Below, one piece after another: positions 1 to 43,564 of a stretch of 43,564 nucleotides of DNA (its first letter is position 1; each line of letters begins with the position of its first letter). The notes under the pieces were generated by a model. It did not search any database. It was not told where the DNA came from and saw only the letters and a program-made list of their open reading frames with translations. The stretch is from NCBI GenBank assembly GCA_001784585.1, contig MFRN01000013.1, positions 1 to 43,564 on the forward strand, written 5' to 3'. Source of the DNA: Candidatus Melainabacteria bacterium RIFCSPLOWO2_02_FULL_35_15. GTDB taxonomy: Bacteria > Cyanobacteriota > Vampirovibrionia > 2-02-FULL-35-15. The translations under genes and the position numbers were made by a program.

Positions 1-208
1 TAAAAATACATAAGATACACTACAATGATCTGAAATTATCGAAATACTTGCAAGTACCAGAATTTTTCTGCCTACAAAAAACTTTAGTTTATAATCCTAA
101 AATGCCTTATTTGATCCTAATTCTGCATTCTACGAAAAAAATTGATTGTTAAGTGTCAAACGTGCGAGAACTTTTAAACAGGCCTATGGCAAAGTATGAG
201 ATTGAATT

Positions 209-1657
<1,449 letters not shown>

Positions 1658-1661
1658 TCAA

Positions 1662-1689
1662 AGTATAGCCATAAAATACTAACACTCAA
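1662..1689 (-). promoter_or_regulatory. Probable sigma70-type promoter of atpD
   Basis: Read on the minus strand, TTGAGT (1689-1684) and TATACT (1667-1662) are separated by 16 bases and lie 23-50 bases upstream of the atpD start. This suggests atpD is transcribed separately from the exported-protein genes upstream. Seen by eye only; in AT-rich DNA such matches also occur by chance. Confidence 0.45.
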
Positions 1690-1715
1690 AATAAAAATAG
1701 TAAACAAGTACTGAT

Positions 1716-2357
1716 TTATTTATACTGATTTGAATCTGGAGCTGCTATAACATTTTTATCTGCATTACTTTCCCTTAAGTCTAAATTTTCGTTAATAACA
1801 ACATAGTTTGTATTTTGAACTTCATCATGACAAATATATCTTATTGAAGCGGGAGTTTGTCCAGTAAATTTATCAAGGAAAAAAAATAATGACAGGCTGT
1901 CATTTGGATAAATTATATATGTTTTATTTCCGGATAAAAAACTTTTGTCATTATTTAAGTTAGAGGTGTTTTTTCGGAGCGAGTTAAATCGCATTGCTGT
2001 ATTGGCTGCAGATTTAGCAATACCCCCAAGTGCAATAGATGCTGCACCGGCTGCAACGTTAAATACTGCAAGCTTTTTTGAAGATTTATCCTTTGTAAAA
2101 GATGAGACCTCTGATATGCTGCTGTAATCAACACCTAAATCAATGCTGTAACCTGGTATTGAAAAGGTTCTATCCGATCGGTTTTCAAAATACAATTCAT
2201 ATAAATCAAAACGTTTAGCGATAAAGCGATCTATTGGCGGCTCTTCTATCTTTCTAACCACATATTCAAGTCCATCAACTTTTTCCAGAAATGCATAAGC
2301 AGTTTGAATTTGAAAAGAAAGAAAAAAAATCACTAAGATTAAACCAAAGAATCTCAT
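1716..2357 (-). CDS. Exported protein of unknown function (213 aa)
   Basis: Not recognised. The first ~22 residues form a signal peptide (hydrophobic run ending in QTAYA, likely signal peptidase I site). The mature part starts with FLEKVDGLEYVVRKIEEPP and then has a beta-rich stretch. Around residues 95-115 is an alanine/glycine-rich hydrophobic stretch (VAAGAASIALGGIAKSAA) that could insert in a membrane or loop against one, and a second beta-rich part follows. It lies 25 bases downstream of the calcineurin-fold gene on the same strand and is probably co-transcribed with it, so both may act in the cell envelope. No catalytic motif is visible. Confidence 0.8.
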   Translation of the reverse strand: MRFFGLILVIFFLSFQIQTAYAFLEKVDGLEYVVRKIEEPPIDRFIAKRFDLYELYFENRSDRTFSIPGYSIDLGVDYSSISEVSSFTKDKSSKKLAVFNVAAGAASIALGGIAKSAANTAMRFNSLRKNTSNLNNDKSFLSGNKTYIIYPNDSLSLFFFLDKFTGQTPASIRYICHDEVQNTNYVVINENLDLRESNADKNVIAAPDSNQYK

Positions 2358-2382
2358 ATAGTTTAATCATACCCACCAATTC

Positions 2383-3381
2383 TTAACGATTTTTTAAATC
2401 TGAGAAAACATAGTCAAATTGTAGATCCTGACCTTTGCCCAAAAGATAGGATTTGACATCATTGGGAGAGGCTTTAGTCTTAAAGTATTCAGCTTCCTTA
2501 GCTGACTTCAAAGCTTTATTTACAATGCCTTTTAAGGGAATATTTATCGTTCTAATCTTAATGCTGCCAGGAGAAAGTTCAACAATTTTAAAGCTGCACG
2601 GATAAACAACAGGGCTTGGTACATTAACAAAGAGACAATCTTTGAATAAATGAGTCCTGTTAAAATATTCACCTCCGGAAAGAACCAGTTTAACTTGCGG
2701 GTTTGCGTCAATAATTTCAATTATTTTCTTTGCTGCGGAATTATTTATGATATTACCACCTGCATCAAGCAATGAGTGGTATAAAGCAATTACAGTTGTC
2801 GTATTTTTATTCTGAGATAAAACAGAAGTAAACCATTTTAATTGTTCTCTGGAAAGTCCGGAGTTATTGAAAAGCAAAACACTGTTTAAATTGATAAATA
2901 AGTAGTTTCTTATTTTTTGTGAATACCATAAATTTTTTGTTCTTTGTCCAAAAATACTTAGCGAATAAGCCAGCTCATCTGTATTATAGGTTTTTATTTC
3001 ATTTATACCCGGATTTACAAAGACTTTGCTCTTAAGTTCACTGGTCATATCCAGAAAAAGCTGCCATAAATTTTCATCCTTTTTTTCGTCTGCTATATTA
3101 TTTCCGCCAAAAATTACAATATCCGGCTTTAATTTTTGATTTATATATCCGATTATCTCCTGAAAAACAGCTTGACTTTCATATATCAATATTCCAAATT
3201 TTTTTTCCAGCGTGTGTTTTATACTTTGGTTTTGAGAAGGTGTGTGATATAGATTCAGGTCTGATATATAGATTATGCTGATCCTGTCATCACTGGCTTG
3301 TAATGCAAAGACAAGCGAGTGCCACACAAATAAAGCAATTAAAGTTATTATAATTAAAAAGTTTTTTTGTTTTACATCCAC
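2383..3381 (-). CDS. Exported calcineurin-fold protein with degenerate metal site
   Basis: 332 residues with a GTG start at 3381; residues ~8-27 form a signal peptide or membrane anchor. The order of segments follows calcineurin-like metallophosphoesterases: IIYISDLN (38-43), DIVIFGGNN (87-95), VFVNPGINE (120-128), LSREQLKWF (177-185), IALYHSLL (198-205), VKLVLSGGEYF (230-240). In active family members these are DxH, GDxx, GNH(D/E), H and GHxH. Here only the first Asp (D41) and the lone His (H202) remain. The other ligand positions read N43, G93, I126-N127, G237 and Y239. It is therefore probably a non-catalytic or strongly altered member, perhaps a binding protein. Its start lies 21 bases from the divergent M16 peptidase start. 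Confidence 0.72.
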   Translation of the reverse strand: MDVKQKNFLIIITLIALFVWHSLVFALQASDDRISIIYISDLNLYHTPSQNQSIKHTLEKKFGILIYESQAVFQEIIGYINQKLKPDIVIFGGNNIADEKKDENLWQLFLDMTSELKSKVFVNPGINEIKTYNTDELAYSLSIFGQRTKNLWYSQKIRNYLFINLNSVLLFNNSGLSREQLKWFTSVLSQNKNTTTVIALYHSLLDAGGNIINNSAAKKIIEIIDANPQVKLVLSGGEYFNRTHLFKDCLFVNVPSPVVYPCSFKIVELSPGSIKIRTINIPLKGIVNKALKSAKEAEYFKTKASPNDVKSYLLGKGQDLQFDYVFSDLKNR

Positions 3382-3402
3382 GTATAGTATTATAAGTGAG
3401 GA

Positions 3403-6138
3403 ATGGGAATAAAAAGTTTATTGGAATATTTAACAGCTTTTATTTTAGTTTTTATATCATTTGCAGTATGTTCATCGCAGGCAAAGTCGATTAATCCGGA
3501 AGAAATGAAATCACAAATAAAATATATTACTGAAATAAATGGAATAAAAGAATTTGAACTGCCCAACGGTTTAAAAGTATTACTAAAATCAAATCGTTCT
3601 GTTCCGCTTGTAACTTTCTCTATTTGGTATAAAGTCGGCTCCAGAAATGAAACAGCAGGACAATACGGACTTGCACATTTTCTTGAACATATGATGTTTA
3701 AAGGTACTAAAAAACTAAAGAAAGGGGAGATTTCAGCTACAATTCAAGGTCTTGGTGGGGTATACAATGCCTTCACCTCAAGTGACGGAACTGCATATTA
3801 TGAAACAATATCACCAAAATATCTCGAAAAGGTTATAGAAATTGAATCTGACAGAATCAAAAATTCGACCCTTGATCAAAACGAGTTAAATCTTGAACGA
3901 ACAGTTGTTCTCTCAGAGCTGGAGGGAGATCTGAACAATCCAGCTACCCACTTAGATCAAAAAGTCAGAGGACTGGCTTATGAAATAAGTCCCTATAAGC
4001 ATCCGACTATTGGATATGAAAAAGAGGTTGAAAATATAAGCCCTGAAATGATGCGGGAATTTTACAAAAAATTCTACAGTCCAAACAATGCAGCTATTGT
4101 TTTAGCAGGAGATTTCAATGAAGCTACAGCCTTGAATTTAATTACTAAATACTTTGGGGAAATAAAAAATGACACTGGCAATATTTATGATTCCATCCCG
4201 AAAGAGAAAGAACAAATCAAAGAAAAACGTACAATCATTAAAAGAGCCGGATCATTTAAAATTCTTGAAATTGTTTACCATGTAACTGATACAAAGGACA
4301 ATGACATCTATCCCCTGAATGTTCTTGAAGAAATATTAATCAAAGGCAAAAAAAGCCCGTTAAAAAAGAAGCTAATCGAGAAAGGGTTAGCCACCGAAGT
4401 TTCCGGCGGCACAGAAGCAAACAGAGATCCCGGATTGTTTCAAATAGCGGTTTCATTAACTCCAAAAGCAACACATAAAAAAGTTGAAAAGATTATATTA
4501 AATGAAATAGATAAACTAATTCAAAAACCTTCTTCTAAGAAAGAAATTGAAGGTGCAATAAACAGGATTAAAGCAAGCTATTTGTTTGGGCTTGACGGTA
4601 CTTATAATCAGGCACTAAATATAGGATATTTTGAAGTAATAAATAACTGGAAACAATCTCAATACTGGATAGATGAAATATCAAAAGTAACTCAAAAAGA
4701 TATTACAAAAGTACTAAACAAGTACTTTAAGAAACAAAATCGTACCATTGGATACTTTATTCCAAAGTTACAAAAAGGGGAAAGATATGAAGCTCTTCCA
4801 ATAAATACAGGAACAGTTCATAACTATAAAAAAACAAGCCCAACAGAAAAAGCACAAACATTTACAACAAATCTTTTTAAATATGAAAAAATTCATTTAC
4901 AAGACAACTCTGATTTACTGCTGTATAAGGATATTGATCTGCCAATTACTTATATCTCAGGCGTTATTAAAGGTGGAAGCAGTTTACTGCCAAAAGACAA
5001 AGAATGGTACTGCCAGCTAATTACAAGAACCCTGGAGAAAGGAAGTAAAAAATATACAAAGGAAGAAATTGAAGAAATTCTTGACAATACCGGCTCTCAA
5101 ATAAATTTTTCCTGTGATGAAGAATCATTTAAGTTCACACTGGCATCTATAAATGACAATCTGCCAAAATCAATTGATTTATTATTCGATATTTTAATGA
5201 ACCCCTTGTTTCCAAAAGAAGAAATTGAAAAGGAAAAGGAGAAACTAACAGCTGAAATAAACGAGTCAAGAGATAACACCTCTGAAAATGCATCCAGAAG
5301 GTTTAGTCAAATTATTTACCCGTCAGATCACCCTTACTGTTCAAACACTTTCCCGGAAGATATCAGCCTGATTAAAAAAATTGATATTAAAAAAATAAAA
5401 GATGTTCATAATTCCTTAATTAGAAAAAATAAGGCAATTATTACATTAGTTAGCAACTTAAATAACAATGAATTAATAAATCAAATCAATGACAGCATAG
5501 ATACCGGGAAGCCAAAAGAAGAGGGAGAAATAAACATCCCGGACACCTTATTAAGAGAAAATTCAAGAACTGAAACAATAGTTTTAAAAGATAAAATGCA
5601 ATCTGATGTATTTTTAGGTCATGCCGGAAATTTAAAAAGAACTGATCCTGATTTCTACAAAATGAATATTGCAAATTACATACTGGGTGGCAGCTCTTTA
5701 TCAAGCAGGCTGAGTAAACGAGTCAGGGACAATTCCGGATTAACTTACACCATATACTCATACATAAACAGCTCACATGGTAAAGGTGAGTTTGCAGTTT
5801 ACTTTGGTTCAAATAATACCAATGTAGACAAAGCACTAGAACTAACAAAAGATGAATTGAAAAAATTTGTAAACAATGGCATTACTGAAGAAGAATTAAA
5901 AAGAGCAAAGGCTTCGCTGATAGATTCTTTCGTATCCAGGAATTTGTCTACATATAAAAACATTGCAAGCACATTAAGTGGGATTGAATTTTATAATTTA
6001 GGGGAAAATTATATCAATGACTATCCGGGAATAATTAATTCATTAAAGCTCGACGAAATAAATATTGCAATTAAAAAATACATTCATCCGGAAAAATTAA
6101 ATACAGTAATTGCCGGGGAATATAAAAATTCAAAATAG
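3403..6138 (+). CDS. Exported two-domain M16 family zinc peptidase
   Basis: 911 residues with an N-terminal signal peptide (residues ~8-28), so it acts outside the cytoplasm. The N-terminal M16 half carries the inverted zinc motif HFLEH at residues 92-96 and, 76 residues after H96, the third ligand E172 in LERTVVLSELEGD. This half looks catalytically intact. The C-terminal half (about residues 500-905) has the M16_C signature around SSRLSKRVRDNSGLTYTIYSY with the conserved R/Y pair, but no second HxxEH, as usual for fused PqqL/YmxG-type peptidases. The start is the ATG that keeps the signal peptide. A GAGG lies only a base away from it, too close for a normal ribosome site. It ends 3 bases from the convergent ileS stop. 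Confidence 0.93.
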   Translation: MGIKSLLEYLTAFILVFISFAVCSSQAKSINPEEMKSQIKYITEINGIKEFELPNGLKVLLKSNRSVPLVTFSIWYKVGSRNETAGQYGLAHFLEHMMFKGTKKLKKGEISATIQGLGGVYNAFTSSDGTAYYETISPKYLEKVIEIESDRIKNSTLDQNELNLERTVVLSELEGDLNNPATHLDQKVRGLAYEISPYKHPTIGYEKEVENISPEMMREFYKKFYSPNNAAIVLAGDFNEATALNLITKYFGEIKNDTGNIYDSIPKEKEQIKEKRTIIKRAGSFKILEIVYHVTDTKDNDIYPLNVLEEILIKGKKSPLKKKLIEKGLATEVSGGTEANRDPGLFQIAVSLTPKATHKKVEKIILNEIDKLIQKPSSKKEIEGAINRIKASYLFGLDGTYNQALNIGYFEVINNWKQSQYWIDEISKVTQKDITKVLNKYFKKQNRTIGYFIPKLQKGERYEALPINTGTVHNYKKTSPTEKAQTFTTNLFKYEKIHLQDNSDLLLYKDIDLPITYISGVIKGGSSLLPKDKEWYCQLITRTLEKGSKKYTKEEIEEILDNTGSQINFSCDEESFKFTLASINDNLPKSIDLLFDILMNPLFPKEEIEKEKEKLTAEINESRDNTSENASRRFSQIIYPSDHPYCSNTFPEDISLIKKIDIKKIKDVHNSLIRKNKAIITLVSNLNNNELINQINDSIDTGKPKEEGEINIPDTLLRENSRTETIVLKDKMQSDVFLGHAGNLKRTDPDFYKMNIANYILGGSSLSSRLSKRVRDNSGLTYTIYSYINSSHGKGEFAVYFGSNNTNVDKALELTKDELKKFVNNGITEEELKRAKASLIDSFVSRNLSTYKNIASTLSGIEFYNLGENYINDYPGIINSLKLDEINIAIKKYIHPEKLNTVIAGEYKNSK

Positions 6139-6141
6139 ATT

Positions 6142-8928
6142 TTACTTATCTTCTTCCACAGCCTCTGCACAAGGCAGACAAATAGTAGAGTGTTTGGAAT
6201 GTTTACCTATTTCAGTAGAATGTTTCCAGCAGCGAGGGCATTTTGTGCCATCTGCCAGTAATGCTTCTATTCTGCAATCAGAAGTCTCTAATAATTCAAC
6301 CTTAGATACATTAAAAATCATTGGTAATTCATCCCTGTATTCAGAAAGTAATTCACCTTTTGTTTTATCTGAATTAATAATTAGTTTTGCTTCCACTGAT
6401 TTACCAATTACTCCTTCTTTACGCAGTGCTTCTAATTTATTATTAGCATCAGATCTAATGGATAGTAAATTCAAGAAATCAGAGTTAAGTTTATTGTTTT
6501 TAAACTTATTATTTAACAACGGCCAATTCAAAAAAATGACTGATTCGACAGGTTTTTTAAATTTCAAGGGTAAATGCCTGTGGATATCTTCAGCAAGGTG
6601 CGGCATAACAGGGCAAAGTATGGGCACTAAAGCTTCTAAGATTTCCTTTAGAACAAACTGAACTGCAAGCCTGGATGATTTCTTTCCTGCATATAATCTG
6701 TCTTTTACAATATCAAAATAAAAAGCAGACAAATCTACAGCACAATAATTTTGTAAAATTTGATAGAACCTGTAAAACTCATAATCTTCAAATGCTTTTG
6801 TAACTTCTTCTTTTATTTCCTCCAGTTTATGAAGCGCATATTTATCTATATTCCAGAGGTTTTCGTACAGTGTTTCAGAATTATTTAAATCATAATCATA
6901 TAAATTTCCCAGAATAAATCTCATGGTATTTCGAATATTTCTGTAAACTTCAGCCAGCTGCTTCAGCATAGTCTGACCAATCCTCATATCGGAAGAATAA
7001 TCAATACTGGCAACCCATAGTCTTAAAATATCTGCACCATACTCACCAATGACCTTGTCAGGATCTATGACATTTCCCATAGACTTGGACATCTTCCGTC
7101 CGTTTTCATCTAAGACAAACCCATGGGTAAGCACTGTCTTATAAGGTGCTTTTCCATTAATAGCTACAGAGGTTAAAAGTGATGACTGAAACCAGCCGCG
7201 ATGCTGATCGCTGCCCTCTAAATATATTTCGCTTGGTGAACCTTTTTGATTTTTATCAAATAAATCAGAGTTTTGATCAACTACAGAATAATGTGTAGAA
7301 CCAGAGTCAAACCACACATCCATTATGTCTGTTTCTTTTTTAAATTTTATATTTTGACAGGAGCATTTATATCCATTTGGCAGTAATTTTTCTGCTTCCA
7401 GCTCCCACCAGACATTTGTACCTTTTTCTTCTACAAATTTTGCAACATGTTCAACAATAGCCTTATTTAAGTGTTCTTTATTACAGCCATTACAATAAAA
7501 AGCTGGTATAGGTACTCCCCAGACTCTCTGCCTGCTTATGCACCAGTCTGTTCTTGACTCAACCATTGCATAAATCCTGTTTTCGCCGATCTTTGGAACC
7601 CATGTTACTTTTTTAATTTCACTTAAAGCTTTATCCCTGAAATCTTTTACGCTGCAAAACCATTGCTCAGTAGCACGAAACATAATAGGAGTTTTAGACC
7701 TCCAGCAATGAGGATAACTGTGGTAATAGTCCTCCTGATAAATTAAAGCTCCAAGTTGTGCTAAAAGCTCTATAACTTTTTGATTTCCGCCTTTATGAGC
7801 ATATAAACCTTTTAAATTTTCTCCGGCCTCTTCTGTTAGCAGCCCTTTGGAGTCAACAGGTGAAATTACTTTAATTTCATATTTTTGAGCTACTGTAAAA
7901 TCTTCCAAACCATGTCCAGGAGCAGTATGTACACAGCCAGTACCAGTTTCTAAGGTAACATGATCACCTAAAATAACAGGACTTTCTCTCCTGTAAAGAG
8001 GATGCTTATATTCAGAGCCTTCAAGTTCTTTTCCAGAAAAAGTTTCAAGAATTTTACACTCTTCGGAAATTTTCTGACAAAACTGGCTTGATAAATCTTT
8101 TGCTACTAAAAGGTATCCAAATTTTTTAGACTCTATAACAGCATACTCAAAGTCTTTATTTAAGCATATTGCCATATTTCCGGGGATGGTCCATGGAGTA
8201 GTGGTCCAGATTACAATTTTTAAATCTTTAAATTTTTCTAATTTCTTTGCAATACCTGATAATTTTGTAATCTTAAAAGAAACATAAACACTTGGAGACT
8301 TATGATTTTCCACATACTCTACTTCAGCTTCAGCAAGCGCAGTCTGGCATGTAGCACACCAAAAAACAGGCTTCAACCCCCTGTAAATATAGCCTTTGTC
8401 AACCATCTCCCCAAAGAGCCTTAGCTGTGCTGCTTCAAACTTTGGATCTATAGTCATATAAGCATGCTCCCAGTCACCCAGCACCCCCAATCGCTCAAAT
8501 TTTTCTTCCTGTAATTTTTTATTTTTTAAAACAAACTCTGTACACTGGTTTCTTATTTCTAAAGGTGAAAGTATTTTATCTCCTTCTTTTTTCCTTTCTC
8601 TTGAAATAGCGCTTTCTATGGGTAGTCCATGACAGTCAAAACCAGGCAAATACGGAGAATAAAAACCTGTTAAAGTTTTATACTTAACAACAATATCTTT
8701 TAAAATTTTATTTAAAGCAGTACCTATATGAATATTTCCAGAGCTAAGATAAGGTGGGCCATCGTGAAGAAGAAATCTCTCTGCATTTGCTTTTTTTCGC
8801 TTTTCAAGAGTTTTTTCATAGATTTTATTACTAGCCCAGAATTTTTGAATTTCAGGTTCACGACGAGGACCATCGCCTTTCATGGGAAAATTTGTCTGGG
8901 GTAGATTTAAGGTACTTTTATAATCCAT
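6142..8928 (-). CDS. ileS: Isoleucyl-tRNA synthetase
   Basis: 928 residues, the normal length for bacterial IleRS; charges tRNA-Ile with isoleucine in the cytoplasm. The class I motifs are HIGT (residues 67-70, HIGH equivalent) and KMSKS (612-616, in GRKMSKSMGNVIDP). The CP1 editing domain contains WTTTPWTIPGN and the THGFVLD/GSDQHRGWF region. The C-terminus carries the zinc finger C-P-R-C-W...C-L-P-C typical of the eubacterial-type enzyme. This type is generally mupirocin-sensitive; that last point is family knowledge, not tested here. argB ends 3 bases upstream, so rnc-argB-ileS form one transcript. No T-box leader is present. Confidence 0.99.
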   Translation of the reverse strand: MDYKSTLNLPQTNFPMKGDGPRREPEIQKFWASNKIYEKTLEKRKKANAERFLLHDGPPYLSSGNIHIGTALNKILKDIVVKYKTLTGFYSPYLPGFDCHGLPIESAISRERKKEGDKILSPLEIRNQCTEFVLKNKKLQEEKFERLGVLGDWEHAYMTIDPKFEAAQLRLFGEMVDKGYIYRGLKPVFWCATCQTALAEAEVEYVENHKSPSVYVSFKITKLSGIAKKLEKFKDLKIVIWTTTPWTIPGNMAICLNKDFEYAVIESKKFGYLLVAKDLSSQFCQKISEECKILETFSGKELEGSEYKHPLYRRESPVILGDHVTLETGTGCVHTAPGHGLEDFTVAQKYEIKVISPVDSKGLLTEEAGENLKGLYAHKGGNQKVIELLAQLGALIYQEDYYHSYPHCWRSKTPIMFRATEQWFCSVKDFRDKALSEIKKVTWVPKIGENRIYAMVESRTDWCISRQRVWGVPIPAFYCNGCNKEHLNKAIVEHVAKFVEEKGTNVWWELEAEKLLPNGYKCSCQNIKFKKETDIMDVWFDSGSTHYSVVDQNSDLFDKNQKGSPSEIYLEGSDQHRGWFQSSLLTSVAINGKAPYKTVLTHGFVLDENGRKMSKSMGNVIDPDKVIGEYGADILRLWVASIDYSSDMRIGQTMLKQLAEVYRNIRNTMRFILGNLYDYDLNNSETLYENLWNIDKYALHKLEEIKEEVTKAFEDYEFYRFYQILQNYCAVDLSAFYFDIVKDRLYAGKKSSRLAVQFVLKEILEALVPILCPVMPHLAEDIHRHLPLKFKKPVESVIFLNWPLLNNKFKNNKLNSDFLNLLSIRSDANNKLEALRKEGVIGKSVEAKLIINSDKTKGELLSEYRDELPMIFNVSKVELLETSDCRIEALLADGTKCPRCWKHSTEIGKHSKHSTICLPCAEAVEEDK

Positions 8929-8931
8929 TGG

Positions 8932-9801
8932 TTATCTGACAATCATGGTTCCAATCCCTGTATCTGTAAAAATTTCAAGTAAAACAGAGTATTTTAAATT
9001 ACCATCAATAATATGCACAGCATTAACCCCGCTATTTAAGGCATTTATGCTGGCAATAGCTTTTGGAATCATACCACCAGAAATGTTTTTATTTTTTATA
9101 AGTTTTTTTGCTTCAGAAGCAGACATTTTAGAAATAAGCGAATTTGTTTTTTTTGAATTTTTTAATATGCCAGGAGTGTCCGTCATTAATATAAGCTTGG
9201 AAGCTTTAATAGCTGAAGCAATAGAGCTGGCTACATTATCAGCATTAATATTATAGTTTTGCCCTTTTTGATCTGTACCTACTGAACTGATAACAGGGAT
9301 GAAACCTTTTTCCAGAAGGGTAAACAATATATCAGTATCAATAGATTTTGCTTCACCAATAAAACCATATTTTTTCATCTTAGAGATAGGCTTTGCAGAA
9401 AATAATTTCCCGTCTTTTCCACACAAACCAATACCTCTTCCTCCTGATACATTAATTAAATTAACAAGATCTTTCTGCACCTTTCCGACAAGAACCATTT
9501 CCACAATTTCCATGGTTTCCTTATCAGTAACCCTGTAACCATCTACAAACCTTACAGGCAGATTTAACCGTTTGGACATAACACTGATTTCAGGTCCACC
9601 TCCATGAACAAGAACTAATTTAATTCCAACACAGCTCAATAAAACAATATTTTTTATAGTTTCTTTTTTTAATTCAGGATCACTCATAGCTGAACCGCCA
9701 TATTTAATAACAAAGATTTCTCCGCGAAACTTTTGAATATACGGCAGTGCCTGTGACAAAACCTGTACTCTTAAATTTGAATCTTTTTTATTTGATTTCA
9801 T
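8932..9801 (-). CDS. argB: Acetylglutamate kinase
   Basis: 289 residues, full length. Phosphorylates N-acetylglutamate in arginine biosynthesis. Family marks are FVIKYGGSAM near the N-terminus, VLVHGGGPEIS (substrate loop), the NINADNVASSIASA segment and the C-terminal GGMIPKAIASINAL and HIIDG stretches. Its ATG overlaps the rnc stop codon (ATGA) and it ends 3 bases before ileS, so translation is probably coupled along the operon. No other arginine gene is near. The pairing with rnc and ileS looks like simple housekeeping clustering. Confidence 0.98.
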   Translation of the reverse strand: MKSNKKDSNLRVQVLSQALPYIQKFRGEIFVIKYGGSAMSDPELKKETIKNIVLLSCVGIKLVLVHGGGPEISVMSKRLNLPVRFVDGYRVTDKETMEIVEMVLVGKVQKDLVNLINVSGGRGIGLCGKDGKLFSAKPISKMKKYGFIGEAKSIDTDILFTLLEKGFIPVISSVGTDQKGQNYNINADNVASSIASAIKASKLILMTDTPGILKNSKKTNSLISKMSASEAKKLIKNKNISGGMIPKAIASINALNSGVNAVHIIDGNLKYSVLLEIFTDTGIGTMIVR

Positions 9802-10514
9802 TTTTTAGATTTATTTACAACTTCCAATGCATTTTTTGCTGCACACTGACTTGCTTCTTTCTTTGATTTCCCTTTTCCCTTGGCTAATTTATTGTTATTC
9901 AAAAGTACAACAACTTCAAATTCTTTGTTATGTCCCGGACCCCTTTCAGATATAGTTTCATAACTGGGCAATCCAAGGTTATGTTTTTGGGTATATTCCT
10001 GCAAAATAGCTTTATAATTATCAATTTCTGTGTTTTTTCCTGCAAGCTCAATAAACTCTTTAAAGTGCTCGTAGATAAATTTTCTTGCGCTGTCAATGCC
10101 ACAATCATAATAAATAACTGCAATCAGTGCCTCCAGTGAATCAGCCAGAATTGACACTGGTATTAATTTTTTTTCATTTTTACCTGCCAATATATACCTT
10201 TTCAAATCAATTCTGTCAGCTACTTTCCCCAGGACTTTTTCACTTATCACAAACGCTCTTAATTTGCTTAACTCCCCTTCAGAGTACTCAGGATAAGTTC
10301 CCATCAAATATTCACTGATAATAAGCTTTAAGACTGCATCTCCAAAAAACTCAAGGCGTTCATTGTCTTCAATGTTTTTTTTATTATTTTCTTTTATATA
10401 TGAACTGTGAGTTAAAGCTCTGTCCAGCAAAGTTAAATCTCTAATACTTAATTTCAAGCCTTTTAACAAGCACACCAAATTTTTTTTTCTCTCTACACTT
10501 AAATGCATTTCCAT
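9798..10514 (-). CDS. rnc: Ribonuclease III
   Basis: About 238 residues. Cleaves double-stranded RNA in rRNA maturation and mRNA decay. The endonuclease signature NERLEFFGDAVLKLI contains the catalytic acidic residues, and the second acidic cluster ADSLEALIAVIYYDCG follows. The C-terminal double-stranded RNA-binding domain runs from NYKAILQEYTQ through GKGKSKKEASQCAAKNAL. The start is uncertain: TTG at 10517, ATG at 10514 and ATG at 10508 are in frame, none with a clear ribosome site; the first ATG is given. First gene of rnc-argB-ileS, divergent from ybeY across about 40 bases. Confidence 0.97.
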   Translation of the reverse strand: MEMHLSVERKKNLVCLLKGLKLSIRDLTLLDRALTHSSYIKENNKKNIEDNERLEFFGDAVLKLIISEYLMGTYPEYSEGELSKLRAFVISEKVLGKVADRIDLKRYILAGKNEKKLIPVSILADSLEALIAVIYYDCGIDSARKFIYEHFKEFIELAGKNTEIDNYKAILQEYTQKHNLGLPSYETISERGPGHNKEFEVVVLLNNNKLAKGKGKSKKEASQCAAKNALEVVNKSKK

Positions 10515-10552
10515 CAATCATTACTATAATATATTAAGAAGGGAGTACGATT

Positions 10553-11014
10553 ATTAACTCTGAATTAATAATTAGAAGAAACTGCAATATTAAGTCAAGA
10601 CAATGGTGGCTTAAGTATTTAAAAAAGCTTAAAGGTTTGCTTGTAAAGCACTTACCAGAATCAAAAGCCCGGTACATTAAAGAATCAGTTTTTACTCTGT
10701 TAATAACCACTAATAATGAAATTCAAAAACTAAATTATACACATCGCAAAATAAATAAGCCAACGGATGTATTATCTTTTCATTTAAATAAAAAAGAACA
10801 AATAAAAAACAGATACCTGGGTGACATAGTAATCTCTTCTGAAAAAGCCAAAGAACAGGCTTATAAGAAATACTTTTCCGTAAAGTCAGAATTATTAATG
10901 TTACTAATTCATGGTTATTTACATTTACTGGGATATGACCATATGATTAGGAGAGATGCAAAGCAAATGTTTACACTACAAAATAAATTACTCTTAGAAA
11001 TGCTTTTTTACTGA
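10553..11014 (+). CDS. ybeY: Endoribonuclease YbeY (rRNA maturation factor), probable ATT start
   Basis: Zinc-dependent single-strand endoribonuclease needed for 16S rRNA 3' end processing. The signature HGYLHLLGYDH gives the three zinc histidines, preceded by KPTDVLSFHL. With the only standard start codon (TTG at 10637) the protein has 125 residues and lacks its N-terminus. The reading frame stays open back to a stop at 10535. The extra residues (INSELIIRRNCNIK..., then a W-x(n)-L helix) match the usual YbeY N-terminus. A good ribosome site (GGGAG, 10541-10545) lies just before ATT codons at 10550 and 10553, while no ATG, GTG or TTG occurs there. An ATT start (about 153 residues) is inferred. 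The stop is one base from cysS. Confidence 0.93.
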   Translation: MNSELIIRRNCNIKSRQWWLKYLKKLKGLLVKHLPESKARYIKESVFTLLITTNNEIQKLNYTHRKINKPTDVLSFHLNKKEQIKNRYLGDIVISSEKAKEQAYKKYFSVKSELLMLLIHGYLHLLGYDHMIRRDAKQMFTLQNKLLLEMLFY

Positions 11015-11015
11015 A

Positions 11016-12404
11016 ATGAGACAAATTACTGCATACAATTCACTGACACGAAAAAAAGAGATATTAGAGCCATCTAACCCTCCTTACTTAAATATTTATA
11101 CCTGCGGACCGACAGTATACGACCACTCACACATTGGACATGCAAGGGCATCAATTACCTGGGACTTTATAGTAAGATTTTTACGATATGCAGGCTATCA
11201 AACAGTCTGGACCAGGAATATTACAGATATTGACGACAAGATTATAAATAAAGCAAGGGAACTTAACCTGCATCCCGACAAGGTTGCAAGAATATATGCA
11301 CATTCGTTTCATGAAGATATGCATGCGTTAAATGTAGACTGGCCTGATTTTGAACCTGCTGCTACCCAGCATATACCGGATATGATTAATTTTATACAAG
11401 GACTTATACAAAACGGTTCTGCATATCAGATTAAAAATGATATTTACTTTTCAGTACCATCGTTTAAAAATTACGGACGACTTAAAGGACAGTCCATCAG
11501 TGAATTAGAAAAAGGATTTGGAAGAATTGAGCCCAACCCGCAGAAAAAGCACTCCCTGGATTTTGCACTCTGGAAAGGAATTAAAGACTCAAATGATTAT
11601 GGCTTTGAAAGCCCATGGGGAAAAGGCAGACCAGGGTGGCATCTGGAATGCTCTACCATGAACTATGCTCTTTACAGAACTAATTTAGATATTCATGGCG
11701 GAGGTGACGATTTAATATTTCCTCATCATGAAAATGAAATTGCACAGAGTGAATCATTTACAAAATTAAAATTTGCAAAATACTGGCTCCATAACGGAAT
11801 GATTATGGTAAATGGTAAAAAAATGGCAAAATCGGAAGGTAACTTTATAACAATAAAAGATGCTCTGAAAAATACCAGTGGCAACGCGCTTAGATTTTTT
11901 ATGTTAAACAGCCATTACAGAATGCCAGTTAACTATACTGATGAAGGGATAATAGCAGCACAAAATGGAGTTAATAGAATTACTGAAGCACTTTCAGATT
12001 TTAACAGCAGCACAAATGATATAGCAGATACTGAAAATGAATATACGGGAGAATTCATAGGATCAATGTCAGATGATTTTAACAGTCCTCAGGCACTGGC
12101 TGTATTATTTAAGCTAACTGATAATATAAACAAAGAAGCGAATCAAAAAATAAAAATCAAGCTGAAGTCGATTTTATATAATTTATCATGCACCCTGGGC
12201 TTTAATTTATCATCAAGCTTTCAAGCGGGTACAGGAGATAAATTGATATCTAAAATAATTGACGGGCTGATAATCTGGAGAAAAGAGTGTAAACTAAAAA
12301 AAGACTTTGCCAGTGGAGATAAAATTAGAGACATTTTAAATGATTCAAACATAGAAATAAAAGATCTTCCTGATGATAGATATAAATGGCAGATCAGGTA
12401 TTAA
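11016..12404 (+). CDS. cysS: Cysteinyl-tRNA synthetase
   Basis: 462 residues, normal length; charges tRNA-Cys. The zinc ligand C30 sits in YTCGPTVYD. HIGH is at residues 39-42, and the other zinc-site segments HLECSTMN and FPHHENE are present. KMSKS appears as KKMAKSEGN, a common variant. The C-terminal anticodon-binding part ends with the typical RDILNDSNIEIKDLPDD. It follows ybeY by one base and is followed by the next gene's ATG one base after its stop, so ybeY-cysS-exported protein are translationally linked. Confidence 0.99.
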   Translation: MRQITAYNSLTRKKEILEPSNPPYLNIYTCGPTVYDHSHIGHARASITWDFIVRFLRYAGYQTVWTRNITDIDDKIINKARELNLHPDKVARIYAHSFHEDMHALNVDWPDFEPAATQHIPDMINFIQGLIQNGSAYQIKNDIYFSVPSFKNYGRLKGQSISELEKGFGRIEPNPQKKHSLDFALWKGIKDSNDYGFESPWGKGRPGWHLECSTMNYALYRTNLDIHGGGDDLIFPHHENEIAQSESFTKLKFAKYWLHNGMIMVNGKKMAKSEGNFITIKDALKNTSGNALRFFMLNSHYRMPVNYTDEGIIAAQNGVNRITEALSDFNSSTNDIADTENEYTGEFIGSMSDDFNSPQALAVLFKLTDNINKEANQKIKIKLKSILYNLSCTLGFNLSSSFQAGTGDKLISKIIDGLIIWRKECKLKKDFASGDKIRDILNDSNIEIKDLPDDRYKWQIRY

Positions 12405-12405
12405 G

Positions 12406-13275
12406 ATGAAAAACAAATACAAAAAGAGATTGATTTCTTTAATTATTACTGCTATTACAACAATTACTTTTTGTTGTACTGCAGAGGCAAAACATTTAAA
12501 AAAAGAACCGATTGCTAAAGAAATACTTTTAAGCAATATAAATCATATAAATATTGCAGCAAAAACAGCAAAAAACATTAAATCAATTGAAGAACTAATC
12601 AAATCCAGGAGGCCAAAGGCAGTTTATATTGAACAATGGATTTTGGCTGAAAAGGGGAATGAAAATCTATTAAAAAAAATAAATAAAATTGCTCATAAAT
12701 ATGATGCTAAGTTTTACTTATTCGTAGGAAGAGACAGTTGGTTTGGAAGAAAAGGACTTGTAAATGTTTTAGCAGCACTTGATCAGTACGGAAACCATGT
12801 AGATGGAATTATTCTTAAAAACCAGCCAAATAAAACAAACATCTGGAAAAAGGAGGATCTTAATTTTCAGGCTCAAATATTAAATCAAATGCTTGACGCT
12901 TATTCTGCTATTTACATCGAAGCAAAAAAAAGGAATAAACAATTTATAGCAGATTTCCCTTTCTGGTTTAGTGATTATCAGGGACCTAAAGAGGGATTTT
13001 CAGAAAATGTTTGTGATTATACAGACAAGGTTATTTTTCTTATTGATGATATAGAAAAACTTGAAAAGCTGGATATAAAATGGAACGATATAACCTGTGC
13101 TTATAATATTGATTTAACAAAATACGCCACTGTACTCTCTGATGACGACATAAGTGACATGTACAAAATAATCAAGTCAAAGCTTACCTTCTACTCTAAT
13201 TTTAATGGATTTATTGTCGACTCTGACTCAAGAGTAAATTTTAAAGAAATTGATGAGCTGACAAGAGCGAAGTAA
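12406..13275 (+). CDS. Exported protein of unknown function (289 aa)
   Basis: Not recognised. The frame is open earlier, but the ATG at 12406, one base after the cysS stop, gives a clean signal peptide: a KNKYKKR head, a hydrophobic core and TAEAK as the likely cleavage site. The mature part alternates strand-like and helix-like segments (KAVYIEQWILAE, DAKFYLFVGRDSW, VDGIILKNQPNK, QFIADFPFWFSDY, KVIFLIDDIEKL, FNGFIVDSDSRV). That resembles a TIM-barrel glycosidase-type layout, but no catalytic pair can be assigned. A hairpin terminator follows 18 bases after its stop, so it ends the ybeY-cysS operon. Confidence 0.82.
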   Translation: MKNKYKKRLISLIITAITTITFCCTAEAKHLKKEPIAKEILLSNINHINIAAKTAKNIKSIEELIKSRRPKAVYIEQWILAEKGNENLLKKINKIAHKYDAKFYLFVGRDSWFGRKGLVNVLAALDQYGNHVDGIILKNQPNKTNIWKKEDLNFQAQILNQMLDAYSAIYIEAKKRNKQFIADFPFWFSDYQGPKEGFSENVCDYTDKVIFLIDDIEKLEKLDIKWNDITCAYNIDLTKYATVLSDDDISDMYKIIKSKLTFYSNFNGFIVDSDSRVNFKEIDELTRAK

Positions 13276-13293
13276 TTTCGTTTTTTCTCATAT

Positions 13294-13342
13294 GCCAGTA
13301 CCAGGGGATATCCCCAGAGTACCTGGCTTTTCAGTATTTTTC
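13294..13342 (+). terminator. Rho-independent terminator after the ybeY-cysS operon
   Basis: GCCAGTAC (13294-13301) pairs with GTACcTGGC (13319-13327, one bulged C) and encloses the palindrome GGGGATATCCCC. A TTTT run and then a T-rich stretch follow. The stem is strong against the AT-rich background and sits just after the stop at 13275. It separates this operon from the following exported-protein gene. Confidence 0.85.
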
Positions 13343-13371
13343 TCCGAATTACTAATTTGAGAGCAAATCAA

Positions 13372-13884
13372 ATGAGTAATTTAAAAAAAATATTTTTTTG
13401 TTTAATCTTTTTAATAAGCTACATATTTACTTGTAATTGTCAAACCACAAATGCAATAAACATACCAATAGAAAGAAAATTTGATACAAAAGAGGGATTT
13501 TCAGGAAAATGGAATATGCAGACAATAGTTACAAGCTCAAACTGTCCTTATATACTTACAGGCACTACTACAGAATCTAACTTAGAAATACAATCAACAT
13601 CAATTCAAAAGGAAGGTGTCAATTTTCTAAGGGCAATGTGGAAAGGTGGCAAATGGGCAAACAGTACTGGAACCATAAAACTGCTCAGTGATAAGGAAGC
13701 TATCAGTGAACGGGTAACAAGCTTTAAAACAAATGACAGAAACAACTGGAAATCAATTTTAATTGATCATTTGAAACTAACCGAAGATAATACAATTCAT
13801 TCTGAAAGTATAGTACGGCAATACAAAAACGGAAAGTTTATCGGAGAATATAAAACCTTTTCAATTTTAACCAAATCCGAATAG
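13372..13884 (+). CDS. Small exported beta-rich protein of unknown function
   Basis: About 170 residues from the ATG at 13372; a TTG at 13357 is also in frame but would add residues before the signal peptide. The N-terminus NLKKIFFCLIFLISYIFTCNC is a signal peptide. The cysteines at its end make a lipoprotein possible, though the lipobox is not canonical. The mature part (FSGKWNMQTIV, GTTTESNLEIQS, GVNFLRAMWKGGKWANSTGTIKLL) alternates polar and hydrophobic residues, as in a small beta-barrel or lipocalin-like fold. It is not KdpC: size is similar but the KdpC YPLvvT and anchor motifs are absent. It is followed 36 bases later by kdpB; co-transcription is possible. Confidence 0.75.
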   Translation: MSNLKKIFFCLIFLISYIFTCNCQTTNAINIPIERKFDTKEGFSGKWNMQTIVTSSNCPYILTGTTTESNLEIQSTSIQKEGVNFLRAMWKGGKWANSTGTIKLLSDKEAISERVTSFKTNDRNNWKSILIDHLKLTEDNTIHSESIVRQYKNGKFIGEYKTFSILTKSE

Positions 13885-13920
13885 ATTTGCTATATTACTA
13901 AAGTAATTAGAAGCAAAAAC

Positions 13921-15972
13921 ATGATACTAGCAACAGAGCTTAGAAATACTACATTTAAAATTGATTATTTAAATATAGTACTAAGATCATTAATTGATTC
14001 AGTAAAATTATTAAATCCAGTAACAACAATTAAAAACCCGGTTTTATTTGTAATTGAATGCTGTTGGATTTTAATGTTAATTTTAACCGTTAAACCAGAT
14101 ATATTTGGACAAACAACTCTTACAAAAGAAATTAATCTATCAATATCAATAATATTACTATTAACAATACTCTTTTCAAACTTTGCAGAAAGTTTTGCAA
14201 GAAACTATACAAAAGCTCAAGCCGACAGCTTAAGAATAGTACATGGAGACATAGAAGTTAAAAGAATTTTAAATAACGGATTAATAGAATATGTTTTTAC
14301 TTCACAGTTAAAAAAAAATGACATCATAAAAGTACAGGAAGGAGATTTAATACCAATCGATGGCGAAGTTATTGAAGGAGTGGCAACCGTTGATGAATCA
14401 GCAATTACCGGAGAATCCTCACCAGTACTTAAAGAATCAGGAACTGATATTTCAAGCTCGGTAACAAGCGGAACAAGGATTTTAACTGACTGGTTGCTTG
14501 TAAGAATAACTTCTGAACAGGGTCAAACGTATTTAGATCAAATGATTAATATAGCTGAAGGCATAGAAAGGCATAAAACACCCGGCGAAATCTGCCTGAA
14601 AACATTACTAACCGGTTCAACAGCATCATTTTTATTTACAGTTATTGCACTGGCTCTGGTTTTAAATCATTTAAACATCAAAGCAGAAACAAGTTTTTTG
14701 GTTTCACTTTTAATCTGCTTAATACCAAGCACAATTGGTGGTTTAATTACACCAGTCAGAATTTCAGGTTTTAACAGAATAAATAAATTAAATGTACTGG
14801 CAATGTCTGAGGAGTCAGTAGAAACAGCCGGAGATATAAATATCCTTTATTTAGATAAGACCGGAACGATTACTTTCGGGAACAGAATGGCAACTGAAAT
14901 TATTCCATTTGGCACTAATTCATTAACTGATGTAACAAAAGCTGCTTACATATCCAGTTATTATGATCAAACACCGGAAGGAAAATCGATCATTGCTCTT
15001 ACAAAAAGATATGGTGCAGAAGTTGATCTTACAGAAATAAAAGGGCTCCCTCATGAATTTACTGCTTATACAAGAATAAGTGGAATTGATTTGGAAAATG
15101 GAGACATATTACGTAAAGGCGCAAGCGATGCAATTAAAAAAATAGTCTTAAATAAAGGTGGAAAGATATGGAAAAACACAGATCAAGTAGTTGAAAGTAT
15201 TGCTATGCAGGGCGGAACACCACTTTTAGTTTTAAAAAATAACGAAATTATTGGACTGATTCATTTAAAAGATCTTATAAAAGTTTCAATAAAAGACAGA
15301 TTCAAAGAACTGAGCCTTCTTGGAATCAAATCAATTCTGTGCACCGGTGACAATAACTTAACAGCAAAAATAATTGCAAAGGAAGTAGGAATTGATGAAT
15401 ATATTGCACAGGCAAAACCCCAGGATAAAATTGCTTTAATAAGAGAAAACCAGTCAAAAGGTATGATCGTTGGAATGATTGGTGACGGAACAAATGATGC
15501 GCCAGCGCTTGCGCAGGCAGATATTGGTCTAGCCATGAATACAGGAACTATAGCAGCTAAAGAAGCTTCAAATTTAATTGATTTAGATTCTAATCCTACA
15601 AAGATAATTGAAATTATTAAAACAGGGAGACAGTTATTAATAACCAGAGCTTCTCTTACAGTTTTTTCGTTTATGTCCAGTATATCCAAATGCCTAATCA
15701 TTCTTCCATCAATTATTACTCTCAAAGGATTCGAAATATTAAATATTTTAAATCTTACATCTTATGTATCCACGATAATATCAGTGACTGTTTTTAATGC
15801 ACTGTTAATACCGTTACTTACACCAGTTGCCTTAAATGGAATTAAAGTCAAGAATTTACACTATAACCAGATGATGCTGCAAAACCTGATAATATTTGGT
15901 TTAGGAGGATTAATAACACCATTTGCTGGTGTCAAATTAATATCTATTTTAATCAGCGGATTTATCAAATGA
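13921..15972 (+). CDS. kdpB: KdpB-type P-type ATPase without kdpA/kdpC
   Basis: 683 residues, the length of KdpB, the ATP-hydrolysing subunit of the KdpFABC potassium pump in the inner membrane. The P-ATPase motifs are intact: TGES loop (DESAITGESSPV), phosphorylation motif YLDKTGTIT, EGKSI, and GDGTNDAPALAQADIGLAMNTGT. KdpB-specific stretches also match (NRMATEIIPF; AAKEASNLIDLDSNPTK; FGLGGLITPFAGVK). Two intramembrane segments differ. The M4 region reads PSTIGGLITPVRISGFNR. In M5, where the E. coli protein has an Asp and a Lys three residues apart (D583, K586), this one has S587 and K590. No kdpA, kdpC or kdpF lies in the window. A kinase-less double KdpD follows after 32 bases. Substrate unproven. 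Confidence 0.9.
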   Translation: MILATELRNTTFKIDYLNIVLRSLIDSVKLLNPVTTIKNPVLFVIECCWILMLILTVKPDIFGQTTLTKEINLSISIILLLTILFSNFAESFARNYTKAQADSLRIVHGDIEVKRILNNGLIEYVFTSQLKKNDIIKVQEGDLIPIDGEVIEGVATVDESAITGESSPVLKESGTDISSSVTSGTRILTDWLLVRITSEQGQTYLDQMINIAEGIERHKTPGEICLKTLLTGSTASFLFTVIALALVLNHLNIKAETSFLVSLLICLIPSTIGGLITPVRISGFNRINKLNVLAMSEESVETAGDINILYLDKTGTITFGNRMATEIIPFGTNSLTDVTKAAYISSYYDQTPEGKSIIALTKRYGAEVDLTEIKGLPHEFTAYTRISGIDLENGDILRKGASDAIKKIVLNKGGKIWKNTDQVVESIAMQGGTPLLVLKNNEIIGLIHLKDLIKVSIKDRFKELSLLGIKSILCTGDNNLTAKIIAKEVGIDEYIAQAKPQDKIALIRENQSKGMIVGMIGDGTNDAPALAQADIGLAMNTGTIAAKEASNLIDLDSNPTKIIEIIKTGRQLLITRASLTVFSFMSSISKCLIILPSIITLKGFEILNILNLTSYVSTIISVTVFNALLIPLLTPVALNGIKVKNLHYNQMMLQNLIIFGLGGLITPFAGVKLISILISGFIK

Positions 15973-16004
15973 CCTAATTAACACATTGAAATTAAGAGGC
16001 CTTC

Positions 16005-18227
16005 ATGCCAAAAAGAACAGAACCAGATGAAATTTTAAAACAGATTGTTAAGTTGTCATCAGGCAGGCATAAAATTTTTCTAGGAATGGCTCCTGGGGTT
16101 GGCAAGACCTATAGAATGCTGGAAGAAGCAAAAGAACTGAAAAAAAAAGGAATTGATATTGTAATAGGTTATATTGAAACTCAAAGCAGAGCGGAGAATC
16201 TGAATTTAATAAATATACATGAGGTTATACCCAAACAAAAGTTAAAGGTTAACAATACCGAATTTTATGATCTGGATCTTGAAGCTATACTTGAAAGAAG
16301 GCCAGCAACCGTAATAATTGATGAGTTAGCGCACAATAATTTTCCCGGTTCACTTAACCAAAAAAGATACCAGGACGTTCAGGAGCTTTTGAAAAACGGT
16401 ATAAGTGTTTTATCTACCTTAAACATTCATCAACTTGACAGTATTGCTCCTGTAATTGAAAAGAATATTGGAACAAAGATAAATGAAACAGTTCCAGACT
16501 GGATATTAAATCAGGCAGATGAACTGGTTCTAATAGATATCCCGATTGACGAGCTCTACCACCGCCTGCAGGTAAAACAAATTTATTCAGAAGAGCAGCT
16601 AAAGCATGCAATGAAGTATTTCTTCAAAAGAAGTAATCTGGCCTTACTCCGAGACTTAGCCTTAAACATAGTTGCAGAAAGAGTTGATGCAGAAGTCGTC
16701 AGTGAAAAGTTAAGTGCAAAAATAAAGGCAAGAATACTTGTAGCTGCAAGTCCAAAAGAAACATCATTGAACCTTATAAGACATGCTGCAGAGATATCAA
16801 AATCTTCACATGCAGATCTTGATGTATTATGTATACTTACAAAAAATATTGAACAAAATCTGATTAATGATTTAAGAGAAGTAACAAGAATATCTAACGG
16901 GAATTTTTTTCTGGTAAAGGACATAAAAACAGGGATTGCAGAAGAACTTATACATTTCATTAAATCAAACAGAATAACTCAGGTAGTAATGGGTTATTCC
17001 AAGATTCCCCCATGGAAGCAGCTTTTATCTGATTCTAAAGTTTTTAAAGTATTGGAGCAAACAAGTAATCTGGACGTATTAATCATTAACAGCAAAAAAG
17101 ACAGTATCAAAAGTAGTATAGAAACAATAAAGAGTGAATTAGAAATAACAGATGAAAAACCAAGCAGGGTAAATTTCGGAAAATTAAAAATTTATATTGG
17201 TATGGCACCGGGTGTAGGAAAGACTTATAAAATGCTTCAGGATGCCAAGGAGTTACACGACAATGGAAAGAACATCTTATTAGGAATCATAGATACACAT
17301 GGCAGATCTGAAACTGCAGAATTAATGGCTGGCTTAAATATATTACCGCCTAAATTAATAGAACATAAAGGGAAATATCTGCAGGAATTTGATTTAGAGA
17401 GTGGAATTTTAGCAAAGCCGGAATATATTCTAATCGATGAACTTGCTCATACAAACGTACCAGGAGCAATAAATAACAAACGCTATCAGGATGTTCAATA
17501 TCTGCTTAGAGCCGGAATTAATGTAATGTCAACAGTGAACATACAACACATAGAAAGTTTAAACGATATTGTAGAACAGGTAACCGGAATAAAAGTAAGA
17601 GAAACTGTGCCAGACTGGATAATTTCCCATGCCAGTGAAATAGTACTTATAGACTTAAGTCCTGAAGCACTTCAGGAAAGGCTTAAAGCCGGAAAGGTTT
17701 ATTCGCTGGATAAAATCGAACAGGCTCTGACACACTTTTTCCAGAAAAAAAATCTAATTGCACTAAGAGAACTTTCCTTAAGAGAAGTTGCTGAAAGTGT
17801 AGAACATGAAATGTATCCAAAGGAAAAAAAATTAAAAGTTCTTTGTTTTGTGGAGATTGCCTCAAACACATTACGATTAATAAGAAAATCTGCAAGAATA
17901 GCAAACAGACTACAAGCCGAATTAATAGTTATGCATATTGCAAAAAACACAAGTAAACTCACGGAAGAAAAGAAAATAGCTATTATTGAGCTTGAGCAGT
18001 TAATCGTAGAATTAGGTGGTGACTTCAGACTTGTTGAAGGCAAAGATATTGTAAATGAGGTTATTAATGCTGTAACAAAGGTTAAACCTGATTATACGGT
18101 TATTGGAGAAGCCAGAAGAAAAGGAATCTTTACACTGCTTCAAGGAGCAATTTTAAGAAATATACTAAATAAAATGATTGATTCTCACACCTGGGTTATC
18201 GGAGATTTCACGAGAGAGCCCACTTAA
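16005..18227 (+). CDS. Tandem KdpD-N/Usp protein, two copies, no histidine kinase
   Basis: 740 residues, cytoplasmic. Two copies of the KdpD sensor domain, each followed by a universal-stress-protein domain, lie head to tail with a repeat distance of 372 residues. Walker A GMAPGVGKT is at residues 27-35 and again at 399-407. Each has the DELAH(N/T)N...KRYQDVQ segment and the ETVPDWI and FF-x-NL-x-ALR stretches. Copy 2 is closer to the family consensus (HTNVPGA, STVNIQHIESLNDIV); copy 1 is more divergent (HNNFPGS, STLNIHQLDSIAPVI). There are no transmembrane helices, GAF, HisKA or HATPase domains. Short KdpD proteins are known in Anabaena and Deinococcus; a doubled one is unusual. RBS AGAGG precedes the ATG. 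Likely senses a cytoplasmic ligand and acts on the KdpB protein, which is inference. Confidence 0.88.
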   Translation: MPKRTEPDEILKQIVKLSSGRHKIFLGMAPGVGKTYRMLEEAKELKKKGIDIVIGYIETQSRAENLNLINIHEVIPKQKLKVNNTEFYDLDLEAILERRPATVIIDELAHNNFPGSLNQKRYQDVQELLKNGISVLSTLNIHQLDSIAPVIEKNIGTKINETVPDWILNQADELVLIDIPIDELYHRLQVKQIYSEEQLKHAMKYFFKRSNLALLRDLALNIVAERVDAEVVSEKLSAKIKARILVAASPKETSLNLIRHAAEISKSSHADLDVLCILTKNIEQNLINDLREVTRISNGNFFLVKDIKTGIAEELIHFIKSNRITQVVMGYSKIPPWKQLLSDSKVFKVLEQTSNLDVLIINSKKDSIKSSIETIKSELEITDEKPSRVNFGKLKIYIGMAPGVGKTYKMLQDAKELHDNGKNILLGIIDTHGRSETAELMAGLNILPPKLIEHKGKYLQEFDLESGILAKPEYILIDELAHTNVPGAINNKRYQDVQYLLRAGINVMSTVNIQHIESLNDIVEQVTGIKVRETVPDWIISHASEIVLIDLSPEALQERLKAGKVYSLDKIEQALTHFFQKKNLIALRELSLREVAESVEHEMYPKEKKLKVLCFVEIASNTLRLIRKSARIANRLQAELIVMHIAKNTSKLTEEKKIAIIELEQLIVELGGDFRLVEGKDIVNEVINAVTKVKPDYTVIGEARRKGIFTLLQGAILRNILNKMIDSHTWVIGDFTREPT

Positions 18228-18256
18228 AATTCCTGCATATGCAGCTCGGTATAAAA

Positions 18257-19567
18257 TTACGATATTGTTCTTCCGTTAAAATATCTAAAAAACCAATAAA
18301 CAAATACACCGCCAAAAATTAAAAATATCATTAAGAAAATATTAGTGAAAGAAAAATTAAAATTGACAATATTTACAACTGTTACAAATAAAATAATTAC
18401 AACTATCATTGAAACAATAAAATACATGCCAAAAGAACCAAACGGAATTTTAAAATGAGTTCTTGCATTTTTGTTTCGTTTTCTTAGTGCAACAAGTGCG
18501 AGAGCTTCCAGCATCATTGCAAATAAATACAAAAGAACATTATAAATAACAAGCTTCTGGAAGCTAAATAAAACCAAACCACTATAAACCAATGCACAAA
18601 AGAAAATAGCAACATGAGGCGTTAACAGCTTTTTATGAGATTTGGCAAAAATTGACGGGAGGAATTTATCCTGAGCCATTGTAAGGAAAACTCTGGTAGA
18701 TGAGAGCAATAATGAATTAAAAATACCAAGACACATAAACATACCGCCAATTGCAAGAATAACGCCAAGAAAAGGTTGATTCATTGAATTTGCAATATGT
18801 GAAAATTGTCCAAATTTCCAGTTCTCCCAGTCTGTATCAATCGATGCTCCAATCAGAATTGGAAAGAAATAAAAAAAGACAATTATCGGAATTGTAATAA
18901 ATAATGCTTTATAAAAGTTTTTATCCGGTTTATCCACCTCATGTAAGACTGTAGATCCATTATCCCAGCCAATAAAATTCCAGAATGCAAGAGATAAGCC
19001 ATATAAAAGATTTTTTGATTCAAAATGGTTTTGTGATTTAAGAATCACCGAAAAATCAAACGAAATATGGTAAAGTCCCAGAAATATAAAAACTAAAAAA
19101 GAAATCAATATAAACAATTTAAATACTGTTAAAGAATATCCGACAAATTTAATGCCATAAATATTTAAAAGTGCACAGGACCATATAACCATTAATTCTG
19201 CCAGATATAAAGCTAAATTATTTAATCCGGGGAACAATATTTTTAAATACATAGTAAATAAAATCGGGTAGAGTGAAAGGTCAATTAATGAATAAAGTAA
19301 ACTCCACCAGCCCTCCATAAATCCCCAGAATTTTCCAAGTCCCATCTCTACCCACCGGTAATAACCTCCCTGCACAGGATATGTGCTGGATAACTCAGCT
19401 ACAATCATTACTTCAGGAATAGTCCAAACAACTGGAAGTATAAGAATCAAGAAAAGAGTAATTAATGGTCCAACTGATGCAACAATATCTTCAAGCCCGT
19501 AAGGTCCACCACTGACTGAAAAAAATATTATTGCAACCAGAGAAAATAATTTAGCTTTTTTTTGCAT
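18257..19567 (-). CDS. APC-superfamily permease, polyamine/amino-acid transporter-like
   Basis: About 436 residues with some twelve hydrophobic segments, so an inner-membrane transporter. The N-terminal SGGPYGLEDIV and the stretch WTIPEVMIVAELSSTYPVQGGYYRWVEMGLG...GWW, then DLSLYPILF, match the APC branch that includes PUT-type polyamine transporters. The frame continues 27 codons further upstream, but that would overlap lysA. The ATG at 19567 begins right before the first conserved helix and is preferred. It diverges from lysA, so import of a basic amino acid or diamine is plausible but not shown. Convergent with the tandem KdpD gene, 29 bases apart. Confidence 0.88.
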   Translation of the reverse strand: MQKKAKLFSLVAIIFFSVSGGPYGLEDIVASVGPLITLFLILILPVVWTIPEVMIVAELSSTYPVQGGYYRWVEMGLGKFWGFMEGWWSLLYSLIDLSLYPILFTMYLKILFPGLNNLALYLAELMVIWSCALLNIYGIKFVGYSLTVFKLFILISFLVFIFLGLYHISFDFSVILKSQNHFESKNLLYGLSLAFWNFIGWDNGSTVLHEVDKPDKNFYKALFITIPIIVFFYFFPILIGASIDTDWENWKFGQFSHIANSMNQPFLGVILAIGGMFMCLGIFNSLLLSSTRVFLTMAQDKFLPSIFAKSHKKLLTPHVAIFFCALVYSGLVLFSFQKLVIYNVLLYLFAMMLEALALVALRKRNKNARTHFKIPFGSFGMYFIVSMIVVIILFVTVVNIVNFNFSFTNIFLMIFLIFGGVFVYWFFRYFNGRTIS

Positions 19568-19607
19568 AAACCGTATCTCAAATATACTAAAGAAAATAAA
19601 GTATAAT

Positions 19608-20948
19608 ATGAAAGCTACAATGACTGTAATAGAACTCAAAAACAACAAATCTCAAAAACTATATCCTATTACTCTGGGTATTAATAAAACAGGACATTTA
19701 ACAATTGCAGGACTTGATATTACCGAACTGGTTAAAAAATACGGCACTCCTCTTTATGTTATAGATGAGCTAACTTTCAGGCATAATGCAAATGAATATA
19801 TTAATAGTTTAAAGAAATACTATGACAATTTTTTGATTCTTTATGCGGCAAAAGCATTTGCATGTAAAAAAATATTTAAACTTGCTAATGAAATGGGGCT
19901 TGGTCTGGATGTAGTGTCTGGCGGAGAGCTATATACAGCTATAAAATCCAGCTTTAACTCATCAAACATATACTTTCACGGAAACAATAAATCAGAAGAG
20001 GAATTACACCTGGCAATAAGAAATAATACAGGCAGAATTGTCTGCGATAATTTTTACGAACTAGAGCTGTTACAAAAAACCGCCCTGAGCAAAAATAAAG
20101 TTGTAGAAATTTTAATTCGGTTGACTCCGGGAATTGAATGCAATACACATGAATATATTAAAACAGGGCACCTGGACAGTAAGTTTGGGTTTGATCTGGA
20201 ATATCTGGATGAAGTTTTAAAGTTTATTGCAAAGGCTGGCAAGAATCTCTTATTAAAAGGGTTTCATTCCCACATAGGCTCACAAATATTTGAAATTGAA
20301 CCCTTTGCAGATTCAACAGAAATCTTACTGGAGCAATTCAAACACGTAAAAGAAAAATATAAAGTTGAACTTACAGAATTAAATATCGGAGGTGGAATAG
20401 GAATTGCATATACAAAGGAAGATAATCCCATATCCATAGATGAATGGGCAAAAATTATTACCAATACAATAAAAGAAAAATGTAAAAAACTTGGTTTGAA
20501 TTTGCCGAAACTTATTTGCGAACCGGGAAGAAGCCTTATTGCACCAAGCGGAATAACTATCTATAAGGCTGGCAGCATAAAACAAGTACCAAATGGCAGA
20601 AAATTTATTTCAGTAGATGGAGGAATGGCAGATAATCCCAGACCAATTACTTATCAGGCAAAATACACTGCAGTTGTAGGAAATAAAATGGATTTAAAAG
20701 AAGCAGAAAATGTTACTATTGCAGGAAAATACTGTGAAACAGGAGATATTTTAATAAAGGATATTGAACTGCCCGAAATAACTCATGACGATTTAATCGT
20801 AGTGTTTGGTACTGGCGCATATAATTACAGTATGTCATCAAATTACAATTCAATACCAAGACCAGCCTGTATTTTGGTTAATAATGAAAAATCAGAAATT
20901 ATTATTGAAAGAGAAACTTATGAAGATTTGCTCGCTAAACAAAAATGA
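19608..20948 (+). CDS. lysA: Diaminopimelate decarboxylase
   Basis: 446 residues, PLP-dependent; last step of lysine synthesis (meso-diaminopimelate to lysine). The PLP lysine is in YAAKAFACK. GHLDSKFGFD, FHSHIGSQI, the glycine loop NIGGGIGIAY, CEPGRSLIAPSG and the C-terminal CETGDIL...FGTGAYNYSMSSNYN are all present. ATG at 19608 is given, but TATAAT directly abuts it (19602-19607). If that is the -10 element, the second ATG at 19620 is the real start on a very short leader. No lysine riboswitch fits in the ~40-base gap to the divergent permease. Convergent with glpD, 10 bases apart. Confidence 0.97.
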   Translation: MKATMTVIELKNNKSQKLYPITLGINKTGHLTIAGLDITELVKKYGTPLYVIDELTFRHNANEYINSLKKYYDNFLILYAAKAFACKKIFKLANEMGLGLDVVSGGELYTAIKSSFNSSNIYFHGNNKSEEELHLAIRNNTGRIVCDNFYELELLQKTALSKNKVVEILIRLTPGIECNTHEYIKTGHLDSKFGFDLEYLDEVLKFIAKAGKNLLLKGFHSHIGSQIFEIEPFADSTEILLEQFKHVKEKYKVELTELNIGGGIGIAYTKEDNPISIDEWAKIITNTIKEKCKKLGLNLPKLICEPGRSLIAPSGITIYKAGSIKQVPNGRKFISVDGGMADNPRPITYQAKYTAVVGNKMDLKEAENVTIAGKYCETGDILIKDIELPEITHDDLIVVFGTGAYNYSMSSNYNSIPRPACILVNNEKSEIIIERETYEDLLAKQK

Positions 20949-20958
20949 TCGTTTTTTG

Positions 20959-22590
20959 TTACACTTTCCTCAGCTTTATTACTTTTTCATAATAATCATT
21001 AACTTGTTTAGTGATTTCTTCCTGACTTAAATTAAAGTAATTTTTTATTTGCTCAGCCACATAAGAAATAGCATCTTCGCCTAATCCTTCACTAAGTCCA
21101 AGAGATATTCTTCTTAGTAAAATATCAGAAACAGTAAAAGCCATTTCATTTTTTAATGAATATAGAACTTGAGCCCGAATATCTAACGAATGCGAACTAA
21201 GCAACCTTCCTAAATCCGGATTTTCACTAATTAAATTTAAGACATTAAACACTTGATTTCCATATAAATCTATTAAATGGTTAATCATATCTTCATCTAA
21301 TTTATATTTGTCAGATAGCTTCTTAGAATTCTCACTTTTAAAATCTTTTACATTCCCTTTAATACAACCAACAAGTGAAACTAATTTTGTTTTTGTAGGA
21401 AATTTTTCTTTGTTTAGCTTCTTACAAACTAAATCCACCACCAGTTCTGATAAATTACGATAAGTCGTTAATTTACCACCAATTACTGAAATGAAGTTTT
21501 CAATTTCATCAGACTCATGATCAAAAATAATATGTTTCCGGGTGATATCGCCAGGGGCTGTGTTAATCATATAAGGTAGCGGTCTGATTCCTGAATATGA
21601 AAATAAAATCTCATTTTTTGTAATTTTTTTTAGTTTTAAAATAGAATTTGTTTCATTAATCAAATAGTCAATTTCAGATTTATCAATGCTAACTCTGTCT
21701 GGATCACCACTAAATGGAATATCTGTCGTACCTATCAAATAATACTCCCGCCATGGAATTATAAAAAATGGCCGGTTGTCAGACTTGCTGACAGAGTAAA
21801 TGGCATGTCTTGGGCCATTATCAAATTTCTTTATTATTATATGGGAGCCTTTTGTCCCGCCAATTTTTCTACCTATTCTTTTCTTAGTCAGTTTACATAA
21901 AGAATCAACCCATGGGCCAGATGCATTAATAATAATTTTTCCACTAAAACTATGCCTGCTGCCGGTAAGTTTATCAATAACTTCAACAGATTTAATTTTT
22001 TTATTTTTTAAGTTAATCTCCGCAACTTCAGAATGATTTACAACCAGAGCTCCGCATTTTTTAGCCATTAAAATATTTTCTATACAAAACCTTTCGGGAA
22101 ATGCGATCTGGGAGTCGTAATATACTGCGGCTGAAATTAAATCCTGATCATTGATTCCAGGCTCATATTTCTTAAACGCAGCAGCAGAAAGTATTTTATG
22201 AGAAGGTAAACTTTTATCATAAGATAAAAGATCATATAAAATCATCCCAAACTTAATTAGCCAGAAGCCTCTTTTATTCCCTTTGTATATTGGTAAGCAT
22301 AACTCTAATGGCTTAACTAAATGATTTGCATTTTTTAATAACAGTTCTCTCTCTCTAAGAGACTCCCTGACCAAATCAAATTCAAAATGTTCTAAATATC
22401 GTAACCCGCCATGAATAAGTCTGGTAGAAGCTGATGTACAGCCTGATGCAAAGTCTTCTTTTTCAACTAATAAAACTTTAAGTCCTCGTTCAGCAGCATC
22501 TCTGGCAATACCACAGCCATTAATCCCTCCACCAATAATTATTAGGTCAAACTTTTTGTTCAATTGATCTGGAGTAAAACGGACTATCAT
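20959..22590 (-). CDS. glpD: FAD-dependent glycerol-3-phosphate dehydrogenase
   Basis: 543 residues; oxidises sn-glycerol 3-phosphate to dihydroxyacetone phosphate at the membrane and passes electrons to quinones. The N-terminal FAD motif IIGGGINGCGIARDAAERG and the signature TSASTRLIHGGLRYLE are present. Also visible are the IGTTDIPF and SYSGIRPLP stretches and the C-terminal domain with GGKLTTYRNLSE. No glpK or glpF lies nearby. It is divergent from a CNT nucleoside transporter and shares an 89-base intergenic region containing a perfect 20-bp palindrome. Confidence 0.97.
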   Translation of the reverse strand: MIVRFTPDQLNKKFDLIIIGGGINGCGIARDAAERGLKVLLVEKEDFASGCTSASTRLIHGGLRYLEHFEFDLVRESLRERELLLKNANHLVKPLELCLPIYKGNKRGFWLIKFGMILYDLLSYDKSLPSHKILSAAAFKKYEPGINDQDLISAAVYYDSQIAFPERFCIENILMAKKCGALVVNHSEVAEINLKNKKIKSVEVIDKLTGSRHSFSGKIIINASGPWVDSLCKLTKKRIGRKIGGTKGSHIIIKKFDNGPRHAIYSVSKSDNRPFFIIPWREYYLIGTTDIPFSGDPDRVSIDKSEIDYLINETNSILKLKKITKNEILFSYSGIRPLPYMINTAPGDITRKHIIFDHESDEIENFISVIGGKLTTYRNLSELVVDLVCKKLNKEKFPTKTKLVSLVGCIKGNVKDFKSENSKKLSDKYKLDEDMINHLIDLYGNQVFNVLNLISENPDLGRLLSSHSLDIRAQVLYSLKNEMAFTVSDILLRRISLGLSEGLGEDAISYVAEQIKNYFNLSQEEITKQVNDYYEKVIKLRKV

Positions 22591-22635
22591 AAGATTATTA
22601 GAAGCTATAAAAATACAGACGTTCCAAAATACATA

Positions 22636-22655
22636 TTTGTCATTGCAATGACAAA
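22636..22655. promoter_or_regulatory. Perfect 20-bp palindrome between glpD and the CNT transporter
   Basis: The arms TTTGTCATTG and CAATGACAAA are exact reverse complements with no spacer. It lies 45 bases from the glpD start and 24 bases from the transporter start. On the minus strand a TTGTCA inside it and a TATTTT 17 bases on could be the glpD promoter, so a bound protein would block it. Most likely an operator for a dimeric regulator acting on one or both divergent genes. The regulator is not in the window. Confidence 0.6.
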
Positions 22656-22679
22656 ATTATGTTATAAGTATCAATAATC

Positions 22680-23903
22680 ATGCAAAAATACGTTGGAATA
22701 CTAGGAATAATTGCAATTCTTTTAATTGGCTATATTTTTTCAAATAACAGAAAGCTTATTAACTACAAACTTATAGCAACCGGAGTTTTGCTTCAGGCAT
22801 TAACAGGGTATTTTATTTTAAAAGTACCTCTTGGAAAATATATTTTTGAAATCTTAGCTCGTGGAGTTACAGCAATTTTAGAGCTTTCAAAAGCCGGAGG
22901 AAAGTTTGTATTTGGACCACTTGCAAACCAGGGCATACTTTCACAAACATTCGGAAGTTCGAACAGTTTTATATTTATTATTCAGATAGTGCCAACAATT
23001 GTTTTTATCTGTGCTCTTGTCTCAGCACTATATTATTTTCATATACTTCAATACATAGTAAAAGCTTTTGCATGGCTCTTTAACAAACTACTTGGGGTAA
23101 GCGGTGCTGAAGCTCTTGCAAACAGCCTTGTTGCAATAGTAGGACAGGTAGAATCAGCTATAATCGTTCAACCCTATCTGGGAAAGATGACAAAATCAGA
23201 AATCCTCACCATTATGACAGGCGGTATGGCCTGCATTTCTGGTTCACTTATGGCTATATATTCCAGCTTTGGCATTAAAACAGAATATTTACTTGCAGCA
23301 AGTTTTATGGCAATTCCAGGAAGCTTTGTCTTGTCAAAAATATTTTATCCGGAAGATAAAATCCCGCTTACAAAAAACACTGTTCATGTAGATTTTAAGA
23401 TTCAAGAAAAAAATCTTGTTGAATCAATTTTAGACGGGGCCTATAGCGGAATAAAAATAAGTGTAGGGGTAATAGCTATGCTAATTGCATTTATTAGCCT
23501 CATTGCAATGGTTGATAAGTTGCTTTTTTTACTAAATTCTCACTTAAGCTTAAAATTAATACTTGGTTATTTGTTTACTCCAATTGTTTACTTACTGGGA
23601 ATACCTTCAAATGATATAAACACCGTAGCCCAACTACTTGGTACCAAAATATCATTAAATGAATTTATTGCTTATCTGGATTTTACAAAAGTCCAGCACT
23701 CACTTAATCCTAAAACCATTGCTATAACTACATTTCTTTTATGCGGTTTTGCAAACTTTGGAAGTATTGCTATTCAGGTAGGCGGACTATCTCAAATGGC
23801 ACCAGAAAGAAAAAGTGATTTTGCTGAACTTGGTTTTAAAGCTATGATTTGTGGTGCGTTAACTTCGTGCGTTTCAGGGTGTATTGTAGGGATTTTGCTG
23901 TAA
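22680..23903 (+). CDS. Concentrative nucleoside transporter (CNT/NupC family)
   Basis: 407 residues, about ten hydrophobic segments; cation-coupled nucleoside uptake across the inner membrane. Family marks are GQVESAIIVQPYLGKMTKSEILTIMTGGMACISGS and, near the C-terminus, CGFANFGSIAIQVGGLSQMAPERKSDFAELG. The usual GQTEAP is GQVESA here, so substrate selectivity cannot be read from the sequence. The ATG at 22680 has no clear ribosome site. Divergent from glpD; both might respond to nucleoside or glycerophosphate supply through the shared palindrome, which is inference. Confidence 0.93.
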   Translation: MQKYVGILGIIAILLIGYIFSNNRKLINYKLIATGVLLQALTGYFILKVPLGKYIFEILARGVTAILELSKAGGKFVFGPLANQGILSQTFGSSNSFIFIIQIVPTIVFICALVSALYYFHILQYIVKAFAWLFNKLLGVSGAEALANSLVAIVGQVESAIIVQPYLGKMTKSEILTIMTGGMACISGSLMAIYSSFGIKTEYLLAASFMAIPGSFVLSKIFYPEDKIPLTKNTVHVDFKIQEKNLVESILDGAYSGIKISVGVIAMLIAFISLIAMVDKLLFLLNSHLSLKLILGYLFTPIVYLLGIPSNDINTVAQLLGTKISLNEFIAYLDFTKVQHSLNPKTIAITTFLLCGFANFGSIAIQVGGLSQMAPERKSDFAELGFKAMICGALTSCVSGCIVGILL

Positions 23904-23916
23904 GCCTTTTTACGTT

Positions 23917-24825
23917 TTATTGAAAGTGGGCTTTAAGTTCTTTTGCTCTTTGAGGTGAAATACCAAGTGTATGATCCACAACCGGAACTGAAAGTGTATC
24001 TTTTTCAGATTCTTCATAACAAGGTCTTTCACTTTGATAGAAAATGCCACAAGCAATAGGCTCTGTACCATCAGGAATTTTTGTGGCAAGTACAAAAGCA
24101 GCTTTTATATCGCTACTATTATGTCCTTCTGCATTTAGATCGTAAGTATTATCCTTGTAAAATTTTACAGTGTTAATTTTATTAAAAGTCACGCAGGGTG
24201 AAAAAGTATCGACAAATGCAAATCCTTTATGCTTAATGGCAGCCTTATAAATTTCAACTGTTTGCTTCGGATTACCGGTAAATGCACGCGCCACAAAGCT
24301 GGCACGTGAACCTAAAGCTAGTGTTAGCGGGTTAAGCGGAGCTTCAGGATTACCAAACGGGGTAGATTTTGTTTTCATTCCTAATCCACTTGTAGGTGAG
24401 GTTTGACCGGTTGTAAGTCCATATATGGAATTATTCATTACTATATAAGTTAAATCTATATTTCTTCTCAATGCATGAATAAAGTGACCTACTCCAATAC
24501 CATATCCATCTCCGTCTCCACCCACAGCAACTACTGTCATATCATGGTGAGACAGTTTAAATCCCTGAGCATTCGGCAAAGCCCTGCCATGTAATGTATG
24601 CATACCGTAAGTATTCATAAAGCCAGGAAGGTTTGAAGAGCATCCTATTCCTGAGATAACTGCTACTTCATGCTGTAGAATACCCATCTCAGCAAGCGCT
24701 CGCTGCAAACAATTCAGCACACCAAAATCTCCACAACCAGGACACCAGTCAGGATGTATATCTCCTTTAAATTCTTTAGGATCCATTGCCGGTCTGTCTT
24801 TTCTGTCAGTTATATTTGAAGTCAT
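23917..24825 (-). CDS. korB: 2-oxoacid:ferredoxin oxidoreductase subunit beta
   Basis: 302 residues from the ATG at 24825. An upstream in-frame ATG at 24837 exists, but AGAGGA sits between them at the right distance for the second. The subunit binds thiamine pyrophosphate and one 4Fe-4S cluster. HPDWCPGCGDFG gives two cysteines, GIGCSS the third and SPCVTFN the fourth. The TPP motif GGDGDGYGIG...NNSIYGLTTGQ is intact. Together with KorA it oxidises 2-oxoglutarate (most likely) or a related 2-oxoacid to the acyl-CoA and reduced ferredoxin. It lies 39 bases behind korA and is at the end of the iron-sulfur gene block; convergent with the CNT gene. Confidence 0.95.
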   Translation of the reverse strand: MTSNITDRKDRPAMDPKEFKGDIHPDWCPGCGDFGVLNCLQRALAEMGILQHEVAVISGIGCSSNLPGFMNTYGMHTLHGRALPNAQGFKLSHHDMTVVAVGGDGDGYGIGVGHFIHALRRNIDLTYIVMNNSIYGLTTGQTSPTSGLGMKTKSTPFGNPEAPLNPLTLALGSRASFVARAFTGNPKQTVEIYKAAIKHKGFAFVDTFSPCVTFNKINTVKFYKDNTYDLNAEGHNSSDIKAAFVLATKIPDGTEPIACGIFYQSERPCYEESEKDTLSVPVVDHTLGISPQRAKELKAHFQ

Positions 24826-24864
24826 GCTTCCTCTCATTTTAGACGCCCTATCAGGGCATCTCTA

Positions 24865-26658
24865 CTATGCCCTCACCAATTGCTTATCAGCAGCTAGCTT
24901 TTTTTTTAATTCTTTTACTATATATTCACCTGTAAATGGTTCTCCATCCCACCGGTTAATATGTTCTCTTATTTCAAATCCGGTTTCAGCAAGGATTTGG
25001 CGACATAATGAGTTACACATATTTGCCTCTACAGATATTAAACGGTTACATTTCTTAAGTAGTACAAGTGTTTTTTCACGAGGAATAGGATAAATATCCG
25101 TGAAGTGCAGATGGTTTGCTTTGATGCCTTCTTTTTCAAGCAAGCTCATAGCAGATTTAACATAGCCATATGTAGAACCCCAGCTAACAAAAGTAGTTTT
25201 AGCATTTGTATCTCCCTCCAGCACAGGTGGCTTGGCATCACCATTTTCAATCATAAGCTCCACTTTATGCATACGCTTAGCATGCATTTTTATACGTGCT
25301 TCACGAGCATGTGGCAGGCCAACATCCACATCAGACATAAGGTGTCCATATTCATTATGCTCATCACTTACAACCAGATGCATTGCACCAGGGGTTCCAG
25401 GACGTACTCTGGGTGATATACCATCTTCAGTATATGCATAACGCTTATATTTTTCACTGTTCTTCCATTCAGTCATAAGTTTTCCACGTTCAATTTTAAT
25501 TTTAGAAAAATCCAGATCATTTACCGTTCCAAAATGCTCAGACAAGAAAAAATCGCTTATTAATATAACCGGTACCTGATATTTTTCAGCAATGTTAAGC
25601 GCACGGGCAGCCTGATAGAAACAATCTTCCAGATCTTTTGGAGCAAGAATAAATCTGGGGAATTCTCCATTTCCACTCATTGCTAAGTTAATATCTGCTT
25701 GCTCTGTCTTAGTAGGAACTCCTGTAGACGGCCCACCGCGCTGAACCAAAACAGTAACCACTGGAACTTCTGACATGGCAGCAAACCCAATACCTTCTAC
25801 CATAAGGCAAAAACCACCACCAGCAGTTCCGGTAGCTGCACGTACACCAGCATGTCCGGCGCCAATAGCCCAGTTAATAGCTGAAAGTTCATCTTCCACC
25901 TGTTTAACAATTATTTTATCTGAATGAGTCAAAGCAGAAACATAGTGAAGAATACCAGTTGCCGGACTCATCGGATAAGCAGCATAAAATTTAAGTCCGC
26001 CTGCCACAAGCCCCATTCCAATAGCATCATTACCGGACATAAAAAGCTTAGGATTATTATCTCCTTTAAGATTTAATTCAAGCGGCTTAGTGTTTACTTT
26101 TGTCCACTCAAAGCCCAAATTAAAAATAGCATTATTCAGCTGAACGACTTCATCACCTTTTTTAAGAAACTTATGTTTAATAAACTCTAATGTAACCTTA
26201 GGATCAAGATTTAAAATTTGTACTAAAGCACCAGAGAGCATAACATTAATCATTACCGGGTTTACATCAGTAAGCTTTGCTGCATCTGCCATAGCTTTAA
26301 AATCCAAGCCATAGAAATTAACATCCGGGCGCAAAGATTCTATTTCTTCTTTTTTTATACTGCCAGCATTATAAAAAATAGTACCGCCTGACTTAACATC
26401 AGAAACATGTACTGGTGGCGAGGTTTTGTTAAAAAGCAAAGCCACTTCAGGCTTTTCACCGTGATCGTATTGTTTCATAGAACCAATTGCCATTTGCAGC
26501 CAGGCATGGCCACCACGAATCGCTGATTGAAAGGAATTATACGCCAGAACATGCAGACCCATGCGTGAGCAGGTTTTACCAAGTAATTCCCCCGTAGACT
26601 GTATACCGTCACCAGCTGCACCTGCAATTCTCACTATTATGTTATTTTTATTTGTCAT
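24865..26658 (-). CDS. korA: 2-oxoacid:ferredoxin oxidoreductase subunit alpha (gamma-alpha fusion)
   Basis: 597 residues. The N-terminal ~190 residues are the gamma domain (IAGAAGDGIQSTGELLGK, SAIRGGHAWLQM), fused to the alpha (pyrimidine-binding) domain from about residue 205 (FMSGNDAIGMGLVAGGLKFYAAYPMSPATGILHY). QVEDELSAINWAIGAGHAGVRAATGTAGGGFCLM follows. This fused form is typical of the two-subunit KorAB enzyme. No ribosome site is visible. TATAAT lies just 8 bases before the ATG, so the mRNA may be nearly leaderless if transcribed from there; read-through from the suf operon, 66 bases upstream, is the alternative. With icd at the window end it supports a (partial) TCA route. Confidence 0.95.
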   Translation of the reverse strand: MTNKNNIIVRIAGAAGDGIQSTGELLGKTCSRMGLHVLAYNSFQSAIRGGHAWLQMAIGSMKQYDHGEKPEVALLFNKTSPPVHVSDVKSGGTIFYNAGSIKKEEIESLRPDVNFYGLDFKAMADAAKLTDVNPVMINVMLSGALVQILNLDPKVTLEFIKHKFLKKGDEVVQLNNAIFNLGFEWTKVNTKPLELNLKGDNNPKLFMSGNDAIGMGLVAGGLKFYAAYPMSPATGILHYVSALTHSDKIIVKQVEDELSAINWAIGAGHAGVRAATGTAGGGFCLMVEGIGFAAMSEVPVVTVLVQRGGPSTGVPTKTEQADINLAMSGNGEFPRFILAPKDLEDCFYQAARALNIAEKYQVPVILISDFFLSEHFGTVNDLDFSKIKIERGKLMTEWKNSEKYKRYAYTEDGISPRVRPGTPGAMHLVVSDEHNEYGHLMSDVDVGLPHAREARIKMHAKRMHKVELMIENGDAKPPVLEGDTNAKTTFVSWGSTYGYVKSAMSLLEKEGIKANHLHFTDIYPIPREKTLVLLKKCNRLISVEANMCNSLCRQILAETGFEIREHINRWDGEPFTGEYIVKELKKKLAADKQLVRA

Positions 26659-26724
26659 TTCAAATAATTATACTAAAAGATTTTCCTATACTGGTAAAGA
26701 ATTTATTATGTATCTCGACTTATC

Positions 26725-27042
26725 TTAAAAAATTCCTAACAGATCCTTAGCTTCTTCTGAAGTCATTATTTTCGGGTCCCATTTCGGTGTCCAAACCAGC
26801 TTTACTTCTACATCTTCCACTCCAGGTAAAGCTGCTGCTTTTGTATGGACAGCTGCCATAAGCTGCGGCCCCACCGGACAGCCGGGACTAGTCAATGTCA
26901 TTTCAATAAAAATTTTCTTTCCATCGTTCTGGAAGTCTACATTATAAATTAATCCAAGATCAATAATACTTACATTAAGCTCTGGATCCTGAATAGGTTT
27001 TAACACTTGCATTACAGCTTCTTTGGTTAATACTTCATTCAT
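26725..27042 (-). CDS. sufT: SufT/MIP18 family iron-sulfur assembly protein
   Basis: 105 residues, a single DUF59/MIP18 domain. The characteristic DPELNVSIIDLGLIY and MTLTSPGCPVG stretches are present, the latter with the conserved cysteine, followed by VEDVEVKLVWTPKWDPKIMT. SufT-type proteins help deliver iron-sulfur clusters to target enzymes. Twenty-one bases downstream of sufU and last of the suf genes before korA. The function is supported by both family and context. Confidence 0.9.
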   Translation of the reverse strand: MNEVLTKEAVMQVLKPIQDPELNVSIIDLGLIYNVDFQNDGKKIFIEMTLTSPGCPVGPQLMAAVHTKAAALPGVEDVEVKLVWTPKWDPKIMTSEEAKDLLGIF

Positions 27043-27063
27043 AATATTTATCCTTTCTTTTAT

Positions 27064-27522
27064 TTATGAAATCTCTATGCGATCATGCCCCATCAATGCC
27101 TCTTCAAACGTAGTCCATGGCAGCAGAGCACATTTTATTCTGACAGGAAATTTTTTTACTCCTTCAAGTGCTCTTAGATCACCGACATCATCACAAAAGT
27201 TATTATTTTTCCACTGCATTGTACATTTTAAATACTCTGAGATTTTTTTTGCTTCTTCAAGTGTTTTTCCCCTTAGTATGTCAGCAAGTATCGAACCGGA
27301 AGCAATACTTATCGAACAGCCATGTCCTTCTGTATAAACCTTTTCAATTTTATTATTTTTAATCTGCAGACCAATCTTAACCTCGTCTCCGCATAAAGGG
27401 TTCGTGCCCTCTGCATGGTAATCCACCTTATCCAGAGGCTCTCTACCACAAGGTTTTCTATAGTGCTCAAGAATTATTTCTCTATATAGTTCATTTAATT
27501 GTGGCATTGTTTTGGTTTGCAT
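27064..27522 (-). CDS. sufU: SufU, sulfur-transfer/scaffold partner of SufS
   Basis: 152 residues. The three conserved cysteines lie in NPLCGDEV, GHGCSISIASGS and RIKCALLPW, with the Asp of LCGD completing the zinc site known in SufU. SufU accepts persulfide sulfur from SufS. The start at 27522 has AAGGA overlapping the end of sufS; another ATG follows five codons later. Five bases separate it from the sufS stop. Confidence 0.95.
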   Translation of the reverse strand: MQTKTMPQLNELYREIILEHYRKPCGREPLDKVDYHAEGTNPLCGDEVKIGLQIKNNKIEKVYTEGHGCSISIASGSILADILRGKTLEEAKKISEYLKCTMQWKNNNFCDDVGDLRALEGVKKFPVRIKCALLPWTTFEEALMGHDRIEIS

Positions 27523-27527
27523 TTTTC

Positions 27528-28805
27528 TTACTTATCCTTTTTTTGAACAGATACAAGATCTACCCTTTCTTGTTTCAGCTCTTTACATGCACCAACTTCA
27601 AAATAATCAAATGCCTTTTGTAATGCATCTATAAAGATATCAATTTCTTTTTTTGTATTATAAAAATAAAAACTTGCCCTGGTTGTCGCCAAGACACCAA
27701 GTCTGCTCATTAAAGGCTGAGCACAGTGATGTCCTGCACGAACAGCTACCCCTTCCTGATCAACTATTGTCGCTATGTCATGAGGATGAACAACAGGGTT
27801 GCTGAATGTGATAATTCCAACACCCCTGGAGTTATATATTTTAAGAAAGTTAAACCCGGAAAGCTTTTCAAGTGCATATTTTGTAAGCTCAATTTCATAT
27901 TTGTGAATATTTTCCAGCCCAATTTTTTCAAGATATTCAATAGCAGTACCAAAAGCTATTACATCAGCAATATTCGGTGTTCCTGCTTCAAATTTCCAGG
28001 GTACGTCATTTGAAGTAAAATTATCAAACGTTACTTTTCTAACCATTTCCCCGCCACCTAAAAAGGGAGGTATTTTTTCAAGTGATTCCTTTTTTCCGAC
28101 AAGTACACCAACTCCAGTAGGTCCGCACATTTTATGCGATGAAAATACCAGAAAATCACAGCCTAAATCAGCAAAATTTATTTTCATATGAGGAACACTC
28201 TGAGCCGCATCAACGATTAACAAAGGCCGGCAGCCGCTAGTCCCTGTAGAAATCCTTCCAATGTCATTTATCACACCTAAAACATTTGATTTATGGGTAA
28301 CTGAAATAATTTTTGTTTTTTTTGTAACTAATTTTTCCAGTTTTTCATAATCCAGTTCATATTGATCTGTAATCGGGACAAATCTGATATTTATTTTTTT
28401 TCTATTACGCAACAAATACCATGGGATAATATTTGAATGATGCTCCATCTCAGTCAATAAGATTTCATCACCTTCATTCAGGGATTCACCCAAAGAGTGA
28501 GCAAGCAGATTAATAGACTCTGTAGTGTTCCTGGTAAAGATTACCTCGGAATTGTCTTTGCAGGAAACAAGATTCTTAACTTTATCCCGCACTAATTCAT
28601 AAACACTGGTAGCCTCTTCGGCCAGCTTATGAACACCTCTGTGAATATTTGCATTATAGTTTTCATAATAATTAACAAGGGATTCTATTACAGCTTTTGG
28701 TTTTTGGGTAGTAGCTGCATTATCCAGGTAGACAAGGGGTTTATCATCCCAGATTTTTCGCTCAAGAATCGGAAAATCTTTTCTGATTTTTTCCACATCA
28801 AACAT
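27528..28805 (-). CDS. sufS: Cysteine desulfurase SufS
   Basis: 425 residues from the ATG at 28805 (FDVEKIRKDFPIL), the usual N-terminus. The open frame extends 8 codons upstream into the Rieske gene. PLP enzyme that takes sulfur from cysteine for cluster assembly. YLDNAATTQKPK, THKSNVLGV, the PLP lysine in FSSHKMCGPTG and the catalytic cysteine in RAGHHCAQPLM are all visible. It belongs to class II desulfurases, which need SufU or SufE; sufU is next. Overlaps the Rieske gene by 8 bases. Confidence 0.97.
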   Translation of the reverse strand: MFDVEKIRKDFPILERKIWDDKPLVYLDNAATTQKPKAVIESLVNYYENYNANIHRGVHKLAEEATSVYELVRDKVKNLVSCKDNSEVIFTRNTTESINLLAHSLGESLNEGDEILLTEMEHHSNIIPWYLLRNRKKINIRFVPITDQYELDYEKLEKLVTKKTKIISVTHKSNVLGVINDIGRISTGTSGCRPLLIVDAAQSVPHMKINFADLGCDFLVFSSHKMCGPTGVGVLVGKKESLEKIPPFLGGGEMVRKVTFDNFTSNDVPWKFEAGTPNIADVIAFGTAIEYLEKIGLENIHKYEIELTKYALEKLSGFNFLKIYNSRGVGIITFSNPVVHPHDIATIVDQEGVAVRAGHHCAQPLMSRLGVLATTRASFYFYNTKKEIDIFIDALQKAFDYFEVGACKELKQERVDLVSVQKKDK

Positions 28806-29121
28806 CTGGCACCTCAATCTCCAGTACATTATTTAATACTTTAACTTTATAAATTTTAATCGGGGCTACAGCTGGCATCCTTACTGCCTTTCCGGTTTTA
28901 ACATCAAACCTTGCTCCATGCCTTGGACATTCCAGCTGGCACATCTCGACTAATTTCCCGCTTGTCAAAACAAGCTCACCGCCATCATGAGAGCAAATAT
29001 CACTTAGGGCAAAGTATTCACCGTTTATATTGCATACAACTATTTTTACATCCCTTATTTGATATGACTTTGCTTCACCAGGATTAACTTCTGATTTTTC
29101 AATCTTTATCTGCAAAGTCAT
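28798..29121 (-). CDS. Rieske-type 2Fe-2S ferredoxin in the suf operon
   Basis: 107 residues, soluble. The Rieske ligand motifs are DICSHDGGEL (C-x-H) and ECPRHGARFD (C-x-x-H), with the KTGKAVRMPAVAPIKIYKV tail of the dioxygenase-ferredoxin type. It sits between sufD and sufS with a 3-base gap and an 8-base overlap, so it belongs to the operon. A similar protein is found within suf clusters of some Actinobacteria (family knowledge). It could supply electrons for cluster assembly; that is inference. Confidence 0.92.
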   Translation of the reverse strand: MTLQIKIEKSEVNPGEAKSYQIRDVKIVVCNINGEYFALSDICSHDGGELVLTSGKLVEMCQLECPRHGARFDVKTGKAVRMPAVAPIKIYKVKVLNNVLEIEVPDV

Positions 29122-29124
29122 AAA

Positions 29125-30153
29125 TTATAATGCCTCAAGTTTATTTTTAATTTTTTTCATAATCTCATTACGCAGGTCTTCTTCAGGAATTTTGGATACA
29201 GCAGGCTCCATAAAACCTTCTACAATAATTTGCTCAGCCTCTTTCTGCGTCAGACCACGCGACATAAGATAAAAAATCTGTTCTTTATCAATCTGTCCAA
29301 AAGTAACACCATGATTACATTTGATCACATCATTTGTAAGAATTTCAAGCTCAGGTATAGATTCTGCCATAGCTTCATCCGATAAAAGCAAATTTCTGTT
29401 TTCCTGACAAGCATCAGACTTAACAGCCTCATGAGCTATTTTCAAATTTCCCGTATAAGCAGACTGGGATTTACCTTTTAGGGCGACTCTGAAACTTAAA
29501 TCTGATTTTGTATACGGTGCATTATGTTCAATTGCCGTGTGATGATCAAACTTCTGGGTGCCATCACCTAAAACAATTCCATAGACAGCAATGCCTGCAT
29601 GTACCCCGCAAAGATTTGCACCAAGATCAGCTTTAGAGATTTTTCCACCCAGTGAAACTATCACATTTCTTAATTCTGCATTATCATTAATTTCTGTTCT
29701 TTGAAAAAGATGACTGATTGTTTGTTTGGAATGCAATTGTAAATTCGCATAATTCAACCTGGAATCTTTTTCTAAAAATATCTCAGTAGCAATGTTAACA
29801 AGCGGGTTTGCTGTTTCCAGAGAAGAAATTTCATCAATTAAATTAATACCTGAGCCTTCTTCCAGTAAAATAAAATTTCTTACAGCCTCAAAGCTGTTTA
29901 ATTCTTCAGAGAATGACTTAACTGTCAATGGTTTTTCAATTTGTACGTTCTTAGGTACATAAAGAAAATAGCCACGAGACCACATAGCTTCATTAAAATA
30001 TGCAAATTTATCGGGGTACTTAACTGTAAGTTTACTGGAATACTTTAAAATTAAATCTTTATATGTTTCATTTCCAAAAGCATCACGAAGCTCCATTAAA
30101 ACAACACTTGTTTTTTCATCAGCAAAGGTCTTTTTTTTTTCTTTAGTTTCCAT
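29125..30153 (-). CDS. sufD: SufD, Fe-S scaffold complex subunit
   Basis: About 342 residues from the ATG at 30153, which follows the sufB stop by 4 bases with GAGG overlapping that stop. An earlier in-frame start at 30183 would overlap sufB by 26 bases. Beta-helix protein paired with SufB in the SufBC2D scaffold. Typical SufB/D core segments are YTGNLKIAHEAVKSDACQENRNLLLSDEA, then [32 protein letters not shown]. Overall similar to SufB but lacking its N-terminal part. Confidence 0.95.
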   Translation of the reverse strand: METKEKKKTFADEKTSVVLMELRDAFGNETYKDLILKYSSKLTVKYPDKFAYFNEAMWSRGYFLYVPKNVQIEKPLTVKSFSEELNSFEAVRNFILLEEGSGINLIDEISSLETANPLVNIATEIFLEKDSRLNYANLQLHSKQTISHLFQRTEINDNAELRNVIVSLGGKISKADLGANLCGVHAGIAVYGIVLGDGTQKFDHHTAIEHNAPYTKSDLSFRVALKGKSQSAYTGNLKIAHEAVKSDACQENRNLLLSDEAMAESIPELEILTNDVIKCNHGVTFGQIDKEQIFYLMSRGLTQKEAEQIIVEGFMEPAVSKIPEEDLRNEIMKKIKNKLEAL

Positions 30154-30157
30154 AACC

Positions 30158-31561
30158 TCATCCGATCGATCCTTCCATCTCAAGCTCTATTAAGCGGTTA
30201 AGCTCTACTGCATATTCCATAGGAAGCTCTTTTACAAAGGGTTCCATAAAACCGTTAACTATCATAAGTTTTGCCTGCTCTTCAGAAAGCCCGCGACTCA
30301 TTAAATAAAACAATTTCTCATCTTCTATTTTACTTACTGTAGCTTCATGCTCAACCTGAACACATTTTTCACTTATTTCCATAGTAGGATAAGTATCTGA
30401 TCTGGATATCTCATCTAACATCAGTGCATCACACTTAACTGTGGATTTAACATTTTTTGCACCTTTGTGAACTTTTAATAATCCCCTGTAACTTGCTCTG
30501 CCACCATTTCTGGATATAGATTTTGAAGTAATAACAGAAGTAGTATTTGACGCAATATGGATAATTTTCGCACCGGCATCCTGGTGCTGATCAGAACCAC
30601 TGGCAAGTGCTACTGAAACCACTTCTCCATGCGCTCTTTCACCCACCAAATAAATCGACGGATATTTCATGGTAAGTTTTGATCCCATATTTCCATCTAA
30701 CCATTCAACTACTGCACCTTCATGAGCAACAGCACGCTTGGTAACCAGGTTATAAACATTTTTAGACCAGTTTTGAATAGTGGTATATCTGATTTTTGCA
30801 TTTTTCAGTGCAATAAGTTCGACAACAGCAGAATGAAGAGAATCTGAGCTGTAAGTAGGCGCTGTACAGCCTTCGATGTAATGTACTGAACTTCCTTCAT
30901 CAGCAATAATTAAAGTTCTTTCAAACTGACCCATATTTTCAGTATTAATTCTGAAGTATGCCTGAAGCGGAATTTCTACATTTGTGCCTGGCGGAATATA
31001 AATAAAAGATCCTCCTGACCAGACAGCACTGTTTAATGCTGCAAATTTATTGTCTTCAGGAGGAACAATTGTAGCAAAATATTTTTTTACAATATCAGGA
31101 TATTCACGTAATCCTGAATCCATATCCAGGAAGATCACACCAAGCTTTTTCAAATCTTCTCTTAGCGAATGATAGACTACTTCTGATTCGTACTGAGCTG
31201 AGACACCAGCTAAAAATTTTCTTTCTGCTTCAGGGATACCCAGCCTGTCAAATGTATTTTTAATTTCCTTTGGAACATCTTCCCAGCTTTTCTCCTGCTT
31301 TTCGCTGGATTTTACGTAGTAAAAAATATTTTCAAAATCTATTTCATTCAAAAGTTCAGTATCGCCCCATTTTGGCATTGGCTTTTTGTAAAAAATTTCA
31401 AGAGCCTTTAAACGAAACTCTCTCATCCATAGCGGCTCATTTTTCATTTTTGATATGCTAAGAACAATCTCTTTAGTAAGTCCCCTGACAGACTTAAAAG
31501 CATAGTTTTCTTCTGAATCATGAAAGCCGTATTGATATTCATTGTTTAATTCTAATGCCAT
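30158..31561 (-). CDS. sufB: SufB, Fe-S scaffold subunit
   Basis: 467 residues, full length. Main scaffold on which the nascent cluster is built. Typical stretches are [48 protein letters not shown], the [14 protein letters not shown] segment and [18 protein letters not shown], with [22 protein letters not shown] at the C-terminus. The cysteines in GCTAP and KCDAL correspond to conserved positions. Ribosome site AGGATGA before the ATG. Nine bases from sufC. Confidence 0.97.
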
Positions 31562-31570
31562 TTTTTCATC

Positions 31571-32332
31571 CTAAGCCTTAGCAGCTTCTTTTTCTGCTAA
31601 CCAGTCATAGCCTTTTTTTTCCAGTTCCACAGCCAGCTCCGGGCCTCCGGATTCAACAATATTTCCATCTATAAAAACATGCACTTTATCAGGTCTTAAA
31701 TAATCAAGGATTCTTTGATAATGCGTAATTAATAAAACACCGAGTTGAGGATTTTTTTCTTTATACTTATTAATACTTTGAGCAACTAATTTTAAAGAGT
31801 CAATGTCCAGCCCGGAATCAGGCTCGTCTAAAACAGCTAATTTTGGTTCAAGCATTGCCATCTGAAGAATTTCCATTCTCTTTTTTTCTCCGCCGGAAAA
31901 TCCATCATTTATATAGCGAGTGGCAAATGCATGCTCTATTTCCAAATCATCCATTTTTTCATATAAAAGTTTTCTAAAGTCTCTTGGTGAAGCAGTGTCA
32001 CCTTTCAGAGCTTTATGTGCCTGTCTTAAAAAGCTTGCAACAGTAACACCGGGAATACTGAGCGGATACTGAAAACCTAAAAACAAACCAAGTTTTGCCC
32101 GTTCATTTGGTTTTAAATCATTTATAACAGTTCCATTAAAGTTAATTTCCCCGCTAGAAATTTTATAAGCAGGATGCCCCATCAAAGTATTTGAAAATGT
32201 ACTTTTTCCTGAACCATTTCTTCCCATAACTGCATGAATTTCACCGGTATTAATTTGCAAATCAAGTCCATGCAAAATTTTCTTTCCATCAATTTCTGCC
32301 TGCAGATTTTTAATTTTCAATAACTCGGGCAT
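31571..32332 (-). CDS. sufC: SufC, ABC-type ATPase of the SUF complex
   Basis: 253 residues. Walker A GRNGSGKST (37-45), the SufC-like Q-loop FLGFQYPLSIPGV, signature FSGGEKKR, Walker B LAVLDEPDSGLD and the switch histidine in LLITHYQRIL are all present. It energises SufB-SufD. AAGGAG (32348-32343) is placed 10 bases before the ATG. First suf structural gene, 73 bases downstream of the rrf2 gene, with its own probable promoter and operator in between. Confidence 0.97.
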   Translation of the reverse strand: MPELLKIKNLQAEIDGKKILHGLDLQINTGEIHAVMGRNGSGKSTFSNTLMGHPAYKISSGEINFNGTVINDLKPNERAKLGLFLGFQYPLSIPGVTVASFLRQAHKALKGDTASPRDFRKLLYEKMDDLEIEHAFATRYINDGFSGGEKKRMEILQMAMLEPKLAVLDEPDSGLDIDSLKLVAQSINKYKEKNPQLGVLLITHYQRILDYLRPDKVHVFIDGNIVESGGPELAVELEKKGYDWLAEKEAAKA

Positions 32333-32369
32333 TTATTTTTCTCTCCTTAACTTCATGCTTCCTTGTCTT

Positions 32370-32393
32370 ATTATACTTGACAACTTTCTCAAG
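32370..32393 (-). promoter_or_regulatory. Probable sufC promoter with TTGA-N8-TCAA operator
   Basis: On the minus strand CTTGA-N8-TCAAG (32393-32376) is an exact 5-bp inverted repeat that directly abuts TATAAT (32375-32370). The same repeat with the same 8-base gap lies in the rrf2 promoter. A repressor bound here would cover the -10 to -35 region. The -35 hexamer itself is poor (TTAATC at 17 bases), which fits a promoter needing or hiding behind a regulator. Confidence 0.6.
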
Positions 32394-32405
32394 ATTAATA
32401 AAGGA

Positions 32406-32870
32406 TCAAGTAATTAATGTCAGTTCTTTTTTCAGATATTTAGTTAAAACGTTCTCTTTAGATAAAAGATCAGATAATGAAACTCGTTTTAACATACCAA
32501 ACAACATCTGGGAAATTGATAACCATACAGACCTTATAGAACAGCAACTAATATGAATACATTTTAAATCATTACCTGTAAATTGCCGGCATGATTCAGT
32601 TTCAAACAATTCCCCGCTTAGCGCTCTCATTACTTCATCCAGATAAATTTTTTCAGGTGATTTTGATAACTTATAACCACCGCTTTTTCCGCGAACACTC
32701 TCCACCAGATTTGCCTGGCGCAAAATTGACAATAATTTTGCAGCATAGTCAGTAGTAATATGCTCAGCTTTTGCAATATCTTCAAGAGAAGCTAACTCAT
32801 CTTTTGAAGTTAGGATTACAACCTGAAGCAAGCACCTTAACCCATATTCTTCCTGTGATGTAATTTTCAT
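32406..32870 (-). CDS. Rrf2-family transcriptional regulator (IscR/SufR-like)
   Basis: 154 residues. N-terminal winged helix typical of Rrf2: QEEYGLRCLLQV, LEDIAKAEHITTDYAAKLLSILRQANLVES and the wing RGKSGGYKLSKSPEKI. C94, C104 and the pair C109-C110 sit where IscR, RirA and NsrR hold their iron-sulfur cluster, though the spacing (C-x9-C-x4-CC) differs from the E. coli IscR spacing. It precedes the suf operon and shares an inverted repeat with it, so it most likely represses suf and itself when clusters are plentiful. The exact class (IscR, SufR or other) is not decided. Confidence 0.93.
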   Translation of the reverse strand: MKITSQEEYGLRCLLQVVILTSKDELASLEDIAKAEHITTDYAAKLLSILRQANLVESVRGKSGGYKLSKSPEKIYLDEVMRALSGELFETESCRQFTGNDLKCIHISCCSIRSVWLSISQMLFGMLKRVSLSDLLSKENVLTKYLKKELTLIT

Positions 32871-32889
32871 AATTTCGCCTTTTAGCTAT

Positions 32890-32918
32890 ATTATACCTAA
32901 TCTTGACTTTTTATTCAA
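32890..32918 (-). promoter_or_regulatory. Promoter and operator of the rrf2-suf operon
   Basis: On the minus strand TTGAAT (32918-32913), a 17-base spacer and TATAAT (32895-32890) form a near-ideal sigma70 promoter 20 bases upstream of the rrf2 start. The inverted repeat TTGA-N8-TCAA (32918-32903) overlaps its -35 element and spacer. The identical arm and gap in front of sufC points to one regulator, presumably the Rrf2 protein. Confidence 0.7.
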
Positions 32919-33042
32919 CATTTAACCTTTTATAAAGCAATACGGGTATAATCAGCTCAAAATAAGCAAATAAATAACATGTGTCCAAATAATTACATTA
33001 ACACTCCGGCAACTATTTAAATTAACAAAAGTCATATGTTTT

Positions 33043-34761
33043 ATGAAATCTTTAATACGCAAAATATTTTTTTTCTTTTTATTCATAAGCTTTATATTTT
33101 GCTCTCAGGTGCTTGCATTTACCAAGATCGTAGACACAGTATTTGACGGTATGCCAGTTGATCCTGAAAAAATTTCCGAGACTCTGGATACAATTAAAAA
33201 AAATAAATTAAAAAATAAAACTATTACAAACCCTTTAAAGTTAAAGCCTGACAAGTTGTTTACAATTTATGCTATGCAGGCAGATCCGCTAAACATAAAA
33301 ATTGAAATAGATACATCAGGGAATGCTGTAAGAAGCAAAAAAGACATCCAGTTACCTGTATCAAATGAAGAGTTTCTGGATAAAGTAACTGAAGCAATAA
33401 TGATCTGGGAAGAGGTGGATATAGCAAAAATAAAATTTGCTCCGGTAAAGTTTGCCTCCGGACAGGCAGATCCTGAAGATGGAAAAAATGTTATAACTTT
33501 CCGCGCAATAGAAGATAAAGATGCCGGGGGTTCAGTGGTAACTATCATTAACTTTGCCAAGACAGACACTGTCATATTTATGAATAAAACAATAATGGTA
33601 AAACCAGGCACAATTCTAGATGCTGATATAATTATTGATCCTGCAAACAACCCCTGTGTCGCTCTTACTACTACAGAAGGACCATTAAAAGCTGGCGGTG
33701 ATGATAGTTCCCCTACGATTGAAGGAGGGATAAATCCGGATATCCCGGCAGAGGATCTTGATGCTTGTGCAGGGAAAATAATAGGTGGTGACTTAACCGG
33801 CTTACTCGTAGAAGGGCTTGGAGATGTTCTTGGACTTACAGGTTCTGCAATTACAAGCTCTGCCACAAGCCCTGTTTCAAAAATAATGGCAAGATATGCT
33901 CTGACAAATGATGACAAAATCGGACTTGCAAATATTTATCCTAATCCAGAAAAAGTAAAAGCTCTGGGGACTTTACAAGGAAAAGTAATTCTAAATAAAA
34001 AACCTGTAAGAGGCGCTCATATTGTAATTGAAGATGTAATGACTGGAGAACCGGTTGCTAGTGCAGTATCTGATATTGTTGGTAAATTTAAAATCACTGC
34101 CATTCCTGGCGGAACCTATAACGTTTATGCAGAACCATTGGATGGTCCTATAAGGAAAAAAGGCATACCATTGAATTTCTTTGGTTTTACAGCAGTCTTA
34201 AATTTCACTACCGGTCTTTACCCTGAACCTGTGGTTATATCAGGAGGTAAAACCACAAAAATTACAGTGGAAGTTCATGAATTGTCTGCTTCCGCTTTTA
34301 ACATAAATTATCAGACAAATGTCTTAAAAGAAGCTGATGTAAATGAAACTGGCGGCTCAGCACTTTTACCTATAAAAATATCACCTGGTCAAACTTTAAC
34401 AAATTTACAATTTTGGGGAGATAACATAAGTACTGCATTTGGAACCCTTTCAGTAAGCGGACCCGGGATAACAGTTAGCAATGTTATGAATACAAGCATT
34501 ATGATATCACCTAATGTTGTTTGTGAGGATTGCGAAGATACTCCGGAGAGCATGTGTAACAGAAGTTCATTGTGCCCACCTGCGCAGGAGTTAACAGATG
34601 AACCTGATCAGGTCAATGGCATAACTGCTGATATTACATGTGCTTCTGACGTTACTCCCGGCCCAAGAAATATAATCTTTACCGGAGATCAGTTAGATCC
34701 TGCCAGTCCAAGCTTTGGGCTTCGCGATCAAATTACCGGTGGCTTATTTGTAACTGAGTAA
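33043..34761 (+). CDS. Exported matrixin-like pseudoprotease with carboxypeptidase-regulatory domain
   Basis: 572 residues with a signal peptide (to about residue 25). Residues ~110-305 follow the order of M10A matrixins: EEFLDKVTEAIMIWEEV, KNVITFRAIEDKDAGGSVV, ILDADIIID, the LLVEGLGDVLGLTGS helix and the late TNDDKIGLANIYP. In active enzymes the helix is HExGHxxGLxH. Here the positions read E257, G258, G260, D261, G264, L265, G267, so all three zinc histidines and the catalytic Glu are lost. A carboxypeptidase-regulatory-like beta domain follows (~308-375, GTLQGKVILNKKPVRGAHIVIEDV). Then comes a beta-rich tail with a cysteine cluster (CEDC...C...C, ~492-515). Probably a structural or binding protein at the cell surface. 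Confidence 0.8.
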   Translation: MKSLIRKIFFFFLFISFIFCSQVLAFTKIVDTVFDGMPVDPEKISETLDTIKKNKLKNKTITNPLKLKPDKLFTIYAMQADPLNIKIEIDTSGNAVRSKKDIQLPVSNEEFLDKVTEAIMIWEEVDIAKIKFAPVKFASGQADPEDGKNVITFRAIEDKDAGGSVVTIINFAKTDTVIFMNKTIMVKPGTILDADIIIDPANNPCVALTTTEGPLKAGGDDSSPTIEGGINPDIPAEDLDACAGKIIGGDLTGLLVEGLGDVLGLTGSAITSSATSPVSKIMARYALTNDDKIGLANIYPNPEKVKALGTLQGKVILNKKPVRGAHIVIEDVMTGEPVASAVSDIVGKFKITAIPGGTYNVYAEPLDGPIRKKGIPLNFFGFTAVLNFTTGLYPEPVVISGGKTTKITVEVHELSASAFNINYQTNVLKEADVNETGGSALLPIKISPGQTLTNLQFWGDNISTAFGTLSVSGPGITVSNVMNTSIMISPNVVCEDCEDTPESMCNRSSLCPPAQELTDEPDQVNGITADITCASDVTPGPRNIIFTGDQLDPASPSFGLRDQITGGLFVTE

Positions 34762-34787
34762 GTAACAGTACTCTAATGTCAAATTTT

Positions 34788-35456
34788 TCAACTTAACTCT
34801 GGCATTCGTTTTCCAATAAAAGACATAAGATTATCGTATTGCATAAATGGGTTTGTTTTTTTTTGATTTTTTAATTCATCATATTTTTTATCTGCATAAT
34901 TATGTCCGGGGAAAATAAGTGTATCGTCCGGCATTTTCATAAGTTTGTTATAAAGGGTATCAAACATTTGCTCTGCATTACCTCCTGGCAAATCACACCT
35001 GCCGCAACCATTAATAAACAAAGTATCCCCGGAAATAAGATGATCATGAACTAAGAAACATTGAGAACCAGGAGTATGTCCGGGAGTATGAATAAATTGA
35101 ATTTCAATATTCCCAAGTTTCAATTTGTCACCGGACTTTATCTTTTTAACATTTTCTTTTCCCCAGTTAAATTTAAAAAAGTCTGCTTCTTTTTCATTTA
35201 TATAGACCGGAATATCTGCACTTTTTAAAAGGTCTTCAACACCATTTGTATGGTCAAAATGCCCATGCGTAACCAGAGCTGCTTTAATAGACAGATTATT
35301 TTTCTTTGCCTCATCCTGTAAGAACTTAACATCCCATGCAGGATCTATAACTGCTACTTCACCAGTATTTTTATCACCAATGAAATAAATAAAATTTTCC
35401 ATTGGTCCAACTTGCATTTGATTTAGTAATAAATTCGTCATTGTTTTTATATTCAT
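34788..35456 (-). CDS. Metallo-beta-lactamase-fold hydrolase (glyoxalase II-like)
   Basis: About 222 residues from the ATG at 35456. The frame is open further upstream but would run through the tRNA. The binuclear metal motif THGHFDH, the later HTPGHTPGS, the SGDTLFINGCGRCDLPGG stretch and FPGHNY are intact. This is the small glyoxalase II / thioesterase-like group, cytoplasmic. It begins 6 bases after the tRNA-Ile 3' end on the same strand, so tRNA and mRNA are probably made as one transcript separated by tRNA processing. Substrate unknown. Confidence 0.93.
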   Translation of the reverse strand: MNIKTMTNLLLNQMQVGPMENFIYFIGDKNTGEVAVIDPAWDVKFLQDEAKKNNLSIKAALVTHGHFDHTNGVEDLLKSADIPVYINEKEADFFKFNWGKENVKKIKSGDKLKLGNIEIQFIHTPGHTPGSQCFLVHDHLISGDTLFINGCGRCDLPGGNAEQMFDTLYNKLMKMPDDTLIFPGHNYADKKYDELKNQKKTNPFMQYDNLMSFIGKRMPELS

Positions 35457-35462
35457 AAAAAA

Positions 35463-35536
<74 letters not shown>

Positions 35537-35577
35537 GGAATCAGAAATTAGAGAATCAGAGTTCAAAAAACACCTTA

Positions 35578-35583
35578 ATTATA
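35578..35583 (-). promoter_or_regulatory. Possible -10 element of tRNA-Ile
   Basis: TATAAT on the minus strand, 41 bases upstream of the tRNA 5' end. The direct repeat TTGCAA lies 13 bases upstream of it and again 5 bases nearer; neither is at ideal -35 spacing, so the promoter is tentative. Confidence 0.35.
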
Positions 35584-35624
35584 ACTTGCAAAGTTCTTGC
35601 AAAAAAGTTTTAGACTCAAAACGC

Positions 35625-35653
35625 TTGACATATTGAGCTTAATTTGTTTTAAT
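35625..35653 (+). promoter_or_regulatory. Sigma70-type promoter of the 35675 gene
   Basis: Perfect TTGACA (35625-35630), a 17-base spacer and TTTAAT (35648-35653), ending 21 bases upstream of the start codon at 35675. Transcription would begin around 35660, leaving a leader of about 15 bases. Confidence 0.65.
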
Positions 35654-35674
35654 ACTTAGCAATATCATAAAAAT

Positions 35675-36628
35675 ATGTCTTTAAGCAAAATTGGAATTGT
35701 AGATAATCCCTTAGCATTTAGAGAAGCAAGAAATTGTTTTTTACATGGTGTAACAGCATTAAGAAAAGCTGTCGGAAAGACTGATTTAGAAGATGATGCA
35801 ACCCTTACTATTTTAAGAGCTTCCAGAAAAGACCTCGAAGATATAACTCCTGATGATGAAAAAGAAGCAAGATTCTACTCAAGAACCATAAATCGTCTTG
35901 TAGAACCATGGAGGACACTTTTAACCTATAGGCACAGAGATGAACTAAACTCAGAACTCAGCAGATTTAGTGAGGGAAGCTACTCAGAGCCACAATATGA
36001 GCCAGAATGTGAAAATAAGATTGATTATCTGATTTGGCTTTTACAAAATCAGGTTGATGAAGAAATAAAAAAAACAAAAGAGCGGACAGATTTAAATCTG
36101 GCAACCAAAAAGAAGAAAGAAGATCCGACAGAAACACCTCTTGAAATTAATTTTAATAATTGTGAGGCATTTAAAAACCTGGCTCAAAAACGTGAAAGTT
36201 CTGAGCTTCATAGACTTGAATCAAATGCTCAACGCCTTTCAATTTTAACGATTTTTTCCAATGCTGATATTGGTTATATTTTTTCAGTCTTATCATCTAA
36301 TGCTATGGGAGCAAAACACAAAAACGAAACAGTTAGGCTGGGTACCTTAAATATTGTTGGAGGTTTCCTGATTTCTGCTTTAAGAAGATTAAATACTGAT
36401 TTGGATGAACTTTCTTCCTCTGCATTTCTTGCTACAAAAGATAAAAAAGAAGAAATAAAAAAAGGATTAATTCAGGATACTATTGAAATACTTGACTCTA
36501 CAAATGCAATTTTAACAATTCCTAATTTCAGCACTAATGATCCAAATATAGCTGTTAGAAAAAAAGCTATATCTCTAAAAGCTGACGTTTCTAATGCTTC
36601 CGGGATTCTACGAAAATTTGTCGCTTGA
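35675..36628 (+). CDS. Unknown cytoplasmic protein (317 aa), paralogue of the next gene
   Basis: Not recognised. No signal peptide or membrane segment; mostly helical by composition, with a charged lysine/glutamate-rich linker around residues 130-160. A hydrophobic region (ADIGYIFSVLSSNAMGAKHKNETVRLGTLNIVGGFLISALRRL) resembles the corresponding part of the next gene (AALSLITASGCGFNSGDEDVRNGALNFLIVMGKSA). The shared frame is a helix, a loop ending E-x-V-R-x-G-x-L-N, and a hydrophobic helix. It has a good promoter but no clear ribosome site. Confidence 0.75.
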   Translation: MSLSKIGIVDNPLAFREARNCFLHGVTALRKAVGKTDLEDDATLTILRASRKDLEDITPDDEKEARFYSRTINRLVEPWRTLLTYRHRDELNSELSRFSEGSYSEPQYEPECENKIDYLIWLLQNQVDEEIKKTKERTDLNLATKKKKEDPTETPLEINFNNCEAFKNLAQKRESSELHRLESNAQRLSILTIFSNADIGYIFSVLSSNAMGAKHKNETVRLGTLNIVGGFLISALRRLNTDLDELSSSAFLATKDKKEEIKKGLIQDTIEILDSTNAILTIPNFSTNDPNIAVRKKAISLKADVSNASGILRKFVA

Positions 36629-36797
36629 TAATTTTTACTCGTCTGATAATTTTCTTTCAAATAACTTACAAAAACAACAGATATTCCCTGCAAAATATGC
36701 TTGACATATGGCTTCTAAGATGGTTGAATAATATCCAAGTAGTGCATCCCTACATTTCATAAACTCAAGCACATGTTCACGTACATAAGGAGAACAG

Positions 36798-37559
36798 ATG
36801 GTTACCACACCTGCAATTACCAATACACCTCGTACTGTAACGCCACAAGCCCCTTTTATAGAAAATGAAAAAGCATTCTCACTAGCAAAAGATACTCTAA
36901 AAAAACTTTTTTTATGCCACCATGCAATTAATGAACAAGGCGCTCCAATTGTATCCGGGGATTTAAATTTCGATCGAAGGATTGAGAGAAAAAATGATGT
37001 TGGTCAGTATTTTGCACATTTATATGCTACAAACAAGTTTTTGAAAGATAAATTGAATGGAGATACTGTTAAAAATGTAAACGACATACTTAAGACATTA
37101 TCTGCTTATTCACCATTATTTCTAATGAAACAACCTTTTACATACATTTATTCACTTGGAGAAGTTAAAAATTCCACTGTTTTAACACTTATTTTTGAGG
37201 AACCACTGGCAGCACTTTCTTTAATAACTGCCAGCGGATGCGGATTTAACAGTGGGGATGAAGATGTAAGAAACGGAGCATTAAATTTTTTAATTGTAAT
37301 GGGTAAATCTGCGGCATATTCTATTTCAACCTCAAGTAATATTAATCAAAATACGATAGAAAACCTTTCAACACTTTTTGCAGTAAGGAAGGTATTGCAT
37401 CAAATGAAGGATAAAAATATAGGTAATAAAATATTTGAAGTAATAAGTAAAATAGACAATGAATTTGAAGCTCTTGAAGAACAGCAGCTAGAATATGTTA
37501 CAAAGTTATCTCACGAAAAGCAAGTTAAAAAAAAACCTGACGAACTTATCTTTTTTTAG
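36798..37559 (+). CDS. Unknown cytoplasmic protein (253 aa), paralogue of the previous gene
   Basis: Not recognised. The start is well supported by AAGGAG 7 bases before the ATG. No signal peptide. The region EPLAALSLITASGCGFNSGDEDVRNGALNFLIVMGKSAAYSI matches the previous gene in layout, and both have a helical N-terminal part. The C-terminus is charged and lysine-rich (SHEKQVKKKPDELIFF). The 169-base gap to the previous gene holds TTGACA at 36701-36706 without a convincing -10. Its last 14 bases overlap the convergent phasin-like gene. Confidence 0.75.
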   Translation: MVTTPAITNTPRTVTPQAPFIENEKAFSLAKDTLKKLFLCHHAINEQGAPIVSGDLNFDRRIERKNDVGQYFAHLYATNKFLKDKLNGDTVKNVNDILKTLSAYSPLFLMKQPFTYIYSLGEVKNSTVLTLIFEEPLAALSLITASGCGFNSGDEDVRNGALNFLIVMGKSAAYSISTSSNINQNTIENLSTLFAVRKVLHQMKDKNIGNKIFEVISKIDNEFEALEEQQLEYVTKLSHEKQVKKKPDELIFF

Positions 37560-37980
37560 CTGTTCTTTTTCCGGAAACTTTCTTACTTTTCACAGTAGTT
37601 CTGCTGTTTCTGCTTCGCTTGTGATTCTTTGGCATTCCTATCTTCTCCTGGATTAATTTAATGGGGGTTAGAAGCACATTTTCAGCAGCTCTTAAAAACG
37701 GCCCGGTATTTTTTCTAAGCTCCTTATAAATTTTCAATTTTTCTATTTCGGATTTTTTTTGAAGTTCAAGCACAAGTTTTTTTGTTTCTTCTGCTTTTAA
37801 CTCACCCTGAGCTTCCAGGGTGTCCAGTAATTTATGAACTTCTTTTTGAATATCATTGTATAAAGTGGTTGCAGCTTTTTTAATCGTATCTTTTGATATG
37901 GCTGCTCCGACTCCGGTTAAAATGGCCTTTTGAATTAACTGAATCTTCCCTTTGCTTTTAATAAAACCATTGCTTGTCAT
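37546..37980 (-). CDS. Phasin-like helical protein with basic tail
   Basis: About 144 residues from the ATG at 37980, which overlaps the mazG stop (ATGA) with GAGGGA upstream; a longer frame into mazG is not needed. Residues ~12-45 are helical and alanine-rich (LIQKAILTGVGAAISKDTIKKAATTLYNDIQKEVHKLLDTLEAQGELKAEE). A heptad-like coiled coil follows (KKLVLELQKKSEIEKLKIYKEL). The last 30 residues are rich in Lys, Arg and Ser (KRSRNSRTT, KSKKVSGKRTAKKR). This layout resembles granule-associated phasin/PhaF-type proteins, whose basic tail can bind DNA. No polyhydroxyalkanoate gene is nearby, so the role is open. Confidence 0.7.
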   Translation of the reverse strand: MTSNGFIKSKGKIQLIQKAILTGVGAAISKDTIKKAATTLYNDIQKEVHKLLDTLEAQGELKAEETKKLVLELQKKSEIEKLKIYKELRKNTGPFLRAAENVLLTPIKLIQEKIGMPKNHKRSRNSRTTVKSKKVSGKRTAKKR

Positions 37981-38756
37981 CTTTTTTCCCTCTCTTGTTT
38001 TTTTACTAATCTCCATAGATTATTTAATTTACTATATGATAATTCTTTTATGCCCTTTTTTGAACTTTTAATCTTATTTTTAACCCTTGCATACCTTGAA
38101 ATAAACTTTTTTATTGCCATATTTAATGAATCTTCGGGATCTAGCTTATACCACCTGGCAATATTTACAATTGTAAATAAAATATCCCCGATTTCATCAG
38201 CTTGTTTTATTTTTGATTTTTTTTGACTGGCAGCTTTAAACTCTGTAATTTCACTGTTTAATGTTTTCCATATATCAGCTTCTTTTTTCCATTCAAATCC
38301 TTCTTTTGCTGCTTTTTTTGATACTTTTAGTGCTTTTAAAAGTGCAGGCAGTGCCAGCGGAATACCATCAAATATATCTTTTCTATGTGGCTTTTCATTT
38401 CTTTTAATTATTTCCCAGTTAACCATTACTTCTTCGGAATTTTTTACAAGAGTATCTGAAAAAACATGAGGGTGCCTCGTAATCATTTTTTTATTTATAT
38501 AATTAGCTACTTCATTAAAGGAAAATTCCTTATTTTCACGTGCTATCTGAGCATGTAAAACTATCTGTAATAAAACATCTCCCAGCTCTTCCATTAATGC
38601 TTTTGGATCATTGCTGTCAATAGCATCCAGGGCTTCATAGGCCTCCTCTATTAAATATCTTTTTAGTGTTTTATGAGTCTGCTCTTTGTCCCAGGGACAA
38701 CCCTTTGGGGACCGTAATTTTGCTATGGTTTTAACTAATTGCTCTATTGGTTTCAT
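37977..38756 (-). CDS. mazG: Nucleoside triphosphate pyrophosphohydrolase MazG
   Basis: 259 residues with two MazG repeats. It hydrolyses (d)NTPs to monophosphate and pyrophosphate, for housecleaning or ppGpp control. Repeat 1 carries SPKGCPWDKEQTHKTLKRYLIEEAYEALDAI and EELGDVLLQIVLHAQIA, with the ExxE and ExxD magnesium ligands. Repeat 2 has EWKKEADIW...ADEIGDILFTIVNIARW. Normal length. Translationally coupled (ATGA) to the phasin-like gene. Confidence 0.96.
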   Translation of the reverse strand: MKPIEQLVKTIAKLRSPKGCPWDKEQTHKTLKRYLIEEAYEALDAIDSNDPKALMEELGDVLLQIVLHAQIARENKEFSFNEVANYINKKMITRHPHVFSDTLVKNSEEVMVNWEIIKRNEKPHRKDIFDGIPLALPALLKALKVSKKAAKEGFEWKKEADIWKTLNSEITEFKAASQKKSKIKQADEIGDILFTIVNIARWYKLDPEDSLNMAIKKFISRYARVKNKIKSSKKGIKELSYSKLNNLWRLVKKQEREKR

Positions 38757-38834
38757 CAGGGTTAGCTTCTATAATTAACATTAAACCATATAAACCCTCA
38801 AATTCTAAGTATTATTTTTAAACTAGCCATAACC

Positions 38835-38877
38835 AAACAGACTTATTCTGTTTCATAGCGCAAAATAAGTATGCGCT
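38835..38877. promoter_or_regulatory. Two adjacent hairpins upstream of the 38920 gene
   Basis: AAACAGA (38835-38841) and TCTGTTT (38847-38853) form a 7-bp stem with a 5-base loop. Three bases on, AGCGCA (38857-38862) and TGCGCT (38872-38877) form a 6-bp stem with a 9-base loop. They lie in the 163-base divergent gap between mazG and the exported-protein gene. They could be operator sites or a leader structure. No T-run follows the second stem, so it is a poor terminator. Confidence 0.4.
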
Positions 38878-38919
38878 TTCTCTGATAGATTTCTTTTATT
38901 AATATCAAGGAAATTATTG

Positions 38920-39720
38920 ATGAACACAAAAAAACATATTCCCTTTATTAAAGTAGCTTCAATATTGATTTTAAATTTGTTTTTTATTTTTATTTTTTGC
39001 CTGCCAAATTTGTCATCTGACTCAAACAAAGATAAACATAATATTATTCAGCGTGTTGAAACCCAGCCGTCTGATGTCCCTGTATTCCATGCACCCGTAT
39101 GTTTGCTGGTAGGATTAAACAGTACTGAACTTGCTTACAGGGAAATTTCCTCTTTAGCCGGGTTTGAATTATTCAGTGTTCCGTATAGAACAGATATTAA
39201 AACTTTAATTGAACAAATAAACCCGACACAGGTAATAATAAAACACCCAAGTGGCTTTGTGGGTTTATATGCTACTGACGGACAGTTAATCAGAGGAGTA
39301 CAAATAATAAGAAATAATGAAGAGTTTGCTAATGGTCAGGGCACTCCATCAAGTATTATTCAGCCAACAGAAGGAAATCCTATGTATGAAACTGTATTTT
39401 ATCCCGGTTCTGTTACCGGTGCAGTTCCGCATGGAGGTTTAGGTTATGTTACTCCGCCTAAAGGCAGAGGTGTTGCCAGGCATTTTTTAAAACTTGCTTC
39501 ATTACTCGGTTTAACACCATTTCAGTACCCGGGATATTTTATGGCATATAATACCTATGACAAAGAAAAGCTATTCCCTGCATTATTTTTACCTCAGGTT
39601 CCCGTTGCAATTGGTGCAGCAGCAACATATGCTGATGCAAGACTTGATAGTGGCGAATATGAAACAGCCAGAACTCAGCCAAGAGATTATATGTTCCAGC
39701 CAATTATAGAAGGTTATTAA
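38920..39720 (+). CDS. Exported or membrane-anchored protein of unknown function
   Basis: 266 residues from the ATG at 38920, supported by AAGGA 8 bases upstream; a TTG directly before it is also in frame. Residues ~10-32 form one hydrophobic segment (signal peptide or anchor). The mature part begins with a polar linker, then VPVFHAPVCLLVGLNSTELAYREISSLAGFELFSVPYRTD. A glycine/proline-rich part follows (FYPGSVTGAVPHGGLGYVTPPKGRG), and a further hydrophobic-aromatic region. No family recognised. Its last 17 bases overlap hslO on the other strand. Confidence 0.75.
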   Translation: MNTKKHIPFIKVASILILNLFFIFIFCLPNLSSDSNKDKHNIIQRVETQPSDVPVFHAPVCLLVGLNSTELAYREISSLAGFELFSVPYRTDIKTLIEQINPTQVIIKHPSGFVGLYATDGQLIRGVQIIRNNEEFANGQGTPSSIIQPTEGNPMYETVFYPGSVTGAVPHGGLGYVTPPKGRGVARHFLKLASLLGLTPFQYPGYFMAYNTYDKEKLFPALFLPQVPVAIGAAATYADARLDSGEYETARTQPRDYMFQPIIEGY

Positions 39721-40582
39721 GTTGTTCTTTAGTCATCATGTAAACATTATTACAAAAATGACATCGTCCTTCTGCATATCCAACCTTTTTTATAATTTTT
39801 TGAATTTCATCTTTACCAAGAGATGCTACAGCACTTTCAAATCTCTCCTGGCTACACCCGCAATAAAAACACAGTCCTTCAAATTCCGAAACAATTTCAA
39901 TCTCAAAATTGGCCAGTGTTTTTCTAATAATTTGTTCGAGTGTAAGCCCTGCTCTAAGCAGTATTGAAAATGGATCAATCTTTGAAATAGCTTCTTCAAG
40001 GATGTTTATATCAGCATTTTTTACACCTGGCATTGTTTGAATTAAAATACCACCAGCTTGCAGAACCTTACCGGAATTTGGTTCAAGATACACACCGCAC
40101 GAAATATAGGAGGGTATTTGTTCTGAAATTGCCAGGTAATGCACTATGTCTTTTGCAATTTCTCCTGACACTAATTCTGAAGAACTTTGATGCGGCATTC
40201 CTTTTTCAGTATCGTAACTTACATGTACGTATCCTGTTTGTCCTACTGCTTTATCAATGTCTACATAACCTTTGCTGTCGAAACATTCAACTTGTGGGTG
40301 ATCCACATAGCCTCTTACCGTTCCTTCATTACTTGCATCTACAATTACTCCTCCAAGCGGGCCATTACCTTTTATTTTTACAGTAAGGTGTCCTTTTGTT
40401 TTTTTTAGTGTATAGCATAATAATATACCGCAGGCAAAAGTTCTTCCCAGCGCCACAGTGGCTGTATGGGATAAATTATGTCTTTGCCTTGCTTCTTCAG
40501 ATAAATTATTACTTGAAACTGCTATTGCTCTGAATGAGTTGTTTCTTGAAATTGCTTTTACTAAATAATCACTCTCTGGCAT
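39704..40582 (-). CDS. hslO: Redox-regulated chaperone Hsp33
   Basis: 292 residues, normal length. Cytoplasmic holdase activated by oxidation. The N-terminal domain contains SDYLVKAISRNNSFRAIAVSSNNL and VKIKGNGPLGGVIVDASNEGTVRGYV. The C-terminal redox switch has its four zinc cysteines in LCFYCGCSQERFE and GRCHFCNNVY. The tail YMMTKEQLNNLL overlaps the convergent gene. Directly upstream lies the tandem repeat array. Confidence 0.97.
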   Translation of the reverse strand: MPESDYLVKAISRNNSFRAIAVSSNNLSEEARQRHNLSHTATVALGRTFACGILLCYTLKKTKGHLTVKIKGNGPLGGVIVDASNEGTVRGYVDHPQVECFDSKGYVDIDKAVGQTGYVHVSYDTEKGMPHQSSSELVSGEIAKDIVHYLAISEQIPSYISCGVYLEPNSGKVLQAGGILIQTMPGVKNADINILEEAISKIDPFSILLRAGLTLEQIIRKTLANFEIEIVSEFEGLCFYCGCSQERFESAVASLGKDEIQKIIKKVGYAEGRCHFCNNVYMMTKEQLNNLL

Positions 40583-40620
40583 AAGAATAAAGAATATGTT
40601 AAATTTACCAGGTAAGTCAC

Positions 40621-40995
40621 CTTGTCGTGAGCATTATAAAATAAAGCAATGATAAAACGCAATCACAACTTAAAGCATTTGTCCGATTTACTCGGCAAAT
40701 GCGATCAAGTGAGAAGAAGCTGCAGACGGAAGCTCACGCTTGTCGTGAGCATTATAATAAAGCAATGATAAAACGCAATCACAACTTAAAGCATTTGTCC
40801 GATTTACTCGGCAAATGCGATCAATCGAGAGGGAGCTGCAGACGGAAGCTCACGCTTGTCGTGAGCACTATAAAATAAAGCAATGATAAAACGCAATCAC
40901 AACTTAAAGCATTTGTCCGATTTACTCGGCAAATGCGATCGAGTGAGAAGAAGCTGCAGACGGAAGCTCACGCTTGTCGTGAGCACTATAAAAGA
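40621..40995 (+). repeat. Tandem array, 3.2 copies of a 116-118-bp unit ahead of tRNA-Gly
   Basis: Units start at 40621, 40739 and 40855 (lengths 118, 116, 118), and a 23-base partial unit from 40973 runs to the tRNA. Units differ at only a few bases, clustered after GATC. Each holds hairpin 1 (GCATTTG...CAAATGC with an inner CCGA/TCGG stem, 40675-40702 in unit 1). Hairpin 2 straddles each unit junction: GCTCACG-CTTGT-CGTGAGC, at 40732-40750, 40848-40866 and 40966-40984. Each unit can also encode a small basic peptide starting MIKRNHNLKHLSDLLGKCD (ATGs at 40649, 40765, 40883; 39 and 37 codons in the first two). The third frame runs into the tRNA and is not a gene. No spacer variety, so not CRISPR. 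Confidence 0.9.
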
Positions 40996-40997
40996 AC

Positions 40998-41069
40998 GCG
41001 GAAGTAGTTCAGTGGTAGAATGTCTCCTTGCCAAGGAGAAGGTCGCGGGTTCGAGCCCCGTCTTCCGCT
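40998..41069 (+). tRNA. tRNA-Gly(GCC)
   Basis: Full cloverleaf: acceptor GCGGAAG/CTTCCGC with discriminator T, D-arm GTTC/GAAT, anticodon stem TCTCC/GGAGA with loop TTGCCAA (anticodon GCC), T-arm GCGGG/CCCGT with loop TTCGAGC. CCA is not encoded. It follows 2 bases after the last partial repeat unit and has no obvious -35/-10 pair of its own. It may therefore be cut from a transcript that includes the array. Confidence 0.97.
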
Positions 41070-41373
41070 TATTTGTAACGCCTCGGAACTGCTACGCAGA
41101 TTCCTCGGCTATTATCGGCGTCACTTCTCACGCTCGGATTTTCGGATGAAAATCCTCGCTTAACAGAATCATAAGCAGTTCGTTTTTTAAACGTCCATAA
41201 ATTAATTCACATTTTTTCTTTTTTAATTGAAGAACATTTACAACGATAGCTGCTAATAGTAGAAAGTCAATAAATCTCGACTTACGATAATGCTATTTTA
41301 ATACCACTTTCTCGAATAATTTATATTATTCCTTCCAATCCCAAACCCAGTCAGAAGAAATTGAGTACTTAAC
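41070..41373. other. Gene-free stretch with two GC-rich hairpins
   Basis: No gene is seen in these 304 bases. Behind the tRNA, 41080-41109 folds as GCC-tc-GGAACTGC / GCAG-a-TTCC-tc-GGC, and 41136-41155 as GGATTTTC-GGAT-GAAAATCC (8 perfect pairs). Neither is followed by a T-run, so they may be processing or palindromic elements rather than terminators. The rest is AT-rich. At 41331-41354 lies the uninterrupted copy of the split repeat found at 42972-43033. Confidence 0.6.
41331..41354 (+). repeat. Uninterrupted copy of a 24-bp repeat
   Basis: CCTTCCAATCCC followed directly by AAACCCAGTCAG. The same two halves, with one mismatch, occur at 42972-42983 and 43022-43033, separated there by 38 bases. 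Both copies can be read in a frame giving PSNP...KPSQ, so they may be remnants of one coding repeat; no complete gene is present. Confidence 0.6.
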
Positions 41374-41574
41374 TTAACTAGCTTGTTGCTTTTTTAAATC
41401 AGCGAAAAATGTTTTTAGATCTTTTGCTGGTTTTATCTTTTTTATTTGTTCTTCACACTCTTTTGCTTTTTTTTGAATATAAGCAATATATTCAGTATTA
41501 GACATATTTTTTGTTTCTTCATACATCCTGTGACGAATGTCATGAATTTCTTTCATTGGTTTAGGTTCACTCAT
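41374..41574 (-). CDS. Probable antitoxin of the PIN toxin
   Basis: 66 residues, charged and helical: MKEIHDIRHRMYEETKNMSNTEYIAYIQKKAKECEEQIKKIKPA. The segment EIHDIRxxxYEETK...YI-x-KKA resembles short proteins often encoded beside PIN-domain toxins. It starts 4 bases after the PIN gene's stop on the same strand, so they form a pair with the toxin gene first. No clear DNA-binding motif is seen. The role is inferred from position and size. Confidence 0.7.
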   Translation of the reverse strand: MSEPKPMKEIHDIRHRMYEETKNMSNTEYIAYIQKKAKECEEQIKKIKPAKDLKTFFADLKKQQAS

Positions 41575-41578
41575 TGTT

Positions 41579-42055
41579 TTACTCCTTTTTACCCAAAAAA
41601 TGTTCTGGTGAAACTATATCAATTAATCCAAATCCCTCTCTATGATTAATATGGTGAACTCCCATTATCACTTTAGCTTTAACCATATGCTTAAAATTCC
41701 AAGATACAAGCAGATTGCATCTTTTAACAGTAGCTATTGCAATATGTTGTGCATCATTTACTTCATTTTTTGGAATCAACCCTTCGCTAATATAAATATT
41801 TGCAAGTTCTTTAGTGTCAGCATCAACAGTAATCATTTCATAACCATAAATATTTAAAAGCTCTTGTAATTTACTCCTTCTTGGTTCATATGCATTTAAT
41901 ATTTCTGAAAGAACTATATCAGAAATAAAAATAGAATATTCATTACTTCTGATTAATTGTAAGAACTCGTTGGTTATTAAACAATCAGCCCTCTCAACTT
42001 CTAATGCAAAGTTCCATACAGATGTATCTATATAAAGTTTAATTAGTTTTTCCAT
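41579..42055 (-). CDS. PIN-domain toxin (VapC-like RNase)
   Basis: 158 residues from the ATG at 42055; an ATG two codons earlier (42061) is also possible. Acidic residues typical of PIN nucleases are D10 (KLYIDTSVWN), E51 (ISDIVLSEILN) and D101 (NEVNDAQHIAIA), followed by VSWNFKHM. Such proteins cut RNA and are held in check by the adjacent antitoxin. The H-x-x-H-rich C-terminus (MGVHHINHREGFGLIDIVSPEHFL) is seen in a PIN subgroup often listed as putative nucleic-acid-binding proteins. Located in the accessory stretch beside repeats. Confidence 0.87.
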   Translation of the reverse strand: MEKLIKLYIDTSVWNFALEVERADCLITNEFLQLIRSNEYSIFISDIVLSEILNAYEPRRSKLQELLNIYGYEMITVDADTKELANIYISEGLIPKNEVNDAQHIAIATVKRCNLLVSWNFKHMVKAKVIMGVHHINHREGFGLIDIVSPEHFLGKKE

Positions 42056-42267
42056 ATACAATTAGTATTTTATCAGCAAACAAAAAAACTTATCTCAGGA
42101 AGCATATTTTCACAAACATGACCATGATTGGAGATGCAGGGGTGGTGATTGAAAAATTATGTTACAGATAGTTGAAATAGAAAGGCAAGTTAGAAGGTTA
42201 AAGCTGGTGGTGTTAAGGAATCTAAAATGTATTTCTAGCAAGTTTTAATTTGATTTTATTTTTTCTA

Positions 42268-42296
42268 TTGACAAAGTGTACCCCCCCCCTTAAAAT
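42268..42296 (+). promoter_or_regulatory. Promoter with a nine-C tract in its spacer
   Basis: Perfect TTGACA (42268-42273), a 17-base spacer and TAAAAT (42291-42296). The spacer contains nine consecutive C residues (42281-42289), very unusual in this AT-rich DNA. Slippage of the C run would change the spacer length and hence promoter strength, as in known phase-variable promoters. A second possible -10 (TGTATAAA, 42304-42311) lies downstream. The controlled gene starts at 42339. Confidence 0.7.
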
Positions 42297-42338
42297 CAAA
42301 GCCTGTATAAAAAATAAATGTTTTAGGAGATATTTAAC

Positions 42339-42905
42339 ATGCCAGTGATTCAAGCTTCCCAAAGAGTTCATATAAATTATCCTACTGATTGGCCAACCTA
42401 TCTTAAAGAAGCATTAGAAGATAGAAAAAATTTAAGATTGCCTGAAAGAGCAGAAGGAAATGCTTTTACTCCTGAAGAATTAAGAGGACTAGTTTGTGAT
42501 ACTTCTGGAACTTTGCTTGATTACAGTGACAACCTAATTCCTGGGGTTAAAGAACTACTTGAAGCTTTAAAAAAACAAGGCGGGTTCTCAAAAATTGAAG
42601 TTACTAGTGGTGGAAGTGATTGTTTATCAATTATTCATGCGGCTTTGCGTGATACACACTTGGTAGATAATTTTGCTTATGCAGGGACTCCAAAGAGAGG
42701 ATATGCTGCAACTACAGGCTCTACTTTTGTTTTAGAAGATAGAGGTAACGATACAACTACTCCATTTTTACTAAGTGCAATTACACCGCATAGGCAAGTC
42801 TGGAATATGGGGATTGCTAGACACCCAAACAGCTATGATAATGAACTTATAGATGAAATTATTAAAGCTTATTCTGCTGTAAGAACTGAGTTAGAAAAAC
42901 TGTAA
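42339..42905 (+). CDS. HAD-like hydrolase with altered motif I
   Basis: 188 residues; AGGAGA lies 8 bases before the ATG. The core follows HAD phosphatases: motif I LVCDTSGTLLD (D54, then S56 where most have Asp), a helical cap start IPGVKELLEALKKQ, motif II IEVTSGG (T89), and a possible motif III lysine near K119. The motif IV-like VLEDRGND (D134, D138) comes last. The nucleophile D54 remains, but loss of the second Asp (general acid/base) suggests phosphotransferase or mutase-like behaviour, or weak activity. The first 45 residues are not part of the domain. Its promoter has the nine-C tract. Substrate unknown. Confidence 0.78.
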   Translation: MPVIQASQRVHINYPTDWPTYLKEALEDRKNLRLPERAEGNAFTPEELRGLVCDTSGTLLDYSDNLIPGVKELLEALKKQGGFSKIEVTSGGSDCLSIIHAALRDTHLVDNFAYAGTPKRGYAATTGSTFVLEDRGNDTTTPFLLSAITPHRQVWNMGIARHPNSYDNELIDEIIKAYSAVRTELEKL

Positions 42906-43292
42906 TCAAGAATAGTTTTTAATGTTCAAAAACCTTGTACAATATTGTGCATGGAAATGAAGTATTTTACTCCTTCAAATCCCCGCCAAAGGCGAGGCTC
43001 GCCCAGCAAAGCTGGGCGGCAAAACCCAGTCAGCACTTACTGAACAAATATCACAGAGGGCTTTGAATTTTAATACTGGAATCTCTGTATTACCCTGCTC
43101 TAGCTTATAAAGATTTACCCTGTGCAAAATATTGTTTCACTATGTCACTTATAAACAGGTTTTCAAAAAAAGCTCCAGCCAGTGGTCTTTTTTTTACTTT
43201 AGTTTCTCTGTTTAGAGCATATACAAAATAAATAAAATCAGATATGATAAACGGTGAACATCTAAAGTAAATGTTTTTAAATAATATAAAAA
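42906..43292. other. Gene-free stretch before icd
   Basis: No gene is seen in these 387 bases. Only the split repeat with GC-rich hairpins (42972-43033) stands out. The remainder is AT-rich, with short frames of 30 codons or fewer. No clear ribosome site precedes icd; TATAAA at 43285-43290 lies 2 bases before its ATG. Confidence 0.55.
42972..43033 (+). repeat. 24-bp repeat split by a 38-bp double hairpin
   Basis: The halves CCTTCAAATCCC (42972-42983) and AAACCCAGTCAG (43022-43033) match the contiguous copy at 41331-41354 at 23 of 24 positions. The 38 bases between them (42984-43021) are GC-rich. They form two hairpins, CGCC-AAA-GGCG (42984-42994) and CGCCCAGC-AAA-GCTGGGCG (43000-43018), both with AAA loops. 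This looks like insertion of a small palindromic (REP-like) element. Confidence 0.6.
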
Positions 43293-43564
43293 ATGGAAAC
43301 CACTACACAAGCACAAAAAATAACTTTTAAAGACGGTAAAATATCCGTTCCGAATAAAGTCCTAATTCCATTTATAGAAGGTGATGGTACAGGATCCGAT
43401 ATATGGAGAGCTACCAAGAAAGTTTTAGAAGCAGCCATAAAAATAGCATTTAACGGTGAAAGAGAAATTTTATGGACAGAAGTTTTAGCTGGTCAAAAAG
43501 CCTTTGATTCTACAAAAGACTGGCTGCCGAAAGATACCATTGAAAAAATAAAAGATTTAAAAGT
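43293..43564 (+). CDS. icd: Isocitrate dehydrogenase (NADP-type), 5' part
   Basis: The first 90 codons, cut by the window edge. VPNKVLIPFIEGDGTGSDIWRATKKVLEAA is the typical N-terminus of bacterial NADP-dependent isocitrate dehydrogenase, followed by EILWTEVLAGQKAFD and WLPKDTIEKIKDLK. It makes 2-oxoglutarate, the likely substrate of KorAB encoded 17 kb away. No ribosome site is seen before the ATG. The active-site part is outside the window. Confidence 0.95.
   Translation, partial: METTTQAQKITFKDGKISVPNKVLIPFIEGDGTGSDIWRATKKVLEAAIKIAFNGEREILWTEVLAGQKAFDSTKDWLPKDTIEKIKDLK

Follow-up and report, generated by a model that had tools for sequence, protein, structure and literature searches.

A nine-cytosine run in the spacer of a probable promoter, and its possible slippage control of a HAD-like gene in Melainabacteria

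Upstream of a gene encoding a 188-aa HAD-like protein, a run of nine C's lies within the spacer that separates a -35 from a -10 hexamer, near one end of the window (the whole stretch of DNA analysed here, 43,564 nucleotides in length). The site at 42268 is probably a real promoter, and it is plausible that it also acts as a slippage switch of the kind already known from fetA, opc and porA. The site and its neighbours are as follows.

40998-41069: tRNA-Gly(gcc) gene
41374-41574, minus strand: 66-aa partner of the PIN gene; no family match in Pfam or NCBIfam
41579-42061, minus strand: divergent PIN-domain gene (PF01850, E 4e-5, just above the Pfam cut-off)
42268-42273, plus strand: -35 hexamer TTGACA, read from the sequence as half of an 11/12 pair
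42274-42290, plus strand: promoter spacer of 17 nt, AAGTGTACCCCCCCCCT
42281-42289, plus strand: C9 tract within the 17-nt spacer, a run-length outlier, with TTGACAAAGTGTA on one side and TTAAAATCAAAGC on the other
42291-42296, plus strand: -10 hexamer TAAAAT, kept in the relative L001 along with five C's
42325-42329, plus strand: AGGAG ribosome-binding site, in a leader that aligns at 91% identity with the ortholog's
42339-42905, plus strand: 188-aa HAD-like gene, the putative switched gene (open reading frame; sub-threshold Pfam matches; 70% identical ortholog in L001)
42975-43127, minus strand: apparent remnant of a convergent helix-turn-helix gene, recognized by its position and by local similarity to L001:652-873

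In the proposed mechanism, a sigma-70-type promoter at 42268 would drive the HAD-like gene at 42339, and its C9 tract would gain or lose bases through replication slippage. Nine C's would give the optimal spacer of 17, so that the assembled state would be the strong one (ON), while eight or ten would make for a weaker promoter and seven or eleven would leave it largely shut. The outcome would be a random, reversible and graded transcription of an accessory gene. We infer that this promoter is active, that its tract slips and that expression responds; taking the analysis as a whole, the case for a spacer that slippage lengthens and shortens, in a promoter that is ON with nine C's and drives the HAD-like gene, appears to us evenly balanced.

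The anatomy of the site is clear. An earlier note on this DNA had placed TTGACA and TAAAAT 17 bases apart with nine C's between them, and this is exactly what the sequence contains. TAAAAT lies 42 bases from the ATG (42339), with the ribosome-binding site in between. The pair scores 11/12 as a sigma-70-type promoter, a value reached by just two pairs at 16-18 nt spacing on both strands of the 43.5-kb window (this one included), and it is the best-scoring pair in the last 7.5 kb. When the sequence flanking the tract was shuffled on each side, a score as good arose in 0.2% of trials (P 0.002). Across the whole genome, however, exact TTGACA-N16-18-TANNNT sites number 67, against 113 for the reversed pattern. 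Since such sites are not enriched, the hexamers alone are no evidence of a promoter, and the same count favours the idea that they match by chance and that the tract belongs to something else, for instance a leader element facing the PIN gene like the G tracts described below. Against this stands the fit on shuffled flanks, and we consider such a coincidence improbable. The weight rests on tract, hexamers, spacing, leader and gene occurring jointly. A random tract position would fall within a spacer of the TTGACA-N16-18-TANNNT type about 0.03% of the time, a figure calculated after the fact. The earlier claim that a homopolymer lies in the spacer of a promoter finds support in the 11/12 pair and the shuffling, with the promoter itself recognized by sequence only. 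As in the fetA, opc and porA systems, a homopolymer lies between -35 and -10 upstream of a gene.

The second feature shared with these systems is a tract longer than the genome's background of runs. The window has a G+C content of 34%, and apart from the single C9 its longest runs, all of length 5, are five of C and two of G; no C/G run of 6-8 is present, nor any other above five. Across the genome (1.94 Mb), C/G runs of six number 56 and those of seven number 10; length eight is absent, while length nine occurs three times and length ten once. If the drop between six and seven is extrapolated, ~0.4 runs of at least nine are expected, whereas four are seen (Poisson P ~7e-4). The earlier remark that such a C run is out of place in AT-rich DNA was right. 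Of the genome's three remaining runs of at least nine, one is inside a methyltransferase gene, another falls in the signal-peptide region of a gene for a Cys-rich protein, and the last separates two gene ends. The first two are G9 tracts within coding frames of the window's own genome, G000 (C5:29528-29536, L005, for the methyltransferase; C37:1663-1671, L009, for the Cys-rich protein), and as both are in frame in the assembly, they could be frame switches.

The same counts bear on the main rival explanation, in which the promoter is real and its C run fixed, having arisen by chance or been kept for spacer shape or a binding protein, with switching too rare to matter. Four runs of at least nine per genome are not many, the family's genomes are similar in this respect, and several of the runs sit inside ordinary genes. 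On the other hand, this genome has four runs of nine or ten and not one of eight, and slippage is to be expected of long pure G/C runs. We hold a promoter whose C run is fixed and incidental to be a serious possibility, if one that falls short of probable.

The nearest relative of the 188-aa gene, and its only close ortholog found, lies on a contig (L001) of Candidatus Melainabacteria isolate nzgw191, and the two proteins are 70% identical. That contig begins with ccccc TTAAAATCAAAGC, i.e., inside the C tract. From these five C's to the ATG, the window and L001 are 91% identical, compared to 78% for the coding regions; on this alignment, conservation is stronger across the -10, the leader and a stretch of at least five C's than in the gene. 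Because the contig starts within the tract, neither the tract length nor the -35 of the relative can be read, and the missing upstream half of its promoter was sought on the other contigs of what appears to be its genome (G002) and not found. The conservation of -10 and leader comes with no evidence of length change, which suits a fixed run. The coverage of the L001 contig is about 3.8; contigs frequently break at such depth, which makes a break inside the tract only suggestive. Short reads are error-prone in homopolymer length, and together with the contig end in the run this might point to an artefact of assembly or sequencing; yet a run of at least five C's occupies the equivalent position in another, diverged genome, and the sequence is normal on both sides of the window's run, which makes an artefact highly improbable. 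The exact length of nine is less certain than the existence of the run. Only one complete copy of the tract is present in the data, and no variation in length was seen at this site. No relatives were found in viral contigs or plasmids. The rest of the window's family has no close ortholog of the gene, and its sole homolog, 30% identical and located in genome G005, has no tract upstream.

The product of the gene matches the Pfam families Hydrolase_6 and Hydrolase below the curated cut-off and has no match in NCBIfam, while a PDB search gave a weak match to a putative HAD protein; the predicted structure was too poor to use. It appears to be a soluble enzyme of the HAD type, and nothing marks it as an evident surface protein. 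This is not the typical phase-variable kind of gene, which again speaks for a fixed run. In both the window and L001, the HAD-like gene is found near tRNA-Gly(gcc) and an isocitrate dehydrogenase gene and is followed by a convergent helix-turn-helix gene. The latter is complete in L001 (652-873), with a weak HTH_31 match; its remnant in the window has no family match of its own. The material between these shared neighbours differs between the window and the L001 genome, and the 188-aa gene is missing from the other genome of the genus, both of which fit an accessory stretch. The toxin-antitoxin pair that the earlier note saw beside the tract (41374-42061) is a candidate: the PIN domain stands just above the Pfam cut-off, but nothing in the families searched matches the 66-aa partner. 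At 40800-41000, directly before the tRNA-Gly gene, the window also carries an imperfect direct repeat, GATTTACTCGGCAAATGCGATC ... CTCACGCTTGTCGTGAGCACTATAAA.

Direct evidence that tracts outside genes change length comes from the window's own family (f1), in which the runs of at least nine were taken with their surroundings from 11 genomes. By our count, tracts that reach ten or more number nine, seven of them intergenic. Several tracts of the whole set lie no more than about 100 bases from the start codon of a gene for a signal-peptide protein. On one contig (G006 C12, L067), two leader regions before secreted-type proteins carry G11 at 1048-1058 and G10 at 3428-3437. The 81 bases upstream and 92 bases downstream are identical in these twins, so that tract length is the sole difference: the tract has changed while its flanks stayed the same. 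Four further loci (L062, L066, L068 and L070) have intergenic tracts of G9-G11, preceded by approximately GTTTnAAAAnTC, followed by a TAAAA-like stretch and located ahead of genes for short proteins that are secreted and Cys-rich or carry a signal peptide. At L065 (966-974, reverse strand; G005 C14), a G9 ends one base before the ATG, at the position expected of a ribosome-binding site, and slippage there could tune translation.

The possibility that the family's intergenic G tracts share the spacer design was considered and not supported, as no convincing sigma-70 hexamers surround them. Since these tracts read as G on the coding strand and lack such hexamers, the window promoter is arranged differently, and it is the one clear case of a tract in a spacer that was seen. 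On its minus strand the window's run does read as G, as the family's intergenic tracts do, which would suit chance hexamers and an element facing the PIN gene; nevertheless, the PIN start is ~220 bases off, compared to 30-100 in the family cases, and it is the side of the tract toward the HAD-like gene that is conserved, as far as its ATG. A promoter whose spacer slips at C9 remains a plausible reading, with indirect support from the over-length of the tract, the length change in the G006 twins, and the conservation in L001 of the -10 side together with five or more C's. It is weakened by nine being short for a slipping tract, by a product that is not an evident surface protein, by the different arrangement of the family's other intergenic tracts, and by the tractless homolog in G005.

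Elsewhere in the class, very many long G/C tracts occur in the ~2-Mb genomes of another family (f5), which may be the gut Gastranaerophilales. Prepilin-type (N_methyl) matches number 54-103 per genome in the five f5 genomes searched, against 0-12 in nine others; the loci inspected were L072-L091, L108-L132 and L143-L182, from G024, G057, G014 and other f5 genomes. Many of these genes have a G/C tract of 8-14 within a short coding leader ahead of the prepilin motif. In 382 kb of G024, G/C runs of length five number 85; five runs of six and one of seven are present, lengths 8-11 are missing, and 13 runs measure 12-14. Most of these tracts follow the ATG by a few codons and precede a motif of the type FTMAEILLSLTI; among those with an assignable frame, nine were out of frame and three in frame (one of the latter at a contig end). 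In G014, a tract of 8-11 is found in 11/19 sampled prepilin genes; its length varies from C8 to C11 or from G8 to G11 among paralogs whose leaders are similar, while in G057 a tract was present in only 3/20 prepilin genes, chosen by prepilin score. Promoter tracts were considered for the G014 genes and dropped, as a ribosome site and ATG precede the tract. Several f5 contigs end in or beside such G/C tracts. Overall, f5 looks like the owner of a large frame-switched prepilin repertoire; no paper in the literature library searched joins Gastranaerophilales with phase variation.

MutS (PF01624) was not detected in the window's genome, and is present in 13 of the 14 class genomes searched. The neighbours of mutS in G001 (L138), one of which also lies beside mutS in G002, were likewise not found there, apart from an efflux protein, matched at 28% and probably a paralog. 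The absence may reflect either gene loss or a missing contig.

Melainabacteria, the type to which the window's genome belongs, are non-photosynthetic relatives of cyanobacteria, and most known slippage promoters come from host-adapted pathogens. It is a tentative and rather doubtful generalization that Melainabacteria widely use G/C-tract slippage, in promoters or leaders of accessory and secreted proteins within the window's family (this promoter included) and in frame-switched prepilins within the other, and that the window's genome may have lost mutS and switch faster. A slippage promoter at this site would extend such control to new organisms and gene types, namely an uncultured cyanobacterial relative and an accessory, apparently soluble enzyme. 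The relatives seen here make the question of slippage testable from existing metagenome reads.

Compared to the family's G tracts (L058, L062, L066-L070), the window's tract is similar in being a G/C run of the 9-11 range located no more than about 100 bases from a start codon, with length differing between the G006 twins; the family tracts differ in reading as G on the coding strand, lying mostly before signal-peptide genes and lacking convincing sigma-70 hexamers. Among characterized systems, porA of Neisseria meningitidis changes expression when the spacer between -10 and -35 changes length (van der Ende 1995, as cited in PMC5084427). Its tract is listed as mixed T/G in a gonococcal table (PMC5320596) and it encodes a porin whose variation was measured, unlike the pure C run and apparently soluble enzyme of the window. 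In the opc gene of the same species, a variable-length poly-C in the promoter region controls transcription (PMC3960869); the likeness lies in this poly-C, and the difference in that opc is a surface adhesin whose variation has been experimentally shown. Finally, fetA (frpB) of Neisseria gonorrhoeae has poly-C between -10 and -35, the length of which sets the spacing: it runs from C10 to C14 and differs between strains, expression has been measured, and an outer-membrane protein is controlled (PMC5320596). The window, with its C9 in one complete copy ahead of an apparently soluble enzyme, departs from this in tract length and product, but in both cases poly-C occupies the promoter spacer.
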